Below are positions 1 to 64,000 of a stretch of 64,000 nucleotides of DNA, piece by piece; position 1 is the stretch's first letter, and the number at the start of each line of letters is the position of its first letter. A program made the position numbers and the translations under genes. Under the pieces are notes generated by a model. The model made no database searches. It saw nothing but the letters and a program-made list of their open reading frames with translations, and was not told where the DNA came from. Origin of the DNA: Paracoccus stylophorae (lineage in GTDB: Bacteria; Pseudomonadota; Alphaproteobacteria; Rhodobacterales; Rhodobacteraceae); the NCBI RefSeq assembly GCF_028553765.1, contig NZ_CP067134.1:3515001-3579000 (forward strand). The letters are read 5' to 3'.

Positions 1-304
1 CGCGATGGCGCGGCGCGGCGGCTTTCCCGATCTGGGGCCGGTCGATGTGGCCGGCATCCGCTATATCCAGCTTGGCGGCGAGGGCGGCACGCATGAGCGC
101 GAGTATTCCGCGCAGCTTGAGGCCGAGACATGGGACGGCTTCGTGCGGCTGATCGCGTCCTATCTGACCGGCGGCACCGGGTTCACCGCGATCCGCGCGC
201 CGCAGCTGCGCGCCTGGGCCGGCGATTACGACCATCTTGCCCGCTATGGCGAATGGACGCTGGCCGACGACGCGCATCCCGAAAGGGTCGGACATGACGG
301 ATGA
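1..304 (+). CDS. addB: AddB, C-terminal fragment (double-strand break repair)
   Basis: The left window edge cuts this gene; about 100 C-terminal residues remain in frame 2. AddB is the partner of AddA in the helicase-nuclease that processes double-strand breaks for RecA-dependent repair, and its C-terminus carries a RecB-like nuclease domain. The fragment, with the stretch WDGFVRLIASYL and the ending YGEWTL plus a short tail, fits that end of the alphaproteobacterial protein, but the catalytic part lies outside the window. Identity rests mainly on the 11-base overlap of its stop with the addA start, the usual addBA order. Confidence 0.8.
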   Translation, partial: AMARRGGFPDLGPVDVAGIRYIQLGGEGGTHEREYSAQLEAETWDGFVRLIASYLTGGTGFTAIRAPQLRAWAGDYDHLARYGEWTLADDAHPERVGHDG

Positions 305-3300
305 CGCGACGCTGAACCAGATCGCCGCCGCCGATCCGCTGCGGTCCACCTGGCTGACGGCGAATGCGGGGTCGGGCAAGACGCGGGTGCTGACCGACCG
401 GGTCGCGCGGCTGCTGCTGTCGGGCTGCGCGCCCGAACGCATCCTGTGCCTGACCTATACCAAGGCCGCGGCGACCGAGATGCAGAACCGCCTGCTGCGG
501 CGCCTGGGCGGATGGGCGATGCTGCCCGAGCCTGACCTGCGCGCAGCCCTGGCCGATCTGGGCGCGGGCGAGGCGCCCGATCTGGCGCAGGCGCGGCGGC
601 TGTTCGCCCGCGCCATCGAGACGCCGGGCGGGCTGAAGGTGCAGACCATCCACAGTTTTTGCGCCACCCTGCTGCGGCGTTTCCCGCTGGAGGCCGGCGT
701 GCCGATGGGCTTTGCCGAGCTGGACGACCGCAGCGCCCGTGCGCTGCGCGCCGAGATCGTCGAAGAGATGGCGCGTGACGGCCACCCGGCGATGGACGAC
801 CTGACCGCGCTGCATGGCGGCGACAATCTGGACGCGTTCCTGACCGGGCTGTCGCAGGCCGACCATGAACGCGCGCCCGACGCGCAGGCGATCCGCGCCG
901 CGCTGGACCTGCCCGCCGGTCTGACGCTGGACAGTCTGCTGGACCATGTCTTTTCGGGCGGCGAGGGCGATCTGTTCGACGCGCTGCTGCCGATTTTCCA
1001 GACCGGCGCGGCGACCGACCTCAGGCTGGCCGGGCGGCTGCGCCACGGCAACTGGCGCGCGCCGGGCCTGGCCGAGCTGGACCTGCTGACCGGCGCGCTG
1101 CTGACCGGGTCCGGCACGGCCGCACCCTTCACCGCCAAGATCGGCAAGCTGCCGACCAAGGCGCTGCGCACCGGGCCCTGCGCGCCCTTCATGGCGGAGC
1201 TGGAGGATCTGATGCTGCGCGTGCAGGACGCGCGCGCCGATGCCCTGGCGCTGGCGCTGGCGGACAAGACGCTGGCGCTGCACCGCTTTGCCCATGAATT
1301 CACCCGCCGTCTGGCGCGGCGCAAGGCGGCGCAGGGCTGGCTGGATTTCGACGACCTGATCCGTAGGACCGCGCAGCTTTTGCGCGAATCCAGCATGGCG
1401 CAATGGGTGTTGTGGCGGCTGGATGGCGGGATCGACCATATCCTTGTGGACGAGGCGCAGGACACCAGCCCCGAACAATGGCAGGTGATCCGCAGCCTGA
1501 CCGACGAATTCACCAGCGGCGCGGGCGCGCAGGACCGCACGCGGACGCTGTTCGTGGTGGGCGATCCCAAGCAGTCGATCTATTCCTTCCAGGGTGCCGA
1601 CATCGCCGTGTTCGAGGAGATGCGCGCCCGCTTCGACCGCGATTTCCGGGCGGTGCAGCAGCCGATGCAGCAGCGCGACCTGACCCATTCCTTCCGCTCG
1701 TCGCCGGCGATCCTGTCGCTGGTCGATGCGGTGTTCCGGGACGATGCGGCACAGGGTCTGGGCGATCCGCCGCGCCATATCGCCTTTCGCGATGCGCTGC
1801 CGGGCCGGGTCGATATCTGGCCGCCGCTGCCCGAACCCGACAAGCCCGATCCCGGCGACTGGACGCGGCCGGTCGATGCGCCGGCGGAAAATGCCGCCGA
1901 CACTGTGCTGGCGCGCGCGATCGCGGCGCAGATCGCGGCGATGATCGGCACGCCGCTGCCGGATGCGAAAACCGGCGCGACGCGCACGGTCGGCCCCGGC
2001 GACATCCAGATCCTGGTCCAGCGCCGCGCCGGGCTGTTCGACGATCTGCTGCGCGAACTGAAGGCCGCCGGCCTGCCCGTCGCGGGCGCGGACCGGCTGA
2101 AGCTGGCCGCCGAACTGGCCGTGCGCGACATCACCGCGACCCTGTCGGTGCTGGTCACGCCCGAGGACGATCTGTCGCTGGCCGCCGCCCTGCGCTCGCC
2201 CCTGTTCGGGCTGTCCGAGGATGCGCTGTACCGTCTGGCCGCCGGGCGCGGACGCCGGACGCTGTGGCAGAAGCTGCGCGAATCGGATCACGGGCGCGCG
2301 CGCGACGTGCTGTACGATCTGGCCGGCCAGACCGATTTCCTGCGGCCCTATGACCTGATCTCGCGGCTGCTGACCCGGCATGGCGGGCGCGCGGCGCTGA
2401 TCGCGCGACTGGGACAGGAGGCCGAGGACGGGATCGACGAATTGCTATCGCAGGCCTTGGCCTACGAATCCGCCGAAACGCCGTCGCTGACCGGGTTTCT
2501 GGTCTGGCTGTCCGGCGACGAGGTCGAGGTCAAGCGGCAATTGCCCGGCGGCGCGGGCGGGCTGATCCGGATCATGACGGTGCATGGCGCGAAGGGGCTG
2601 GAAAGCCCCATCGTGATCCTGCCGGAAACGATGAAGCGTCGCCCCGACACCCGCAGCCGCATCGTGCGCATGGACGGCAGACCGATCTGGCGCGGCATCG
2701 CCGCCGAACGCCCCGATCCGGTGGCCAGGGCGGTCGCCGAACAGCAGCGCCTGCAGGAAGAGGAACGCCGGCGGCTGCTGTATGTCGCGATGACGCGCGC
2801 GGAAAGCTGGCTGATCGTGGCGGCGGCGGGCGACACCGGCAGCGGGCTGGACAGCTGGCACGCGATGATCGTCGAGGGCGCGACGCGCGCGCCGCTGGAG
2901 CGGGCCGAGATCCGGATCGAGGGCGTCGGCACGGCGCTGCGGCTGTCCTTTGGCGACTGGCCCATGGGTGCTGCCCGCGCCGACGGCCCTGCCGCCATGC
3001 AGGTCGCGGTGCCCGACTGGGCGCGCGCGCCCGCCCCGGTTCCGCCCGATCCGCCCCGGATCGTTGCGGCGACCGGGCTTGGCGGGGCCAAGGTGCTGGG
3101 CCGGCCGGTCGCGGACGCCGACCACGAGGCCGCGATGCTGCGCGGCACAAGGCTGCATCTGCTGCTGGAACATCTGCCCGACGCGCCGCCCGACAGATGG
3201 CCGGACCTGGCCCGCGCGGCCCTGGCCGGGGCCGAGGGCGGCCTGCCCGACGCCGAGGAATTCGCCGCGCTGCTGGACGAGGCGCGGGCGGTCATCACCG

Positions 3301-3668
3301 CCCCGGCGCTGGCCGATGTGATGCGGACGCCGCCCGGCGCGACCGTGCTGCGCGAGGTCGGGCTGACCGCGCCGCTGAACGGGTCCGACATCCTGCACGG
3401 CACGATCGACCGGCTGCTGGTCGGCGCGACCGAGGTGCTGGCCGTCGATTACAAATCGAACGCGCAGGTTCCGGCCACGCCCGAGGATGTACCGACCGGC
3501 ATCCTGCGCCAGATGGCCGCCTATCGCGCGGCGCTGCGGGCGATCTATCCCGGCCGCGCGGTGCGCTGCGCGATCCTGTGGACCGCTTCGCGCAGCGTGA
3601 TGGAGCTGCCCGATAAGCTGATGGACCGGGTCGCTGCCGCCCTTGACCCCACGTCCGCGCGTCCATAG
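294..3668 (+). CDS. addA: AddA, helicase-nuclease subunit of AddAB
   Basis: A UvrD/RecB-type superfamily 1 helicase of 1124 residues with a C-terminal nuclease domain. Visible motifs are Walker A AGSGKT (residues 25-30), Walker B DEAQD (386-390), [10 protein letters not shown] (423-432), the motif V region TVHGAKGLE, motif [14 protein letters not shown], and the nuclease motif VDYKSN with D1052 and K1054. With AddB it unwinds and resects broken DNA ends. The ATG at 294 was chosen because the protein then begins just before the helicase domain and overlaps the addB stop by 11 bases; the reading frame stays open further upstream but that part lies inside addB. Length is normal for the family. 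Confidence 0.95.
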
Positions 3669-3726
3669 CTGTATTCCACCCCGACCGCCGGAGCCCCCGG
3701 CCCCCGCCGTTCAAGGAGAGATCAGC

Positions 3727-4047
3727 ATGGCAACCGTCCACGTCAATGACAGCGAATTCGACGCCGAAGTGCGTCAGGCCGACACCCCGGTGATCGTCGA
3801 TTTCTGGGCCGAATGGTGCGGTCCGTGCAAGCAGATCGGTCCCGCGCTGGAGGAATTGTCGGACGAATACGAAGGCAAGGTGAAGATCGTCAAGGTGAAC
3901 GTGGACGAGAATCCCGAACAGGCCGCCGCGCTTGGCGTGCGCGGGATTCCGGCGCTGTTCATGTTCAAGGATGGCGAGGTCGTGTCGAACCGGATGGGCG
4001 CGGCGCCGAAAGCCGCGCTGAAAAGCTGGATCGACGAATCGGTCTGA
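3727..4047 (+). CDS. trxA: Thioredoxin
   Basis: A 106-residue thioredoxin, a cytoplasmic disulfide reductase. The active site WCGPC lies at residues 30-34 with redox cysteines C31 and C34, and the cis-proline is in GIPALF (P75). The ATG at 3727 is preceded by AAGGAG (3713-3718) at good spacing; the upstream in-frame ATG at 3643 lies inside the end of addA and has no ribosome site. It follows addA by 58 bases in the same direction, the addBA-trxA order seen in Rhodobacterales, and a strong terminator follows it. Confidence 0.97.
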
Positions 4048-4065
4048 TCGCGGCCCGCCAAGGGT

Positions 4066-4980
4066 TCAGGGTGGCTGGTCCTGCACGGGCCAGCCGCCTT
4101 TTTTCATCGCCGTCAGCAGCCTTGCATCGGCGTCCGGTGCCATCATGTCCAGGCTTTGGCCGCGCAGGAACCAGTGCAGATAGCCGGCAAAATCGGGGCG
4201 GTGGTCGGGGGCGCGGGCCAGCGCCTCGTCCACGCCCAGATCGGCCACGTTCAGCGCGATGTGATGGAAATCGATCTGCGCGAACAGCACCGCCGGCTTG
4301 CCCAGAAGATAGCCGTCAAAGGCCACGGCGCTGTTCTGGGTCGCCACGAAGGCGCAGCCGCGCAGCAAATCCGGTCGCGGCGCGGCGATGACCAGGTTCG
4401 GATGGCGCCGCGTCAGGTCCTCCAGCGCGGCCCGGTCCCGCGCGTCATAGCGTTCGCGGGGATGCAGCGTCGCGATGCAGGGCCGGCCGCTGCGCGCCAC
4501 CGCGTCCAGCATGGCGACCGGACTCATGGTCTGGAACGAGCGCTGCTGGCGGATGCGGCCCTGAAGCGGGATCAGCACGTGATCGCCCGGCGACGGATCG
4601 GGTCCGGGCAGGACGCGCCGACGCAGCCTGTGCGCGAAATCGCGCGCCGTCGCGGGGTCGGTCGCCGGCTGGAAGATGCGCCGCGCCACCGGCCAGCGCC
4701 AGCGTTCGGCCACCGCCTCCAGCCGCCAGAACGGATAGTGATAGGCCAGACGGAATGTCAGCGCGCGGTCATGGGTGGGTTTTTCCATGTGAAACAGCCC
4801 GTAGCCCGGCCGCGTCGGCGCGTCCCTGCGCGCCTGCCGGCCCGACCGGGCGATCCGGACCTGCCAGCCCTGCGCCGTCAGCAGGCCGCACATCCGGTTG
4901 AGAAAGCCCAGTTTTCCGGCCCGTGCCGTGTGCAGGATCGGCGGGTGCAGATAGATGCGCAGGATGCGGGGCGGGCTCAT
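4066..4980 (-). CDS. Capsular-polysaccharide-synthesis-like protein (hypothetical)
   Basis: A 304-residue soluble protein with no signal peptide or membrane segment. The layout (an N-terminal Rossmann-like stretch, then HVLIPLQGRIRQQ, CIATLHPRERYD, and VATQNSAVAFDGYLLGKPAVLF) recalls the KpsC/KpsS-type capsule synthesis or Kdo-transferase fold, in which the second half binds a nucleotide sugar. I do not recognise a specific named member, so function stays tentative: a glycosyltransferase-like enzyme of surface polysaccharide. It sits between trxA and hslV on the opposite strand. Its last codons double as the trxA terminator, and its start region abuts the hslV promoter. Confidence 0.6.
   Translation of the reverse strand: MSPPRILRIYLHPPILHTARAGKLGFLNRMCGLLTAQGWQVRIARSGRQARRDAPTRPGYGLFHMEKPTHDRALTFRLAYHYPFWRLEAVAERWRWPVARRIFQPATDPATARDFAHRLRRRVLPGPDPSPGDHVLIPLQGRIRQQRSFQTMSPVAMLDAVARSGRPCIATLHPRERYDARDRAALEDLTRRHPNLVIAAPRPDLLRGCAFVATQNSAVAFDGYLLGKPAVLFAQIDFHHIALNVADLGVDEALARAPDHRPDFAGYLHWFLRGQSLDMMAPDADARLLTAMKKGGWPVQDQPP
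4070..4104 (+). terminator. Rho-independent terminator after trxA
   Basis: A stem GGCTGGTCC (4073-4081) pairs with GGGCCAGCC (4087-4095) across a 5-base loop, with one G-U pair. Flanking G-C and G-U pairs lengthen the stem to about 12 pairs, and six T follow (4099-4104). It begins 23 bases after the trxA stop and lies entirely inside the last codons of the convergent minus-strand gene. Confidence 0.85.
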
Positions 4981-5018
4981 CCGCGCAGGCTAGGACCGGG
5001 GTCGATCGGGCGCAACTT

Positions 5019-5045
5019 CTTGCGCTGCCGGGCCTGCGCCCATAT
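5019..5045 (+). promoter_or_regulatory. Heat-shock (RpoH-type) promoter for hslVU
   Basis: CTTGCG at 5019-5024, then 13 bases, then GCCCATAT at 5038-5045. This matches the sigma-32 pattern (CTTGAA, about 13 bases, CCCCATNT) with few mismatches. It lies 33 bases before the hslV start, and hslVU is a classical RpoH target. Called by eye, without a scoring matrix. Confidence 0.55.
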
Positions 5046-5077
5046 CTGAGCCGGAACGAGACAACGGAGGTTCCCGA

Positions 5078-5635
5078 ATGGCGGATGACAGGTTTCCCGG
5101 CTGGCACGGCACGACGATCCTGGCCGTGCGGCGCGGCGGCAAGGTGGTGATCGCGGGCGACGGGCAGGTCAGCGTGGGCCAGACGGTGATGAAGGGCAGC
5201 GCCCGCAAGGTCCGCCGCCTGACGCCAGGCGGACGCGAGGTGCTGACCGGGTTCGCAGGCTCGACCGCGGATGCGTTCACCCTGCTGGAACGGCTTGAGA
5301 AGAAGCTGGAAGGCGCGCCGGGACAGTTGCAGCGCGCCTGCGTCGAACTGGCCAAGGACTGGCGCACGGACAAGTATCTGCGCAATCTTGAGGCGATGCT
5401 TCTGGTCACGGATGGCGACCAGATCTTTGTCGTGACCGGCGCGGGAGACGTGCTGGAACCCGAACATGACGTCGCAGCCATCGGCTCGGGCGGCAATTTC
5501 GCCCTGGCCGCGGCGCGCGGGCTGCTGGAAACAGATCTGGACGCCGAAGAGGTCGCCCGGAAGGCGCTGGCCATTGCGGCCGATATCTGCGTCTACACCA
5601 ACGGAAACCTGACCGTCGAGACGTTGCAGGGGTAA
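5078..5635 (+). CDS. hslV: HslV, ATP-dependent protease peptidase subunit
   Basis: A 185-residue proteasome-like peptidase that forms the proteolytic core of the HslUV (ClpQY) complex. The catalytic threonine is T12 in [10 protein letters not shown], so the enzyme carries an 11-residue propeptide as in other alphaproteobacteria, instead of the single Met of E. coli HslV. The conserved block [10 protein letters not shown] follows at 28-37, and [14 protein letters not shown] near 146-159. GGAGG (5066-5070) fixes the ATG at 5078. hslU follows after 82 bases that hold a structured repeat, and an RpoH-type promoter precedes the pair. Confidence 0.97.
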
Positions 5636-5687
5636 AGGGGGCGCTGCCCCCTTGGCCCGTGCCGGGCCTCACCCCCGGGATATTTTG
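5635..5687. repeat. Structured intergenic repeat between hslV and hslU
   Basis: Two perfect hairpins stand back to back. The first is AAGGGGGC (5635-5642) with GCCCCCTT (5646-5653) around the loop GCT. The second is GGCCCG (5654-5659) with CGGGCC (5663-5668) around TGC. A CCCCCGGGATATTTT segment follows. Elements of this shape, a GGGGGC...GCCCCC hairpin followed by CCCCGNGGATATTT, are as I recall dispersed between genes in Rhodobacteraceae. I see one copy in this window. It might attenuate or process the hslVU mRNA. Confidence 0.6.
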
Positions 5688-5717
5688 ACGCCAAAGACAG
5701 CCAATCGAGGCATTGAC

Positions 5718-7025
5718 ATGACCGACCTGACGCCGCGCGAAATCGTATCCGAGCTGGACCGTTTCATCATCGGCCAGAAAGAGGCCAAGCGGGCGGTTTC
5801 CGTCGCGCTGCGCAATCGCTGGCGGCGCAAGCAGCTGGGCGACGATCTGCGCGACGAGGTCTATCCCAAGAACATCCTGATGATCGGCCCGACCGGCGTC
5901 GGCAAGACCGAGATCAGCCGCCGGCTGGCGCGGCTGGCCAACGCGCCCTTCATCAAGGTCGAGGCGACGAAGTTCACCGAAGTCGGCTATGTCGGCCGCG
6001 ATGTGGAACAGATCATCCGCGATCTGGCCGATACCGCGATCGTGGATACGCGTGAGCGGATGCGCGAGGCCGTGAAGGCCAGGGCGCATGATTCGGCGCA
6101 GGAGCGGGTGGTCGAGGCGCTGGCGGGCGAAGGCGCGCGCGAGGGCACGCGGCAGATGTTCCGCGACAAGCTGAAGCGCGGCGAACTGGACGACACGGTG
6201 ATCGAACTGGAATTGCAGGATCATTCGAACCCGCTTGGCGGGCTGGAGATTCCGGGCCAGCCGGGCGCATCCCTGGGCGGGATGATGGATCTGTCGGGGC
6301 TGATGAAGGCGTTCGGCGGGCGGCGCGTCCGGCGCAAGGTGACGGTCGCAGAAAGCTATGACCTGCTGATCGCGGAAGAGGCCGACAAGCTGCTGGACGA
6401 CGAGGTGGTCAAGGCCGCGGCGCTGGAATCGGTGCAGGAAAGCGGGATCGTCTTCATCGACGAGATCGACAAGGTCAGCGCGCGGTCGGACGCGCGCGGC
6501 GGCGATGTCAGCCGCGAGGGGGTGCAGCGCGATCTGCTGCCGCTGATTGAGGGCACGACGGTCAGCACCAAATACGGCCCCGTCAAGACCGATCATATCC
6601 TGTTCATCGCCTCGGGCGCGTTCCACGTCGCCAAACCAAGCGACCTGCTGCCCGAATTGCAGGGCCGGCTGCCGATCCGGGTCGAGCTGCGCGCCCTGAC
6701 CGAGGAGGATTTCATCCGCATCCTGACCGAGACCGACAACGCCCTGACGCGCCAGTACAGCGCGCTGATGGCGACCGAGGGCGTCACCGTCAGCTTTACC
6801 GAGGACGGCATCGCGGCCTTGGCCCGCATCGCCGCCGAGGTGAACGGCGCGGTCGAGAATATCGGCGCGCGCAGGCTTTACACCGTGATCGAGCGCGTGT
6901 TCGAAGAGCTGTCCTTTGCCGCCCCCGACAAAAGCGGCGAAAGCGTCAGCGTCGATGCCGATTATGTCGAGAAGAACCTGGGCGACCTGGCGCGGTCGGC
7001 CGATCTGTCGCGCTATGTTCTGTAG
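5718..7025 (+). CDS. hslU: HslU, ATPase subunit of HslUV protease
   Basis: A 435-residue AAA+ unfoldase (ClpY) that feeds substrates to HslV. The N-terminal block [16 protein letters not shown] is characteristic. Walker A GPTGVGKT lies at residues 57-64, the I domain fills the middle, and Walker B has DEID at 248-251. The sequence ends in RYVL, the C-terminal tail that docks into HslV. The ATG at 5718 gives the standard N-terminus; the upstream in-frame ATG at 5652 falls inside the hairpin repeat. It forms a two-gene operon with hslV. Confidence 0.97.
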
Positions 7026-7031
7026 GCGGAA

Positions 7032-7064
7032 CCCGCAGCGCCGGTTCGGTGTTGGCGTTGCGGG
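7032..7064 (+). other. Stable hairpin after hslU
   Basis: CCCGCAGCGCC (7032-7042) pairs with GGCGTTGCGGG (7054-7064) over 11 positions with one G-U pair and an 11-base loop. No T-run follows, so this may be an mRNA-stabilising 3' structure or a Rho-assisted end of the hslVU transcript. The next gene starts 20 bases downstream. Confidence 0.5.
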
Positions 7065-7084
7065 ATCAGCAAGGGAAGGCGATC

Positions 7085-7264
7085 ATGGAATATATCTTCG
7101 GAATCATCATCTTCGTTCTGGATATCTGGGCAATCGCGCAGGTCATCAACACGAATGAAAGCACCGGGACCAAGATCCTGTGGATCGCGCTGATCGCGAT
7201 TCTGCCCCTTGTCGGCCTGATCATCTGGTATTTCGCCGGACCGAAGTCGAATTATTCGGCCTGA
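7085..7264 (+). CDS. PLDc_N-type small membrane protein
   Basis: A 59-residue protein made almost only of two membrane helices, FGIIIFVLDIWAIAQVI near the N-terminus and ILWIALIAILPLVGLIIWYF near the C-terminus, joined by a polar NTNESTGTK loop. This is the pattern of the phospholipase-D nuclease N-terminal domain that also precedes cardiolipin synthase catalytic domains; here it stands alone, so no enzymatic role can be assigned. AAGGGAAGG just upstream supports the ATG at 7085. Its stop codon directly abuts the stop of the convergent smr gene. Confidence 0.75.
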   Translation: MEYIFGIIIFVLDIWAIAQVINTNESTGTKILWIALIAILPLVGLIIWYFAGPKSNYSA

Positions 7265-7885
7265 TCAGCCCGCCGCCCGTCTGAGATAGACGTAATAGGC
7301 GCCTTCGCCCCCGTGCCGGTAATGGGCGGGGGCGACCTGCTGGACCGCGGCCGACAGCGGCGGGCTGTGCAGCCAGTGCGGCACCTGATGGCGCAGCGCG
7401 CCGGGCCGGGTCGGCAACGGGCCGTGCCCGCCCTTGCCCTTGCCGGTGATCACCAGCACCAGACGCATCCCCCTGCGCTGGCAGGACAGGATGAAGCGGA
7501 TCAGTTCGGGATGGGCCGCGGCCAGTGTCATGCCATGCAGGTCCAGCCGCGCCTCGGGGCGCAGCTTGCCCTGCGACATGCGTTTGTGCACCTTGTGATC
7601 CATCCGCACCGGCGCGCCCGACAGCCGTTCCGCCGGGCTTGGGGCACGGTCGTGCATGGACGGACCGGGGCGGGTCGCCTGACCGACCCGGAACATCGTG
7701 CCCGAGGTCGCGGCCGGATCGGGGGCGGGCTGGGCCGGCGTCTGGCGGACATGGCGCGACGAATCGGCGCCGGGATCGGCCTTGGGATGCGGCCGCGTGT
7801 CGGGATCAAGCGGTGTGGCGCTGCGGGCGATGCGGTCCCACAACGCCCGTTCCTCGGCGGACAGACGACGCCGGCGCCGTGACAT
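7265..7885 (-). CDS. Smr-domain protein
   Basis: A 206-residue protein. The N-terminus is basic (MSRRRRRLSAEER) and is followed by a low-complexity proline/alanine-rich segment. The C-terminal half is a Smr domain: LDLHGMTLAAAH is the conserved LDLHG signature, followed by VITGKGKGGHG and a PAHYRHGGEGAYYVYL tail. Smr domains are DNA- or RNA-directed endonuclease modules. Start 7885 gives the normal N-terminus, and its ATG overlaps the TGA of the upstream TimA-type gene by one base (TGATG), so the two are probably translationally coupled. Confidence 0.85.
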   Translation of the reverse strand: MSRRRRRLSAEERALWDRIARSATPLDPDTRPHPKADPGADSSRHVRQTPAQPAPDPAATSGTMFRVGQATRPGPSMHDRAPSPAERLSGAPVRMDHKVHKRMSQGKLRPEARLDLHGMTLAAAHPELIRFILSCQRRGMRLVLVITGKGKGGHGPLPTRPGALRHQVPHWLHSPPLSAAVQQVAPAHYRHGGEGAYYVYLRRAAG

Positions 7886-8538
7886 CAGCCGGTGGCGACC
7901 AGCTGCCAGTTCGGGTCGTTCTGGCCCATGCGGCGGGCGAAGGTCCACACATCGCGCTGCTTGCGCGGGGTTTTCGGCTCGCCCTCGACCACGTTTCCGT
8001 CGGCATCCCGCGTGGCGGCGATCAGTTCGCCCACGAACCGGACCGAGACCTCGGCCTCGCCGCTGTCGCGGTCGAATTCCGCCCCTGCCAGCGCGGTGTC
8101 GCGAATGCCCAGAAACTGCGCCTCGACGGTCTGGCCCTGCGCCTTGCGGGCGTCGATGACCGACTGGAACGCCTCGGCCACGGGATCGTCCAGAAACGGC
8201 CGCACCTCGGACAGATCGCCGCGTTCGAACGCCATCAGGATCATCTCATAGGCGGATTTCGCGCCGGTCAGGAAATCGTGAACGCCGAAGGACGGCTCGG
8301 CCCGTTTCATCGCGGCCAGCGCCTCGGCGGCGGGGCTGCCGGGTTCGGCGTGGTCGATGATGTCGTGATCGGGTTCCTCGGCGGTGCCCTCGATCACCTC
8401 GAAACGGCGCTTGGGCTCGGACGTTTCGACCTTGGTGGGTTCGAAGCCGTCGCGCGTGCCCAGAACATTGCGCAGCCGCAGGATCAGGAAGATCGCGATC
8501 GCGGCCAGCACAAGCAACTGGATCAGCGGGTTGGACAT
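7885..8538 (-). CDS. Tim44/TimA family membrane-associated protein
   Basis: A 217-residue protein with an N-terminal membrane anchor (PLIQLLVLAAIAIFLILRL), a polar acidic linker, and a C-terminal Tim44-like domain from about residue 85 (FLTGAKSAYEMILMAFERGD through VWTFARRMGQNDPNWQLVATG). Bacterial Tim44-like proteins such as Caulobacter TimA are inner-membrane proteins with unclear roles in envelope assembly. It precedes smr with a one-base overlap and is divergent from fxsA across 110 bases. In Rhodobacterales this gene usually lies near secB, as here. Confidence 0.85.
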   Translation of the reverse strand: MSNPLIQLLVLAAIAIFLILRLRNVLGTRDGFEPTKVETSEPKRRFEVIEGTAEEPDHDIIDHAEPGSPAAEALAAMKRAEPSFGVHDFLTGAKSAYEMILMAFERGDLSEVRPFLDDPVAEAFQSVIDARKAQGQTVEAQFLGIRDTALAGAEFDRDSGEAEVSVRFVGELIAATRDADGNVVEGEPKTPRKQRDVWTFARRMGQNDPNWQLVATG

Positions 8539-8648
8539 GGCGACAGCCTCGATTCTGGTCAGATCGGTTGGTATCTCTGCTCTGCATTACTATGTAGGGG
8601 CCGGGCCGGGCCAAGTCCAGTTTGCGCGCCGGCAGAAAGGGAATTCGC

Positions 8649-9170
8649 ATGTGGCTTTTCTGGCTGTTCGTGGCCGTGCCGATCGTCGAGATCGCGCTGT
8701 TCATTCAGGTCGGCGGTCTGATCGGCCTGTGGCCCACGCTGGCCATCGTGGTGCTGACCGCCCTGGTCGGCACCGCGCTGATGCGCAGCCAGGGCGCCCA
8801 TGCCTGGGCCGAGATCCAGCGCAGCTTCAGCGAGATGCGCGATCCGACGCGGCCACTGGCCCATGGCGTGATGATCCTGGTCGCCGGCATGCTGCTGCTG
8901 ACGCCGGGGTTTTTCACCGACACGCTTGGGCTGTTGCTGCTGATCCCGGCGGTGCGCGATGGGGTCATGCGCCAGATCGCGCGGCGCGTCCGCGTCACCC
9001 GCGTCGAGATGGGGGGGATGCGTCGCGAACCGCATCGGCCGCCGCATGGCGACGGCGTGATCGACGGCGACTATGTCGTCGAGGATGACGCGCCGCGCCG
9101 CCCGTCCGCGCCGCCCGATCATCCCCGCGATCCCGGCCGCGGCGGCACGTCGGGCTGGACGCGGCATTGA
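8649..9170 (+). CDS. fxsA: FxsA family membrane protein
   Basis: A 173-residue inner-membrane protein. The N-terminus WLFWLFVAVPIVEIALFIQVG and the segment LVAGMLLLTPGFFTDTLGLLLLIP are the FxsA signature; E. coli FxsA relieves F-exclusion of phage T7, but the cellular role is not established. A polar tail rich in Arg, Asp and Pro follows from residue 115 and is longer than the minimal family domain. GAAAGGGA upstream supports the ATG at 8649. Confidence 0.88.
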   Translation: MWLFWLFVAVPIVEIALFIQVGGLIGLWPTLAIVVLTALVGTALMRSQGAHAWAEIQRSFSEMRDPTRPLAHGVMILVAGMLLLTPGFFTDTLGLLLLIPAVRDGVMRQIARRVRVTRVEMGGMRREPHRPPHGDGVIDGDYVVEDDAPRRPSAPPDHPRDPGRGGTSGWTRH

Positions 9171-9227
9171 GGCCGGTTGACGCCCCTGATAGAACCGGGT
9201 GCAACTTCGAACCGGCAAGGAAGCATC

Positions 9228-9746
9228 ATGGCTGACGAGAATACCCCCAACGGCGAGGCGCAGACGCAGCCTCAGGTCCGCATGCAGATTCTGGCGCAGT
9301 ATATCCGCGATCTGTCCTTCGAGAACGCGGTCGCCACCAAGGGCGCGCCGCAGGGCGACGTTCAGCCCGAGATGACCGTTCAGGTCAGCCTGGACGCCCG
9401 CAAGCGGCAGACCGAACACCAGTACGAGGTGATTTCCAAATTTCGCGTCACCTCGGTCAACAAGGGCGACGGCCAGACGATGTTTCTGGCCGAGCTGGAT
9501 TATGGCGGCGTCTTTCACATAGAAGGCGTCCCCGAGGATCAGATGCACCCGTTCCTGATGATCGAATGTCCGCGCATGCTGTTTCCCTTCGTGCGCCGGA
9601 TCATTTCGGATCTGACCCGCGATGGCGGCTTTCCGCCGTTCAACATGGACCCGGTCGATTTCGTGGCGCTGTATCGTCAGGAACTGGCGCGCAGGGCCAA
9701 GTCGCAGGCCGAGACCGGCGCGCCGGCCGATCAGAAACTGTCCTGA
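9228..9746 (+). CDS. secB: SecB, protein-export chaperone
   Basis: A 172-residue SecB. It keeps secretory preproteins unfolded in the cytoplasm and hands them to SecA. Characteristic blocks are ILAQYIRDLSFENA (about 23-36), DYGGVFHIEGVPEDQMHPFL, the LFPFVRRIISDLTRDGGFPP segment, and the aromatic VDFVALYRQEL close to the end. AAGGAAG supports the ATG at 9228; the in-frame ATG upstream at 9177 overlaps the region just after fxsA and lacks a ribosome site. It lies 57 bases after fxsA in the same direction. Confidence 0.96.
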   Translation: MADENTPNGEAQTQPQVRMQILAQYIRDLSFENAVATKGAPQGDVQPEMTVQVSLDARKRQTEHQYEVISKFRVTSVNKGDGQTMFLAELDYGGVFHIEGVPEDQMHPFLMIECPRMLFPFVRRIISDLTRDGGFPPFNMDPVDFVALYRQELARRAKSQAETGAPADQKLS

Positions 9747-9758
9747 CGGCAAACCGAT

Positions 9759-10379
9759 ATGCCGCCGCGGCCGCGTCGTGCCTGGCAGCGCATGCTGTCG
9801 GGCCGGCGCCTTGACCTTCTGGACCCGACGCCGTTCGACATCGAGATCACCGACATCGCGCACGGGCTGGCCTTTGTCGCGCGCTGGAACGGGCAGACCC
9901 ATGGCGACTGGCCCTATTCCGTGGCCGAACATTCGCTGCTGGTCGAGGATATATTCTCGCGGCTGAATGCGGGTTGCGAGCCGAAATGGCGTCTGGCCGC
10001 GCTTTTGCACGATGGGCCTGAATATGTGATCGGCGACATGATATCGCCGGTCAAATCGGCCTTGGGCCGCGAATATGGGGCGATGGATGAAAGGCTGGCG
10101 GCGGCAATTCACCGCCGTTTCGGCCTGCCCGCCGCCCTGCCGCCGGCGATCAAAAGACGGATCAAACAGGCGGATCGCATTTCCGCACGGCTTGAGGCGG
10201 TTCGGATCGCCGGTTTTGCCGAACCCGAGGCGCGGCGTCTTTTCCCGTTGCAGAACGAAGCCATCCTGTCGACTCTGCACCTGGATCTGCGCCCGCCGGT
10301 CGAGGTGCGGCGGGCGTTTCTGGACCGTTTCGAGGCGCTGATCGGGATGATCGACGCCGGAACCGGTTCCGGCGGCTGA
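9759..10379 (+). CDS. HD-domain phosphohydrolase
   Basis: A 206-residue HD-superfamily hydrolase of the YfbR/5'-nucleotidase-like type. Probable metal ligands are H58 in VAEHSLLVE and the pair H84-D85 in AALLHDGPEYVIGD, with E88 nearby. Family members hydrolyse phosphate esters, often deoxynucleoside monophosphates; the substrate here is not evident. It starts 12 bases after secB, so the two are probably co-transcribed. The start is uncertain: an in-frame ATG at 9792 would remove the first 11 residues. Confidence 0.8.
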   Translation: MPPRPRRAWQRMLSGRRLDLLDPTPFDIEITDIAHGLAFVARWNGQTHGDWPYSVAEHSLLVEDIFSRLNAGCEPKWRLAALLHDGPEYVIGDMISPVKSALGREYGAMDERLAAAIHRRFGLPAALPPAIKRRIKQADRISARLEAVRIAGFAEPEARRLFPLQNEAILSTLHLDLRPPVEVRRAFLDRFEALIGMIDAGTGSGG

Positions 10380-10409
10380 TACCCTCCGCGCGGTCCGGCA
10401 GTCTGTCCG

Positions 10410-10721
10410 TCAGATCAGCAGGTCTTCCAACTGCTTGCCCTGATCCAGGTTTTCCTGCACCCAACGCGGTTTGCGTCCGCGTCCGGTCCAGGTCATCGTC
10501 GGGTCCTGCGGGTTGGCGTATTTCGGCGGCACGGTGCCGGCGCGGCGCGCCTTGCCGCCGGTCAGATCGGCCAGGTTGAAGCCATGCTCGCGCGCGGCCT
10601 CTTCGACGGCATTCAGGGCTTCGCGGCGTTTGCGATCCTCATAGGAATTGATCGCGCGGTCCAGCTTGGCGCGCAAATCGCGCATTTCCTTTAGCGACAT
10701 GTTATCGAAGTCGGTATTCAT
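10410..10721 (-). CDS. H-NS/HvrA family DNA-binding protein
   Basis: A small nucleoid protein of 103 residues from this start. An N-terminal coiled coil (MSLKEMRDLRAKLDRAIN through the charged EDRKRREALNAVEEAAREHG) serves oligomerisation, and the C-terminal AT-hook-like core WTGRGRKPRWV binds DNA. In Rhodobacter, HvrA lies next to regA and adjusts photosynthesis gene expression; the same neighbourhood is seen here. Three in-frame ATGs exist (10745, 10736, 10721); I prefer 10721 because it gives the usual family N-terminus, but no ribosome site decides it. The 50 bases upstream are unusually AT-rich for this window. Confidence 0.85.
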   Translation of the reverse strand: MNTDFDNMSLKEMRDLRAKLDRAINSYEDRKRREALNAVEEAAREHGFNLADLTGGKARRAGTVPPKYANPQDPTMTWTGRGRKPRWVQENLDQGKQLEDLLI

Positions 10722-10797
10722 CTTTTCGTCTTTCATTTTCGTCATGATGCGGAAACTATATCAGAACCGAAAAGTTTCAAGACGAAATATCCGAAAT

Positions 10798-11352
10798 CTA
10801 TCTTGGACCGCGCTTGGCAAGAATTCGCTGAAGGGTGCGGCGGTGCATATGCAATCGCCGCGCCGTTTCACTGACATTCCGGTCGCATTGTTCGTAAACC
10901 CTTTGAATATGTTCCCACCGGACGCGATCCGCCGACATCGGGCTTTCGGGCGGGGGCGGCAATGTTTCGCCGCTGGCCAGCAGCGCGGCCATCACGTCAT
11001 TGGCATCGGCGGGTTTCGCCAGATAATCGGTGGCGCCCATCTTCACCGCCGCCACCGCCGTCGCGATGGCGCCATAGCCGGTCAGCACGATGATGCGCGC
11101 ATCCTCGCGCGCGGCGCGCAGCGTCTCGACCACGTCCAGACCGCTGCCATCCTCAAGCCGCAAGTCGATGACCGCATAGGCCGGCGGCTGCTGGCCGATC
11201 AGCGCGATGGCGTCGGCCACGCTCAGCGCGGTGCGCGGCCGGAAGCCGCGCTTTTCCATCGCGCGCGCCAGCCGCGTCACGAACAGTTCGTCGTCATCCA
11301 CCAGCAGAAGGGACGGGTCCGCGCCGATCCTGTCGGCTTGCTGATCATTCAT
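10798..11352 (-). CDS. regA: RegA/PrrA/ActR redox response regulator
   Basis: A 184-residue response regulator that pairs with the sensor kinase RegB. The receiver domain carries acidic D19-D21, the phospho-acceptor D63 in VIDLRLEDGSG, T91 and K113. A proline linker (PPPPE, near 132-136) leads to a Fis-type helix-turn-helix (about 159-180, VSETARRLHMHRRTLQRIL). D63, the linker and the short Fis domain match RegA of Rhodobacter. Family members control respiration, nitrogen fixation, carbon fixation and denitrification according to redox state. It follows senC by 71 bases. Confidence 0.96.
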   Translation of the reverse strand: MNDQQADRIGADPSLLLVDDDELFVTRLARAMEKRGFRPRTALSVADAIALIGQQPPAYAVIDLRLEDGSGLDVVETLRAAREDARIIVLTGYGAIATAVAAVKMGATDYLAKPADANDVMAALLASGETLPPPPESPMSADRVRWEHIQRVYEQCDRNVSETARRLHMHRRTLQRILAKRGPR

Positions 11353-11423
11353 CTCGTGTCCTCACATGCCGCCGCGATAGCGCATGTTTGGGCATGAAGC
11401 GCGTCCGGCGCAAGTCGAACGGG

Positions 11424-12056
11424 TCAGGACGCCGCGTCGAGGAAGCAGCCGACGCCCTCGGCCATCTGCTGCGGCGTGACCTCGCGCCGGAAGAATTCGA
11501 CCGTCCGGTTTCCGGGCATGACCAGATAGGTGTGGGTCATGTGATCGACCAGATAATATTCGTCGTCCTGATCGTCGTGCAGCTTGAAATAATTGCGCCA
11601 GCCCTTGTTCACCGCGGCGATTTCCTGCGTGGAACCGGTCAGCCCGATCATGTCGTCGGAAAACAGATCGGTGAAATCGGCCAGAACCTGCGGCGTGTCG
11701 CGCGCCGGATCGACGGTGATGAACACGGTCTGCACATCGCGCCCCTGTTCGGCCAGCAGCGCCTGCGCCTCGGCATTGCGGGCGGTGTCCAGTGGGCAGA
11801 CATCCGGGCAGAACGTGTATCCGAAATACAGAAGCGTGGGCCGGGTAAAGACTTCATCGGCGGTCACGCGCTGGCCATCGTCGCGCGTCAGGGTGAAATC
11901 GGTGCCGAAACTGTCCAGCCCGCCGGCGACGGTGCTGGCGCGACACTGGGCGAAACGGTCGCCCGATTGCTGGACAAAGACATAGGCGCCGCCGGCGATC
12001 AGCAGCGTCACGGCGGCCACCGTTCCCGTAATCAGCAGCATCTTGCGGTCTGGCAT
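11424..12056 (-). CDS. senC: SenC/PrrC, Sco1-like copper protein
   Basis: A 210-residue membrane-anchored thioredoxin-fold protein. The N-terminal helix (residues 6-28) anchors it in the inner membrane, with the domain in the periplasm. Copper ligands of the Sco family are C83 and C87 in FCPDVCP and H172 in VDHMTH. It helps assemble the CuA centre of cytochrome oxidase and, in Rhodobacter, links oxidase activity to RegB signalling. AAGGAAA upstream fixes ATG 12056. The frame stays open for 450 codons upstream, but that part is the antisense of regB and is not coding. Confidence 0.94.
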   Translation of the reverse strand: MPDRKMLLITGTVAAVTLLIAGGAYVFVQQSGDRFAQCRASTVAGGLDSFGTDFTLTRDDGQRVTADEVFTRPTLLYFGYTFCPDVCPLDTARNAEAQALLAEQGRDVQTVFITVDPARDTPQVLADFTDLFSDDMIGLTGSTQEIAAVNKGWRNYFKLHDDQDDEYYLVDHMTHTYLVMPGNRTVEFFRREVTPQQMAEGVGCFLDAAS

Positions 12057-12076
12057 CGGTTTTCCTTCGCAATTGC

Positions 12077-12092
12077 GCGGCATGTTTCGCGC
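12077..12092. promoter_or_regulatory. Candidate RegA binding site between regB and senC
   Basis: GCGGC (12077-12081), six bases, then CGCGC (12088-12092), which resembles the two-part RegA/PrrA pattern GCGNC...GNCGC with one mismatch. It lies in the 96-base divergent regB-senC interval, where autoregulation is expected. Short GC-rich motifs are common at this base composition, so this is weak evidence. Confidence 0.35.
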
Positions 12093-12152
12093 GCATTGAT
12101 CGCCCATCGCAGGACGGGTATCAAGTGAAGCAATGTCGCATCGGAACCCCAG

Positions 12153-13475
12153 ATGAGCGCGCCCGACGGCCCGGCCCCCTCTGCCACCCTGACCAGACCG
12201 CGCAACCCCGAGCCGATCCGGATGCGCACCGTCGTCCTGTTGCGATGGGTCGCGATCGGCGGGCAGCTGACCGCGGTGATCGTGGCGCGGGCCATGGACA
12301 TCATGTTTCCGTGGGGGCCGGTGCTGCTGCTGATCGCGGCCGCCTGGGCGATGAATATATGGCTGTTCGTGAACCCGCCGCGCCGCATCTCTCCGCGGCT
12401 GGCGGTCGGTCAGCTGGCGTTCGATCTGGTCCAGATCTCGGCGCTGATCGCGCTGACGGGCGGCATGTCCAACCCCTTCGCGCTGCTGGTGCTGGCGCCG
12501 GTCACGGTCGCGGCGACCTCGCTTACGTCCCGGCAGACGCTGGCCCTGGGGCTGGCGACGGTGGTGCTGATCACCCTGACGGCGATGCTGGCGGTGCCGC
12601 TGCACGATGCGCAGGGACAGCCGCTGAAGCTGGCGCCGATGCTGACGCTGGCGCATTGGCTGGCGCTGATCATCGGCGTGGCGTTCTTCGGCGGCTATAC
12701 GCACCGGGTGGCGCTGGAACTGGACCAGACATCGAACGCGCTGTTTGCCACGCAGATGGCGCTGGCCCGCGAACAGCGGTTGCAGCATCTGGGCGGCGTG
12801 GTGGCCGCCGCCGCGCACGAGATGGGCACACCCCTGGCCACCATCAAGCTGATCGCGGGCGAGCTGGCGGACGAGCTGGCCGACAGGCCGGACCTGCGCG
12901 ACGACGCCATGGCGTTGCAGAAATCGGCCGACCGGTGCGGCGCGATCCTGCGCAGCATGGGTCAGGCCGGCAAGGACGATCTGATGCTGCGCACAGCCCC
13001 CCTGCGCGCGGTTCTTGAGGACGCGGCCAGCCCGCACGCGAATCGCGGCCCAACCGTGCAGATCGTGGCCGACGGGCCGGGCATCCGCCGCGACCCGGCG
13101 GTGATCCACGCGCTGCGCAACCTGATCCAGAACGCCGTCGATTTCGCCCATTCCTGCGTCGTCATCGAGGGACGCGAAAGCGCAAGTCACCTGACGGTGA
13201 CGATCCGCGACGACGGCCCCGGCTATCCGTCCGCGCTGCTGCCCCGGATCGGCGATCCCTATCTGACCAGCCGGCGCGGCGGCGCGCAGCGCGGCGATTA
13301 CGAGGGGATGGGGCTGGGCCTGTTCATCGCCAAGACGCTGCTGGAACGGTCGGGCGCGCGGCTGACCTTTGCCAATGGCGGACCCGGCGCGATGGTGACG
13401 GTCCGGTGGCCGCTGCATCGCATCCTGGCCGAACAGCGCGCGCCGTTGGGCGAGAATCCGATGTTTCTGCCGTAA
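12153..13475 (+). CDS. regB: RegB/PrrB redox sensor histidine kinase
   Basis: A 440-residue membrane histidine kinase. Residues 25-182 form the six-helix sensor domain, with the quinone-binding signature GGMSNPF at 103-109. The phospho-acceptor is H222 in AAAHEMGTPLATIK. The redox-active cysteine C262 (SADRCGAIL) lies 40 residues later, the same spacing as H225 and C265 of R. capsulatus RegB. ATP-binding boxes follow: N (LRNLIQNAVDFA), G1 (DDGPGYP) and G2 (GMGLGLFIAK). It should phosphorylate RegA under reducing conditions. It is divergent from senC-regA. Confidence 0.96.
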   Translation: MSAPDGPAPSATLTRPRNPEPIRMRTVVLLRWVAIGGQLTAVIVARAMDIMFPWGPVLLLIAAAWAMNIWLFVNPPRRISPRLAVGQLAFDLVQISALIALTGGMSNPFALLVLAPVTVAATSLTSRQTLALGLATVVLITLTAMLAVPLHDAQGQPLKLAPMLTLAHWLALIIGVAFFGGYTHRVALELDQTSNALFATQMALAREQRLQHLGGVVAAAAHEMGTPLATIKLIAGELADELADRPDLRDDAMALQKSADRCGAILRSMGQAGKDDLMLRTAPLRAVLEDAASPHANRGPTVQIVADGPGIRRDPAVIHALRNLIQNAVDFAHSCVVIEGRESASHLTVTIRDDGPGYPSALLPRIGDPYLTSRRGGAQRGDYEGMGLGLFIAKTLLERSGARLTFANGGPGAMVTVRWPLHRILAEQRAPLGENPMFLP

Positions 13476-13476
13476 G

Positions 13477-13495
13477 GTTTAACTTTCTGTTAAAC
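13477..13495. promoter_or_regulatory. Palindromic CtrA-like box upstream of the PAS gene
   Basis: A perfect 7-base inverted repeat, GTTTAAC (13477-13483) and GTTAAAC (13489-13495), separated by five bases. Inside it TTAA-N7-TTAA (13479-13493) matches the core of the CtrA recognition pattern TTAA-N7-TTAAC. It starts directly after the regB stop and ends 44 bases before the next start codon. It could instead be a short terminator stem for regB, but no T-run follows. Confidence 0.4.
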
Positions 13496-13539
13496 ACCGT
13501 CGCCTTATGGTCGGACAAAATGCAGGAGGATCGGATTCT

Positions 13540-15135
13540 GTGACGGTTGAAACGGGTGTGACGGCGATCACGGCGCTTCTTGCAGGGACGTTTTCGGTCT
13601 TGCTGGCGATTGCGGTGCTGCGGCGTTGGGATCGCGGCGGTGCGGGGTGGCGCGGACATGGCCGCGCCAACCGGCTGGATACGCGGCTGCAACCGATGGT
13701 CTTCCTGTTCCGCAAGCACCAGCTTGTCGATGCGACGGCGCCGGCGCGCACGCTGCTGTCGCGGATCACCGCCCCCGACAACGACTGGCAGCGCGTGCTG
13801 CAATGGATCGGGCCGCGCTTTCCCGACCTGGGCGCGCGGCTGGACCAGATCGACCGTCTGGGCCGGATCGAGGCGGTGGGCACCATCGGCAGCGGCAGCG
13901 CCATGCTGCGCGTCGTGGCCGAGGATCTGGGCGACGATCTGCTGCGCATCGCCATCACCGACCCCGAGGCCGAGAATGCCGGCATCGTGGTCGATTCGAT
14001 GTCGCAGCAGGCGATGGAGGACGAGCTTGACCTGCTGCGCCGGGCGCTGGACCAGACGCCCATGCTGGTGTGGCGGCAGGACGAGGCCGAGCGTGTGACC
14101 TGGGCCAACGCCGCCTATCTGCAACGGGCCGAGGCGCGCGGCGACGGCGTTCTGGGATGGCCGCTGCCGCGCCTGCTGGACACGCCGCGCCCGGTGCCGG
14201 GGGCCGGCACCTCGACCCGGCGCGCGGCGCTGGAAAACAACGGCGCGGTATCGTGGTATGACTGCCACAGCCACCGGATGGGCGATCAGACGATGATGTT
14301 CGCCCTGCCCGCCGACGCCGCCGTGAGGGCCGAGCGCAGCCTGCGCGAATTCGTGCAGACGCTGACCAAGACCTTCGCCGACCTGCCCACCGGGCTGGCG
14401 ATCTTCGACCGGCAGCGCCATCTGCAACTGTTCAACCCGGCGCTGATCGACCTGACCGGCCTGCCCACCGGCTTCCTGACCGCGCGGCCGACCCTGTTCG
14501 ACCTGCTGGACAAGCTGCGCGAGTTGCGGATGGTGCCCGAACCCAAGGATTTCCGCAGCTGGCGTCAGCAGATGGCCAATCTGGAAAGCGCGGCGGCCAC
14601 GGGCCACCATTCCGAAACCTGGTCGCTGCCCGGCGGCCAGACCTATCGCGTGACCGGCCGGCCCCATCCCGACGGTGCCGTCGCCTTCATGTTCGAGGAC
14701 ATCACCAGGGAAATCTCGTCCACGCGCAAGTTCCGGGCCGAGTTGCTTCTGGGCACCCATGTTCTGGACGGGATCGAGGATGCGCTGGCTGTGTTCGCGC
14801 CGAACGGCCAGCTGATCATGCAGAACCGCGCCTATCGCGAATTGTGGGGCAAGGCCGCCGACACGCTGGCCGACGCGCTGGCGCAGTGGGAATCGCGCAT
14901 CGACGCCGGCGCGGGCTTTGTCGCCCTGCGCGCGCGGCTGACGCAAAGCGATGACCAGGCCCGCGACAACGGCGCCATGACCGGCCCCGATGGCGGTCTT
15001 CTGGCATGGACGGTGTCGCGCCTGGGCGGCGGCCGCCAGTTGCTGCGCTTTCGCCGGCCCGAGGCGATGCGCGATCCCGCCCTTTCGGTGGCCGAGACGC
15101 GCACCGAACGCGCCCGCGCCGTCGGTGCCGACTGA
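13540..15135 (+). CDS. Membrane-anchored PAS-domain protein without kinase domain
   Basis: A 531-residue protein. One N-terminal membrane helix (about 5-25, TAITALLAGTFSVLLAIAVL) precedes a cytoplasmic region with several PAS-like units; the clearest is of the PAS_7 type (TFADLPTGLAIFDRQRHLQLFN), followed by a second (VLDGIEDALAVFAPNGQLIMQN). No histidine kinase, GGDEF, EAL or output domain follows. The GTG at 13540 is chosen because AGGAGG (13524-13529) lies 10 bases before it; the in-frame ATG at 13507 has no ribosome site. It follows regB in the same direction, so a part in redox or cell-cycle signalling is possible but not shown. Confidence 0.75.
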   Translation: MTVETGVTAITALLAGTFSVLLAIAVLRRWDRGGAGWRGHGRANRLDTRLQPMVFLFRKHQLVDATAPARTLLSRITAPDNDWQRVLQWIGPRFPDLGARLDQIDRLGRIEAVGTIGSGSAMLRVVAEDLGDDLLRIAITDPEAENAGIVVDSMSQQAMEDELDLLRRALDQTPMLVWRQDEAERVTWANAAYLQRAEARGDGVLGWPLPRLLDTPRPVPGAGTSTRRAALENNGAVSWYDCHSHRMGDQTMMFALPADAAVRAERSLREFVQTLTKTFADLPTGLAIFDRQRHLQLFNPALIDLTGLPTGFLTARPTLFDLLDKLRELRMVPEPKDFRSWRQQMANLESAAATGHHSETWSLPGGQTYRVTGRPHPDGAVAFMFEDITREISSTRKFRAELLLGTHVLDGIEDALAVFAPNGQLIMQNRAYRELWGKAADTLADALAQWESRIDAGAGFVALRARLTQSDDQARDNGAMTGPDGGLLAWTVSRLGGGRQLLRFRRPEAMRDPALSVAETRTERARAVGAD

Positions 15136-15191
15136 GACCGAGCACCCGCCCCGCCCGCAGGCCGAACCCGCGACCGGACCGGGGGCGACGC

Positions 15192-18100
15192 TTAATAATC
15201 GCGCTCGAAATAGATGCCGATGGTGTTGTTGCCATCGCTGCCGGCGGACCCGCGCGCCCGCAGATGTTCGGAAATATCGAGGTTGAGGTTGATCGTGCTT
15301 TGCCCGTTATCGCCGACCGAGATATCGGTATACAGATTCTCGCTGAGATATTTGCCGGCGCGGACCTGCACATTGCCCTCGTCGTCGGTCTGCAGGTCCA
15401 GATCGTCCAGCCCCACCTGATCGCGCAGCCTGCCCACGATCCCCTCGCCGCCCCGTCCGGCCAGAACGGCCAGCGCATTGGCCAGCTGCGCGGCCTGAAG
15501 CGGGCTGATGCTGTCCAGCCCGCGACCGAACAGCAGTTGCGACAGAACCTCTTCCTCGGGCATTTCGGGTGAGGCTTCAAACCTGATATCGGGATCGCGC
15601 GCCTCGCCGTCGATGATGATGCGGGTGGTCACGCCGTCCTGGCTGGTCTCGGCGACCAGCCGGATGACGGGGATCAGGCTGCCCTGCAATTCGACCAGCC
15701 CTTCGGTCAGGTCGAACCGCTTGCCCAACAGATCGACGCGCCCCCGGATCAGTTCCAGATGGCCGATGGGAACGACGTTGCGGGGTGTGCCCCGGACCAC
15801 CAGATCGCCCCCCATCTCGGCATCGACGCCACGGCCGCGGATGAACACCCGGTTCGGCGCGCTGATGACCAGATCCAGCCGCGGCGGATTGGCCGGCGGG
15901 GTCGAGGCCGGCCCGCCCATCTCGGCATCCCGCGATGCTTCGCTGGGATAGGGTTCCAGCCCCGCCTTGGCGCGCGTGGCCCGCACCGGCCGGCGGTCGC
16001 CCACGTGGTTGATGTCGGGGATCGCCTTTGCCCCGCCCAGGCCGGTCGAGGGGATGCGGATCTCGGTCTCGCCCAGTTCGATCCGCCCCGAGATGACCGG
16101 GCCTGCGGCCAGGCGTCCGGCAAAGCTGACCTGCCCGTTGATCTCGGTCTGATACAGGTTCGGGTCGCGCGCGATCACGCGGTCAAGCCGAACGTCCAGA
16201 TCGACGGTCCCCGCCGTCAGATCGACCGGCCCGTTCAGGGTGATGCGCCCGCCGGCCGCGACATTCGCGGCGGCGTCCACGTCGATCCGGCCGTTCCGGA
16301 AGCCTGCGGTGACGTCCATCTGTTCCAGCCGCAGCCCCAGACCCGGCTCGGCCAGTTCGCCGCCCTGCAAGCGCAACGTGCCCCCAAGCGCCTGCAATCC
16401 CGGCGGCCCGTTCAGCGTCAGATCCAGCCGCAGCGGCCCCTCGATGCTGCGCGTTCTGAGAAAGCCGTTGGCGATGGACGCATCCGAGGTGCCCGAGATC
16501 GACAGATCCGTGGTCGAGAAATCGCGCGCGGCGGTTCCGGTCACGCGCAGATCTGTGCCGGCAGGCGCGGTCGCCGCCAGATCCACGACGAAATTCGCGC
16601 CGCGTTCGCGCACCACCCCGTTGACGCGGACCGGACCGGGCAGGCGGGGCTGGACCACCGCCAGATCGTTCACCCGGGCATCGACGTCCAGCCCGCTGGC
16701 GGTGTCGCCGCTGGCGTCGATCCGCAGTTGCGGGTTGCTCAGATCGACGCGCTGGAACGACAGCCCCTGCGGCGATTGCGTCGCGGCCAGATCGAAGCTG
16801 GTCTGCCCGCGCAGCAGCGGATCGACCCGTGGCTGACCCACCGACAGGCCGCTGGCGGTGCCGGTGGCGGTGATCCGGCGCAGATCGCCCTGTTCCACCA
16901 CCCGCGCATCCGCCGACAGCGCACCGCTGATGCCGTTGCCCAGAAACCGCAGATCGCCCGCGTTCAGGGTCGCGCTGACATCGGTCTGGCCGCCGCCGAC
17001 AGTGCCGGCCGCGGACGCGTTCAGGCGCGGATTTTCGACCTGCGCCCGGTCGATGGTGAACACGCCGTCGCGTTCGGTGCCGGTCACCTGCAGCCGGGTT
17101 TCGCCGGCCAGCGCGCCGTCAAGCTGGGCCTGCCCGAAGGCCAGGTCGCGCCCGGTGCCGGCCAGCTCCAGCCGCCGCACGCCGTCGCCCGCCTCGCGAA
17201 AGCTGCCGTCCACGTCCAGCGCGCCGCGCCATCCCTGCCCCATGAAGGCCAGCGACCGCGCCTCGATGCTGGCGGCGATGTCGGTCACGCCCTCGCCATA
17301 GGTGCCCTGCGCGGTCGCGGTCAGCTGATCGTTGGTCAGATCGACATCGCGCAGCGTGATCACGCCGTCCTTTTCCTCGGCCTGCACCGTCAGGCGCGTG
17401 GTGCCGGTCAGCGCGCCATCGACATTCTGCTGCCCAAGGCTCAGATCCTGGCCGGTGCCGGTCAGGTCCACCCTGCGCGTGCCGTCCTGTTCGCTCAGCT
17501 GCGCCTGGGCCTGGAACGTCCCCGACCAGTCGGGCCGGATCGCGCCCAGATCGACGATGCGGAACTGCGCCGTCGCATCCAGTGCGCCGGGCGCGAAACT
17601 GCCCTGCCCCTCGGCGCTCAGCTGCGGGTTGGCCAGCTGGAACGTCTCGACCTGAAAGCCGTCATTTTCGGTCTCGCCGGCCACGATTGCCAGATTGGTG
17701 CGGCCCTGCAAGGCGTTGTCCAGCGCCTCGATGCCGATCTTCAGATCGTTCGCCTCTCCGCTGACGCTGAGCCTTCGTTGGCCCGCCGCACCGTTCAGCT
17801 TGGCCTCGGCCTCAAGCGAGCCGGCATAGTTCGGATCGGCGGCCTCCAGCGACGGCATGCTGATCTGCGCGGTCACGTCGCTTGACAGGCTGTTCAGATA
17901 TCCCTGCGCCTCGGCGGTCAGCCCCTGCGCGTCGACCGACAGACTGTCCAGTTCGATCCCGGTCTCGTCGCGCCGCACCAGCAGGCCGATGGTCGAATCC
18001 CCGGCCAGCAGACGGTCAAGCTGCGGCTGATCCAGCGAGATGTCGGTGCCGGTGATCTGCGCGTCCAGATCGAAGCTGCGGTTCAGAACCCGGTAATAGC

Positions 18101-19676
18101 CGGTCACCGATGCATCCGCGCTGCCCGTCACGTCGCGCCCGGCCAGCATCGACAGCCGGGACAGATCGTCATAGCGGGCGTCGATATCGGTGGACAGAAG
18201 AAAGCCCCCCGACAGGCCCGACAGCAGGAAGAACCCCGACAACCCGTAATCCGAACCCGTGACGGTCAGCTGCGACACCTCGAACGCCTGTCCGGGGGTG
18301 AATTCGAACCGCGCCTGCCCGGTCACGTCCGTCCCGACCGCCTGCGCCACGCCCGCATCCTGAAATTCAAGCTGACGGGCGCCGAACTCGATGCCGCCGG
18401 TCACGGCCGACAGCGCGCTGCCGTCCAGCACCACCTGGCCCGACCCGTCCAGCGTCAGCGCGCCGATGGTGACCTGATCCTGCCGCAACTGCCCCACCCG
18501 GCCGGTCAGGGTCCAGCCCTCGCCCTGCGCGGCGTCGTAATGCAGGTCAAGCTTGCCCGATTCCACCGTGACCTGCCCATTGCCGCCGGGCAGGGCGACG
18601 GGGATCTGCGCGGCACCGGCATCGCGGCCCAGAAGAATGTCCAGATCGGCGCTTTGCGGCGCCGATTGCGCGTTCGTGGCCAGCGATCCCGACACCGTCA
18701 GCGCCTCGGTCTCGATCTTCAGTTCCGGGATGGTCAGCCGGCCATCCTCGCCGCGCCAGCCTTGCGCGACAAGCTGGGTGCTTTCGCCGAAAAAGGTGCG
18801 GTCGGCGGGCGGAACCAGCGACGCGACATCGCCGCCCAGGGTCAGCCGGAACGCGGTGCCGGGGGTGCCGTCCGGGCCCGGCGCGGCGTTCGCGCCGGCC
18901 TGACCCGTCACCCGCGGCTGGCCGTCGGTGGCAAGGCGGATATCGGCGGTAAAATCCTCCAGCGCGCCTTCGCCGGTGATCTGGGCCTCGATGGAGGGCT
19001 TGTCATACAGGTTCACCAGGTTGACCAGCAGACCGTCGGCATCCTCGTCCAGTTCCAGATTGACGCGCAGGATGCGGGTGTCGTTGGAATAGCCCGCATC
19101 CAGCACGAATTCGCCGCGCGGACCGTCAAGCCGGTCGATGGTCAGTTGCGCCTCGCCCTCTCCGCCCGCAAGGCTCATGCTGCCATTGACCGAGATGGCG
19201 GCCGCGACCCCGATCACCGGCTCGCCCAGTTCGACACGGCTGATGGCGATGTCCTGGATCTGCAACGAGACCGGCAGTTCGGGCAGCGCGAATTCGCGCG
19301 CCTCGGCCTGCGGGCGCTGATCGTCGCCCGCGGACGGCAGGCGCGGCATCTGGATTTCGGCCGCCGACATTTCCGCGATGTCCACCCGCCCGCGCAGCAG
19401 CGCGGCCCGGTTCCACTGGATCGCGCCATCGGTCAGGGTCAGCCAGACGCCCTCGGCATCCGCGATGGTGATCCGCTCGAACGTCGCGCGCGACGACAGC
19501 GCGCCCTCGAACCCGTCGATGACGACGCGCCGGCCGCTGCCCGACAGGTTCTTTTCCAGAAGCCGGGTCAGAAAACCGCGGTCGTCGCTTTCCTGTTCCG
19601 AGATTTCGCTGGCGCTTTGCGCGAACACCACCAGCGGCAGCATCAGCGCGAAAAAGATCGTGATGAATCTGCGCAT
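15192..19676 (-). CDS. tamB: TamB, inner-membrane AsmA-like translocation/lipid-transport protein
   Basis: A 1494-residue protein with an N-terminal signal anchor (RRFITIFFALMLPLVVFAQ) and a very long periplasmic beta-rich body that ends in the DUF490/TamB domain (MPEEEVLSQLLFGRGLDSIS through IGIYFERDY). TamB spans the periplasm and works with TamA in outer-membrane protein insertion and phospholipid transport. Residues roughly 610-1020 show repeated units of about 100 residues with the pattern (R/S)GAL...RRLELAGTG...LDGALAGETRLQV, consistent with the hydrophobic beta groove. Its ATG overlaps the tamA stop by one base (TGATG). Confidence 0.95.
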   Translation of the reverse strand: MRRFITIFFALMLPLVVFAQSASEISEQESDDRGFLTRLLEKNLSGSGRRVVIDGFEGALSSRATFERITIADAEGVWLTLTDGAIQWNRAALLRGRVDIAEMSAAEIQMPRLPSAGDDQRPQAEAREFALPELPVSLQIQDIAISRVELGEPVIGVAAAISVNGSMSLAGGEGEAQLTIDRLDGPRGEFVLDAGYSNDTRILRVNLELDEDADGLLVNLVNLYDKPSIEAQITGEGALEDFTADIRLATDGQPRVTGQAGANAAPGPDGTPGTAFRLTLGGDVASLVPPADRTFFGESTQLVAQGWRGEDGRLTIPELKIETEALTVSGSLATNAQSAPQSADLDILLGRDAGAAQIPVALPGGNGQVTVESGKLDLHYDAAQGEGWTLTGRVGQLRQDQVTIGALTLDGSGQVVLDGSALSAVTGGIEFGARQLEFQDAGVAQAVGTDVTGQARFEFTPGQAFEVSQLTVTGSDYGLSGFFLLSGLSGGFLLSTDIDARYDDLSRLSMLAGRDVTGSADASVTGYYRVLNRSFDLDAQITGTDISLDQPQLDRLLAGDSTIGLLVRRDETGIELDSLSVDAQGLTAEAQGYLNSLSSDVTAQISMPSLEAADPNYAGSLEAEAKLNGAAGQRRLSVSGEANDLKIGIEALDNALQGRTNLAIVAGETENDGFQVETFQLANPQLSAEGQGSFAPGALDATAQFRIVDLGAIRPDWSGTFQAQAQLSEQDGTRRVDLTGTGQDLSLGQQNVDGALTGTTRLTVQAEEKDGVITLRDVDLTNDQLTATAQGTYGEGVTDIAASIEARSLAFMGQGWRGALDVDGSFREAGDGVRRLELAGTGRDLAFGQAQLDGALAGETRLQVTGTERDGVFTIDRAQVENPRLNASAAGTVGGGQTDVSATLNAGDLRFLGNGISGALSADARVVEQGDLRRITATGTASGLSVGQPRVDPLLRGQTSFDLAATQSPQGLSFQRVDLSNPQLRIDASGDTASGLDVDARVNDLAVVQPRLPGPVRVNGVVRERGANFVVDLAATAPAGTDLRVTGTAARDFSTTDLSISGTSDASIANGFLRTRSIEGPLRLDLTLNGPPGLQALGGTLRLQGGELAEPGLGLRLEQMDVTAGFRNGRIDVDAAANVAAGGRITLNGPVDLTAGTVDLDVRLDRVIARDPNLYQTEINGQVSFAGRLAAGPVISGRIELGETEIRIPSTGLGGAKAIPDINHVGDRRPVRATRAKAGLEPYPSEASRDAEMGGPASTPPANPPRLDLVISAPNRVFIRGRGVDAEMGGDLVVRGTPRNVVPIGHLELIRGRVDLLGKRFDLTEGLVELQGSLIPVIRLVAETSQDGVTTRIIIDGEARDPDIRFEASPEMPEEEVLSQLLFGRGLDSISPLQAAQLANALAVLAGRGGEGIVGRLRDQVGLDDLDLQTDDEGNVQVRAGKYLSENLYTDISVGDNGQSTINLNLDISEHLRARGSAGSDGNNTIGIYFERDY

Positions 19677-21538
19677 CAGAATGCCTGCCCCAATCCCAGA
19701 TACAGTTGAACCCCGTCATCGGTGTCGCCGTCGCCGACCGGCGCGCCGATATCGAACCGCAACGGGCCGATCGGGGTCGCATAGCGCACGCCCGCCCCCG
19801 CGCCGGCGTGCCAGCGGCTGCTGCCCGACCACGCATCCTCGGCCCAGACGCGGCCGTAATCTGCGAACACGACCAGCCCGATGCGTTCGCGCACCTGGAA
19901 CCGGATCTCGGCGCTGGCATTCGCCACGCTCATGCCGCCGGTCTTGATCGGGCCGTCGTCTCCGGCGATCTCGTAGACGCCAAGCGATTGATAGGCCTGG
20001 CCGCGCACGGTGCCGCCGCCGCCCGAATAGAACAGGTATTCGCGCGGAGTCTCCTGGATCTCGCTGCCCAGAATGGTGCCGAAACGCGCCCTGCCGGCCA
20101 GCGTGAACCGGTCCTCCTCGCCGAAGGAATAATAGCTGCGCCCCTCGCCCAGAAGCCGCGCGCCGCTGCCGGTCTCGTCGAATCCCTTGAACGGCGTCGC
20201 CTCGCCGGACAGGTAAAAGCCGCGCTTGGCGTCGGTCGCCTCGTCGCGCCGGTCCCAGATCACGTCCATCGGAAAGGCCAGCGCCTTGAACCGGGTGGTG
20301 TCGCCGTTGTCGCGCACCCGCGCATAGAAATACTGGATCGCCAGATCGGCGGTCAGTTCGTCGCTGAAGATATGGTTGAACCCCAATGCGGCGCTGGCCG
20401 AATCGGAATCGTAATCCTCTTCACGCTCGCGCGCGATCCGGGTTTCGATATAGGCGGTGGTGTCGGGTGTGACCGTGGCCGGGCGGTCGATCCGCACGGT
20501 CAGCCTTTCGTCGCGCCCGCTGATGTCGGATTCGATATCGGACACGGTGCCGTCGATCCGCAGCCGTTCGGCGCCGCCCAGAAGGTTGCGATGCATCCAG
20601 TAGGCCGAGACCTGCGCCCCGTCGGTGCTGGAAATCTCGAACCCCGCGCCGATCCTGCGCGGCTTTTGTTCCACGACCGTCAGATCGACATCCATGGTGT
20701 TGCCCGGACCCAGATCGGCGGCCTCGTCCAGCGTCACCGCCGAAAACACGCCGGCGCGGCGCAGGCGCTTGCGGACGGTTTCCAGTTCCTCGGGGTCGAA
20801 CCGCTCGCCTTCGGGGAAACCCGCGATCTTGCGCAGGCGGCGCGGGTCCATCCGCTCGTATCCCGAGATGTTCAGCCTGCCGAAGGTCACGGTCGGGCCG
20901 GGGGCCAGCGCGATCTGGCTGTCGACGGTTTCACTGGGGTGATCGGCGGTGATCTGCTGGCCGGCGACATCCGCCTTGGCGTGACCGTAATTGCGCCAGC
21001 CATCCACGCCTGCCAGCGCCGCGGCCTTGATCGTGCCGGTTCCGGCGGTTTCGCCCTGTGCGTATTCGTCGGGAATCTCGCTTGCGGGCGCCACCGGCGC
21101 GATCGCGGCGCGCGAGAACCTGAATGTCGGCCCCGGCTGGACCGTCACCACCACGGACCTGACGATCTCGGGCGCGTCCAGCGGCGCGATGCCCGCAGCC
21201 TCGACCCCGTCCAGCGTGATATAGATTTGCGCCGAATAATGGCCCTGATCGTAAAGCGCGCCCAGAATCCGGGCATAATCGGCGCGCGCGGCGGCCAGAA
21301 CGTCCTGCCCGGTCGTCCGCCCTTCCTGAAGCGCGCCGGAAATCAGCGAGGTGTTACGGATCACCCGTTCAAGCGCGTCGTCGTCGCCGGCGATGCGGAA
21401 ATCCAGATCGACCGGACCCTCGGTCTTGCTGCCGCCGCCGAACAGCCCCGAGAACGGCGACGAGGATTGCCCCACCGCCATGCCACCGAAGCCCAACGCG
21501 GTGGTCACGATCAACCCCACCCGCAGATATGCCCGCAT
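19676..21538 (-). CDS. tamA: TamA, Omp85-family outer-membrane protein
   Basis: A 620-residue outer-membrane protein with a signal peptide (MRAYLRVGLIVTTALGFGGMAVGQ), POTRA domains over about residues 45-260, and a C-terminal 16-strand Omp85 barrel ending in phenylalanine (LYLGLGQAF), the usual beta-signal for BAM. The barrel carries conserved pieces such as FLYSGGGGTVRGQAYQSLG. Together with TamB it forms the TAM system. The start at 21538 places the signal peptide at the N-terminus; the extra 11 codons upstream are not needed. tamB follows with a one-base overlap. Confidence 0.94.
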   Translation of the reverse strand: MRAYLRVGLIVTTALGFGGMAVGQSSSPFSGLFGGGSKTEGPVDLDFRIAGDDDALERVIRNTSLISGALQEGRTTGQDVLAAARADYARILGALYDQGHYSAQIYITLDGVEAAGIAPLDAPEIVRSVVVTVQPGPTFRFSRAAIAPVAPASEIPDEYAQGETAGTGTIKAAALAGVDGWRNYGHAKADVAGQQITADHPSETVDSQIALAPGPTVTFGRLNISGYERMDPRRLRKIAGFPEGERFDPEELETVRKRLRRAGVFSAVTLDEAADLGPGNTMDVDLTVVEQKPRRIGAGFEISSTDGAQVSAYWMHRNLLGGAERLRIDGTVSDIESDISGRDERLTVRIDRPATVTPDTTAYIETRIAREREEDYDSDSASAALGFNHIFSDELTADLAIQYFYARVRDNGDTTRFKALAFPMDVIWDRRDEATDAKRGFYLSGEATPFKGFDETGSGARLLGEGRSYYSFGEEDRFTLAGRARFGTILGSEIQETPREYLFYSGGGGTVRGQAYQSLGVYEIAGDDGPIKTGGMSVANASAEIRFQVRERIGLVVFADYGRVWAEDAWSGSSRWHAGAGAGVRYATPIGPLRFDIGAPVGDGDTDDGVQLYLGLGQAF

Positions 21539-21656
21539 CGTTCCTGCCCTGCCATTCGTGCTTTGCCGCATTATGAACAGGAAGAGGCCCGCGAATCCAG
21601 CACTTCATGGCGGAAACCCCGCCTGCCGCGCAAGGTTTTCGCGCCCGGTGTGGCGT

Positions 21657-22583
21657 TCAGGTCAGCGCCTTCAGGCACCCGTGCAGCGCGGCCATATCGT
21701 CGCGGATCAGAAAGATCGGCGTGTTTTCAGGAATGTGGCGCATGAACGGCTGGGCCAGAAAGCCGCGCTGAAAGTCCTGCATCCGGTCGGCGATGCTGCG
21801 CCCGACGCCGCCGGCAAGATACAGCCCCTCCAGCGGCATGAAATGCAGCGCCAGTTCGCGACACATCAGCCCGACCAGTTCCGCAAACAGGCCATAGGTC
21901 GCCACCGCCGCCGGATCGCCCGCCCTTGCGGCGCGCGCGATGTCCTCGGCGCGGATCGGATCGCTGGCGGTGCGCGCGGCATGCAGCCGCGACAGGCCGC
22001 GCCCGGCGAAGGTCTCTTCGGTCGAGGCGAACTGCCGCGCCGTCTGCGCGCCCAGAAGATCGGCCAGACGCAGATGGATATTGGCGGGCAGGTTCGTGTG
22101 GCCTTCCTCGGCCTCCATCGCCGTGACGCCACCGCCCGCCGACATGCGCACGGCGCAGACATTGAAGCCGGTGCCCAGACCCACGACCAATGCCTGATCG
22201 TTGCGCGCGCGGTCTGCGGGTGCCGTGCGCAGGACCGCCACCCCGTCTTCCCGCAACGACGGAATCGCATGGCCCAAGGCGGTCAGATCGTTGATCAGCA
22301 GGACCCGGTCCGCATCGGTCAGCCGCGCCAGCCGATCCTGATCGAAATCCCAGTCGCGATTGGTCAGCCGCGCCTTGCCGCCGCTGACCGGGCCGGCGAC
22401 CGCGATGCAGACCGACTCGATATGCGGCTGGTCCTGTTCCTGCAGAAAGCGCCGCACGACATCGTCGAAGCCGGCGAAATCGTCGCCCCGGAAACGGGTG
22501 ACGGACTGGCCGTCGATGACATGGTCGCGCGCAATCGCCAGCCGCGCATTGGTGCCGCCGACATCCCCCAGAAGCATCGCCAT
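21657..22583 (-). CDS. glk: Glucokinase
   Basis: A 308-residue bacterial glucokinase of the Glk family that phosphorylates glucose to glucose 6-phosphate with ATP. The phosphate-1 loop LLGDVGGTNARLAIA is at residues 4-18, the phosphate-2 region is VVGLGTGFNVCAV, and the adenosine site is YLAGGVGRSIADRM near residues 255-268. The length is slightly below the E. coli enzyme. It lies 118 bases upstream of tamA on the same strand, and the opposite side is divergent from a small secreted protein. No sugar transporter is nearby, so this appears to be a housekeeping enzyme. Confidence 0.93.
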   Translation of the reverse strand: MAMLLGDVGGTNARLAIARDHVIDGQSVTRFRGDDFAGFDDVVRRFLQEQDQPHIESVCIAVAGPVSGGKARLTNRDWDFDQDRLARLTDADRVLLINDLTALGHAIPSLREDGVAVLRTAPADRARNDQALVVGLGTGFNVCAVRMSAGGGVTAMEAEEGHTNLPANIHLRLADLLGAQTARQFASTEETFAGRGLSRLHAARTASDPIRAEDIARAARAGDPAAVATYGLFAELVGLMCRELALHFMPLEGLYLAGGVGRSIADRMQDFQRGFLAQPFMRHIPENTPIFLIRDDMAALHGCLKALT

Positions 22584-22739
22584 CCTGTATCCTCGCCGTC
22601 ATCGCCTGCCGGTCTGCTTACGCCAGATCGGCGCGCGATTCGATAGGGCGCGGGCGGCACGGTTCGGGCACGCCCGGAACCCGCCGGGGCGGCTTGGCGT
22701 TGCCAGACCGACGAACGACACATCCGAAAGGCCGAAACC

Positions 22740-23168
22740 ATGACCCGCACCGCACACCGCATCGCCCGCCTGAGTATGGCCGGCAGCGTCGCGCTGCTGA
22801 CGGCCATGCCCGCACTGGCCGCCTCGCGCGCCGATCAGCCGGTTCAGGGCTGGTCGGCCATGTCCGGCATTGCCGTTCCCGATCTTCTGGACCGCGCGCA
22901 GGACATGCCCACATCGGACATGGCGGTCGGCGATCAGCCCTATTGCGCCGACGATCCCGAGATTCACCAGACGCTGCACCACGATTTCGCCGAAAAGCCG
23001 GTCGATGCCTCGCACGAGGGGACCCAGCTTTGGGGGTCGGATCGGTTGGGCACCTGGACGCTGGTGGCCCCGCGCGAGGATCGCACAAGCTGCATCATCG
23101 CCTCGGGCATCGGGTATGATCCGGAAAAGGACGTCGAGGTCTACTACCGGACGGCCGGGCTGAAGTGA
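22740..23168 (+). CDS. Secreted hypothetical protein
   Basis: A 142-residue protein with a clear signal peptide (about 1-27, ending PALAAS). The mature part has two cysteines (in QPYCADDP and TSCIIASGIGY) that could pair, and the conserved-looking stretch HHDFAEKPVDASHEGTQLWG with STOP soon after VYYRTAGLK. The latter half resembles small periplasmic proteins of Rhodobacterales, but I do not recognise a family or function. It is divergent from glk and convergent with the ABC operon, whose ATPase stop is directly adjacent. Confidence 0.7.
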   Translation: MTRTAHRIARLSMAGSVALLTAMPALAASRADQPVQGWSAMSGIAVPDLLDRAQDMPTSDMAVGDQPYCADDPEIHQTLHHDFAEKPVDASHEGTQLWGSDRLGTWTLVAPREDRTSCIIASGIGYDPEKDVEVYYRTAGLK

Positions 23169-23909
23169 TCAGCCGACGCGGCGCAGGAAGCTGCGCGTCC
23201 GGTCGTCCTGCGGGTTGCCGAAGATCTGGTCGGGCGGCCCCTGTTCCACGATCCGCCCGCCTTCCATGAAGACGATGCGGTCCGCGATCTCGCGCGCGAA
23301 CTGCATCTCGTGGGTGACGATCAGCATCGTCTGGCGCCCGTCCGCGATGGCCCGGATCAGGTCCAGAACCTCGCCCACCCATTCGGGGTCCAGCGCGCTG
23401 GTCGGCTCGTCGAACAGCATCAGATCGGCATCCAGCGCCATGGCGCGCCCGATGCCGACGCGCTGCTGCTGACCGCCCGACATGCCCGAAGGATAGCTGT
23501 CGCCGCGATCGCCCAGCCCGATCTGCGACAGGATCTTGTCCGCGCGCGCCAGCGCCTTGTCCTTCGGCCAGCCGCGAACCGTGGTCAGCCCCTCCATGAT
23601 GTTCTCGCGCGCGGTCTTGTTGGCAAACAGCGCATAGTTCTGGAACACGAAGCCCGTGCGCCGGCGCAGCGCGAGGATCTGGGACTTGCCGGCCTTCGCG
23701 GCGTCCACCTGCAGATCGCCGATCACGATCCGCCCCTCATCGGGCCGGTCCAGCCAGTTCAGGCAGCGCAGCAACGTGGATTTGCCGGTGCCCGAGGGGC
23801 CGATGATGGCCACCCGCTCGCCCGGTTTCAGGCACAGGTCGATGCCGTTCAGGACGGTGTTGGTGCCGAAACGCTTGATCAGCCCGTCCACCTCGATCTC
23901 GCAACTCAT
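23169..23909 (-). CDS. Polar amino-acid ABC transporter, ATP-binding protein
   Basis: A 246-residue ABC ATPase of the polar amino-acid uptake family (GlnQ/HisP type). Walker A is GPSGTGKS (37-44), the signature is MSGGQQQRV with M in place of the common L, and Walker B is LMLFDEPTSALDPE followed by the switch IVTHEMQFARE. It energises import through the adjacent permease. The chosen start 23909 overlaps the permease stop by four bases (ATGA); the longer open frame upstream is antisense-frame noise. It is the last gene of the binding protein-permease-ATPase operon. Confidence 0.94.
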   Translation of the reverse strand: MSCEIEVDGLIKRFGTNTVLNGIDLCLKPGERVAIIGPSGTGKSTLLRCLNWLDRPDEGRIVIGDLQVDAAKAGKSQILALRRRTGFVFQNYALFANKTARENIMEGLTTVRGWPKDKALARADKILSQIGLGDRGDSYPSGMSGGQQQRVGIGRAMALDADLMLFDEPTSALDPEWVGEVLDLIRAIADGRQTMLIVTHEMQFAREIADRIVFMEGGRIVEQGPPDQIFGNPQDDRTRSFLRRVG

Positions 23910-24580
23910 CGCGCCACCGCCTTTCCCAGATGCGTCTCCATCCGGCGCTGGCCGACCGACAGCAATTCGACGATGCCCCAGTAGAACAGGGCGACGACCA
24001 GAAACGCCTCGAGGTACAGGAAACTGCCCGCGGCCTCTTTCTGCGCCGCGCCCATCATCTCGGTCACGCCCAGGGTGAAGGCCAGCGAGGTGCTTTTGAT
24101 CATGTCGATGAAATAGTTCATCAGCGTGGGCGCGGCGACGCGGGCGGCCTGCGGCAGCACGATCCGCCGCAGAAGCTGACCCTGCGTCATGCCGATGGAC
24201 TGCGCCGCCTCCCACTGGCTGCGATCCACGCCCAAGATCGCGCCGCGGATGCTTTCGGCCATATAGGCCGAGAAATGCAGCGTCAGCCCGAAGATCGCGG
24301 CGGTGACGCCGTTGATGCTGGTCATGAAGGTCAGCATCTGGGGCAGGCCGTAATAGAACAGGAACAGCTGCACCAGCAGCGGCGTGCCCCGAAAAAAGCT
24401 GATGAACACCGCCACGACCCGGTCCAGCACCGGCAGCCGCAGAACCCGCACGATGGCAAGGATTGCGGCCAGGGCCAGCGCGGCGATCATGGCGATGATC
24501 GCCATGAACAGGGTCAGCGGGACATAGCCGGCAATGACCGGCGCCAGATCCCACATATAGGCGATGTCCAGTGGCCGCAT
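23906..24580 (-). CDS. Polar amino-acid ABC transporter, permease
   Basis: A 224-residue membrane permease with about five helices and the HisMQ-type EAA loop (EAAQSIGMTQGQLLRRIVLPQA) that contacts the ATPase. An early FFRGTPLLVQLFLFYYG segment is typical of the amino-acid family. There is one permease gene, so the channel is probably a homodimer, the arrangement also seen in cystine importers; substrate is not proven. Its ATG overlaps the binding-protein stop by one base (TAATG), and its stop overlaps the ATPase start. Confidence 0.92.
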   Translation of the reverse strand: MRPLDIAYMWDLAPVIAGYVPLTLFMAIIAMIAALALAAILAIVRVLRLPVLDRVVAVFISFFRGTPLLVQLFLFYYGLPQMLTFMTSINGVTAAIFGLTLHFSAYMAESIRGAILGVDRSQWEAAQSIGMTQGQLLRRIVLPQAARVAAPTLMNYFIDMIKSTSLAFTLGVTEMMGAAQKEAAGSFLYLEAFLVVALFYWGIVELLSVGQRRMETHLGKAVAR

Positions 24581-25338
24581 TACTCGGCGTCAGCCGGAAC
24601 GGTCACGTCGGAATCCAGCCATTTCTGCGAAATCTCGGCCAGGGTTCCGTTTTCCTTCAGCGTCGTGATCGCCGCATCGACCCGGTCGCGCATCGCCCGA
24701 CCCGCCTCGTCGTCGCGGAACGGCAGGGCGTTGCGGATCTCGTCGAAAGGCTGGCCGGCCAGGGCCAGCGGCAGCGGGCTTTCCTTGATCACCTGCGCCG
24801 ATGACACCCGGTCCATCACGAAGGCATCGACGCGGCCCAACGCCGTGTCCTGTTCGATGTTGCTGTCATAGGTGCGGATGTCGATCTGGTCGGCATAGGG
24901 CAGATCGCGCAGCAACTCCTCGAAGTTGGAACCCAGATTGACCGCGACCGTGCGGCCCTTCAGGCTTTCGGGGCCGGTGATCTCATCCTCGTTGCCGGCC
25001 TTCACCACCACCTGCGCGCCGTCATAGACATAGGGCTGGGTGAAAACGAACTTTTCCTCGCGTTCGGGGGTGATGGTGATCTGGTTGGCGATGGTGTCGA
25101 TGCGGTTCGATTCCAGCGCCCCGATCAGCCCGGAGAAGGACATCGTCACAAACTCGATGTCGTCGCCGGTTTCCTCGCCGATGGCGTTCATCAGATCGAC
25201 CTCGAAACCCTGCAACTCGTCGGCGCGGGTGAAGGTGAACGGGAAATAGCTGCCCGACATGCCGACACGGATCGTCTCGGCGGCGGCGGGCAGGGCAGTC
25301 GTCACGGCAAGGATGGCCGTCAGGATCGTCTTGCGCAT
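24580..25338 (-). CDS. Amino-acid ABC transporter substrate-binding protein
   Basis: A 252-residue periplasmic binding protein (family 3) with a signal peptide ending in PAAAE. Typical motifs are RVGMSGSYFPFTF, LQGFEVDLMNAIGEETG and the hinge segment NQITITPEREEKFVFTQPYVYDG. It captures a polar amino acid or a related compound for the adjacent permease. AAGGAG lies at the right distance before ATG 25338. This is the first gene of its operon and follows a 277-base non-coding stretch that it shares with the divergent TRAP operon. Confidence 0.92.
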   Translation of the reverse strand: MRKTILTAILAVTTALPAAAETIRVGMSGSYFPFTFTRADELQGFEVDLMNAIGEETGDDIEFVTMSFSGLIGALESNRIDTIANQITITPEREEKFVFTQPYVYDGAQVVVKAGNEDEITGPESLKGRTVAVNLGSNFEELLRDLPYADQIDIRTYDSNIEQDTALGRVDAFVMDRVSSAQVIKESPLPLALAGQPFDEIRNALPFRDDEAGRAMRDRVDAAITTLKENGTLAEISQKWLDSDVTVPADAE

Positions 25339-25615
25339 CGGAAAAACTCCTTGAATTCAACACGGCCTAGATGCGCATCCGGCCGCAGCGGGGCAACCGG
25401 CCCGCGTCCGGCGGCGCGAAATAAGGACAGCGTCGCGGGGCGCGCGGGGCGGTCAGGGACTGCTTCCTGCGGCCAACCCGCGACGCGGAACTTTGTTCCC
25501 CGGCCCGCGCCGCGGCCTGTCGCAGCCGGTCCGGCGCAGACGGGCGCGGCGGCGGGCGATTGCACATCCGCTGCGGGTCGCGCAAACTCTGCCCGGAAAA
25601 ACGGGAGAGTTCGTG

Positions 25616-26584
25616 ATGAAACAGTTCTACGCCGCCGCGCTGATCGGTGCGGCCGCCATCGCCCCGGCCGGGGCGCAGGAAATCAAGATCGGCTATGCGC
25701 TGGCCGAAGACAGCCATTACGGCGTCGCCGCCAAGGCGTTCGAGGAATCGCTGACCGAAAGCCTGGGCGACCAGTTCACGTTCCGCCATTTCCCCTCATC
25801 CGGGCTTGGCGGCGAACGCGAGGTGGTCGAGGGGGTGCAGCTTGGCACCGTGGAAATGACCATCGTCTCGACCGGCACGCTGTCCAATTTCGTGCCGGAA
25901 TCGGGGGTCTTCGACGTGCCCTTCCTGTTTCGCGATCTGGACCACGCCCGCAAGGTGCTGGACGGCGAGATCGGACAGGACATGCTGGCGAAATTCGACG
26001 ATGCGGGTCTGCACGCGCTGGCCTGGGGCGAGCAGGGGTTCCGCCACATCACCAATAATCGCGGCGCCATCCAGACGCCCGCCGACACCGAAGGGCTGAA
26101 GATCCGCACGATGGAAAATCCGGTCCACATCCAGGCGTTCAAGGCGCTTGGCGCGGCACCCACGCCGATGGCATGGCCCGAGGTGATCGGCGCGTTGCAG
26201 CAGGGCGCCATCGACGGGCAGGAAAACCCGCTGTCGGTGATCGTCTCGGCCAAGCTGAGCGAGGTGCAGGATTATCTGACGCTGGACGGCCATGTCTATT
26301 CGCCGGCGGTGATCCTGATCGCGCCCGCGCTGTGGGACGGTCTGGACGAAGACCAGAAGGCCGCGTTCGATCAGGCCGCCGCCGATGCCGTCGCCGCCAT
26401 GCGCGGCTATGTGGACGAGGTCGAGGCATCGGGCGTCGCCGCGCTGAAGGAACAGGGGATGGAGGTCAACGAATTGTCGCCTGAACAGAAAGCCGCGTTC
26501 CGCGATGCGCTGTCCGAGCCTTACAAGGATTACGAGGCGCAGTTCGGCAAGGACCTGATGGACCGTATCCAGGCCGCCGAATAG
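25616..26584 (+). CDS. dctP: TRAP transporter substrate-binding protein DctP
   Basis: A 322-residue periplasmic binding protein of the DctP family with a signal peptide ending APAGAQ. Family marks are IGYALAEDSHYG at the mature N-terminus and LKIRTMENPVHIQAFKALGA, which holds the conserved arginine that binds the substrate carboxylate. GGGAGAG lies just upstream of the ATG; a GTG three bases earlier is an alternative start. It heads a dctPQM operon for uptake of a C4-dicarboxylate or another organic acid; the ligand cannot be read from the sequence. Confidence 0.92.
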   Translation: MKQFYAAALIGAAAIAPAGAQEIKIGYALAEDSHYGVAAKAFEESLTESLGDQFTFRHFPSSGLGGEREVVEGVQLGTVEMTIVSTGTLSNFVPESGVFDVPFLFRDLDHARKVLDGEIGQDMLAKFDDAGLHALAWGEQGFRHITNNRGAIQTPADTEGLKIRTMENPVHIQAFKALGAAPTPMAWPEVIGALQQGAIDGQENPLSVIVSAKLSEVQDYLTLDGHVYSPAVILIAPALWDGLDEDQKAAFDQAAADAVAAMRGYVDEVEASGVAALKEQGMEVNELSPEQKAAFRDALSEPYKDYEAQFGKDLMDRIQAAE

Positions 26585-26591
26585 GGGCAGG

Positions 26592-27086
26592 ATGCGCCGG
26601 ATCGAACGCGCCTTCGTCGTGCTGAACGGCGCCGCCGTCATCGCCGGGCTTGCCCTGATGGCGGTGGTGGTCGGCTGGAACGTCGCCGCCCGCTATCTGT
26701 GGGCGGGCTCGCTGCCCTGGGCCGACGAGGTCGCGCGCTATGCGATGATCTGGCTGACATTCCTGGGCAGCGGTCTTGCCCTGCGCGAGGGCGCCCATGT
26801 CGCCATCGCCAACGCGCAAGAGGCGCTGCCCGGCCCGGCGCAGCGCGCGCTGCGCTGGCTGATCCTGCTGACGCTGTTTGGGTTCTTCGCGTTCATGGTG
26901 TGGGTCGGCATCGACTACATGAACCGGATGGCGGTGCAGAAATCGGCGGCGCTGCGGCTGCCGATGCGGTGGGTCTATGCGGCCATGCCCGCCGGTTTCG
27001 CGCTGATGATCGCGCATCTGGCGCTGATCGCGCCGCGCTATCTGCGCGCCGGCTTCCAGCCCTCGGACGAGGCCGCGCGTGGTTGA
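26592..27086 (+). CDS. dctQ: TRAP transporter small permease DctQ
   Basis: A 164-residue four-helix membrane protein of the DctQ type. The motif WADEVARYAMIWLTFLGSGLALREGAHVAI is typical of the small TRAP subunit. It forms the membrane complex with DctM and interacts with DctP. It begins 7 bases after dctP, and its end overlaps the dctM start by 8 bases. Confidence 0.92.
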   Translation: MRRIERAFVVLNGAAVIAGLALMAVVVGWNVAARYLWAGSLPWADEVARYAMIWLTFLGSGLALREGAHVAIANAQEALPGPAQRALRWLILLTLFGFFAFMVWVGIDYMNRMAVQKSAALRLPMRWVYAAMPAGFALMIAHLALIAPRYLRAGFQPSDEAARG

Positions 27087-28368
27087 AATCCTGATCGCGG
27101 CCTTCCTGATCCTGATGGCGGTGGGCGTGCCGGTCGCCTTCGCGCTGGCGCTGGCGGCGTTTGCGGCGGTGGGGATCACCGGCCGATACCCGCTGGTCGT
27201 GGTCGTCAAGGAGATGTTCACCGGGCTGGACAGTTTTCCGCTGCTGGCGGTGCCGTTCTTCATCCTCGCGGCCGAAATCATGTCCACCGGCGCGATTTCC
27301 GCCATGCTGCTGCGCTTTGCCTCGCAATTCGTGGGGCATCTGCGCGGCGGGCTGGGATATGCCAACGTGCTGACCTCGACCCTGTTCGCGGGGATTTCGG
27401 GGTCCGCGCTGGCCGATGCCGCAGGTCCCGGCGCGATGATGGTGCGGATGATGGACAAGGCGGGCTACGGGCGCGCCTATGCCGGGGCGCTGACCATCGC
27501 CACCTCGGTGGTGGGGCCGATCATCCCGCCCTCGATCACCATGATCATCTATGCCTTGCAGGATCGCAACGTGTCGGTGGGGTCGCTGTTCATGGCCGGC
27601 ATCCTGCCGGGGCTGCTGATCTCGGCGGTGATGGCCGCCGTCAACTGGTGGATCAGCCGCAAACGCGGCTATCGCAGCGCCGAGCCGCGCCCGCCGCTGC
27701 GCCGGATGATCCGCAACACGGTCGCGGCGCTGCCCGCGCTGGCGCTGGTGGTGCTGATCGTGGGCGGCATCCGCGGCGGCGTGTTCACCCCGACCGAGGC
27801 ATCGGTGATCGCGGTCGGCTACGCCATCGTCGTCAGCGCGGTGATCTATCGCGGCTTTACCCTGCGCGATCTGTGGGGGGCGTTCTGGCGCGCGGGCATC
27901 ATGTCGGTGGCGGTGCTGATGATCCTGGCCGGGGCGCGGGCTTTCGCATGGGTCCTGATCATCGAGGGTGTGCCCCAGACCATGGCCGACGCGGTGATCG
28001 CCCTGAACCTGTCGCCCATCGCCTTCCTGCTGATGGTGAACCTGCTGCTGCTGGTGTTCGGGATGTTCATGGACCCGCTGCCCGGCGTGATGATCCTGGT
28101 GCCGATCCTGGCGCCCATCGCGCACGGGCTGGGGATCGCGCCGGATCATTTCGCCATCGTGGTGATCGTCAACCTGACCTTCGGGCTGATGACGCCGCCG
28201 GTGGGCGGGCTGATCTTTGTCGTGGCCTCGGCCACGGGGCAGCGCCCGTCCGCGCTGATCCGCGAATTGCCGCCGTTCTTTCTGGCCGCGCTGGCGGTCC
28301 TGCTGATCCTGACCCTGGTTCCCGCCCTGTCCACCTGGCTGCCCGCGATCAGCGGGTTCGGCGGATGA
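27079..28368 (+). CDS. dctM: TRAP transporter large permease DctM
   Basis: A 429-residue membrane protein with about 12 helices, the transport subunit of a sodium-coupled TRAP importer. Typical segments are VGVPVAFALALAAFAAVG, LFAGISGSALADAAGPGAMM, VVGPIIPPSITMIIYA and the C-terminal FGLMTPPVGGLIFVVA. The GTG at 27079 is the start, giving the family N-terminus VVEILIAAFLILMAVGVP and an 8-base overlap with dctQ that suggests translational coupling. It completes the dctPQM operon. Confidence 0.93.
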   Translation: MVEILIAAFLILMAVGVPVAFALALAAFAAVGITGRYPLVVVVKEMFTGLDSFPLLAVPFFILAAEIMSTGAISAMLLRFASQFVGHLRGGLGYANVLTSTLFAGISGSALADAAGPGAMMVRMMDKAGYGRAYAGALTIATSVVGPIIPPSITMIIYALQDRNVSVGSLFMAGILPGLLISAVMAAVNWWISRKRGYRSAEPRPPLRRMIRNTVAALPALALVVLIVGGIRGGVFTPTEASVIAVGYAIVVSAVIYRGFTLRDLWGAFWRAGIMSVAVLMILAGARAFAWVLIIEGVPQTMADAVIALNLSPIAFLLMVNLLLLVFGMFMDPLPGVMILVPILAPIAHGLGIAPDHFAIVVIVNLTFGLMTPPVGGLIFVVASATGQRPSALIRELPPFFLAALAVLLILTLVPALSTWLPAISGFGG

Positions 28369-28458
28369 GCGCCCCGGCAAATCTGCGGACTTGATTCAGC
28401 CCCGCCGGGCCAGCATGGTTTCGGCAACGACGGCAATGCGGCAGGGGGACATGACGAC

Positions 28459-28800
28459 ATGGGCAAGCGCGACGAATTGATCGACCGATATGCCGAGGAT
28501 ATCCGCGACAAGCTGGGCCAGACGCCGGACATGGACCTGCTGACCAGGGTCACCATCGGCTGCGGGCCGTCGATCTACAGCGACGACGCCTCGACCGTCG
28601 CCGCAAGCGATCGGGCCGAGCTGGAACGGATCAAGACCAGCTATCTGATGAAGAAGCTGGGGCTGCCCGACGGGCCCGACCTGATGGCGGGGATCGACAC
28701 GGTGATCGACGCCTATGGAAGGTCGAACCGCAACAAGTATCGCGCCGTCGTCTATTATCTTCTGTGCCGCCATTTCGGCAAAGAGGCGGTCTATCGCTGA
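28459..28800 (+). CDS. DUF2853 family protein
   Basis: A 113-residue soluble protein of the DUF2853 family. Typical stretches are MDLLTRVTIGCGPSIYSDDASTVA, ERIKTSYLMKKLGL and the C-terminal RNKYRAVVYYLLCRHFGKE. Family members occur widely in alphaproteobacteria and have no established function. It lies 90 bases after dctM and overlaps the 3' end of the convergent crotonase-like gene by 10 bases. Confidence 0.85.
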   Translation: MGKRDELIDRYAEDIRDKLGQTPDMDLLTRVTIGCGPSIYSDDASTVAASDRAELERIKTSYLMKKLGLPDGPDLMAGIDTVIDAYGRSNRNKYRAVVYYLLCRHFGKEAVYR

Positions 28801-29414
28801 CCGACCATCGCCTTGATCGCCATCACGTGACCGGGATCGGCGGCGAGGCAATCGGCCGCCAGCGCCTCGGCCTGCGGGATCAGATCGGCGGCGGGCGCGA
28901 TCCGGTCGATCAGGCCCCATGACAGCGCCTCGGCCGCGTCGATCCGGGCGCCGGCCATCAGGATCATCCGGGCACGCGACGGCCCGACCAGCCCGGTCAG
29001 CCGGCGCGGGTCGGAGGGTTGCGGCAGGAATCCCAGCTTCATCACCGGATAGAAAAACCTGGCCTCGGGCACCGCGATCCGCAGATCGCAGGCCAGCGCC
29101 ACGCCGAACGCGCCGCCCGCCAGCGTCCCGTTCAGCGCCGCGATCGTCAGGCACGGCATCGTCGCCATCCGCCCCGACAGCCGTTCCCAGTCGGGCGAGG
29201 CGGTCAGCCCCGCCTTCGCCTCGGCCAGATCGGCGCCGGCGGAAAACACCTTGCCGGTGGCGGTCAGGATCAGCGCCCCGCAATCGTCGCGCGCGGCTGT
29301 CTCGTCCAGCGCCGCCGTCAGGTCGCGCAGCATCGCCCCGGTCAGCGAATTGGCCTTGTCTGGCCGGTCGATCGTCAGCAGGGCCAGCCCGCCGCGCCAT
29401 TCGGTTCGGATCAC
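28791..29414 (-). CDS. Short enoyl-CoA hydratase/isomerase-like protein, catalytic acids absent
   Basis: A 207-residue crotonase-fold protein, about 50 residues shorter than usual; the C-terminal helices used for trimer contacts are largely missing. The CoA-binding part is normal (FSAGADLAEAKAG, with oxyanion-hole glycines in NGTLAGGAFGVALACD). The two hydratase glutamates are not there: position one is FGV where GxEL is usual, and position two reads FFYPVMKLGFLP instead of PE. The PaaG-type Asp (GLxPD) is also absent, replaced by LPQ. It is therefore not a normal hydratase; a thioesterase-like or structural role is possible. Confidence 0.75.
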   Translation of the reverse strand: MIRTEWRGGLALLTIDRPDKANSLTGAMLRDLTAALDETAARDDCGALILTATGKVFSAGADLAEAKAGLTASPDWERLSGRMATMPCLTIAALNGTLAGGAFGVALACDLRIAVPEARFFYPVMKLGFLPQPSDPRRLTGLVGPSRARMILMAGARIDAAEALSWGLIDRIAPAADLIPQAEALAADCLAADPGHVMAIKAMVGQR

Positions 29415-29491
29415 GGAATGTTCCCTTTCCCTTGCCCCGCCGCTGTGTCAGATATTGAGCGATTTTCCCGGCATTGCGAAAGGTATCCGGC

Positions 29492-31117
29492 ATGTTCCGC
29501 ACAGTTGCAACCTCGGCCGCGGCCCTGATCGCCGCAGCATCGCCCGTCCTTGCCGACGTGACCCCGGCGCAGGTCTGGGACAATATCAGCAAATATTACA
29601 CCGACATGGGCTATCAGGTGACGACCGGCAGCCGCGACGAGGCGGGCGATACGCTGACCCTGTCGGACGTGGAAATCTCGGCCGATACGGACAGCAGCGA
29701 TGTCAGCATCACGGTCCCTTCCATGGTCCTGCAACAGACCGGCGACCAGAAGGTGCGGACCGTGATCGAGGGCGAGATTACCGCCGACATGACCTCGCAG
29801 ATGCCCGAACAGGACGACGCGACCGCGCATATCGTGATCGCGATCCCGCAGAACGAGATGATCTCGGCCGGCAGCCCCGGCGACATCCTGCACCAGGTCG
29901 TCTATCCGGAACTTCTGCTGTCGGCGCGGTTCAACGGCGGGCAGACCGCCGACGGGACAGACGGCGCGACCGGCGACATGCCGGTGCAGGTGCGGATGAC
30001 CGATGTCGCCGGCAGCTATCGCAGCGTGGACGGGGCCGGCGCGCGCTCGACCTACGACATGACGGCGGCCGATCTGGACCTGAAGCTGGACCTGAAGGAT
30101 ATCTCTCCCGATGAAGACAGCGGCGAGACCGGTTCCGTCACCGCCCACACGATCGTGGACGGGCTGACCATCACCGGCAGCATGGTCGCGCCCGATGGCC
30201 CGTTCGACATGACCGAAAACCTTCATGGCGCGCTGAACGCCGGGCTGGTCATCGACGGCAGCTTCGCGATGGGGCCGATGACCGGCAGCGCCGAGTTTTC
30301 CAGTACCGATGCCGATGGCGCGGAAACCTCGGGCAATGCCAGCTTCTCCAACGAAAGCAGCAAGCTGACGATGGCGCTGTCCCGCGATGCGCTGACCTAT
30401 CGCGGCAGCGCCAAGGGCAGCATGGCCGAGATGAACCTGGCCGACCTGCCCTTTCCGATCAGCTATGCCGTCGACAGCGCGACCGGCGGGCTGAGCTTTC
30501 CGGTCTCGAAAGCCGACGGGCCGCAGCCCTTCACCCTCAGCTATGCGCTGGCCGGGCTGACGCTGGCCGATGGCATCTGGGACCTGTTCGACCCCGAAGG
30601 CCAGCTGCCGCGCGACCCCGCCAGCCTGACCGTCGATCTTGAGGGCACCGCCACCGTGGCCGAGGATCTGCTGGACCCGGCGATGGCCGAACGGATGGAC
30701 CGCGCCGCGCAAGCCGATGGCGAGGCCGAGGATGCGGAGGGGGACGGCAGCGGACAGCAGGACGAGACGTCCGGCGACCCCGCAATGCCGCCGATGCCCT
30801 TCCGCCCCGAGACGATCACGATCAACCAGCTGACGTTGCAGGCGGTGGGCGCGACGGTCGATGTCACCGGCGATCTGACCCTGCCGCAGGACGCCGATCA
30901 GCCGGTCGGCACGGTGCAGGGCAGCTTTCAGGGCGTGAACACGCTGCTGGATACGCTGGTGGCGATGGGCGTGGTGCCGCAGGAACAGATGATGGGCGCG
31001 CGGATGATGCTGGCCATGTTCGCCCGTCCGTCCGAGGACGATCCCGCGACGCTGGTCAGCGAGTTGGAGTTCAGGCCGGATGGCTCGATCCTGGCCAACG
31101 GCCAGCAGGTGAAATGA
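29492..31117 (+). CDS. DUF2125 domain-containing periplasmic protein
   Basis: A 541-residue exported protein of the alphaproteobacterial DUF2125 family. A signal peptide (MFRTVATSAAALIAAASPVLA) is followed by a long beta-rich body with acidic low-complexity parts, one being QADGEAEDAEGDGSGQQDE around residues 412-430. The closing section is FQGVNTLLDTLVAMGVVPQEQMMGARMMLAMFA. No function is known; the repetitive beta-strand character suggests an envelope role. GAAAGG lies before the ATG at 29492; the start six codons upstream is less likely. It is divergent from the short crotonase gene. Confidence 0.85.
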   Translation: MFRTVATSAAALIAAASPVLADVTPAQVWDNISKYYTDMGYQVTTGSRDEAGDTLTLSDVEISADTDSSDVSITVPSMVLQQTGDQKVRTVIEGEITADMTSQMPEQDDATAHIVIAIPQNEMISAGSPGDILHQVVYPELLLSARFNGGQTADGTDGATGDMPVQVRMTDVAGSYRSVDGAGARSTYDMTAADLDLKLDLKDISPDEDSGETGSVTAHTIVDGLTITGSMVAPDGPFDMTENLHGALNAGLVIDGSFAMGPMTGSAEFSSTDADGAETSGNASFSNESSKLTMALSRDALTYRGSAKGSMAEMNLADLPFPISYAVDSATGGLSFPVSKADGPQPFTLSYALAGLTLADGIWDLFDPEGQLPRDPASLTVDLEGTATVAEDLLDPAMAERMDRAAQADGEAEDAEGDGSGQQDETSGDPAMPPMPFRPETITINQLTLQAVGATVDVTGDLTLPQDADQPVGTVQGSFQGVNTLLDTLVAMGVVPQEQMMGARMMLAMFARPSEDDPATLVSELEFRPDGSILANGQQVK

Positions 31118-31137
31118 CGCCGGCTGCGGCAGGACCG

Positions 31138-31159
31138 GGGCCGGACAGACGTCCGGCCC
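31138..31159 (+). terminator. GC-rich hairpin after the DUF2125 gene
   Basis: GGGCCGGAC (31138-31146) and GTCCGGCCC (31151-31159) form a perfect 9-pair stem with loop AGAC. The following bases TTGCCGTTTGC have few T, so it may act as a weak intrinsic or Rho-assisted terminator. It begins 20 bases after the stop. Confidence 0.5.
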
Positions 31160-31219
31160 TTGCCGTTTGCGCCCCGGCGCATCGCGCGTGACAAGGACAC
31201 CAGCAAGCAAGAGGACGGC

Positions 31220-32593
31220 ATGAGCGGTCATCGGATTTCGACAGAACATCCCGCGCGGTTGCAGACGCTGGCCGAATCGCTGGTCGCTGCCGCGCGCAAG
31301 GCGGGTGCCGAACAGGCCGACGCGCTGGCGACGGGCGGTCAGTCGATCAGCATCGACGTGCGCAACGGCGCGCTGGAACAGGCCGACCGCGCCGAAGGGA
31401 TCGAGATCGGGCTGCGGGTGCTGATCGGCGGTCGGCAGGCGTGCGTCTCGGCGTCCGATCACAGCGACGACAGCATCGCGGAAATGGCCGCAAGGGCGGT
31501 GGCGATGGCGCGCGAGGCGCCGGTGGACGATCATCTGGGTCTGGCCGATCCCGACCGGCTGGCGGTGTCGCGCGATGCGGGCGGATTGCAGATCGCCGAC
31601 GACCGCCCCGACCCCGCGCCCGAAACGCTGCAGGATCTGGCGCTGCGGGCCGAGGAAGCGGCGCGAGAGCAGCCGGGCATCAGCCAGGTCGAAAGCGCGA
31701 ATGCCAGCTTCAGCCGCCGGCATCTGTGGCTGGCGGCCTCGAACGGGTTTTCGGGCGGATACGGGCGCAGCACCCATGTCGTGTCGGCGGTGGCGATCAC
31801 CGGCGAGGGCCTGGGGATGGAGCGGGACTATGCCGCCGAGGCCCGCGCCTGGGCCGAAGACCTGCCCCAGCCCGAGGAAATCGGGCGGCTGGCCGCCGAA
31901 CGGACGCTGGCGCGGGCCGGATCGCGCAAGCCGCCGACCGGCGCCTTTCCGATCCTGTACGACCGGCGGGTGTCCTCCTCGCTGATCGGGCATCTGCTGG
32001 CGGCGGTGAACGGCAGCGCCGTGGCGCGGGGCGCAAGCTGGCTGCGCCGCGCCCTGGGCGAGCCGGTCCTGCCGGACGGCATGAACCTGATCGAGGACCC
32101 GCTGCGCCCGCGCTATCCCTCGTCGCGCCCCTTCGATGCCGAGGGGCTTGCGACCGCGCGCCGCAAGATCGTGGCGGACGGGGTGTTGCAGGGCTGGACG
32201 CTGGATCTGGCGACCGGGCGCAAGCTGGGCATGGACAGCACCGCCTCGGCGGCGCGCGGCCTGGCCTCGGCCCCCTCGCCCACCAACAGCAACGTGATCC
32301 TGACGCCGGGACCGGCGCATTACGACGATCTGCTGGCCGATATGGACACCGGGCTGGTGGTGACGTCGATGCTGGGCGCGTCGATCAACGGCACGACCGG
32401 CGATTATTCGCGCGGCGCGGCCGGGTTCTGGGTGCAGAACGGCCGGATCGCCTATCCGGTCAACGAATGCACCATCGCCGGCAATCTGCGCGACATGCTG
32501 CGCAACATGCGCGCCGCCGACGACGCGCTGCCCTGGCGCGCGGCCGAGGTGCCCAGCCTGCTGGTCGGAGGGATGACGGTTGCCGGCGCCTGA
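31220..32593 (+). CDS. pmbA: TldE/PmbA family metalloprotease-like protein
   Basis: A 457-residue protein of the TldD/PmbA family. Typical segments are GAEQADALATGGQSISIDVRNG near the start, GLASAPSPTNSNVILTPG, and the C-terminal GASINGTTGDYSRGAAGFWVQNG and YPVNECTIAGNLRDML. PmbA (TldE) is the partner of TldD in a protease that matures microcin B17 and degrades CcdA in E. coli; TldE itself carries no metal site. No tldD is in this window. The gene overlaps the following phosphatase by 14 bases. Start 31220 gives the standard length. Confidence 0.92.
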   Translation: MSGHRISTEHPARLQTLAESLVAAARKAGAEQADALATGGQSISIDVRNGALEQADRAEGIEIGLRVLIGGRQACVSASDHSDDSIAEMAARAVAMAREAPVDDHLGLADPDRLAVSRDAGGLQIADDRPDPAPETLQDLALRAEEAAREQPGISQVESANASFSRRHLWLAASNGFSGGYGRSTHVVSAVAITGEGLGMERDYAAEARAWAEDLPQPEEIGRLAAERTLARAGSRKPPTGAFPILYDRRVSSSLIGHLLAAVNGSAVARGASWLRRALGEPVLPDGMNLIEDPLRPRYPSSRPFDAEGLATARRKIVADGVLQGWTLDLATGRKLGMDSTASAARGLASAPSPTNSNVILTPGPAHYDDLLADMDTGLVVTSMLGASINGTTGDYSRGAAGFWVQNGRIAYPVNECTIAGNLRDMLRNMRAADDALPWRAAEVPSLLVGGMTVAGA

Positions 32594-33362
32594 GGACGAT
32601 CTGGCCCTGCTGGAACAGGCCGCCCGCGCCGCCGGGCGCATCGCGCTGGAATTCTGGCGGCAGGACCCGAAAAGCTGGGAAAAGCCCGACGATGCCGGTC
32701 CGGTCAGCGAGGCGGATCTGGCCGTCAACGAGGAATTGCATTCCATTCTGGTCGGCGCGCGCCCCGATTACGGCTGGCTGTCCGAGGAAAGCGAGGCCGA
32801 CCCGGCCCGGCTGGACGCGCAGAACTGCTTTATCGTCGATCCGATCGACGGCACCCGCGCCTTCATCGCCGGACAGCAGGGGTTCTCGCATTCGCTGGCG
32901 GTGGCGCGCGGAGACCGGATCGTGGCCGCGGTGGTCTATCTGCCGGTCAGCGATCTGTTCTACACCGCGTTCGCGGACGGCCCGGCGCTGCTGAACGGCG
33001 CGCCCATCGCGCCAAGCGATCATCCGATCCGCGACGCGCGCGTGCTGACCTATCGCGCCGCAGCCGAACCAAGGCACTGGCGCGGGAACACGCCGCCGGG
33101 CTTCCGGCGCGAGTTCCGGACCTCGCTGGCTTGGCGGCTGTGCTTGGCGGCCGAGGGAAAGTTCGACGCGGCGCTGTCGCTGCGCGCGGCGTGGGAATGG
33201 GACATCGCGGCGGGCAGCCTGATCGCGGAACGCGCAGGCGCGGCCGTCACCGACCGGCGCGGCCAGCGGATGCGGTTCAACAGCCCGCGCGCCATGGTCG
33301 ACGGGCTGATCGTCGCCGGCCCGCGCCTGCACGGCGAATTGCAGGCCGCGCTGCGCAGCTAG
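32580..33362 (+). CDS. Inositol-monophosphatase-family phosphatase (3'(2'),5'-bisphosphate nucleotidase-like)
   Basis: A 260-residue Mg-dependent phosphatase of the IMPase/CysQ family. Metal ligands are E69/E70 in LSEES, D87 and D90 in VDPIDGTRAF, and D208 in WEWDIAAG. Substrates in this family include inositol phosphate and 3'-phosphoadenosine 5'-phosphate. The start codon is TTG at 32580, supported by GGAGGG (32567-32572) 7 bases upstream; no in-frame ATG is available before the catalytic core. It overlaps pmbA, so the two are coupled. It is the last gene of the housekeeping half of the window. Confidence 0.9.
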   Translation: MPAPEDDLALLEQAARAAGRIALEFWRQDPKSWEKPDDAGPVSEADLAVNEELHSILVGARPDYGWLSEESEADPARLDAQNCFIVDPIDGTRAFIAGQQGFSHSLAVARGDRIVAAVVYLPVSDLFYTAFADGPALLNGAPIAPSDHPIRDARVLTYRAAAEPRHWRGNTPPGFRREFRTSLAWRLCLAAEGKFDAALSLRAAWEWDIAAGSLIAERAGAAVTDRRGQRMRFNSPRAMVDGLIVAGPRLHGELQAALRS

Positions 33363-33473
33363 GCTTTGCGCCCGGCGAAGCGATTGCGGATGTCGGCACA
33401 TGCGGCCGTGCCTGTCATGTCCTCGCCGTTCGATGCCGACTGTCCCGCGCCGCGCGTCAGATCAGGCGGGGCG

Positions 33474-35411
33474 TCAGGACCCCGGATCGCGCCGCCCCAA
33501 GGCGGCGGTTGCGGCGCGCTCGCTCTCGTGGATGGTCGGGCCGTGGCGGCTTTCCAGCGTCCGGCCCAGCTTGCGCCGCAGGAAGGCCGAATGGGCATAG
33601 CGGGTGACATGCGCGTAAAGCCGGTTTTCGAGGTCGTTGACCATCTCTGACCAGGTGCGTTCGACCGCCTCGTCAATGCGGGTATGGTCATAGTTCACCA
33701 CGACATCGACCTTGCGGTTCAACGGTTCGACCACCTCGTTCACGCGGTCGCGCACCGATTCCACGTCGGCGACGGTGCGGATCGACAGCCGCGCCAGGTT
33801 CACGAACAGGATCTCTTTCGCCGCGTCCCAGGCAATCCGACGCTCCATCCCGATGGTCAGCAGATCGTCGCGAAGACCCATCGGCCGGTCGCTGAAGATG
33901 CGCGCATCCATCCGGGCGACATCGCCCACAAGCGGCGCGAACCCCATCAGCGACAGGACATCGCGTTCGACGTCGATGCCGGGCGCAACCTCGGACAGGC
34001 GCAATCCATCCGGTTCCAGCCGGAACACGCAGCGTTCGGTGACAAAAAGAACCGGCTGCCCCAACCGGCGCGCCCGGTCGCCGGAAAAAGTGACCTGTTC
34101 GACATCGGCGCCGAACTTACGGGCCCGACCCTCGGTCAGGATCTCAAGCCTGCCGTCGCCGATCCCCACCTTCAGCCCGCCCGCCGTGAAGGTTCCGGTG
34201 AACACCAGATGACGCGCATTCTGGCTGATATTGATAAAGCCGCCGGCCCCGGCAAGGCGCGGCCCGAAGCGGCTGACATTGACGTTTCCGGCCCCGTCAA
34301 CCTCGGCCATCCCCAGACAGGCAAGATCAAGCCCGCCGCCGTCATAAAAATCGAATTGCTGGTTCTGGGCGATCAGCGCATCGGTGTTGACCGCCGCCCC
34401 GAAATCGAGGCCCGAGGCAGGCTGTCCGCCGATCACCCCCGGCTCGGCGGTCAGGGTCACGTGGTCAAGCAGCCCCTCTTCGGCGGCGACTGCGGCCACG
34501 CCTTCGGGCATGCCGATGCCCAGATTGACCACGCCCCCCACCGGCAACTCGAACGCGGCGCGGCGGGCGATGATCTTGCGGTCCGTCAGCGGCAGCGGCG
34601 GCGCGCCTTCGGTCGGCGCGCGGTATCGCCCGGTGTAATAGCGGTTGTAGGGCGTCGCATAGGTCTGCGGATGCAGTTCGGGCGGCGCGATGACCACGGC
34701 GTCCACCAGAGCGGCCGGAATGACCACCTCGCGCGACGGCAGGGTGTTGGCGGCAACGACGTGGTCCACCTGAACGATCACCACACCGCCGGAATTGCGC
34801 GCCGCCATGGCCTGTGACAGGTTGTCGAGGATCAGCGCCTCGCGTTCCATGGTGATGTTGCCGCGTTCGTCGGCGGTCGACCCGCGCAGCAGCGCCACCT
34901 GGATCGGCATCGCCTTGTAGAACAGCCGCTCGACACCGCCGATGGTCACCAGCTGGACCAGATCTTCGCGTGCCGCCGCGCTGATCCGCCCGCCGCCAAG
35001 GCGCGGATCGACAAATGTCTCAAGCCCGACATGGCTGATCGTGCCGGGCTTGCCCGCGGCAATGTCGCGATAGAGATGCGAGATCACACCCTGCGGCAGG
35101 TTCCACCCCTCGATCTCGCCGCCAAGCGCCCTGACCCCAAGCTGCGGGATCAGGCCCCAATGCCCGCCGATCACCCGGCGCACAAGGCCCGGCGCCGCAA
35201 GCCGGTCAAGCCCGCGACCCTTGCCGTCGCCCTGCCCGGCCGCAAACAGCAGCGTCAGATCGCGCGGCTCTCCGGTCCGTTCGAAATGATCCGCCAAGGC
35301 CTTCAGCAACCCGTCGGGAACGCCGGCACCGACGAACCCCGAGGTCGTGACCGTGTCCCCGGTCATGATCAGCGCGACCGCGTCGCCCGCAGAGACAATC
35401 TTGTTCGGCAT
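33474..35411 (-). CDS. Class I acyl-CoA:acetate/3-ketoacid CoA-transferase with C-terminal extension
   Basis: A 645-residue fused alpha-beta CoA-transferase of the YdiF/propionate CoA-transferase type. The N-terminal half has VTTSGFVGAGVPDGLLKAL; the second half has VNLGIGMPEGVA and the likely catalytic glutamate E323 in TAEPGVIGG, which should form a glutamyl-CoA intermediate. About 110 residues beyond the usual family end (from roughly 533) form an extra module with NLARLSIRTVADVESVRDRV and VVNYDHTRID that ends in a basic helix. It could activate a carboxylic acid taken up by the TRAP importer. Last gene of block A and first beyond the conserved left half. Confidence 0.9.
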   Translation of the reverse strand: MPNKIVSAGDAVALIMTGDTVTTSGFVGAGVPDGLLKALADHFERTGEPRDLTLLFAAGQGDGKGRGLDRLAAPGLVRRVIGGHWGLIPQLGVRALGGEIEGWNLPQGVISHLYRDIAAGKPGTISHVGLETFVDPRLGGGRISAAAREDLVQLVTIGGVERLFYKAMPIQVALLRGSTADERGNITMEREALILDNLSQAMAARNSGGVVIVQVDHVVAANTLPSREVVIPAALVDAVVIAPPELHPQTYATPYNRYYTGRYRAPTEGAPPLPLTDRKIIARRAAFELPVGGVVNLGIGMPEGVAAVAAEEGLLDHVTLTAEPGVIGGQPASGLDFGAAVNTDALIAQNQQFDFYDGGGLDLACLGMAEVDGAGNVNVSRFGPRLAGAGGFINISQNARHLVFTGTFTAGGLKVGIGDGRLEILTEGRARKFGADVEQVTFSGDRARRLGQPVLFVTERCVFRLEPDGLRLSEVAPGIDVERDVLSLMGFAPLVGDVARMDARIFSDRPMGLRDDLLTIGMERRIAWDAAKEILFVNLARLSIRTVADVESVRDRVNEVVEPLNRKVDVVVNYDHTRIDEAVERTWSEMVNDLENRLYAHVTRYAHSAFLRRKLGRTLESRHGPTIHESERAATAALGRRDPGS

Positions 35412-35508
35412 GACTGATCCTGGCCCCTCGTTTCCAAAACCATAGCGGCAATGGCGGCGCTGGCCAAGATTGCAGGCGCGATCACGAACGGCGACCGGCG
35501 CAGCCGGC

Positions 35509-35530
35509 AAAAAACCCGCGACGCTTGCGG
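35509..35530 (-). terminator. Possible weak terminator after the large acyl-CoA dehydrogenase
   Basis: On the minus strand CCGC-AAGCGTC-GCGG (35530-35516) forms a four-pair stem, followed by G and six T (35514-35509). It lies 16 bases after the stop at 35546. The stem is short, so the call is tentative. Confidence 0.35.
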
Positions 35531-35545
35531 CAATGGCCGAAAGGC

Positions 35546-37273
35546 TTATGCCGCCGATGCCGGCTGCTTGTCGGTGTCGCGCCCGGCACGGATCAGCAAA
35601 TCGGCCAGCCAGTCGGGTTCCGCCTGCGCCGGCGCAAGCGGGTCCTGCGCGTGCAGCCGATGATCCAGCACCATCCGCGCCAGCCTTGCGCGATCCTGCG
35701 CCACCGCCGCATCGACCTGCCCCAGCCCGGCCGATTCCCAGCCCAGAAACACGGCCGAAGCGACGTGATACAGCGCCGACGCCGCGCGACGGGTTTCCGC
35801 CACATGATCGGCCTTGGCCGCGACCTGCATCAGCGAAACGGCGCGATCCAGCGCGGCTGCGATGGGCGTCGCCAGATCGGGCGCAACCTGTGTCAGGCAA
35901 TGCCGCAGATAGTCGTTCAGCGCCTCCAGCGCGTTTTCACGCCGGGCGGCGCGCGCCACATCCAGCGCCACGATGTTGCTGGTCCCTTCCCAGATCGAGC
36001 CCAGGTGCGCGTCGCGCAGCACGCGCGCGTCGGACCATTCCTCGATATAGCCGCAGCCGCCGCGCACCTCCATCGCGTCGCCGGCCACCTTGCGCGCATC
36101 GCGGCAGGTTCGGAACTTGACCAGCGGCGTCAGGATGCGCAGCACCCGCGCCATCGCATCATCGCCGCGATCGGCCGCATCCAGAACCCGCGCCGTGTGA
36201 AACACCATGCTGCGGCCCTGTTCGGCCGGAACCAGCATCTTGGCAAGCTGCCTGCGCATCAGCGGCATGTCGATCAGAAGCTTGCCGAACGCGGTCCGGT
36301 GACGGGCGATGAACAACGCCTCGGCGACCGAGCGGCGCATCAACCCGGCACTGCGCACGCCGTTGGCCAGCCGCGACATGTTGATCATGTCGGTCATCTG
36401 CTTGAAACCCTGCCCCGGCTGGCCGACCAGATAGGCCACCGCCCCTTCCAGCACGATTTCGCCCGACGCCATGGACTTGGTGCCCATCTTGTCCTTCAGG
36501 CGCAGGATCCGATAGCTGTTCTGGCTGCCGTCGTGCAGATGCCGCGGCAGCAGGAACAGCGACAGCCCGCCTGTGCCCGCGCCGCCGCCCTCGGGCCGTG
36601 CCAGGACCATGGCCAGCGCCGCATCGGGATTGGAACAGAACCATTTGTCGCCATAAAGCCGCCATTCGCCGTTCTGCTGTCGCGCGACGGTCTCGATGGC
36701 GCCGACATCGGACCCGGCGGCCTGTTCGGTCATGAACATCGCGCCCTGGAACAGGCTGTCCATGTCCTGACTGGTCAATTGCTGCAAATACCGCGCCTTC
36801 AGATCGTCCGAGCCGAATTTCCGCAGCGTCCGGGTCAGCGAATCGGTCATGCTGAGCGGGCAGCACAACCCGAATTCCGCCTGCACGAACAGATAGACCA
36901 GCGCGTATTTGGCCATCGGATGCAGCCGGTCCGGCACCCCGAACACCCCGCCGCGATGGGACATGGCGGCCAGCCCGAACTCGCCGAAGGCCACGCGCTC
37001 CAGCTCTTCGTAGGCGGGGTGCTTTTCGATCCGCTCGGCCGGCGCACCGGTCCGGTCGCGCAGCGACAGCGTCGGCGGGTTCTTGTCGGCGCGCAGCGCC
37101 AGCTGTTCCAGCCGGTCCCCGACCAGCGCCCCCATCCGGTCAAGCTGCGGTTGCAGGACCGGGCGCAGATCCTGGGGCAGATACAGCGACAGAAGCGCAT
37201 CGAAGGCCGGATCGGCGCGAAACGCGTTCATGCCGCGGCTGTCCGGCACGTTCTGGTGGATGGCCTGGGTCAT
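35546..37273 (-). CDS. Acyl-CoA dehydrogenase, AidB-like long form
   Basis: A 575-residue flavin-dependent acyl-CoA dehydrogenase of the long AidB-like type. Marks are AMFMTEQAAGSDVG (FAD and substrate loop), the strand YGDKWFCSNPDA, LRLKDKMGTKSMASGEIVLEGA, GGCGYIEEWSDAR, and IWEGTSNIVALD, whose Glu sits at the usual catalytic position. The C-terminal 130 residues form the extra helical domain of this subgroup. The substrate is unknown. It is in block A, 21 bases upstream-to-downstream from the hydratase gene, probably one operon with it. Confidence 0.92.
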   Translation of the reverse strand: MTQAIHQNVPDSRGMNAFRADPAFDALLSLYLPQDLRPVLQPQLDRMGALVGDRLEQLALRADKNPPTLSLRDRTGAPAERIEKHPAYEELERVAFGEFGLAAMSHRGGVFGVPDRLHPMAKYALVYLFVQAEFGLCCPLSMTDSLTRTLRKFGSDDLKARYLQQLTSQDMDSLFQGAMFMTEQAAGSDVGAIETVARQQNGEWRLYGDKWFCSNPDAALAMVLARPEGGGAGTGGLSLFLLPRHLHDGSQNSYRILRLKDKMGTKSMASGEIVLEGAVAYLVGQPGQGFKQMTDMINMSRLANGVRSAGLMRRSVAEALFIARHRTAFGKLLIDMPLMRRQLAKMLVPAEQGRSMVFHTARVLDAADRGDDAMARVLRILTPLVKFRTCRDARKVAGDAMEVRGGCGYIEEWSDARVLRDAHLGSIWEGTSNIVALDVARAARRENALEALNDYLRHCLTQVAPDLATPIAAALDRAVSLMQVAAKADHVAETRRAASALYHVASAVFLGWESAGLGQVDAAVAQDRARLARMVLDHRLHAQDPLAPAQAEPDWLADLLIRAGRDTDKQPASAA

Positions 37274-37294
37274 GGATATGTTCTCTTTCTTCCG

Positions 37295-38122
37295 TCACAG
37301 CGTGTCAAAGCGACCGTGGAAGGTGATCGTCCGATCGGGTTTTTCCAGCCAGACGCGGCCATCGCGTTGCCGGATCAGCACCGGCTGTCCCGCGATCAGG
37401 GGCGAGACGCCGCGATAATCGAAGCTGATTGCCGGGGTGCCGGCATGGACGGCGGCCGCGTTCATCAGCAGCGTCGCCTGCAACGGACCATGGACCACCA
37501 GCCCGGAATAACCTTCTTCTTCCGTGACATAGGGATGGTCGTAATGGATCCGATGCCCGTTGAAGGTCAGCGCCGAATAGCGGAACAGCGTGACCGGATC
37601 GCCGACAAAAGCCGCCGGATTGTCGGTCTGCTGCATCAACGCCGGCGACCGCGACAGGGACTGCGCGGGCCGATAGACAATGTCCTGCCGTTCCTCGATC
37701 CGCGCCTGATCGCCGACGTGAATGCCGTGTTCGACCGAGACGAAGACCAACGGGCCGCTGCTGCCCTGTTTGGGTACGATCGCGGCGATGCGCGATCTGC
37801 GCGTCACCGCATCGCCTGCCGCCAGCGGCGCGTGAAAGCGGACCGCGCCGCCGGCCCACATGCGGTTTTCGAACGGCACCGGCGGCAGAAAACCGCCGCG
37901 AGCCGGATGGCCGTCGGGACCAAGCTGATCGCGCGGCACGGCCGGGGGCGCAAGACACCAGTGCAGCCCCAGCGGCGCGTCGGGGCCGGTGTCGAAAAGC
38001 CACTGCCCGAAAGTGGCGCGGAAACGGTCGATCAGCCCCGGCGTGACGATATCCCGCGCCGTCTCGGTGCGACCGACCCAGCCCATCAGATGGCCGAGGT
38101 CCAGATCGTCCAGCGTCATCAT
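37295..38122 (-). CDS. Mesaconyl-C4-CoA hydratase-like (FAS1-like dehydratase/hotdog) protein
   Basis: A 275-residue double-hotdog protein of the HTD2/MaoC type, similar to mesaconyl-C4-CoA (3-methylfumaryl-CoA) hydratase. The N-terminal part binds CoA (MWAGGAVRFHAPLAAGD); the C-terminal hydratase motif is FNGHRIHYDHPYV followed by GLVVHGPLQATLL, with Asp and His as probable catalytic pair. It should add water to an enoyl-CoA with a polar or branched acyl group. The start overlaps the stop of a 56-residue ORF by four bases (ATGA). No lyase for the hydrated product lies nearby. Confidence 0.82.
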   Translation of the reverse strand: MMTLDDLDLGHLMGWVGRTETARDIVTPGLIDRFRATFGQWLFDTGPDAPLGLHWCLAPPAVPRDQLGPDGHPARGGFLPPVPFENRMWAGGAVRFHAPLAAGDAVTRRSRIAAIVPKQGSSGPLVFVSVEHGIHVGDQARIEERQDIVYRPAQSLSRSPALMQQTDNPAAFVGDPVTLFRYSALTFNGHRIHYDHPYVTEEEGYSGLVVHGPLQATLLMNAAAVHAGTPAISFDYRGVSPLIAGQPVLIRQRDGRVWLEKPDRTITFHGRFDTL

Positions 38123-38289
38123 GCCAGCACCCGCTGTCGTCGCAGACGCCGCGCCTTCGCAATCTCGCCGTTCACCGACATCGCGCCACGCTCGGGCCGA
38201 CGCAGAACCTGCATCACCCGGTCGGGGCGATCCGCCGCGATGAAGAACGGAAAGCGGGCATCGGAATTCGGCGGGCGGGCGGTTTTCAT
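38119..38289 (-). CDS. Small ORF of 56 residues in the block A operon
   Basis: A 56-residue basic ORF placed exactly between two enzymes: its ATG (38289) comes 7 bases after the dehydrogenase stop, and its TGA overlaps the hydratase ATG by four bases. That spacing supports translation. The sequence has FPFFIAADRPDRVMQVLRR and an Arg-rich end (KARRLRRQRVLA). ADRPDR faintly recalls the start of HpcH/HpaI (CitE-like) acyl-CoA lyases, which begin FVPADRPER, but the rest does not continue the lyase fold. It may be a genuine small protein or a lyase remnant. I do not assign a function. Confidence 0.5.
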   Translation of the reverse strand: MKTARPPNSDARFPFFIAADRPDRVMQVLRRPERGAMSVNGEIAKARRLRRQRVLA

Positions 38290-38296
38290 CGCGAAC

Positions 38297-39460
38297 CTAG
38301 AAACTGCGGGGCAGGCCAAGGATATGTTCGGCCACATAGGACAGGATCAGATTGGTCGAGATCGGTGCCACCTGATACAGCCGCGTCTCGCGGAACTTGC
38401 GTTCGACATCGTATTCCTGCGCAAAGCCGAAGCCGCCAAAGGTCTGCATGGCGGCGTTCGCCGCCTCCCACGAGGCATCGGCGGCAAGCATCTTGGCCAT
38501 GTTCGCCTGTGCGCCGGCAGGCTGATGCGCGTCGAAACGGCGGCAGGCCTCGAACCGCATCAGGTTTGCCGCCTCAAGATGGGCAAAGGCGCGGGCCAGC
38601 GGAAACTGGATCCCCTGGTTCTGGCCGATGGGCCGGCCGAAAACCTCGCGATCCCTGGCATAGCCGGTGGCCTTGTCGATGAACCAGTAGCCGTCGCCGA
38701 TGCATTCTGCCGCGATCAGCGTGCGTTCGGCGTTCAGGCCGTCAAGGATATAGCGAAAGCCCTTGCCCTCTTCCCCGATCAGCGCCTCGGCCGGGATGTC
38801 CATGTCGTCGAAAAACAGCTCGTTCGTCTCATGGCCAACCATGTTGGGGATGGGTTTCACCTCCATCCCCTTGCCGATCACCTGATCCAGTTCCACCAGA
38901 AAGATCGACAGCCCGTCGGATTTGCGTTTGACCTCGGCCAGGGGCGTGGTCCGCGCCAGCAGGATCATCAGGTCCGAATGCTGGATCCGGCTGATCCAGA
39001 CCTTCTGGCCGTTGATCGCGTAGCGGTCGCCCTTCCTGACCGCCGTGGTTTTCAGCCTGGTCGTATCGGTGCCCGTCGTGGGTTCGGTCACGGCCATGGA
39101 TTGCAGGCGCAATTCGCCGCTGGCGATCCGGGGCAGGTATTTCCGCTTCTGCTCATCCGAACCATGCCGCAGCAATGTGCCCATATTATACATCTGGCCG
39201 TGGCAATGTCCGGCATTGCCGCCTGCGCGGTTGATTTCCTCCATCACGATCGAGGCTTCGGTCAGCCCCAGCCCCGAACCGCCGAACCGTTCGGGGATCA
39301 TCGCGGCCAGCCAGCCGGCGCGGGTCAGCGCGTTGATGAAATCCTCGGGATAGGTCTGATCGGCACCGTGCTGACGGTGATATTCGGGCGGAAATTCGGC
39401 GCAAAGCGCGCGCAGGGCGTCGCGCAGATCGTCGTGGTCTTCGGGTGCGCTGGTTTTCAC
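38297..39460 (-). CDS. Acyl-CoA dehydrogenase
   Basis: A 387-residue acyl-CoA dehydrogenase. Marks are RFGGSGLGLTEASIVMEEINRAGG, MAVTEPTTGTDTTRLKTTA, RYAINGQKVWISRIQHSD and the C-terminal MQTFGGFGFAQEYDVERKFRE. The end reads YQVAPISTNLILSYVAEH, so the catalytic Glu of the YEGT type is absent; the base may sit elsewhere, as in isovaleryl-CoA dehydrogenase. The GTG at 39460 is chosen because AAGGAG lies six bases before it and the length is then normal; upstream ATGs (39547, 39502) have no such site. It lies 7 bases from the small ORF. Confidence 0.9.
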   Translation of the reverse strand: MKTSAPEDHDDLRDALRALCAEFPPEYHRQHGADQTYPEDFINALTRAGWLAAMIPERFGGSGLGLTEASIVMEEINRAGGNAGHCHGQMYNMGTLLRHGSDEQKRKYLPRIASGELRLQSMAVTEPTTGTDTTRLKTTAVRKGDRYAINGQKVWISRIQHSDLMILLARTTPLAEVKRKSDGLSIFLVELDQVIGKGMEVKPIPNMVGHETNELFFDDMDIPAEALIGEEGKGFRYILDGLNAERTLIAAECIGDGYWFIDKATGYARDREVFGRPIGQNQGIQFPLARAFAHLEAANLMRFEACRRFDAHQPAGAQANMAKMLAADASWEAANAAMQTFGGFGFAQEYDVERKFRETRLYQVAPISTNLILSYVAEHILGLPRSF

Positions 39461-39562
39461 CGGCTTCTCCTTTTGTCGGCTCAAGGGCCGTTTTTCCTGC
39501 ATCGCGTCCGCATCGGCGGATTTCCCACGATCCGGGGGTCGCGGCATCGTGGGCGTGCTTCC

Positions 39563-40198
39563 TCAGGTCAGGATTGTGGCTTCGGTCACGGCCTGCACCT
39601 CTTGCAGGGTGTTTCCCGGTGCCAGTTCGACCAGGCGAAACCCGTCCGGCGTCACATCCAGCACGGCCAGATCGGTATAGACCCGGCTGACGACACCCAG
39701 ACCCGTCAAGGGATAGGTGCAGCGTTTCAGGATCTTCGGGCCGCCGTCGCGGTCGACATGCCGCATCATCACCAGAATCTTCGGCACGCCGACGACAAGA
39801 TCCATGGCGCCGCCAACTGCGGGCGGAAATTTTTCGTCCAGCGTCGCCCAATTGGCCAGATCGCCGTTTTCGGCCACCTGATAGGCGCCCAGAACCGCGA
39901 TATCGATATGCCCGCCCCGCATCATCGCAAAGCTGTCGGCATGTTCGAAATAGGCCGCACCGGGTGCGGCGGTGACATAGCGTTTGCTGGCGTCGATCAG
40001 TTCGACATCCTCGGTGCCGGGCGCGGGCGTCGGTCCGATGCCCAGGATCCCGTTTTCGGAATGATAGATCACCTCGCGCCCCTCGGGGACATGGGCCGAG
40101 ACATGGGTGGGCTTGCCGATGCCCAGATTGACGTAAGAGCCGTCGGGAATGTCGCGCGCCACGCGCGCGGCCAGTTCGCTGTCGCTCAGGGTTTTCAT
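39563..40198 (-). CDS. 3-oxoacid/3-oxoadipate-type CoA-transferase, beta subunit
   Basis: A 211-residue beta subunit of a family I CoA-transferase. The catalytic glutamate is E48 in SENGILGIGP, preceded by YVNLGIGKPTHVSAHVPEG; GGHIDIAVLGAYQVAENGDLANW and VGGAMDLVVG follow, all typical of ScoB/PcaJ/AtoA. With the alpha subunit encoded just upstream (four-base ATGA overlap) it moves CoA from succinyl-CoA or acetyl-CoA to an organic acid. Which acid is unknown; the TRAP importer next door probably supplies it. Confidence 0.93.
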   Translation of the reverse strand: MKTLSDSELAARVARDIPDGSYVNLGIGKPTHVSAHVPEGREVIYHSENGILGIGPTPAPGTEDVELIDASKRYVTAAPGAAYFEHADSFAMMRGGHIDIAVLGAYQVAENGDLANWATLDEKFPPAVGGAMDLVVGVPKILVMMRHVDRDGGPKILKRCTYPLTGLGVVSRVYTDLAVLDVTPDGFRLVELAPGNTLQEVQAVTEATILT

Positions 40199-40860
40199 GG
40201 GCGCACCCCGTATTCCACCACGCTTTGAATGAAGATGCCCGGCGTCACCACATGTTCGGGGTTCAGCGGCTCTGCCGACATGTGCCGGACCTCGACGATG
40301 GAATGGCGCGCAGCGGCAGCCATCACCGGGTTGAAGTTGCGGGCCGTGGCATGAAAGCTGAGATTGCCCCATCGGTCGCCCCGTTCGGCGCGCAGCAGGG
40401 CGAAATCCGCGTGCAACGGCGACTCGAGAACATAGCCGCGCCCGTCGATCATGCGCGTTTCCTTGCCCTCGGCCAGCAGCGTGCCATAGGCCGTCGGCGT
40501 CAGAAATCCGCCAAGCCCCGCCCCTGCGGCGCGAATACGTTCCGCCATGGTGCCCTGCGGCACCACCTCCAGCGCGATTTCGCCCGCTTCATAGCGCCGC
40601 TCGAACCAGATCGAGCCGGGCGAGCGCGGATAGGAACAGATCACTTTCGCAACCCGTCCCGCCTTCAGCAGCTTGGCGATTCCCGTCTCGCCCGCGCCGG
40701 CATTGTTCGAGATGATCGTCAGAGCCGTCGCGCCCTGTTCCAGCAGCGCGTCGATCAGGCCGAATGGAATGCCCGACGATCCGAACCCGCCGATCATCAC
40801 CGACGCGCCATCGGTGATCGGCGCGACCGCGCTTGCCAGATCTGCCAGCCTCTTGTCCAT
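40195..40860 (-). CDS. 3-oxoacid/3-oxoadipate-type CoA-transferase, alpha subunit
   Basis: A 221-residue alpha subunit. The glycine-rich CoA/oxyanion loop GGFGSSGIP is at residues 24-32, followed by the family stretches TIISNNAGAGETGIAKLL and GTMAERIRAAGAGLGGFLTPTAYGT. It pairs with the beta subunit whose ATG overlaps its stop. ATG 40860 gives the normal N-terminus; the open frame further upstream lies antisense to the transporter gene. It starts 12 bases after the TRAP permease, so transport and CoA activation are likely one transcript. Confidence 0.93.
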   Translation of the reverse strand: MDKRLADLASAVAPITDGASVMIGGFGSSGIPFGLIDALLEQGATALTIISNNAGAGETGIAKLLKAGRVAKVICSYPRSPGSIWFERRYEAGEIALEVVPQGTMAERIRAAGAGLGGFLTPTAYGTLLAEGKETRMIDGRGYVLESPLHADFALLRAERGDRWGNLSFHATARNFNPVMAAAARHSIVEVRHMSAEPLNPEHVVTPGIFIQSVVEYGVRP

Positions 40861-40871
40861 CTGCGTCTCCT

Positions 40872-42827
40872 TCAGGCTGCGGCGTCGTGGCTGCGACGAC
40901 GACCGATGGCCAGGTTGATGATGATGACCGCCACCAAGGCGCCGGCACCGATCAGGCTGGTCATCAATTCGGGAAATATGATCAGGATGCCGCCGGCGGC
41001 AAAGGCGATGCGGCTGACGATCCCGATCCGGCCCACCTTGTAGATCCAGCTTTCGAACGCCGCTGTGATCGCCCAGATCGCCACCAGCGTCAGGCCGATC
41101 CGTTCGACGATATTGACGAAACTGCCTTCCATGATCAGCGCCGGATCGTAAACGAAGATGAACGGCAGCACGAACAGCGGCATCCCCAGTCGCATGGCCC
41201 GAAAACCGGTCTCGATCGGCTTTGATCCGGCGACATTCGCGGCGGTGATCGCGGCCAGCGCGACCGGGGGCGTGATATAGGACAGCATGCCCCAGTAAAG
41301 AATGAACAGATGGCTGGCGATCGGGTTCAGCCCCGCCTGCACCAGCGCCGGGGCCAGCAGGATCGACAGGAAGATATAGCAGGCCGTGACCGTCATTCCC
41401 ATGCCAAGGACGAAGCTGGTCACTGCCCCCGCGATCAGCATCAGCGCCGTGTTGCCGCCCGCATACAGCAGCAATTCTCGCGAAAACGCCCCGGCCACGC
41501 CGGTATAGGACAGCCCGCCCACCACCAGCCCGATGCCCGCCAGCACCGCAACGAGGCTGGCGATGTTCGTCGAGATGTCCAGCAGCAGCTGTTTGGCGCG
41601 CGCCAGGGTCAGGCGGGTGTCCTTGCGGAACGCGGTGGCGATCAGCATCACCGCCGAGGCGTAATAGGGCGAACGCGCCTCCATCCGCAGTCCCATCAGC
41701 ACGAAGATCAGCACCGCGAGGCTCAGCAGATAGGGCCACCCCGATTTCAGCACCGGCCAAAGCGGCGGAATATCCTCGCGCGGCAGCCCCTTCAGCCCGA
41801 CCCGCGCCGCATACATATCGACCTGAAACAGCAGCGCGACATAGAACAGCAGCGCGGGAATGACCGCGGCGACGACGATGGTCGAATACTGGACGCCCAG
41901 GAAAGACGCCATGACGAAGGCCACGGTGCCCATGACCGGCGGCATCAGCGTGGCCCCGGTCGAGGCGCAGGCCTCGATGGCCGCCGCATAGCTGGCCGGA
42001 TAGCCGACCTTGCGCATCGTCGGAATCGAAAACGGCGCCGAGGTCAGGATGTTGGAAATCACGCTGCCCGACAGCGACCCCAGGATGCCCGAACCCATGA
42101 CCGCGACCTTGGCCGGCCCGCCGCGCGTGTGGCCCAGCAACGCCGAGGCCAGTTCCATGAAGAAATCGCTGCCCTTGGTGATGACAAGAACCGACCCGAA
42201 GATCACGAAGCCGATGACCAGTTCGGCCACGACCTGCATCGGGATGCCGATGATCGATTCCACGCCCAGGACATGCGCGCGGATCGTTCCGATGGGCGAA
42301 TACTGCGTGCCCCACAGAAAGCCCGGCATGTGATCGGCGTAAAGCGGAAACGTACCGAACAGCAGCGCCGTGAACAGCAGGACCGAGCCGCCGGCGCGTC
42401 GCACCCCCTCAAGAACCAGGACGATCAGGATCGTCGCCATGATGTCGGCGGTCAGCGGCGCGTCGTATTCCCAGCCGCGCTGGATGATCTCCAGCCCGTG
42501 CATCCCCAGCCAACCCGCGCTGACGATCGCCGCCGCACCAAGGATCAGGTTCAGCCACAACAACCGTCCGTCGGTCGACTTGCTGATCGGCAGCGTCACG
42601 AACGCGACCGCAAGAAAGATCCCGATCAGATAATAGAGATAGGCGTTCCCAAGCGGCTGAAACCCGAACAGGTTCAGCAGGAATTGCTGGTTGACGGCCA
42701 TCACGACGCCGATGGCCCCCAGCAGCATCACCAGCCAGCGCAGCCTGATCTGGCCGGGCTGTGTCACCGCCTCGGGCGCCACGCGCCGCGCGGACGGGTC
42801 ATCGGCTGTCTCGTTTTCGGAAACCAT
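40872..42827 (-). CDS. TRAP transporter fused permease (4TM/12TM, TAXI type)
   Basis: A 651-residue fused TRAP permease in which the small and large membrane subunits form one chain. About 16 to 18 hydrophobic segments are visible. The DctM-like part includes KVAVMGSGILGSLSGSVISNILTSAPFSIP, ACASTGATLMPPVMGTVAFVMA and YWGMLSYITPPVALAAITAANVAGS. Such fused permeases work with TAXI-type binding proteins, one of which is encoded just upstream. It imports an organic acid with sodium or protons. A polar N-terminal tail of about 30 residues faces the cytoplasm. Confidence 0.93.
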   Translation of the reverse strand: MVSENETADDPSARRVAPEAVTQPGQIRLRWLVMLLGAIGVVMAVNQQFLLNLFGFQPLGNAYLYYLIGIFLAVAFVTLPISKSTDGRLLWLNLILGAAAIVSAGWLGMHGLEIIQRGWEYDAPLTADIMATILIVLVLEGVRRAGGSVLLFTALLFGTFPLYADHMPGFLWGTQYSPIGTIRAHVLGVESIIGIPMQVVAELVIGFVIFGSVLVITKGSDFFMELASALLGHTRGGPAKVAVMGSGILGSLSGSVISNILTSAPFSIPTMRKVGYPASYAAAIEACASTGATLMPPVMGTVAFVMASFLGVQYSTIVVAAVIPALLFYVALLFQVDMYAARVGLKGLPREDIPPLWPVLKSGWPYLLSLAVLIFVLMGLRMEARSPYYASAVMLIATAFRKDTRLTLARAKQLLLDISTNIASLVAVLAGIGLVVGGLSYTGVAGAFSRELLLYAGGNTALMLIAGAVTSFVLGMGMTVTACYIFLSILLAPALVQAGLNPIASHLFILYWGMLSYITPPVALAAITAANVAGSKPIETGFRAMRLGMPLFVLPFIFVYDPALIMEGSFVNIVERIGLTLVAIWAITAAFESWIYKVGRIGIVSRIAFAAGGILIIFPELMTSLIGAGALVAVIIINLAIGRRRSHDAAA

Positions 42828-42899
42828 GATCTCGTCCTGATCCGGGAAATCACCCTCCCCGGCGCGCGAGGTGCCGGGGAGTCGTGCCGCCAGCGGCGC

Positions 42900-44030
42900 T
42901 CAGTTCAGTCCGGCGACCACCTCGGCGCGGCGGTCCATCCAGGCCTGGGCGAACTCCTCTTCGGACAGATCGGCATTCTGGGGCGCGAACTCTTCCCAGG
43001 CGGCGACCAGCGCGTCCAGCCGCTCAGTCCGTTTCTGGTTCCAGGCATCGTCTTCGTCCGTCCAGATGCCCTTTTCCTTCAGATAGCGGATGGCACCCTC
43101 GTGAAAGGGGACGTCGATGGCGGGTTTGCCCGACAGATCCAGCGACCAGCGCTTCATCGTGGCGGTGCCGTCCTTGTAGAGGTCATAGCTTTCGTCCAGC
43201 GCCTTGATGAACGCATAGACATCGTCGGCGGACTTGTCGGGCGTCGTGGTGATCACCGGATAGCGATAGGCGGCCATCTTGGCGATTTCGCCTTCCGGCA
43301 GGCCCGCCGCGATATCCTCGTCCGAGGGTCCCATGATCGGCAGCACGTTCAAAAGCTTGTTCCACCCGTCTTCGTTGTCGGCTTCAAGCGGCGCGTAAAA
43401 GATGCCGCGCGGACTTTCCGCAAGCTCGTATAACTGGCTGGTGGTGGGTGTCGTGCAGGTGGCGTCGGATTCGTTGCGCGTCATCGACGACATGGCCGCG
43501 GCATAGGTGGGAAAGGTGACGATCTCCACATCGTCCAGCGTCAGATCGCCGAACGCCAGGATCGCTTCGCATTTCACGTTGACCGAGGGGTTGCCGGCGA
43601 CGAATGCGATACGCTTGCCCTTGGCGTCGGCCACCGTCTCGATGCCGGCGTCGCCCGCCGCGATCAGCGTGATGCCGGCAGGCCGACCCGCCACGGCGCG
43701 CAGTTGCTGGGGCCCCCAGTCCTTGATGGCAAAGTCATAGGCGCCCTCGGACACGAAGAATGCCTCGGTCGCCAGGAACCCGTAATCGGCGCGACCGGTC
43801 AGCAGCGGTTGCAGCCGTCCGATGCCGCTGCCCGAGGGCTGGATGCGGACCCTGGTGCCGAACTCCTTGCCGAAGGCGTCGGCGATGGCCGATGCCTCGG
43901 CATAGCCCGCCGATCCGACGTCATAGGATGTCCAGACCATCGTGTCCGGCAGGTCCTGCGACACGGCAGGCAGCGCGGTCATGGCGGTCAGGGCAGCAAT
44001 CGCGACCCCCGGATACAGTCTGTTTTTCAT
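42900..44030 (-). CDS. TAXI family TRAP substrate-binding protein
   Basis: A 376-residue periplasmic binding protein with a signal peptide ending PAVSQ. Family marks are MVWTSYDVGSAGYAEASAIAD, VRIQPSGSGIGRLQPLLTGRADYGF, and VAGRPAGITLIAAGDAGIETVADAKGKRIAFV. It delivers the ligand to the fused permease encoded 72 bases downstream. GGAGG lies at good distance from ATG 44030. It is the first gene of the minus-strand operon in block A and is divergent from the LysR gene, which probably controls it. Confidence 0.9.
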   Translation of the reverse strand: MKNRLYPGVAIAALTAMTALPAVSQDLPDTMVWTSYDVGSAGYAEASAIADAFGKEFGTRVRIQPSGSGIGRLQPLLTGRADYGFLATEAFFVSEGAYDFAIKDWGPQQLRAVAGRPAGITLIAAGDAGIETVADAKGKRIAFVAGNPSVNVKCEAILAFGDLTLDDVEIVTFPTYAAAMSSMTRNESDATCTTPTTSQLYELAESPRGIFYAPLEADNEDGWNKLLNVLPIMGPSDEDIAAGLPEGEIAKMAAYRYPVITTTPDKSADDVYAFIKALDESYDLYKDGTATMKRWSLDLSGKPAIDVPFHEGAIRYLKEKGIWTDEDDAWNQKRTERLDALVAAWEEFAPQNADLSEEEFAQAWMDRRAEVVAGLN

Positions 44031-44117
44031 GGTGTCCTCCCTTGGGTGACAGGGTGCAGGCGGGCCGACTTGGCGTCGGCTTTGATATGGCGCCGCATCG
44101 TCAGGCGACCCTGTCGG

Positions 44118-44130
44118 TTTCAAGGTGAAA
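44118..44130. promoter_or_regulatory. LysR-type T-N11-A box between the TAXI and lysR genes
   Basis: TTTCAAGGTGAAA is a T-N11-A sequence with perfect dyad TTTCA/TGAAA, the classical LysR-type box. It sits inside a larger imperfect palindrome with outer arms CTGTC (44111-44115) and GACAG (44135-44139). A second AT-rich dyad TTATA-GA-TATAA lies at 44156-44167, close to the lysR start. The position in the 159-base divergent interval is ideal for the adjacent regulator. Confidence 0.55.
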
Positions 44131-44189
44131 GAGTGACAGCCATGTTGCAAATGCATTATAGATATAACAGCGATACCGGCGGGGAATGA

Positions 44190-45116
44190 ATGGATCTTCG
44201 GCAGCTGCGTAATTTCATCCAGATCGTCGAGTTGAGCAGCATCACCGCCGCGGCCGAGCATCTGAACATCGCCCAGCCGGCGCTGAGCCGGCAGGTCAAG
44301 GCACTGGAAGAGGAGCTGAGCGTCCCGTTGCTGCGGCGGCACGGGCGCGGCGTCATGCCGACGGAAGAGGGTATCCGGCTTGCAAGGCGGGCCAAGACGA
44401 TCCTGGAAGACGTCAAGGATCTGGCCGCCGACGTATCGGGGAACAGCAAGACGCTGTCCGGCACGGTCACACTGGGACTGCCGCCCACCGTGGCCGAGAT
44501 CCTTGCCACCCACATGATCGAACGCACGATGCAGATGTTTCCCGATGTAAAGCTGCGGATTGTGTCGGGGTTCAGCGGCCATGTCCAGGACTGGCTGCTG
44601 CGCGGCAAGATCGACCTTGCTGTCGCCTATGCCGGACAGAAATCGGCATCGGTGGCCGCGCAACCGATCATCATCGAACAATTGTTCCTGATCCAGCCGC
44701 CAGACGGAAAAGACGTAGATGAAGGCGTGCCCATCGGCGCGCAGGACGCATTGCAGGACCGCCTGATCCTGCCCAATCCGGAACACGGGCTGCGGGCGCG
44801 TATCGACGGCATCGCCCACGAGCGGCGGATCGACCTGAACGTGGTGCTGGAAATCGACATCCTGCCCACCATGCTGGCCTTTGTCGAACGCGGGCTGGGC
44901 AGCACGATCCTGCCGCTGGTCACCGTCATCAACCATGTCCGCGCAGGCCGCCTGATCGCCCGCCCCATCGTGCGGCCCACCATCGACCGGACCCTGGTCC
45001 TGATGACGCCGCTGAACCGCCCCGATTCCCGCCTGACCAGCGGCTTCGCCGAGTTCCTGACCGGCGAAGTGCACCGGCTGGTAAGTTCGGGGCAATGGCC
45101 GGGAACGACGTTATGA
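44190..45116 (+). CDS. LysR family transcriptional regulator
   Basis: A 308-residue LysR-type regulator. The N-terminal winged helix-turn-helix is clear (MDLRQLRNFIQIVELSSITAA, AEHLNIAQPALSRQVKALEEEL), followed by the linker helix and a two-lobed co-inducer domain beginning TVTLGLPPTVAEILA. It is divergent from the TAXI-TRAP/CoA-transferase operon and followed by a CaiB-type CoA-transferase gene, so it probably senses the imported acid or its CoA ester. Dyad sites lie in the shared intergenic region. Confidence 0.93.
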   Translation: MDLRQLRNFIQIVELSSITAAAEHLNIAQPALSRQVKALEEELSVPLLRRHGRGVMPTEEGIRLARRAKTILEDVKDLAADVSGNSKTLSGTVTLGLPPTVAEILATHMIERTMQMFPDVKLRIVSGFSGHVQDWLLRGKIDLAVAYAGQKSASVAAQPIIIEQLFLIQPPDGKDVDEGVPIGAQDALQDRLILPNPEHGLRARIDGIAHERRIDLNVVLEIDILPTMLAFVERGLGSTILPLVTVINHVRAGRLIARPIVRPTIDRTLVLMTPLNRPDSRLTSGFAEFLTGEVHRLVSSGQWPGTTL

Positions 45117-45233
45117 CAAGGTCATGCCGCGCCGGCATTTCTGAAAGCACGAAATAGCCTTTTTGGCATATCCCGTCCTCTTCTACGCTTCACCCGTCCG
45201 GCACGGTCGGGCCAAAGCGAAGAAGGAAACGAC

Positions 45234-46367
45234 ATGGACAATCGTCCCTTGGCAGGGCTGCTGGTGATGTCGGTGGAACAGGCGGTGGCGGCGCCCTACT
45301 GCACCGCGCGACTGGCCGATGCGGGCGCGCGCGTGATCAAGATCGAACGTCCCGAAGGCGATTTTGCCCGCTTCTACGACCGGGCCGCAGAGGGCGAAAG
45401 CAGCTATTTCGTCTGGCTGAACCGCGGCAAGGAATCCATCGCGCTGGATTTGAACACAGGCGCGGATCGCGACCTGCTGTTGTCGATGGCCGACAAGGCG
45501 GATGTGTTCGTCCAGAACCTCAAGCCCGGCGCGCTGGATCGCAAGGGTCTTGGCCCGGAAACGCTGCGCGCGCGCAACCCCCGCCTGATCGCATGTTCGA
45601 TCAGCGGCTATGGCGAAACCGGCCCCTATGCGGATCGCAAGGCGTATGATCTGCTGATCCAGGCCGAAAGCGGGCTTTCCAGTATCACCGGCGGACCCGA
45701 GGCGCCGGCGCGAGTGGGCATTTCCGTCGTCGATATCGCCACCGGGGCAGCCGCCCACGCCGCCATTCTGGAGGCGCTGATCGGACGCGGGACCAGCGGG
45801 CGCGGCACCGATATCCGGATCTCGATGTTCGACGTGATCGCCGACTGGCTGGCCGTGCCGTTCCTGCACGCGAAAAACGGCAACAGCCCCAGGCGGATCG
45901 GGCTCGCCCACCCCTCGATCTCGCCCTATGGGGTGTTCACGACGGCAGACGGGCAGGATCTGCTGATCTCGATCCAGAACGACCGCGAATGGGCCGCTTT
46001 CGCGGCGAAAGTGCTGGATCAGCCCGATCTGGCCACGCGACCCGGCTTTGCGACCAGCAATGAGCGCGTCGACAACCGTACCGCCGTTGACGCCAGGGTC
46101 GCGGCGGCGGTCGGTCGGCACAGCAAATCCGCGATGGCGGACATGTTGCAGGCGGCGGGGATCGCCTTCGCCGGCGTCAACGACATGGACGGTCTGATCG
46201 CGCATCCGCATCTGGCCCTGTCCCAGATCGGCACGCCGGACGGCGGGCAGGTCTTGGTGCCGGCTTCGGCCGCGCGGTTCGATGGCAGCCGCTATCTTGG
46301 CGCGGCGCAGATGCCCGCGCTGGATCAGCATGGGGCGACGATCCGTGCCGAGTTCAGCGGCGGCTGA
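45234..46367 (+). CDS. CaiB/BaiF (family III) CoA-transferase, Mct-like
   Basis: A 377-residue family III CoA-transferase. Typical blocks are VEQAVAAPYCTARLADAGARVIKIERPEGD, SYFVWLNRGKESIALDL, and SISGYGETGPYADRKAYDLLIQAESG, where D139 is the expected catalytic aspartate. It transfers CoA between carboxylic acids, or within one acid as in mesaconyl-CoA C1-C4 CoA-transferase, to which its architecture is closest by eye. That reading would fit the mesaconyl-C4-CoA-hydratase-like gene of block A, but other acids are equally possible. It follows lysR by 117 bases in the same direction. Confidence 0.88.
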   Translation: MDNRPLAGLLVMSVEQAVAAPYCTARLADAGARVIKIERPEGDFARFYDRAAEGESSYFVWLNRGKESIALDLNTGADRDLLLSMADKADVFVQNLKPGALDRKGLGPETLRARNPRLIACSISGYGETGPYADRKAYDLLIQAESGLSSITGGPEAPARVGISVVDIATGAAAHAAILEALIGRGTSGRGTDIRISMFDVIADWLAVPFLHAKNGNSPRRIGLAHPSISPYGVFTTADGQDLLISIQNDREWAAFAAKVLDQPDLATRPGFATSNERVDNRTAVDARVAAAVGRHSKSAMADMLQAAGIAFAGVNDMDGLIAHPHLALSQIGTPDGGQVLVPASAARFDGSRYLGAAQMPALDQHGATIRAEFSGG

Positions 46368-46375
46368 GCGCGCCC

Positions 46376-47818
46376 TCAGATCGCGCCCGAGATCATCAGC
46401 GACGATAAAAGCACGGACCAGACGGCCAGGATGGTCAGGCAATAGGGTCCGTTCCAGACCGGTCCCACCAATCCGACGGGGCGGTCGATGATGGCCGCGC
46501 AGATGATGATCGTCGTCATGAAGGGCGACAGTCCGATTACGGTCGTCCAGCCCCCGGTGATCGCCAGCGCGATGGCGGTCTCGCTGAGGCCGGGCACCGC
46601 AAGCTGGACGGCAATGGCCCCCAGGACCGACGCCGACACGATCGGGTTCACCCCCAGCATGGCCAGAAGCACGATGGACACCGCCAGCCCCAAGGCCATC
46701 GTCACCGCGCCAAGACCCAGCATGGCCACCGCCGCGCGCAGATCATCGACCGGGATCAGCGCCAGCAGGATGACCGGCAGAAAACCTGCCGAGGCGAAGA
46801 CCCCGACCTCGGCCCCCATGCCCGACAGCCGCCGCCATGTCGCGCGGGCTACCTGGGCCATGCCCGCCGCCGGACCTGCCGGTTGAGCGCGCGTCGATAC
46901 CGCTGCCCAGATCACCGAATATACCGGCACGGCGATGATCAGCGCCTGCTGAAAGCCAAGCGTCGAGATGCCGTGCAGCAGAAACACCACCGCGCCCAAC
47001 GTCACGACATGCCCGACCAGGATTGCCGCGCCGATCCACGCGTTTGCAGGCGGGCTGGGGCGCGGCAGACCCATCTGGCGAAAGCGCCGCCCCTGCCACC
47101 GGTCGAACGCCCAGCCGATGGCGACGAAGACGAACGACATAGCAAAGCCGATCGGGCCGAACTGGACATAGGAAATGCCGGGCAGCGTGATCAGGATCGC
47201 ATTGGTCGCAAAGCCGAAGGGCGACCACAGCGAGATCATGCCAAAGCCGCGCAGGATCGCCATCGTCATGCGCCTCAGCTTGGCCTCTTGCGCCTCGGGC
47301 GGCAGCTTGGCCGTGGCCTCGGACGTCATCGAGCGGGAGGCCAGATCCAGAAGCAGCGCGAGGCCGCCGAAATTGATCAGCACGCCGAACAGATGGCCGC
47401 CGAAATTCAGCGCCAGATAGCGGCGCGAGGCAGGTTGGCCGGTCAGGAACACGCCGGCGCGGCCGACCTCGGGGGCCAGGGAAGCAGCGGATCGCAGCGT
47501 GCCCAGCATCGCGATCAGCGCGGCCAGAAACAGCATCCGTTCGGCGGCCTCTGTCAGCACCGTCGCCGGCACCCCGCGATGCAGGGCCAGCGCAAGCCCC
47601 GCCAGCGACAGGATCACCGGCACCCAGGTGCCGACGCTGAACTGCCGCCAGCACAGCGCAAGAAACAGCGCCAGCGCGGCAGACGCCGACAGGACCAGCC
47701 AGACGGGCTGGACAAAGATCAGCGCGACCGCCGCCAGCATCACGAACGACATCAGCGCCCGCCGAAGCGGCGTCACCAAATCGTCGCCAACGCCCCGCTG
47801 GCCCCTTGCCGTCAGCAT
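46376..47818 (-). CDS. Multi-spanning membrane protein, putative organic-acid permease
   Basis: A 480-residue inner-membrane protein with roughly 12 hydrophobic helices, two of them near YLALNFGGHLFGVLINFGGLALLLDL and FGMISLWSPFGFATNAILITLPG. The second half repeats that logic with GVNPIVSASVLGAI and WTTVIGLSPFMTTIIICAAI, reminiscent of the two-repeat organisation of IT-superfamily carriers. I do not recognise a specific family. It is the last gene of the block B operon, overlapping the crotonase gene by 7 bases, which suggests it transports the substrate or product. The start is uncertain: M23 at 47752 is an alternative. Confidence 0.65.
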   Translation of the reverse strand: MLTARGQRGVGDDLVTPLRRALMSFVMLAAVALIFVQPVWLVLSASAALALFLALCWRQFSVGTWVPVILSLAGLALALHRGVPATVLTEAAERMLFLAALIAMLGTLRSAASLAPEVGRAGVFLTGQPASRRYLALNFGGHLFGVLINFGGLALLLDLASRSMTSEATAKLPPEAQEAKLRRMTMAILRGFGMISLWSPFGFATNAILITLPGISYVQFGPIGFAMSFVFVAIGWAFDRWQGRRFRQMGLPRPSPPANAWIGAAILVGHVVTLGAVVFLLHGISTLGFQQALIIAVPVYSVIWAAVSTRAQPAGPAAGMAQVARATWRRLSGMGAEVGVFASAGFLPVILLALIPVDDLRAAVAMLGLGAVTMALGLAVSIVLLAMLGVNPIVSASVLGAIAVQLAVPGLSETAIALAITGGWTTVIGLSPFMTTIIICAAIIDRPVGLVGPVWNGPYCLTILAVWSVLLSSLMISGAI

Positions 47819-48573
47819 CCGGTGAACCGCGGCGTCCTTTTTTCGCGAAAGGCCGCGCGCCCTTCGGCCGCGTCGCTGCTGTTCAGCAGGTTCGGCTGAT
47901 GCTGCTGTTCGTAATCCAGCGCGGCGGCAATATCGCGGGCGAACCAGTCGGTGATCAGTTGCCGGGGCAAGGGTGCGCCTGCGGCCTCCTCCAGCGCCAG
48001 CGCGCCCGCCAGACGGACGGCATCGCCGGGATCGGCCAATTCATCCGCGATGCCCAATGTCAACGCCTCGTCGGCGTCGACAGGACGGTTGCTCAGCATG
48101 ATCCGGCGCGCCCGCGACGGGCCGATGCGGGCGGGCAAGGTGGCCAGCAGACCCATATCGGGGATCAGCCCGATCTTCGTGAAACTGGTCACGAAACGCG
48201 CGTCGCGCGCGGCCACGACCGTCGGACAGGCCAGCGCCAGCGCGAAACCGCCGCCCGCCGCCCAGCCTTCGACGGCGGCGGCCAGGGGTTTGGAAAAACC
48301 GGTCATGCGCCCGACCAGATCCTTGATCGTGGCAAAACGCTCGCGATGCTGCGACAGGCTGCGCTGGCCCTGATCGCGAATGTCGCCGCCGGCCGAAAAA
48401 TGCCCGCCCGCGCCCGTCAGCACGACCGCCCGCACCCCGTCGTCGGCCTCTGCCCTGGACAGCGCGTGAACCAGTGCCGTCCGCACCGAATGACCGACGG
48501 GATTGCGGCGATCGGGTTCGTTCAGCGTGATGACCAGCAGGCCATCGCCCTTGGATTCCGTCCTGATACTCAT
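47812..48573 (-). CDS. Enoyl-CoA hydratase/isomerase family protein (PaaG-like)
   Basis: A 253-residue crotonase. The CoA site is FSAGGDIRDQG, and the oxyanion hole is in VEGWAAGGGFALALAC. The first hydratase Glu is replaced (GGGFAL where GGGxEL is expected), and the second region reads FTKIGLIPDMG, carrying the Asp typical of PaaG-type isomerases and enoyl-CoA isomerases. It is more likely an isomerase than a hydratase. ATGA overlap with the MaoC gene upstream and a 7-base overlap with the permease downstream place it in the block B operon. Confidence 0.88.
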   Translation of the reverse strand: MSIRTESKGDGLLVITLNEPDRRNPVGHSVRTALVHALSRAEADDGVRAVVLTGAGGHFSAGGDIRDQGQRSLSQHRERFATIKDLVGRMTGFSKPLAAAVEGWAAGGGFALALACPTVVAARDARFVTSFTKIGLIPDMGLLATLPARIGPSRARRIMLSNRPVDADEALTLGIADELADPGDAVRLAGALALEEAAGAPLPRQLITDWFARDIAAALDYEQQHQPNLLNSSDAAEGRAAFREKRTPRFTGC

Positions 48574-49433
48574 CCCGCCTCCCGGTGCCGGAACACCCCG
48601 TTCCCGATGACGATCTTGTCGCGTTCCACCGCGCGGGTCCGGAATGAGCCATCGGCCCAGATTTCGGTCCGCAGGGTTTCACCCGGAAACACATGCGCGG
48701 TAAAACGTCCATCCATCGAGCCGAAGCGGTCCGCGTCGTAATCGCACAGCACCGCCAGCACCGCATGCGCCGCGCAGCCAAAGCTGCACAGACCATGCAG
48801 GATCGGACGGTCAAACCCCGCACTGGCCGCCACGCGCGGGTCCAGGTGCAGCGGGTTGGGATCGCCGTTCCAGCGGTAATGCAGCGCCTGTTCGGGCCGG
48901 GTGGGCGTGTCGAACACGTGATCCGGCGGCGTCGCTGGCAGCGGATGGGGGGTCTTGACCGGGCCTGTGGGGCCGCCGAAGCCGCCATCGCCGCGCAGGA
49001 AGGTGGTGCCGCGACAGGTCGCCAGATGCGTTCCGCTGTCCTCGTCCCTGACGGTCTTTTCGGAATACAGCAGCGCCCCCCGCCCCGCGCCCTTGTCGAT
49101 CAGCCCGGTGACGCGGGTCTTGGCGATCACCGTGGCCGCGACCGGGATCGGGGCGTGGATGGTCATGCCCTGTTCGCCATGCACGACCTTCAGCGCATCG
49201 ACGCCGGTCGAGGGGTCGCTGAGCCAGAAACCGGGATGGCCCAGCACGTTGACGATGGCCGGCATCGCCCGGACATCGTCGGCCAGCCCGCCGACATAGG
49301 GCAACTGCCGCATATCCATCGGGTCCTGCCCCAGCCCGATGGACAGCCCGTACCGCGCCACATCGCCCGGACCATAGCTTTGCCGGACCGCCGGGATGTC
49401 GAAGTTCAGCAGGTGATGGGGATCAATCGCCAT
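48570..49433 (-). CDS. MaoC-type R-specific enoyl-CoA hydratase
   Basis: A 287-residue double-hotdog hydratase of the hydratase 2/MFE-2 type. The active-site motif is HYRWNGDPNPLHLDPRVA followed by GFDRPILHGLCSFG, with Asp and His as catalytic dyad. It should hydrate a trans-2-enoyl-CoA to the R-3-hydroxyacyl-CoA. The start 49433 leaves an 11-base overlap with the upstream synthetase gene; its stop overlaps the crotonase start (ATGA). An R-specific SDR dehydrogenase is encoded at the other end of the block, which would complete an MFE-2-like pair. Confidence 0.9.
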   Translation of the reverse strand: MAIDPHHLLNFDIPAVRQSYGPGDVARYGLSIGLGQDPMDMRQLPYVGGLADDVRAMPAIVNVLGHPGFWLSDPSTGVDALKVVHGEQGMTIHAPIPVAATVIAKTRVTGLIDKGAGRGALLYSEKTVRDEDSGTHLATCRGTTFLRGDGGFGGPTGPVKTPHPLPATPPDHVFDTPTRPEQALHYRWNGDPNPLHLDPRVAASAGFDRPILHGLCSFGCAAHAVLAVLCDYDADRFGSMDGRFTAHVFPGETLRTEIWADGSFRTRAVERDKIVIGNGVFRHREAG

Positions 49434-51537
49434 CGTCCGGCTTCCCCTCTTCCAAGTCGATGACGGCGTCCAGGGCAAAGGCGCCCTGCCCGTCCGGCAA
49501 TGCCAGCACCGGGTTCAGGTCGATCGATCTCAGCCGGGGTCCTGCACCGGCGGCAAAGGCCGACAGCCGCGACAGCATCTGCGCCAGCGCCGCGATGTCG
49601 GCAGGCGGCTGGCCGCGCGCGCCCTGCAAAAGGGCTGCACCACGGATCGACAGGATCATCTGCCGTGCCGTGTCGGGATCGAATGGACAGGCGTGCAGGG
49701 CGACGTCGTTCATCAGCTCGACATAGATCCCGCCCAGCCCAAACACCGCGATCGGCCCGAAGGTCGGATCGCGGTTGATGCCCATCAGGCATTCGACCCC
49801 GCCGGACAATTGCTTCGCCACAAGAACGCCGCGAATGGCGGCCTGCGGCGCATGGGTCGCGGCGGCATCCATGATCGCGGCATAGGCGGCGCGGACGCCC
49901 TTTGCATCACAGATATCCAGCCTGACCGCGCCGATATCCGATTTGTGCAGGATGTCCGGCGACAGGATCTTCAGCACAACGGGATAGCCGAAATCCTCGG
50001 CTGCGCGCACGGCAGCCTCGGCGTCCTGCACCGACCGTTCGGGCGCGGCGGGAATCCCCGCCTCCGCCAGGATCGACTTGGCCCCGGCCTCATCCGGGGT
50101 GCTGTCGGGCAAGGCGACCGGCCGCACCTGCGGCGCGGGCCTGTCGGGCCGCGCGCCACCGGCGCCGATCCGCAGAACGGCATCCAGCGCACGTGCCGCG
50201 CGGCAGGGATCGTTGAACACCAGGATACCCGCGTCGTCATAGCGGCGCAGCACGTCGGGCTGGCCCAGGGCGCAAAAGGCGATGATCCGGTCGGGATAAG
50301 CCTTTCGCAGCGGCGTCATCGCCTGCAGGATCACGTCCGACATGGACGGGCTGCCCGCGACATAGGTCAGGAAACACAGCACCGCACCATACCCGCCATC
50401 CTCCAGCGCGGCGCGGGTGAAGGTTTCCAGCAGCGACGGATCGTTCAGCGCCTGCGCCGTGCAATCCAGCGGATTGACCGGAGAGGCATAGGGCAGCACC
50501 TGTTTCAGCCGTGCCTGCGCCGCCGCCGGCATCGGCGGCATGGGCAGGCCGATCCTTTCGGCCTCGTCGCTGATGACGATGCCCGCGCCGCCGCTGACCG
50601 TGATCACGCCCAAGGAATGCCGCGTCGGCATGATTCTTTTCGAGGCCGCATAAGCGATATCCATCATCGTTTCAGGGTCGCGCAGGATGATCGCGCCGTG
50701 ATCGGCAAGCACCGCATCGGCCACCACCGCATCGCCCGTCAGCGAGGCCGTGTGCGACGCCGCCGCCCGCGCACCCACGGCCGAGCGTCCGGATTTCAGC
50801 GCCAGCACCGGCTTGCCCGCCGCCCGCGCCGCATCCAGCGCCGCCAGCAGCGCGGGCGCGTCGTTCACCGCCTCCATATAGGCGCAGATGACATCGGTGC
50901 CGTCGCTTTCGACCATCCAGCGGATCGCATCGGCCACGGTGATATCGGCCTCGTTTCCGGTCGTGATCAGCACCGAACAGCCCAGTCCCCGGTCCCGCGC
51001 CAGCGCCCCCAGATGCGCGCCGAACGCGCCCGACTGGCTGGCGATACCGATATTGCCCGGACGCGGATGGCTGGTGTCCAGCGAGGATGAGAACGTGCCG
51101 TAATAGCCGATATCGACGTTATAGACGCCAAGCGTGTTCGGCCCCAGCAGCCGGATTCCATGAGACCGCGCCAAGGCGGTCAGTTCCTTCTGCGCGGTTT
51201 CGCCCGCAATACCGGTTTCGGCAAATCCGGCCGAGAACAGGGTCACGGCCTTGCAGCCCTTGCGCCCCAAGGCGGCGATGGTTTCGGGAACCATCAGGGC
51301 AGGCACGGCGATCAGCGCGGCGTCGGGGGCCTGAGGCAGATCGTCCACCGTTGCAAAGCATGGCAGACCCTGCACGCTGTCGCGTTTCGGGTTCACCGGC
51401 AGGATTCGGCCCGTATACCCCGCGCGCAGCATCGCGGCGATGGGTCTGCCGCCGATCCGCGTGACATCCTCGGATGCGCCGATCACCGCGACCGAGCGCG
51501 GCGCGACCAGCCCGTCGATATGCGCAATTCCGGTCAC
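49423..51537 (-). CDS. ADP-forming acyl-CoA synthetase (acetate-CoA ligase family)
   Basis: A 704-residue NDP-forming acyl-CoA synthetase with fused alpha and beta parts. Order: CoA-binding Rossmann domain (APRSVAVIGASEDVTRIGG), two succinyl-CoA-synthetase-like domains with the phospho-histidine H262 in SHTASLTGD, then the ATP-grasp domain (FGYPVVLKILSPDILHKSD). It activates a carboxylic acid to its CoA ester with ATP, giving ADP. The GTG at 51537 overlaps the upstream thiolase-like stop by four bases (GTGA) and leaves a normal N-terminus. It would supply block B with its first thioester. Confidence 0.92.
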   Translation of the reverse strand: MTGIAHIDGLVAPRSVAVIGASEDVTRIGGRPIAAMLRAGYTGRILPVNPKRDSVQGLPCFATVDDLPQAPDAALIAVPALMVPETIAALGRKGCKAVTLFSAGFAETGIAGETAQKELTALARSHGIRLLGPNTLGVYNVDIGYYGTFSSSLDTSHPRPGNIGIASQSGAFGAHLGALARDRGLGCSVLITTGNEADITVADAIRWMVESDGTDVICAYMEAVNDAPALLAALDAARAAGKPVLALKSGRSAVGARAAASHTASLTGDAVVADAVLADHGAIILRDPETMMDIAYAASKRIMPTRHSLGVITVSGGAGIVISDEAERIGLPMPPMPAAAQARLKQVLPYASPVNPLDCTAQALNDPSLLETFTRAALEDGGYGAVLCFLTYVAGSPSMSDVILQAMTPLRKAYPDRIIAFCALGQPDVLRRYDDAGILVFNDPCRAARALDAVLRIGAGGARPDRPAPQVRPVALPDSTPDEAGAKSILAEAGIPAAPERSVQDAEAAVRAAEDFGYPVVLKILSPDILHKSDIGAVRLDICDAKGVRAAYAAIMDAAATHAPQAAIRGVLVAKQLSGGVECLMGINRDPTFGPIAVFGLGGIYVELMNDVALHACPFDPDTARQMILSIRGAALLQGARGQPPADIAALAQMLSRLSAFAAGAGPRLRSIDLNPVLALPDGQGAFALDAVIDLEEGKPDDGD

Positions 51538-52688
51538 AACACCGCCCCGGACCCAAGGATCGCCGTGCATTGGCTGGACAGCGTGCCGCCATTGCCGTGG
51601 CACAGCGCCAGATTGCAGTCCTGAACCTGCCGCTTGCCGGTCTGGCCGCGAATCTGCGCGACGGCCTCGGCGATCAGGAACAGCCCGTACATGCCCGGAT
51701 GCACGCAGGACAAGCCGCCGCCATTGGTGTTCACGGCCAGTTCTCCTCCGGGTGCGATGCGGCCATCCTCGACGAAACGCCCGCCCTCGCCCTTGGGGCA
51801 GAAGCCCAGATCCTCAAGGAACAGGATCGTGTTGATGGTGAATGCGTCATACAGCATCGTCAGATCCAGATCCGCGCGATCGACCCCGGCCATCGCAAAC
51901 GCGCGCCTGCCGCTGTCCACGGCGGCGGTGGTGGTCAGATCCGGCATCTCGACGATGGAGCGGTGGTAATTCGCCACCCCCGCGCCCAGAAAATAGACCG
52001 GCTTTTCGTGCAGGTCCCTGGCCCGGTCGGCGCGGGTCAGAACGACGGCCGCCGCGCCATCGGTGACCAGACAGCAATCCGCCTTGGTCAGCGGGTCCGA
52101 GATCATGCGTGCCGACAGCACCTCGTCCCTGGTCAACGGACCGCGCGCGAAGGCCTGGGGGTTCAGGTTCGCCCATCCGCGCGCCGCCAGCGCCACATCG
52201 GCCAGCTGTTCGCGGGTGGTGCCGAACTGCGCCATGTGCCGGCTGGCGGCCAGCGCATAGGCGGTAATCGGATGACGCGGATGATAGGGCGTCTCGTGCC
52301 ATTGCGGCTCGCTCATGGAGACCAGCTTGCCGCCCGCCGTCCGCTGGTTCGAGCCATAGCAGATCAGCGCGGCATCACACAGCCCGGCCTCCAGCGCCAT
52401 CGTCGCCTGCAGCAGGTGCATCTCGAAGCTGGAGCCGCCGACATTGGTGCCGTCGAAAAACCGCGGCCTCAGCCCCAGATATTCGACCACGCTCATCGTC
52501 GGAAAGGCGTGACCGCTGGTGGCGGCGAAGACCGCGTCGATATCCTGCAACGCCAGCCCGGCATCGGCGACGGCGGACACGGCGGCCTGGCCCAGAAGCT
52601 CCATCGCTGAAAATCCGGGGGCCTCGCCCATGCCTGCGGTCGCCATGCCGACAATCGCGGATTTGCCGCGCAAGTGCCTGCCGCTCAT
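51534..52688 (-). CDS. Thiolase-like protein lacking the nucleophilic Cys (SCP-x/Ltp2-like, DUF35 partner)
   Basis: A 384-residue thiolase-fold protein of the nonspecific lipid-transfer/SCP-x group. The region where classical thiolases carry the acylated Cys reads FFDGTNVGGSSFEMHL (77-92), with G84 where Cys is expected. The C-terminal parts VNTNGGGLSCVHPGMYG and LCHGNGGTLS are kept. Relatives without this Cys, such as Ltp2, pair with a DUF35 protein and cleave 3-hydroxyacyl-CoA by retro-aldol chemistry. A DUF35 gene lies directly upstream with ATGA overlap, supporting that reading. Residue 1 is the ATG at 52688. Confidence 0.88.
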   Translation of the reverse strand: MSGRHLRGKSAIVGMATAGMGEAPGFSAMELLGQAAVSAVADAGLALQDIDAVFAATSGHAFPTMSVVEYLGLRPRFFDGTNVGGSSFEMHLLQATMALEAGLCDAALICYGSNQRTAGGKLVSMSEPQWHETPYHPRHPITAYALAASRHMAQFGTTREQLADVALAARGWANLNPQAFARGPLTRDEVLSARMISDPLTKADCCLVTDGAAAVVLTRADRARDLHEKPVYFLGAGVANYHRSIVEMPDLTTTAAVDSGRRAFAMAGVDRADLDLTMLYDAFTINTILFLEDLGFCPKGEGGRFVEDGRIAPGGELAVNTNGGGLSCVHPGMYGLFLIAEAVAQIRGQTGKRQVQDCNLALCHGNGGTLSSQCTAILGSGAVL

Positions 52689-53080
52689 GCCCCGCTCTCC
52701 TCGATCAGGCTATCCTCGATCAGATCGAACACGACGCGCGGACCGTCCGGCGCATCCTCGATCCGCGCCCTGACGCGGGCGCCGATCGGTGCGGTTTCCA
52801 CGTCCGGCAGGGTCGACATCATGCGAACGCCCTCATCCAGGTCGATCAGCGCGACGTTGTAAGAACCGCTGCGCCCGCGGTTCACGGTGATCGCGTGGAC
52901 GATGCCGGTTCCCCTGACCTCGACCCAGTCCAGATCGGTTGCCCCCGATGGCGTCGTGACGCGCGGATAGAAGACGTATTCCCCCGTGCTTTTCGCGCGC
53001 TGGATCATGAACCGGCCTTCCGCCAGATGCCTTTCATAGGCGGCCTGCGGCCCGAGGGCGGCTGTTTCGGTCTGCGTCAT
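52685..53080 (-). CDS. DUF35 OB-fold protein, zinc-ribbon cysteines lost
   Basis: A 131-residue OB-fold DUF35 protein. The layout is normal: an N-terminal helix (AAYERHLAEGRFMIQRAKSTG), a rubredoxin-like ribbon region, then DLDWVEVRGTGIVHAITV and the OB strand set. The ribbon normally has four cysteines (CxxC twice); here the protein contains no cysteine, with QRAKSTGEY and VTTPSGATDL in those places. It should bind the thiolase-like protein encoded next to it (ATGA overlap), as ChsH2-type DUF35 does with Ltp2. The metal-free ribbon is unusual but known in some relatives. Confidence 0.88.
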   Translation of the reverse strand: MTQTETAALGPQAAYERHLAEGRFMIQRAKSTGEYVFYPRVTTPSGATDLDWVEVRGTGIVHAITVNRGRSGSYNVALIDLDEGVRMMSTLPDVETAPIGARVRARIEDAPDGPRVVFDLIEDSLIEESGA

Positions 53081-53105
53081 GCTTGCTTTCCCTTGTTCTC
53101 TTCCG

Positions 53106-53525
53106 TCAGCCGCCCCAGTCCAGAACCAGATGCGTCTGGGTGGTGACGGCCGCGATCTTGCCGTCCTGGCGCGTCATGGTGACCTGCAACACCGAGGTCG
53201 TCCGGCCCGCATGCAGCGGCACGCAGCGCGCCGTCAGCGTGTCGCCGACCTTGACGGCGCGGATGAAGTTCGTCTTTGCCTCGACGGTGGTGTTGGTCCT
53301 GTCGGCAGGGCTGTTGATGAAGGCCGCGCTGCCTGCGGCGTTGTCGGCCAGCGTCATCAGCGCACCGCCATGCAGCACGCCGTTGCGGTTGGCCATCTGC
53401 GGCGTCACCTTCATGCGGCAGACGACCTCGTCGGGGGTGACCGAGACGATCTCGATCCCCAGCAATTCCGCAAAGCTGGATTGCGGCGGCATGTCCTGCA
53501 ATGTGCGGTTCGGCGCACGTGTCAT
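53106..53525 (-). CDS. PaaI-type hotdog thioesterase
   Basis: A 139-residue hotdog thioesterase of the PaaI/YdiI group. The active-site motif is NRNGVLHGGALMTLADNAAG, with the following FINSPADRTNTTVEAKTNFIRA typical for the group. It hydrolyses acyl-CoA esters, often to rescue CoA from dead-end intermediates. The ATG at 53525 overlaps the dehydrogenase stop by four bases. It lies 25 bases before the DUF35 gene in the same operon. Confidence 0.9.
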   Translation of the reverse strand: MTRAPNRTLQDMPPQSSFAELLGIEIVSVTPDEVVCRMKVTPQMANRNGVLHGGALMTLADNAAGSAAFINSPADRTNTTVEAKTNFIRAVKVGDTLTARCVPLHAGRTTSVLQVTMTRQDGKIAAVTTQTHLVLDWGG

Positions 53526-54694
53526 GATCGCCCCGCACGCTCGGCCAATGTGCGGCGGGCGATCACCAGCTGCTGGATCTGGCTGGTGCCCTCGTAGATC
53601 CGCAGCAGGCGGATATCGCGATACATCCGCTCGATGTCGTATTCGGCCATGTAACCCGCGCCGCCATGGATCTGCAGCGCCCGGTCGGCGATGCGACCTG
53701 CGGCCTCGGTGCAGAAATACTTGGTGCAAGAGGCCTGAAGGATCGCCTTTCCCTCGCGGTCGAAGGTCTCGGCCGTCGCGCGGACCAGTGCGCGCGCGGC
53801 ATGCAGATCGGCCTGGCAATCGGCCAGCAGCCCCTGCACCAGCTGATGTTCGCCGATCGGCTTGCCGAACTGCCTGCGCTCCAGCGCGTAATCGGTGGCA
53901 AGATCCACCATGCGCTGGCTTTGACCGACGGCCATCGTTCCGACATGGATGCGGCCCCGGTCCAGCACCTTCATGGCGGTGCGAAAGCCCTGGTGCAGCC
54001 GTTCCGGTCCGCCGATGATCGCGCTTTCGGGCACGCGCACGTCCTGGAAGACCACATCCGAGGTCTTGGTGCCGCGCTGACCCATCTTGCGGTCGGCTTT
54101 GGCCACGGTGATGCCGGGCGTATCGGCCGGCACGATGAATGCCGATACACCGTCGGCGCCTTGCTTGTCGGGATCGGTCCGGGCAAACACGGTGAAGACA
54201 TGGGCGCGCAGGGCATTGGTGATATATCGCTTGGTTCCGTTGATCACGAAATCCGATCCGTCGCGCCGCGCCGCCGTGCGGATTCCGCCGGCATCCGATC
54301 CGTTGTCAGGCTCGGTCAATGCGAAAGAGGTCATGACATCACCGCTTGCGATGCCGGGCAGCCAATCCTGCTTTTGCTGCGCGGTTCCGTCCATCACGAT
54401 CCCCTGCGCGCCGATGCCGACATTGGTGCCGATCAGCGACCGAAAGGCCAGCGAGGCGTAACACAGCTTTTCGATCAGCCGCGATTCCTGACTGACGTTC
54501 ACCCCGACCCCGCCATATTCCTGGGGTGTGGTCAGACCGAACAGTCCCATCTCCTTCATTTCGGCGACGATGTCGGCGGGGATGTCGTTTTCTTCCTCGA
54601 CGCGCTTTTCGGCGGGGATCAGCCGCTCGCGCGCGAATCGGTCCACCGCGGAAACGAGCTGTTCAAAAACATCCTGATCTACGCCGGCTGACAT
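53522..54694 (-). CDS. Acyl-CoA dehydrogenase
   Basis: A 390-residue canonical acyl-CoA dehydrogenase. Visible marks are FGLTTPQEYGGVGVN, SFALTEPDNGSDAGGIRTAA, KMGQRGTKTSDVVFQDVRVP, RRQFGKPIGEHQLVQGLLAD, LQIHGGAGYMAEYDIERMYRD and the catalytic Glu in RIYEGTSQIQQLV. It introduces a trans-2 double bond into an acyl-CoA and passes electrons to ETF. It is the first gene of the block B minus-strand operon, with the IclR operator 32 bases upstream. Confidence 0.94.
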   Translation of the reverse strand: MSAGVDQDVFEQLVSAVDRFARERLIPAEKRVEEENDIPADIVAEMKEMGLFGLTTPQEYGGVGVNVSQESRLIEKLCYASLAFRSLIGTNVGIGAQGIVMDGTAQQKQDWLPGIASGDVMTSFALTEPDNGSDAGGIRTAARRDGSDFVINGTKRYITNALRAHVFTVFARTDPDKQGADGVSAFIVPADTPGITVAKADRKMGQRGTKTSDVVFQDVRVPESAIIGGPERLHQGFRTAMKVLDRGRIHVGTMAVGQSQRMVDLATDYALERRQFGKPIGEHQLVQGLLADCQADLHAARALVRATAETFDREGKAILQASCTKYFCTEAAGRIADRALQIHGGAGYMAEYDIERMYRDIRLLRIYEGTSQIQQLVIARRTLAERAGRS

Positions 54695-54725
54695 CGCCTA
54701 TCTCCTCGCTTGCGTGTTCGCGATC

Positions 54726-54760
54726 ATTCTGTATAGTGAATGCTATTCTGTAAAGGGAAT
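54726..54760. promoter_or_regulatory. Tandem IclR-type operator
   Basis: Two copies of a 16-base dyad, ATTC-N8-GAAT, lie at 54726-54741 and 54745-54760, 19 bases apart. Both also share ATTCTGTA as their first half. They fill the 69-base interval between the divergent dehydrogenase and iclR genes; the second copy overlaps the iclR ribosome site (AAGGGA), which fits autorepression and control of the catabolic operon. Confidence 0.65.
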
Positions 54761-54763
54761 AAT

Positions 54764-55558
54764 ATGGCCGACGATGCCGGACAGAAGATCGTGCCCGCCG
54801 TCCAGAACGCGATCAGCATCCTGCGGCTGCTGTCAGCCCAGGGCAGTCCGATGGGGGCCACGCAGATCGCGCGGGAAACCGGGCTGAACGTGTCGTCGGT
54901 CTTCAACATCCTGCGCACGCTGAGCCATGAGGGCATCGTCAATTTCGACCCCGAAACCAAGACCTACCGGATCGGCATGGGCGTGATCGAATTTGCGGTG
55001 CCGGTGCTTGGCGCCGATCCGGCAGACGTGATCCGTCCGCTGGTGAACGCCATCGCGCAGGAACATCAGGTGATGATCGCGCTGTGGCAGTTTACCGAAA
55101 ACGACCGCATCGTTCTGATCGACCGTTTCACCGCGCCGCGCATCGTGCAGGCGGTGATCGCCCGTGGCAGCCGCCTGCCCGTTTTCGCCGGCGCCATCGG
55201 CCGCTGCTATGCCGCGACGCTTGGCCTGGACAAGGAGACCACGCGCAAAGGCTATGCGGGCGTCCGCTGGCAATCCGCGCCGGGGTTCGAACGCTATTGG
55301 CAGGATGTCATCCTGGCGCGTCGAACAGGCACCAGCCACGACAGCGGCCATCTTTTCCGCGGGCTGGACATGGTCGCAGCCCTTGCCCGCGATGCAAGGG
55401 GCACGCCCCGGATCGGGCTGAGCGGCATCAGCATATCGGGTCAGCACGAGGCGGACGGGCTTGCACATCTGGCAGGCGCGCTGGTCGACGCGGCCGGTCG
55501 GATCGAACGCGGCCTGTTCGGCAGAAACGCCGCCTGCCGCACAACCAACGGAGAATGA
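54764..55558 (+). CDS. IclR family transcriptional regulator
   Basis: A 264-residue IclR-type regulator. The N-terminal winged helix (ISILRLLSAQGSPMGATQIARETGLNVSSVFNILRTL without the tail) reads DNA, followed by the wing EGIVNFDPETKTYRIG and an effector domain that includes DRIVLIDRFTAPRIVQ. IclR members bind small acids or CoA-pathway intermediates and usually repress a catabolic operon. The ATG at 54764 is supported by AAAGGGA; the in-frame ATG at 54740 lies inside the operator repeats. It is divergent from block B, and the SDR gene follows it after 2 bases. Confidence 0.93.
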   Translation: MADDAGQKIVPAVQNAISILRLLSAQGSPMGATQIARETGLNVSSVFNILRTLSHEGIVNFDPETKTYRIGMGVIEFAVPVLGADPADVIRPLVNAIAQEHQVMIALWQFTENDRIVLIDRFTAPRIVQAVIARGSRLPVFAGAIGRCYAATLGLDKETTRKGYAGVRWQSAPGFERYWQDVILARRTGTSHDSGHLFRGLDMVAALARDARGTPRIGLSGISISGQHEADGLAHLAGALVDAAGRIERGLFGRNAACRTTNGE

Positions 55559-55560
55559 GA

Positions 55561-56481
55561 ATGCCGACAGCAAAACCCCTTGACGGAAAGGTCGTTCTGG
55601 TCACCGGCGCCGGAGGCGGCATCGGCCGCGCCATCGCCATCGAGGCCGCGCGCGCCGGCGCATCCGTCGTCGTCAACGACCTGGGCGCAACGCTGGACGG
55701 TCAGCGCGAATCCAGCGTCGCAGCCGAAGACGCCGTGGCGCAGATCGAAAAGGCCGGCGGTCGCGCCGTCGCCAACGGCGACGACGTGTCGCAGCCGGAC
55801 GGGGCCCAGGCAATGGTGCGGCAGGCCACGGACGCGTTCGGCCGGCTGGACGCGGTCGTCAACAATGCCGGCATCCTGCGCGACGGCTTCTTTCACAAGA
55901 TGACCTATGAAAACTTCGACGCGGTGGTGAAGGTGCATCTTTACGGCAGTTTCAATGTCAGCCGCGCCGCAGCCGACGTCATGCGCCAGCAGAATTCGGG
56001 CAGCATGATCCACATGACATCAACCTCGGGGCTGATCGGCAATCTGGCGCAGGCGAATTATTCGGCGGCCAAGCTGGGCGTCGCCGCGCTGTCGAAATCC
56101 ATTGCGCTGGATCTGAAACGCTGGAACATCCGCTCGAACTGCATCGCCCCCTTCGCCTGGAGCCGGATGACCTCGTCGATCAAGATCGACAGCCCCGAAC
56201 AGGAAGAGCGCGTCAACCGCATGAAGGAAATGTCGCCCGACAAGATCGCACCCGTGGCGCTGTTTCTGGCATCGGACGAAGGCGCGGACACGACCGGCCA
56301 GATATTCGCCGTGCGCAACAACGAGATTTTCCTGATATCGCAGCCGCGCCCGCTGCGCTCGGTCCATCGAGGCGAGGGCTGGACGATCGACAGCGTCCGC
56401 GATCAGGCGATCCCGGCGCTGCGCCCGTCCTATGTGCCGCTGGACGTGTCGGCAGATGTATTTTCATGGGACCCGGTCTGA
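55561..56481 (+). CDS. SDR dehydrogenase, MFE-2-like (3R-hydroxyacyl-CoA)
   Basis: A 306-residue short-chain dehydrogenase. The nucleotide motif is TGAGGGIGRAIA, followed by VVNDLGATLDGQ typical of the dehydrogenase part of peroxisomal MFE-2 (17beta-HSD4); the catalytic set has NNAGI, S in TSTSGLIGN, and YSAAK. It should oxidise an R-3-hydroxyacyl-CoA with NAD, the next step after the R-specific hydratase of block B. The ATG at 55561 follows the iclR stop by two bases; an ATG six bases earlier is also possible. Co-transcription with iclR is likely. Confidence 0.9.
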   Translation: MPTAKPLDGKVVLVTGAGGGIGRAIAIEAARAGASVVVNDLGATLDGQRESSVAAEDAVAQIEKAGGRAVANGDDVSQPDGAQAMVRQATDAFGRLDAVVNNAGILRDGFFHKMTYENFDAVVKVHLYGSFNVSRAAADVMRQQNSGSMIHMTSTSGLIGNLAQANYSAAKLGVAALSKSIALDLKRWNIRSNCIAPFAWSRMTSSIKIDSPEQEERVNRMKEMSPDKIAPVALFLASDEGADTTGQIFAVRNNEIFLISQPRPLRSVHRGEGWTIDSVRDQAIPALRPSYVPLDVSADVFSWDPV

Positions 56482-56554
56482 TCCCGCACCCGCATCTGGA
56501 ACGTCCGGGTCACGCCTGAACCGCCCGCCGCAAGTCTTCTGCCCGCATGGCCGG

Positions 56555-56575
56555 AAAAACCTTCCGCCGGAAAGG
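56555..56575 (-). terminator. Terminator after the ThDP enzyme gene
   Basis: On the minus strand a hairpin CCTTTC-CGGC-GGAAGG (56575-56560), six pairs with one G-U, is followed by five T (56559-56555). It lies 23 bases after the stop of the minus-strand gene and in the interval shared with the convergent SDR gene. Confidence 0.5.
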
Positions 56576-56598
56576 CACCGGTTTCAGGCTGCGATCCG

Positions 56599-58305
56599 TC
56601 AACGCCGGTCTGCGTCGGCCTTCTTGCGGGCGGCGTCGCGCAGCTTGCCGATGGTGGTGCGGGTCGAGATCTGGTCGGGGTCGGTGACCAGTTCGATCAG
56701 CGCCGGGCGACCGCTTTGGCGGGCGCGGGCAAAGGCGGCGGCGAAATCGGCGGTTCTGGTGACACGCTCGGCATATGCGCCAAGACCCTCGGCCATCTTA
56801 ACGAAATCCGGATTTTGCAGGGTGGTGCCCGAAATCCGTTCGGGATGGTCGCGTTCCTGATGCATCCGGATGGTGCCGTACATCCCGTTGTTGAACAGCA
56901 GCACGATGGGTCGCCCGCCATGTTGCGCGGCGGTGGCAAGTTCGTTCCCGCTCATCATGAAGCCGCCGTCGCCCACGAATGACACTGTCAGCCGCTCGGG
57001 CCGGGCAATCGAGGCGGCGACGGCGGCAGGCACCGAATAGCCCATCGCCCCGCAGGTAGAGCCGATGATCCGCCCCGGCCGACCAAAGCGCAGGAATCGC
57101 TGCGCCCACCCGGTGTGGTTGCCGGCATCGAGCGTGATCACCGCGTCATCGGGCAAGTCGTCGCGCAGCTGTGCCAGCGCCACGCCCATGTCGAGATCCC
57201 GTTCCCCGTCCTCGGGCGCCTCGGTGTCGGCCAGATAGTCGGCGTGCAGCCTGTCGCACCAGCCGCCCCATGCCTGCGCCCGCCCCAGATCGACCCCGTC
57301 CAGTGCGGCGGCGACCGAGACAGGGGCGGCTGCGATACCGAGATCGGGCGAATAGACGCGGCCGATCTCATCCGCGTCGGGATGGACATGCACCAGCCGG
57401 GTTTCGGGATTGGGCGAACGGATCGTGCTGTAGGTTTTGGTCGTCATCTCGCCCAGACGCGCGCCGATCACGATCAGCAGATCCGCCTCGCGCTGATGGG
57501 CATAAAGCGCGGGCGCGGTCGAGGTGCCGAAATCCCCGGCATAGACGGGCGAGAGATTGTTGACGATATCCTGCCGCCGGAACGAGGTCGTGACCGGAAT
57601 CCTGTTCGCCTCGGCGAACCGGGTGATGGCGGCGGCGCTGGCGTCGGACCAGCCCGAGCCGCCAAGCAGCAGCATGGGCCGTTCGGCCCGCGCAATCTCG
57701 GCCGTCAGCATCCGAAGATGTTCGGCCGAGAGGGCGGCATGGGTGGCGCTGTAGGGGCGCGCATCGGGGACGCAGACGGTCTGCGTCAGCATGTCCTCGG
57801 GAAGCGAGATCACGACCGGACCGGGCCGGCCCGACGTCGCCACGCGAAAGGCGCGGGCCATGTATTCGGGCACGCGCGCGGGATCGTCGATCTGGGCGGC
57901 CCATTTGGCAATCGGGCCGAACATGGCGCGATAGTCGATTTCCTGAAACGCCTCGCGGTCGGTCGTGCCGCGCGCGATCTGACCGATCAGCAGGATCATC
58001 GGCGTGCTGTCCTGCTGCGCGATATGCACGCCGATGGCGGCATGGCAGGCTCCGGGGCCGCGCGTGACCATGCAGATCCCCGGCCTGCCGGTCAGCTTGC
58101 CATGGGTTTCGGCCATGTTGGCGGCCCCGGCCTCGTGCCGCGCATTGATGAGGCTGAACCTGTCCCGGACGTCATGCAGCGCATCCAGCACCTCGAGATA
58201 ACTTTCGCCGGGCACGCAATAGGCGGTGTCGGCACCGTGGATCAGCAATTGATCCACAAGGATCTGACCGCCGGTCCGAGGCTTGGGGGATGTGTCATGC
58301 GGCAT
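56599..58305 (-). CDS. Thiamine-diphosphate-dependent enzyme, acetolactate-synthase-like
   Basis: A 568-residue ThDP enzyme with the three-domain pyruvate oxidase/ALS architecture. The Glu that activates the cofactor is E58 in NARHEAGAANMAE. The ThDP-Mg motif GDGGFMMSGNELATAAQ is near residue 443 and ends in LLFNNGMYGTIR. No FAD or small regulatory subunit gene is nearby, which is unlike biosynthetic acetolactate synthase. It could decarboxylate a 2-oxo acid or be a lyase for 2-hydroxyacyl-CoA. GGAGGA lies at a good distance before ATG 58305. It ends block C at a terminator. Confidence 0.85.
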   Translation of the reverse strand: MPHDTSPKPRTGGQILVDQLLIHGADTAYCVPGESYLEVLDALHDVRDRFSLINARHEAGAANMAETHGKLTGRPGICMVTRGPGACHAAIGVHIAQQDSTPMILLIGQIARGTTDREAFQEIDYRAMFGPIAKWAAQIDDPARVPEYMARAFRVATSGRPGPVVISLPEDMLTQTVCVPDARPYSATHAALSAEHLRMLTAEIARAERPMLLLGGSGWSDASAAAITRFAEANRIPVTTSFRRQDIVNNLSPVYAGDFGTSTAPALYAHQREADLLIVIGARLGEMTTKTYSTIRSPNPETRLVHVHPDADEIGRVYSPDLGIAAAPVSVAAALDGVDLGRAQAWGGWCDRLHADYLADTEAPEDGERDLDMGVALAQLRDDLPDDAVITLDAGNHTGWAQRFLRFGRPGRIIGSTCGAMGYSVPAAVAASIARPERLTVSFVGDGGFMMSGNELATAAQHGGRPIVLLFNNGMYGTIRMHQERDHPERISGTTLQNPDFVKMAEGLGAYAERVTRTADFAAAFARARQSGRPALIELVTDPDQISTRTTIGKLRDAARKKADADRR

Positions 58306-58423
58306 CTTGAAGATCCTCCGTTCCGTTCGCTTGAATGGGCGCAACGCGCTCTTTCCCCATTCCAGAAATCCTGGCGGAAAAGTCCAGCTTCACACGGTCC
58401 CGGTTTTCCGCGATCAGATCATT

Positions 58424-59938
58424 TCACTCTCGCTCCGCCCCAAGCTCCTCTCGGAACGTCTCCACCAGCCGGGTCTTCAGGATCTTGCCGTTGGGAGAGG
58501 TGGGCAGCGCGGTCGTCACGATGATGCGCGCGGGGCGCTTGTAGGGGGAAAGCCGCCGGGTCACGTGCGCGCGCAGATCGGCCTCGGACACGCTTGCGGG
58601 ATCGTCGGTCTGGCAGAAGGCCAGAATTTCCTCGTTCCCGCCCTCGATCCTGCGTCCGATGACGGCGGTCTGCACGACATGCGGGTGATCGTTCAGTGCC
58701 GCCTCGATTTCGGGCGGATAGACGTTGAACCCGCCGCGAATGATCAACTCGCGCGCGCGGCCGGCGATGTGCAGATTGCCGTCCGCGTCGATCCGGCCCA
58801 GATCGCCGGTGCACAAAAACCCCTCGGCGTCGAAGGCGACGGCGGTGGCGTCTGGATTACGGAAATACCCGATCATGATATGGGGGCCGCGGGTCTGGAT
58901 CTCGCCCACACCGTCAGGACCGGGATCGCGCAGGCGCAGTTCCACCCCCGGCAGCGGCTGTCCCACGCTGACATCGGGCACGCCCGGCGGATTGGTGGTC
59001 AGGGTGACGCCGGCCGTGGTCTCGGTCAGACCATAGCCGTTCTGCAAGGCTGTGCCATAGAACGCCTCGGCACGCCGCTTCCAGTCGGGGTCCAGCGGCG
59101 CGGCGCCGGACGAGACATAGCGCAGGGCCGCGGGTGCCCCGCGCGTCCCGCGCCGGACGGCCTCATCCATGATCAGCGCGTGCATCTGGGGCACGGCGGG
59201 CAGGACGGTGACGCCCTCTTGCAGCGCGTCCAGAACCGCCGCGGCAGAGAAACGCGGGAACAGCCACAATTCGGCCCCCGCGAACATGCCCGCCATCATC
59301 ATCGACGTCAGGCCGAACACATGCGTCATAGGCAGCACGCCCAGGATCAGGTCGGCCGGGGTCATGTCGCGAATCTTGGCCGAGGTCTCGCCGCCGAACA
59401 GAAGGTTGCCGTGGCTGAGCATCACGCCCTTGGGCGTCCCCGTCGAGCCGGTGGTATACAGGATCACCGCTGCCTGCCCTGTATCCGCGCGCACCGGGTC
59501 CGGCCGGGACGCATCGCGCGCCCCGCCAATGGCCAGCGCGCCAAGCGGCGTCTGCCAGCCGGTCGCGCCGGCAAGATCGGCATGGTCGCGCGCATGCGGC
59601 GAGGCGTGGGCCAGATAGACCGTCAGCCGGGGGTCGGAATGGTCCGCGATGCGCTGCAATTCGTGGTCGGTCATGCGGGCGTTGACGGGCACCGCCACCG
59701 CGTCCAGCCGCGAGGCTGCCATGACCAACGCGACAAGCGCGGCGCAGTTTTCGGCCAGGATCAGCAGCCGGTCGCCCGGGCGCAGCCCGCGGGCGGACAG
59801 ATCGGCGGCCAGTTCGTCCACGATCCCGGCCAGTTCGGCGAACGTCACCCGCCGGTCGTCGTGATCGCGCAGCGCCGGCGCGTCGGGCTGGGCCATGGCT
59901 TGCCGGAACAGCGGCTCATGGATGCGCGTCAGGGTCAT
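58424..59938 (-). CDS. AMP-forming acyl-CoA ligase
   Basis: A 504-residue acyl-adenylate-forming ligase. The P-loop is YTTGSTGTPKGV (161-172), followed by YGLTETTAG and the hinge region LCTGDLGRIDADG; the C-terminal catalytic Lys is K485 in PNGKILKTRL. It activates a carboxylic acid to acyl-CoA with ATP, giving AMP. Its stretch FPRFSAAAVLDALQEGVTVLPAVP is typical of medium/long-chain or aromatic ligases, but the substrate is open. The start overlaps the upstream crotonase stop by four bases (ATGA). The ThDP gene begins 118 bases further on. Confidence 0.92.
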   Translation of the reverse strand: MTLTRIHEPLFRQAMAQPDAPALRDHDDRRVTFAELAGIVDELAADLSARGLRPGDRLLILAENCAALVALVMAASRLDAVAVPVNARMTDHELQRIADHSDPRLTVYLAHASPHARDHADLAGATGWQTPLGALAIGGARDASRPDPVRADTGQAAVILYTTGSTGTPKGVMLSHGNLLFGGETSAKIRDMTPADLILGVLPMTHVFGLTSMMMAGMFAGAELWLFPRFSAAAVLDALQEGVTVLPAVPQMHALIMDEAVRRGTRGAPAALRYVSSGAAPLDPDWKRRAEAFYGTALQNGYGLTETTAGVTLTTNPPGVPDVSVGQPLPGVELRLRDPGPDGVGEIQTRGPHIMIGYFRNPDATAVAFDAEGFLCTGDLGRIDADGNLHIAGRARELIIRGGFNVYPPEIEAALNDHPHVVQTAVIGRRIEGGNEEILAFCQTDDPASVSEADLRAHVTRRLSPYKRPARIIVTTALPTSPNGKILKTRLVETFREELGAERE

Positions 59939-60756
59939 CGGTCGGTGTCCTTCCTGGGTGCGCCGCCACGTGCGAAATCGGGGGTGGCGCGGTTCAGGCG
60001 GGCGCCGATGCCCGCCGCCGCCTCGGGTCCCGCAAGGGCGTCGGCCATGGCGTCGGCTTCGCGGTCAAGCTGGGCGTCGAACCCGTTGTCATAGGCGGTT
60101 GCCAGCAGCGCCTTGATCGCGGCCTGCGCAGCCGCAGGCCCTTGCGCCAGTCGCGCGGCCAGCGTCGTCGCAAGGCGGGCTGCATCGCCCGGCGCCGCCA
60201 GATCGGTCACCACGCCCATCCCGGCCAGGGCGGCCGCGTCCACGGGATCGCCGGTCAGGCACAGCCGCGCGGCAAACCCGGCCGGCACCCTTCGCGCCAG
60301 CGCCGCGGTCAGCCCGCCATCGGGCACCAGACCGACCCGGACATAGGCGGCCGAAAACCGCGCATCCTCGGCGGCCACCAGCAGATCGCACGCCAGCGCG
60401 ATCGACAGGCCCGCGCCGGCGGCCCCGCCCTCGACTGCGGCGATGACCGGGCGGGGACAGGCCCTGATGGCGCGGATGGTGGCCTGCAAATCCTCGATCC
60501 GCGCGCGGCGGTCCTCCCGGCTCAGCCCGGCGCGCTGCGCCAGCGCGTTCAGATCGCCCCCGGCACAGAAATACCCGTTCGCACCGGTCAGGACGACCGC
60601 GCCCAGACGGTCCTCGGTCGCGGCACGTTCAAGCGCGGCGCGCAATTCCACATACATGGATGGCGCCAGTGCGTTTCGGCGGCCGGGGTTCGACAGCGTC
60701 ACCAGCAGATGATCGCCGCGATCCTCGATCCGCGCCTCGGGTCGGGCGTCGGTCAT
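59935..60756 (-). CDS. Enoyl-CoA hydratase/isomerase family protein (PaaG-like)
   Basis: A 273-residue crotonase. CoA site FCAGGDLNALAQ and oxyanion hole VEGGAAGAGLSIALACD are present. As in the block B homologue, the hydratase glutamates are missing and the second region reads VRVGLVPDGG, with the Asp used by PaaG-type isomerases. An isomerase reaction on an enoyl-CoA is the best reading. The gene overlaps the thioesterase upstream and the ligase downstream by four bases each. Confidence 0.88.
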   Translation of the reverse strand: MTDARPEARIEDRGDHLLVTLSNPGRRNALAPSMYVELRAALERAATEDRLGAVVLTGANGYFCAGGDLNALAQRAGLSREDRRARIEDLQATIRAIRACPRPVIAAVEGGAAGAGLSIALACDLLVAAEDARFSAAYVRVGLVPDGGLTAALARRVPAGFAARLCLTGDPVDAAALAGMGVVTDLAAPGDAARLATTLAARLAQGPAAAQAAIKALLATAYDNGFDAQLDREADAMADALAGPEAAAGIGARLNRATPDFARGGAPRKDTDR

Positions 60757-61169
60757 GGGGCACCTCCGGGCACGCGCTTGAACACGCCGGTCGCGGTCGC
60801 GATCAGGGTGCCGTCGTCATGGACAAGCTCGGCCGCGACGAACAGCAGGCTGCGCCCGCCGCCGATGATGCGGCCGGTGGCGGTGACGCCGCCCGGACGC
60901 CCCGCGCCGATGAAATCGGTATTCAGCGACACCGTCAGGAACGGCCGCCGCCCGGTGTCGTCCAGCGTCAGGCTGGCCGTCGCGCCGGCCGCGCTGTCCA
61001 GCAGCATCGCCGCGATGCCGCCATGAAGCACGCCGTGGCGGTTGGTGTGCCGGTCGTCCACCACCAGCCGGCAGCGGGCGCGGCGGTCGGGCTGGCCCAC
61101 GTCCAGCGCATAGCCGACCAGCCGCTGCGTCCCAGTTTCGCCCAGGATGATGCCGTCGCCCCCGCTCAT
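60753..61169 (-). CDS. PaaI-type hotdog thioesterase
   Basis: A 138-residue hotdog thioesterase. The motif is DDRHTNRHGVLHGGIAAMLLDSAAG, followed by VSLNTDFIGAGRPGGVTATG. It hydrolyses acyl-CoA intermediates. ATGA overlaps join it to the dehydrogenase upstream and the crotonase downstream. It is the second gene of this type in the window and only loosely similar to the one in block B. Confidence 0.9.
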   Translation of the reverse strand: MSGGDGIILGETGTQRLVGYALDVGQPDRRARCRLVVDDRHTNRHGVLHGGIAAMLLDSAAGATASLTLDDTGRRPFLTVSLNTDFIGAGRPGGVTATGRIIGGGRSLLFVAAELVHDDGTLIATATGVFKRVPGGAP

Positions 61170-62164
61170 GCCGCGGCAAGTGCGATGAAGCGTTCCAGGT
61201 GATGGTCGCTGTCGCCGAAACGGGCGTCGGCGGCCAGCAGACGGCGGACCAGGGGCGCAAGCTCGTATTCCTCGGTCATGCCGATGCCGCCATGCAGCTG
61301 CACCGTCTCCTCGGCCACCATCAACGCGACCCGGCCGACCAGAGATTTGGTGGCCGCCACGTGGCGGTCACGGTCGGGCGCGTCCAGATGCCCGGCCAGG
61401 TTCCAGACGGCCGAGCGCGCCTGCTCGACCTCGGTCAGCAGATCGGCCATGCGGTGCTGGAGCGCCTGGAACGAGCCGATGGGCCGGCCGAACTGCTTGC
61501 GGGTCTTGAGATAGTCGGTGGTCAGTTCGACCGCCTTTTCCATCACCCCCAACGCGTCGGCGCAGGTGGCCAGGATCGCGGCGGCCAGCGGCCGGTCCAG
61601 CAGCGACGCGTCCCCGATCCGGCGCGCGGGCGTGTCCTTCAGCGTGACCTCGGCCGCGCGGCCGCCATCCATCAGGGGATAGCCGCGCAGGGTCAGCCCG
61701 CCTGCACCGGCCTCGACCAGATACAGGCCGTCCAAAGCGCGCACGATCAGATGGGTGGCGTCCTCGGCCCCCGGCACGACGGATTTTTCGCCGGTCAGGC
61801 GGTCGCCATCGGCGCGGGTTGCCACCGTGCCGTCGTAGCGCTGGCCCGGTTCGTCCAGCGCCACCGCGATGCGGGCCGTGCCGGACATCGCGGCCTCGGC
61901 CAGATCGGATTCGCCCGCCGCCGCCAGGATGCCCGCGCCCAGCACCACGCTGTCCAGCAGGGGTGTCACGGCCCCCGCGCGGCCCAGCGTGCGAAACACC
62001 ATCAGCATGTCCGGCCCGGTCCCGCCAAAGCCGCCCGCATCCTCGGGCAGCAGCGCCGCGCCCGCGCCCAGGTCGAACAGCGCGGCGGCGTCCGCGCCCC
62101 GGTCCAGCGTGCGCGCCAGGCTGTCGCCCAGCATCGTCTGTTCCTCGGTGAACCCGAAATCCAT
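61166..62164 (-). CDS. Acyl-CoA dehydrogenase, short paralogue of a tandem pair
   Basis: A 332-residue acyl-CoA dehydrogenase, shorter than the usual 380. The start MDFGFTEEQTMLGDSLAR is typical, and KTRKQFGRPIGSFQALQHRMADLL and LHGGIGMTEEYELAPLVRR are kept. The middle substrate loop is degenerate (no clear TEPxxGSD motif), and there is no YEGT-type Glu at the end (DARFGDSDHHLERF). Such reduced members often form mixed tetramers with a neighbouring dehydrogenase, as in steroid degradation; the partner lies 13 bases upstream. Its stop overlaps the thioesterase start. Confidence 0.88.
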   Translation of the reverse strand: MDFGFTEEQTMLGDSLARTLDRGADAAALFDLGAGAALLPEDAGGFGGTGPDMLMVFRTLGRAGAVTPLLDSVVLGAGILAAAGESDLAEAAMSGTARIAVALDEPGQRYDGTVATRADGDRLTGEKSVVPGAEDATHLIVRALDGLYLVEAGAGGLTLRGYPLMDGGRAAEVTLKDTPARRIGDASLLDRPLAAAILATCADALGVMEKAVELTTDYLKTRKQFGRPIGSFQALQHRMADLLTEVEQARSAVWNLAGHLDAPDRDRHVAATKSLVGRVALMVAEETVQLHGGIGMTEEYELAPLVRRLLAADARFGDSDHHLERFIALAAA

Positions 62165-62177
62165 GACAAGGGTCTCC

Positions 62178-63374
62178 TTACAGCCCCAGCAGGGATTTCG
62201 CGATGATCCCCCGCTGAATTTCGTTCGAGCCGCCATAGATCGACAGCTTGCGGTTGTTCAGATAGCTGCGCGTTGCCGCCGCCGCCTCGGGCGGGCCGGG
62301 GGGCAGATCGTCATTCGCCCCCTCCAGCGCCTCGGACGGAAAGGCCAGCGCCCAGGGGCCGACGGCGCGGCGGGTCAGGTCGTTGATCGCTTGCCGGATC
62401 TGGGTGCCCTTCAGCTTCAGCATGGAACTTTCGCCTCCGGGCGCCTGACCGGCCGCCGCCTGCGCCAGCATCCGCAGATTGGTCGTGGCCATCGCCATCA
62501 GGTCGATTTCCACCGCGGCCACGCGGGCGGCGAATAACGGGTCCTCGATCAGCGGCTTGCCGTTTGCGACCTGCGCCCGCGCGATGCGCTTCAGCGCGGC
62601 AAGCCCCGCCGTGGCAAACCCGACGCCCGCGATGTTGGTCCGCTCATGCGTCAGCAGATACTTGGCATAGGTCCAGCCCTTGTTCTCCTCGCCCACGAGG
62701 TTCTCGGCCGGCACGCGCACGTCGTCGAAGAACACCTCGTTCACCTCGGGCGTGCCCTCCAGCAGGACGATGGGGCGCACGGTGATGCCGGGGCTGGTCA
62801 TGTCGATCAGCAGAAAGCTGATGCCTTCCTGCGGCTTGCCCTCGGACCGGGTGCGGACGAGACAGAAGATCCAGTTGGCGTGCTGGCCCAGCGTGGTCCA
62901 GGTCTTCTGCCCGTTGACGATGTAGTGGTCGCCGTCGCGCACCGCCGTCGTCTTGACAGAGGCAAGGTCCGATCCCGCGCCGGGTTCGGAATAGCCCTGG
63001 CACCACCAGTCCCGCCCGTTGAGGATGCGCGGCAGGAAACGGTCCTGCTGTTCCTTGCTGCCGAATTTCTGCAGCACCGGCCCCAGCATCGCGATCCCGA
63101 AAGGCAGGACGCGCGGCGCGTGGGCCGTCGCGCTCTCCTCCTCGAAGATATGGCGCTGGATCGGGGTCCAGCCCGCGCCGCCGAAGGCGCGCGGCCAGTT
63201 GCCGGCCAGCCAGCCTTTTTCGTTCAGCACCGCGTGCCATTCCTCGATCTCGGCCTTGGTCAGTTCCTGGTGCAGGCGGACCTTTTCCGACAGCCGCTTG
63301 GGCAGGCGGTCCTGAAGGAACTGGCGGACCTCGGCGCGAAAGGCCTGGTCCTCGGGCGAAAAGCTCATGTCCAT
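62178..63374 (-). CDS. Acyl-CoA dehydrogenase, long paralogue of a tandem pair
   Basis: A 398-residue acyl-CoA dehydrogenase. Marks are GWLAGNWPRAFGGAGWTPIQ, CQGYSEPGAGSDLASVKTTA, YIVNGQKTWTTLGQHANW and VFFDDVRVPAENLVGEENKGW. The end is KLSIYGGSNEIQRGIIAKSLLGL, with Gly at the position of the usual catalytic Glu. Together with the shorter protein downstream it probably forms an alpha-beta complex. ATG 63374 is used; a second ATG two codons later (63368) is equally possible. It follows the thiolase gene by 11 bases. Confidence 0.92.
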   Translation of the reverse strand: MDMSFSPEDQAFRAEVRQFLQDRLPKRLSEKVRLHQELTKAEIEEWHAVLNEKGWLAGNWPRAFGGAGWTPIQRHIFEEESATAHAPRVLPFGIAMLGPVLQKFGSKEQQDRFLPRILNGRDWWCQGYSEPGAGSDLASVKTTAVRDGDHYIVNGQKTWTTLGQHANWIFCLVRTRSEGKPQEGISFLLIDMTSPGITVRPIVLLEGTPEVNEVFFDDVRVPAENLVGEENKGWTYAKYLLTHERTNIAGVGFATAGLAALKRIARAQVANGKPLIEDPLFAARVAAVEIDLMAMATTNLRMLAQAAAGQAPGGESSMLKLKGTQIRQAINDLTRRAVGPWALAFPSEALEGANDDLPPGPPEAAAATRSYLNNRKLSIYGGSNEIQRGIIAKSLLGL

Positions 63375-63385
63375 GACGGTCCCTT

Positions 63386-64000
<615 letters not shown>

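Follow-up and report, generated by a model that had tools for sequence, protein, structure and literature searches.

A thiolase-fold protein without the nucleophilic cysteine and its ribbon-free DUF35 partner in Paracoccus stylophorae: a predicted retro-aldolase

The window (the whole 64,000-nucleotide stretch of the Paracoccus stylophorae genome that was analysed) encodes a thiolase-like protein with Gly in place of the nucleophilic Cys and a DUF35 partner without Cys. We predict that the two proteins form a thiolase-fold retro-aldolase complex in which the DUF35 component lacks the zinc ribbon ligands, a reading that we consider the probable one. The loss of the thiolase Cys, combined with the presence of the Tyr of steroid aldolases, suggests that the pair probably cuts carbon-carbon bonds by a non-thiolase route. 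The substrate is probably a 3-hydroxyacyl-CoA other than a steroid.

Residues of the thiolase-like protein

The coordinates of the original prediction are right, both genes lying on the minus strand, and the observation on which it was built is confirmed, with corrections to its numbering and wording. The relevant features are as follows (codon positions were computed from protein numbering).

51534..52688, minus strand: thiolase-fold protein without nucleophilic Cys, predicted retro-aldolase (384 aa; Gly85, Tyr280-Asp-Ala282-Phe, His330)
52434..52439, minus strand: codons for Gly84-Gly85 (Gly85, at 52434-52436, is in the thiolase nucleophile column)
51840..51851, minus strand: YDAF codons (Tyr280-Phe283; the aligned motif is YDHF in Ltp2 and YDCY in Sal)
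51699..51701, minus strand: codon for His330, the thiolase GHP His, in the slot of Ltp2 Tyr344 and Sal Gln352
52685..53080, minus strand: DUF35 / OB_ChsH2_C protein without zinc-ribbon Cys, the translationally coupled partner (131 aa)

The thiolase-like protein has the thiolase fold (loops in its structure model are of low confidence) and is a member of NCBIfam NF004811 (PRK06158), scoring 659.6 bits against a curated cut-off of 421. The family label, acetyl-CoA acetyltransferase, implies thiolase chemistry, and the missing Cys speaks against it. A Gly had been reported at the nucleophile position as residue 84; the Gly is there, but it is Gly85 that aligns with the catalytic Cys of SCP2-thiolase, BbsB, Pyrococcus furiosus thiolase and archaeal AACT, and with Gly89 of CtSal. 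As the neighboring Gly84 is likewise Gly, the substance of the claim survives renumbering. Compared with Cys-type thiolases, the protein lacks the nucleophilic Cys of CxS and the His of HDxF (Asn of NEAF), which is replaced by Tyr280, and retains the GHP His as His330.

Gly85, Tyr280 and His330 are each kept in 81/81 sequences (80 genome loci plus the window), and thus the Gly85 state is not due to chance. The 80 loci were fetched with six peptide patterns, one of which contained the YDAF motif, so the invariance of YDAF among them is partly built in. Gly85 and Tyr280 were also found in 40/40 relatives fetched by profile instead of peptide patterns. The subfamily is widespread: within the bacterial class of the window (presumably Alphaproteobacteria), the NF004811 cut-off was exceeded in 40 of 289 sampled genomes.

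Superfamily context and the other cysteines

Two residue states that are never mixed were identified in an alignment of 92 superfamily rows: Cys plus His (23 rows) and Gly plus Tyr (68 rows, including the aldolases Ltp2 and Sal), with one row lacking the first (nucleophile) column. A quick tree places the Gly/Tyr rows in a single clade that requires one change (support 100, 64 versus 15 rows), and the window protein is on the Gly/Tyr side of this fully supported branch, together with Ltp2 and Sal. From the residue state and tree side shared with these two enzymes, we infer that the retro-aldol chemistry originally suggested is likely.

The description of the thiolase as "cysteine-less" was incorrect: only the nucleophile is missing, and nine Cys are present (104, 110, 205, 206, 297, 328, 358, 363 and 374). 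The protein could still be a thiolase or acyltransferase that uses a different Cys as nucleophile, the best candidate being Cys328, two residues ahead of His330, but we consider this unlikely. Cys328 adjoins His330 and is invariant in the window and the 80 near loci, and the operon dehydrogenase could provide a 3-ketoacyl-CoA. However, the position of Cys328 holds another residue in 12 of 44 GYAH rows (Cys 32, Tyr 8, Phe 3, Asp 1) and Cys in 0/20 GYSH rows, and for this lack of conservation a relocated nucleophile was rejected as the main reading. Cys205, Cys206 and Cys297 are not replacement nucleophiles, as they are also present in ordinary SCP2-thiolase and BbsB. In addition, the HDxF His is an aldolase-like Tyr, and the same genome also encodes thiolases with Cys.

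A steroid side-chain aldolase orthologous to Ltp2 or Sal would share the tree side and the base Tyr seen here. Both acid positions hold different residues, however, and Sal and Ltp2 are both absent from the starred set of 31-32 GYAH rows in which the window protein falls. The only PF01796 match in the genome is the DUF35 of the window itself, and no match was found to HsaA of steroid ring degradation, the one marker family searched. We rejected orthology on acid residues, tree grouping and genome content (judged by few steroid markers), and regard it as very improbable.

The DUF35 partner

As originally described, the two genes are translationally coupled, with a start/stop overlap of 4 bases (ATGA). 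The DUF35 gene is present in 79/80 related loci, directly adjacent and on the same strand in 77, and the in-frame 4-base overlap occurs in 64 of the 79. Also borne out is the absence of Cys from all 131 residues, and with it the loss of the four-Cys ribbon: the Pfam zf-ChsH2 score is 16.2 bits, below the cut-off of 23.2, and the OB fold, with 44 bits, exceeds its own cut-off of 27.1 (test with PF01796 and PF12172). The ribbon segment has no Cys, and the metal ligands of a rubredoxin-like ribbon are lacking.

The structure model (pLDDT 86) has an ordinary DUF35 fold. Its best fold match by E-value is 6ok1_B, the partner of Ltp2, and it also matches the DUF35 chains in the BbsAB and 6esq complexes. 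Sequence and model together point to a DUF35 that would keep its fold without ribbon ligands and is probably metal-free. Among the 79 DUF35 proteins of the related loci, the ribbon segment contains no Cys in 76 and one Cys in 3. The zinc-ribbon state changes at least 8 times on the quick superfamily tree, and thus ribbon-free DUF35 is a recurrent variant. A literature search covering open-access papers found no published account of a zinc-free DUF35 or of the NF004811/PRK06158 subfamily.

Gene neighborhood

Genes around the pair are given below with the number of related loci, out of 80, in which each is a neighbor.

42900..44030, minus strand: TAXI-type TRAP solute-binding protein (TIGR02122, 161.5 bits, cut-off 84.35; 29/80)
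44190..45116, plus strand: LysR-type regulator (26/80)
45234..46367, plus strand: CaiB-type (family III) CoA-transferase (30/80)
46376..47818, minus strand: permease-like hydrophobic protein (membrane by eye from sequence; 23/80)
47812..48573, minus strand: enoyl-CoA hydratase/isomerase family protein (40/80)
48570..49433, minus strand: MaoC-type enoyl-CoA hydratase (two hot-dog regions; start inferred; 62/80)
49423..51537, minus strand: NDP-forming acyl-CoA synthetase (start inferred, 51603 in the ORF list; 62/80)
53106..53540, minus strand: hot-dog (4HBT/PaaI-like) thioesterase (start inferred; 25/80)
53522..54694, minus strand: acyl-CoA dehydrogenase (24/80)
54740..55558, plus strand: IclR-type regulator, divergent (45/80)
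55561..56481, plus strand: short-chain dehydrogenase/reductase (start inferred; 58/80)

The GTG start of the acyl-CoA synthetase overlaps the stop of the thiolase-like gene by 4 bases. The TAXI-type protein may be involved in uptake of an acid substrate. The permease-like protein had no family matches at the thresholds used. Because the operon neighbors are generic acyl-CoA genes with scores below equivalog cut-offs, gene context does not name a substrate.

This context bears on two further alternatives. The pair could decarboxylate or hydrolyse a beta-keto or malonyl-type thioester, without thiolysis. Thiolase-fold enzymes without Cys can stabilise an enolate, which counts in favor of such an activity. 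The precedent is TbSLP, a relative with YDCF and no nucleophile, which carries out very slow malonyl-CoA decarboxylation (kcat 0.005 per s; PMC12329534). However, malonyl-CoA decarboxylation is absent in Sal, whose authors propose that TbSLP is an aldolase, and the neighboring hydratase suggests a 3-hydroxyacyl-CoA substrate. We give this option little weight.

Similarly doubtful is an aldol-type synthase working in the forming direction, or a thiolase-like subunit that is a catalytically dead scaffold. Aldol reactions are reversible, and PhlA, an inactive thiolase-fold partner (PMC2954200), provides a precedent. On the other side, the neighbors have the look of a catabolic set, with acid uptake, CoA ligases, acyl-CoA dehydrogenases and regulators. 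That Tyr280 and His330 are invariant speaks for a catalytic role, and the inactive PhlA has an active thiolase subunit as its partner, whereas 79/80 loci have only one match to the thiolase-like protein at E 1e-30.

Proposed reaction

For the favored retro-aldolase, we propose that a carboxylic acid would be imported by TRAP-TAXI and activated by the NDP-forming CoA ligase. Desaturation by the acyl-CoA dehydrogenase and hydration by the MaoC hydratase would produce the 3-hydroxyacyl-CoA. Tyr280 may then take the proton from the 3-hydroxyl, with breakage of the C2-C3 bond. An oxyanion hole to which the backbone of Gly368 (Gly391 of Sal) contributes would hold the resulting acyl-CoA enolate, and His330 would protonate it. 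Cleavage would yield acetyl- or propionyl-CoA together with an aldehyde or ketone. The DUF35 protein would serve as a structural partner, its fold held without zinc.

More broadly, these proteins may represent a third class of thiolase-fold aldolases, with a Tyr-His site (Tyr-Cys in Sal, Tyr-Tyr in Ltp2) that would be the HDAF/GHP thiolase site with two changes, Cys to Gly and His to Tyr. The class would be common in the bacterial class of the window, present in Pseudomonas, active on non-steroid 3-hydroxyacyl-CoAs and equipped in several lineages with ribbon-free DUF35, and many genes annotated as "thiolase" or "acetyl-CoA acetyltransferase" would encode aldolases. We put this forward tentatively, with doubt slightly outweighing confidence. 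If the subfamily does consist of aldolases, the fold would have a third means of supplying the general acid, and the DUF35 partner, although described as a zinc protein, would be able to work without the ribbon. Public genomes would then carry the wrong name (now acetyl-CoA acetyltransferase or thiolase) for a common catabolic step, and a rule based on two residues, Gly plus Tyr versus Cys plus His, would find other members.

Comparison with known systems

Ltp2 and Sal, the two thiolase-fold aldolases characterised in the literature covered here, act on steroid side chains. Ltp2-ChsH2(DUF35) of Thermomonospora curvata (PDB 6ok1) has in common with the window pair the thiolase fold, a DUF35 partner and Gly in the Cys slot. 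Of the catalytic tyrosines of Ltp2, which the original prediction proposed to look for, the base Tyr294 of YDxF is matched by Tyr280, but the acid Tyr344 is not, His330 being in its place; His296 corresponds to Ala282. In the Ltp2 system, the DUF35 carries a four-Cys zinc finger and forms one domain of ChsH2, which also contains a MaoC domain, whereas the DUF35 of the window is a separate, Cys-free protein. Unlike for Ltp2, a steroid substrate is not indicated.

In the bile acid aldolase Sal-Shy(DUF35) of Comamonas testosteroni (PDB 9myr), Gly89 and Tyr302 of Sal correspond to Gly85 and Tyr280, and a hydratase and DUF35 are associated with the aldolase, as in the window. The essential acid Cys304 is Ala282 in the window protein, which thus lacks the Tyr302-Cys304 dyad, and Gln347 and Gln352 are Gly325 and His330. 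In Shy, the zinc finger is of the Cys3His1 type and MaoC is fused to the protein; in the window, the DUF35 stands alone and MaoC is a separate gene.

The putative thiolase 4u4e of Sphaerobacter thermophilus is 48% identical over the aligned part. It shares the Gly plus Tyr state and the retained His, and differs in having Ser for Ala282 and Tyr for Cys328. To our knowledge it has no known function, and our literature search found no paper on it.

Regarding possible substrates, ibuprofen ipfDE provides a precedent for a thiolase-like step yielding propionyl-CoA. The lignin VceA/VceB link was dropped because VceB is described as a thioesterase, and nothing in the literature listing was judged relevant to a cyclohexylacetate lead. 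We take EC 4.1.3.35 to be a possible substrate type, and IpfE is presumably a DUF35 protein.

The BbsAB benzoylsuccinyl-CoA thiolase and archaeal thiolases (7pxp, 7yvy, 6esq) share the fold and the GHP His with the window protein, and the Ala of HDAF in BbsB and 7yvy is identical to Ala282. These enzymes keep the nucleophilic Cys and the His, where the window protein has Gly and Tyr.

Gene pair and active-site residues

The two genes are arranged as follows:

53080-52685, minus strand, DUF35 protein, 131 residues, no cysteine
52688-51534, minus strand, thiolase-fold protein, 384 residues

The start codon of the thiolase-fold gene lies within the DUF35 stop codon, in a four-base ATGA overlap. 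With 659.6 bits against a cut-off of 421, the thiolase-fold protein is a member of NCBIfam NF004811/PRK06158. It scores far above the cut-off for Thiolase_C_1 (223 vs. 28), barely above that for Thiolase_C (27.3 vs. 27) and below that for Thiolase_N (19.6 vs. 26.4). Its partner exceeds the cut-off of the OB-fold model (44 vs. 27.1) and falls below that of the zinc-ribbon model (16.2 vs. 23.2).

Alignment with PDB sequences places Gly85 in the column of the catalytic Cys of SCP2-thiolase, BbsB, P. furiosus thiolase and archaeal acetoacetyl-CoA thiolase, Tyr280 in that of the His in HDCF/HDAF, and His330 in that of the GHP His. The original observation of Gly in the nucleophile slot is confirmed with a correction: the column is that of Gly85 rather than Gly84 (the neighbouring residues are both Gly). 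For Sal, the bile acid aldolase of Comamonas testosteroni, the chain offset was fixed on the published Tyr302, whereupon the published Gly89, Gln161, Tyr165, Arg216, Gln347, Gln352 and Gly391 all matched; Tyr294 and Tyr344 of Ltp2, the steroid aldolase of Thermomonospora curvata, match without an offset. Window Gly85 corresponds to Sal Gly89, Tyr280 to Sal Tyr302 and Ltp2 Tyr294, Ala282 to Sal Cys304 and Ltp2 His296, His330 to Sal Gln352 and Ltp2 Tyr344, and Gly368 to Sal Gly391. The Sal paper proposes Tyr302 as base and Cys304 as acid, states that Gly in the Cys slot rules out thiolysis, and gives Tyr294 and Tyr344 as base and acid of Ltp2 (PMC12329534). The base Tyr is retained in the window protein, whereas the Sal acid and the Ltp2 acid are both absent.

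Conservation and phylogeny

Gly85, Tyr280, Asp281, Ala282, Phe283, Cys328 and His330 occur in 81 of 81 sequences (the window protein and a near set, the best 80 of 194 relatives at genome loci) and Gly84 in 80; one of the six search patterns for the near set included the YDAF motif, so the invariance of this motif is partly built in. In these best 80 of 194, a DUF35 gene is present at 79 loci, is same-strand and adjacent at 77, and has the in-frame four-base overlap in 64 of the 79; the ribbon segment contains no Cys in 76 of the 79 DUF35 proteins and one in three. Among 289 sampled genomes of the window's class, 40 exceed the NF004811 cut-off and 66 match at 1e-100.

We aligned 92 rows: the window protein, 14 near loci, 40 further relatives (chosen from 92 other matches in the class sample), 29 of 33 additional hits to Thiolase_C_1 from 80 genomes (including a second member of the window's own genome) and eight references, of which seven are PDB chains and the eighth is a locus protein. 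Gly is paired with Tyr in 68 rows and Cys with His in 23, with no mixed pairs and one row truncated at the first column, although these counts are not independent because the rows are related. In a 79-row tree built with the four diagnostic columns left out, one branch (support 100) splits 64 Gly/Tyr rows from 15 Cys/His rows, and Sal and Ltp2 both fall among the former; this is a quick-method tree with an outgroup-set root, a long Ltp2 branch and 22 of 76 inner branches open.

Several relatives show other residue patterns. L119 and L131 are of Sal type (Gly, Tyr, Cys, Gln); L131 clusters with Sal in the quick tree and L119 does not. L148 (Gly/Tyr/Ser/His), on a long branch, clusters with L119 and not with the other rows of its pattern. 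A GGC motif, with Cys one residue past the nucleophile column, occurs in Gly/Tyr relatives L100, L112-L118, L128-L129 and L141.

A DUF35 state was assigned for 64 rows of the tree (two from the Sal paper): ribbon ligands are absent in half of them (32) and present in the other 32. The ribbon state changes at least eight times on the tree, the nucleophile state once. We read these changes as repeated loss, although change counts do not separate gain from loss. The Sal paper describes four-Cys zinc in the DUF35 homologs compared, with the Sal partner Shy (Cys3His1) as outlier (PMC12329534), and according to the SSO2064 paper every DUF35 homolog shares the conserved architecture of zinc ribbon plus OB fold (PMC2954200).

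Genomic context

MaoC genes neighbour the pair in 62 of the 80 near loci (best 80 of 194). Where full flanks are available (64 of these loci), the recurrent neighbours are CoA ligase (51 loci), short-chain dehydrogenase (50), MaoC (49) and IclR (39). The short-chain dehydrogenase could also point to an ordinary keto route, which counts against an exclusively aldol route. A second, SCP2-type thiolase (match >500 bits) occurs in 4 of the 80 loci, and that of L037 (the one of the four that was inspected) has the Cys, HDCF and GHP; together with the aldehyde dehydrogenases described next, this suggests a division of labour, albeit in a minority of loci.

Aldehyde dehydrogenase matches >500 bits occur in 6 of the 80 loci, all Pseudomonas (L037, L043-L045, L052, L054), where the pair lies in a different setting. 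The L037 enzyme is closest to benzaldehyde dehydrogenase MdlD, under its cut-off. These clusters are a lead to the substrate.

Other features in the window are:

46376-47818, minus strand, permease-like protein, 480 aa
56599-62236, minus strand, second acyl-CoA cluster (TPP enzyme, AMP-forming ligase, ECH, acyl-CoA dehydrogenase)
63386-64000, minus strand, C-terminal part of a canonical thiolase (L152) starting beyond the right edge, with NEAF, GHP and CIGGG motifs

The permease-like protein matches no family of Pfam or NCBIfam at the thresholds used and has homologs in 23 of the best 80 of 194 loci. The TPP enzyme is PRK08199, the ECH is oxepin-CoA hydrolase-like (310.7 bits; cut-off 300), and the acyl-CoA dehydrogenase is nearest to pimeloyl-CoA dehydrogenase small subunit and IpdE2, below both cut-offs; none of the four genes was found beside those 80 loci at the threshold used. 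The catalytic Cys of L152 lies in its N-terminal part, beyond the window, and L083 is another Cys/His member elsewhere in the genome.

Predicted mechanism and relation to known aldolases

The MaoC encoded downstream would make a 3-hydroxyacyl-CoA. Tyr280 and His330 may form the catalytic pair, given that His330, the old thiolase GHP His, occupies the slot of Ltp2 Tyr344; we infer that His330 is the acid. Sal Cys304 mutants, Cys-to-Ala among them, are reported inactive in the Sal paper (PMC12329534), so the window enzyme, with Ala282, must differ from Sal at that point. For the Ltp2 system, PMC11321319 describes unfavourable hydration pulled by aldol cleavage, and a DUF35 apparently unimportant for aldolase or hydratase activity. 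By analogy, the more cautious assumption for the window DUF35 is that its role is structural.

The original retro-aldolase interpretation thus stands in part: the Gly/Tyr state and the base Tyr are common to Sal and Ltp2, but the acid residues differ. We found no functional account of the NF004811/PRK06158 subfamily in the open-access literature searched. This widespread subfamily probably comprises thiolase-fold aldolases whose acid residue differs from those of Sal and Ltp2; in the window lineage, the probable aldolase is paired with a DUF35 protein that lacks the zinc ribbon. Thiolase-fold aldolases are known; new here would be the variant with another acid residue and, in this lineage, a ribbon-less DUF35.
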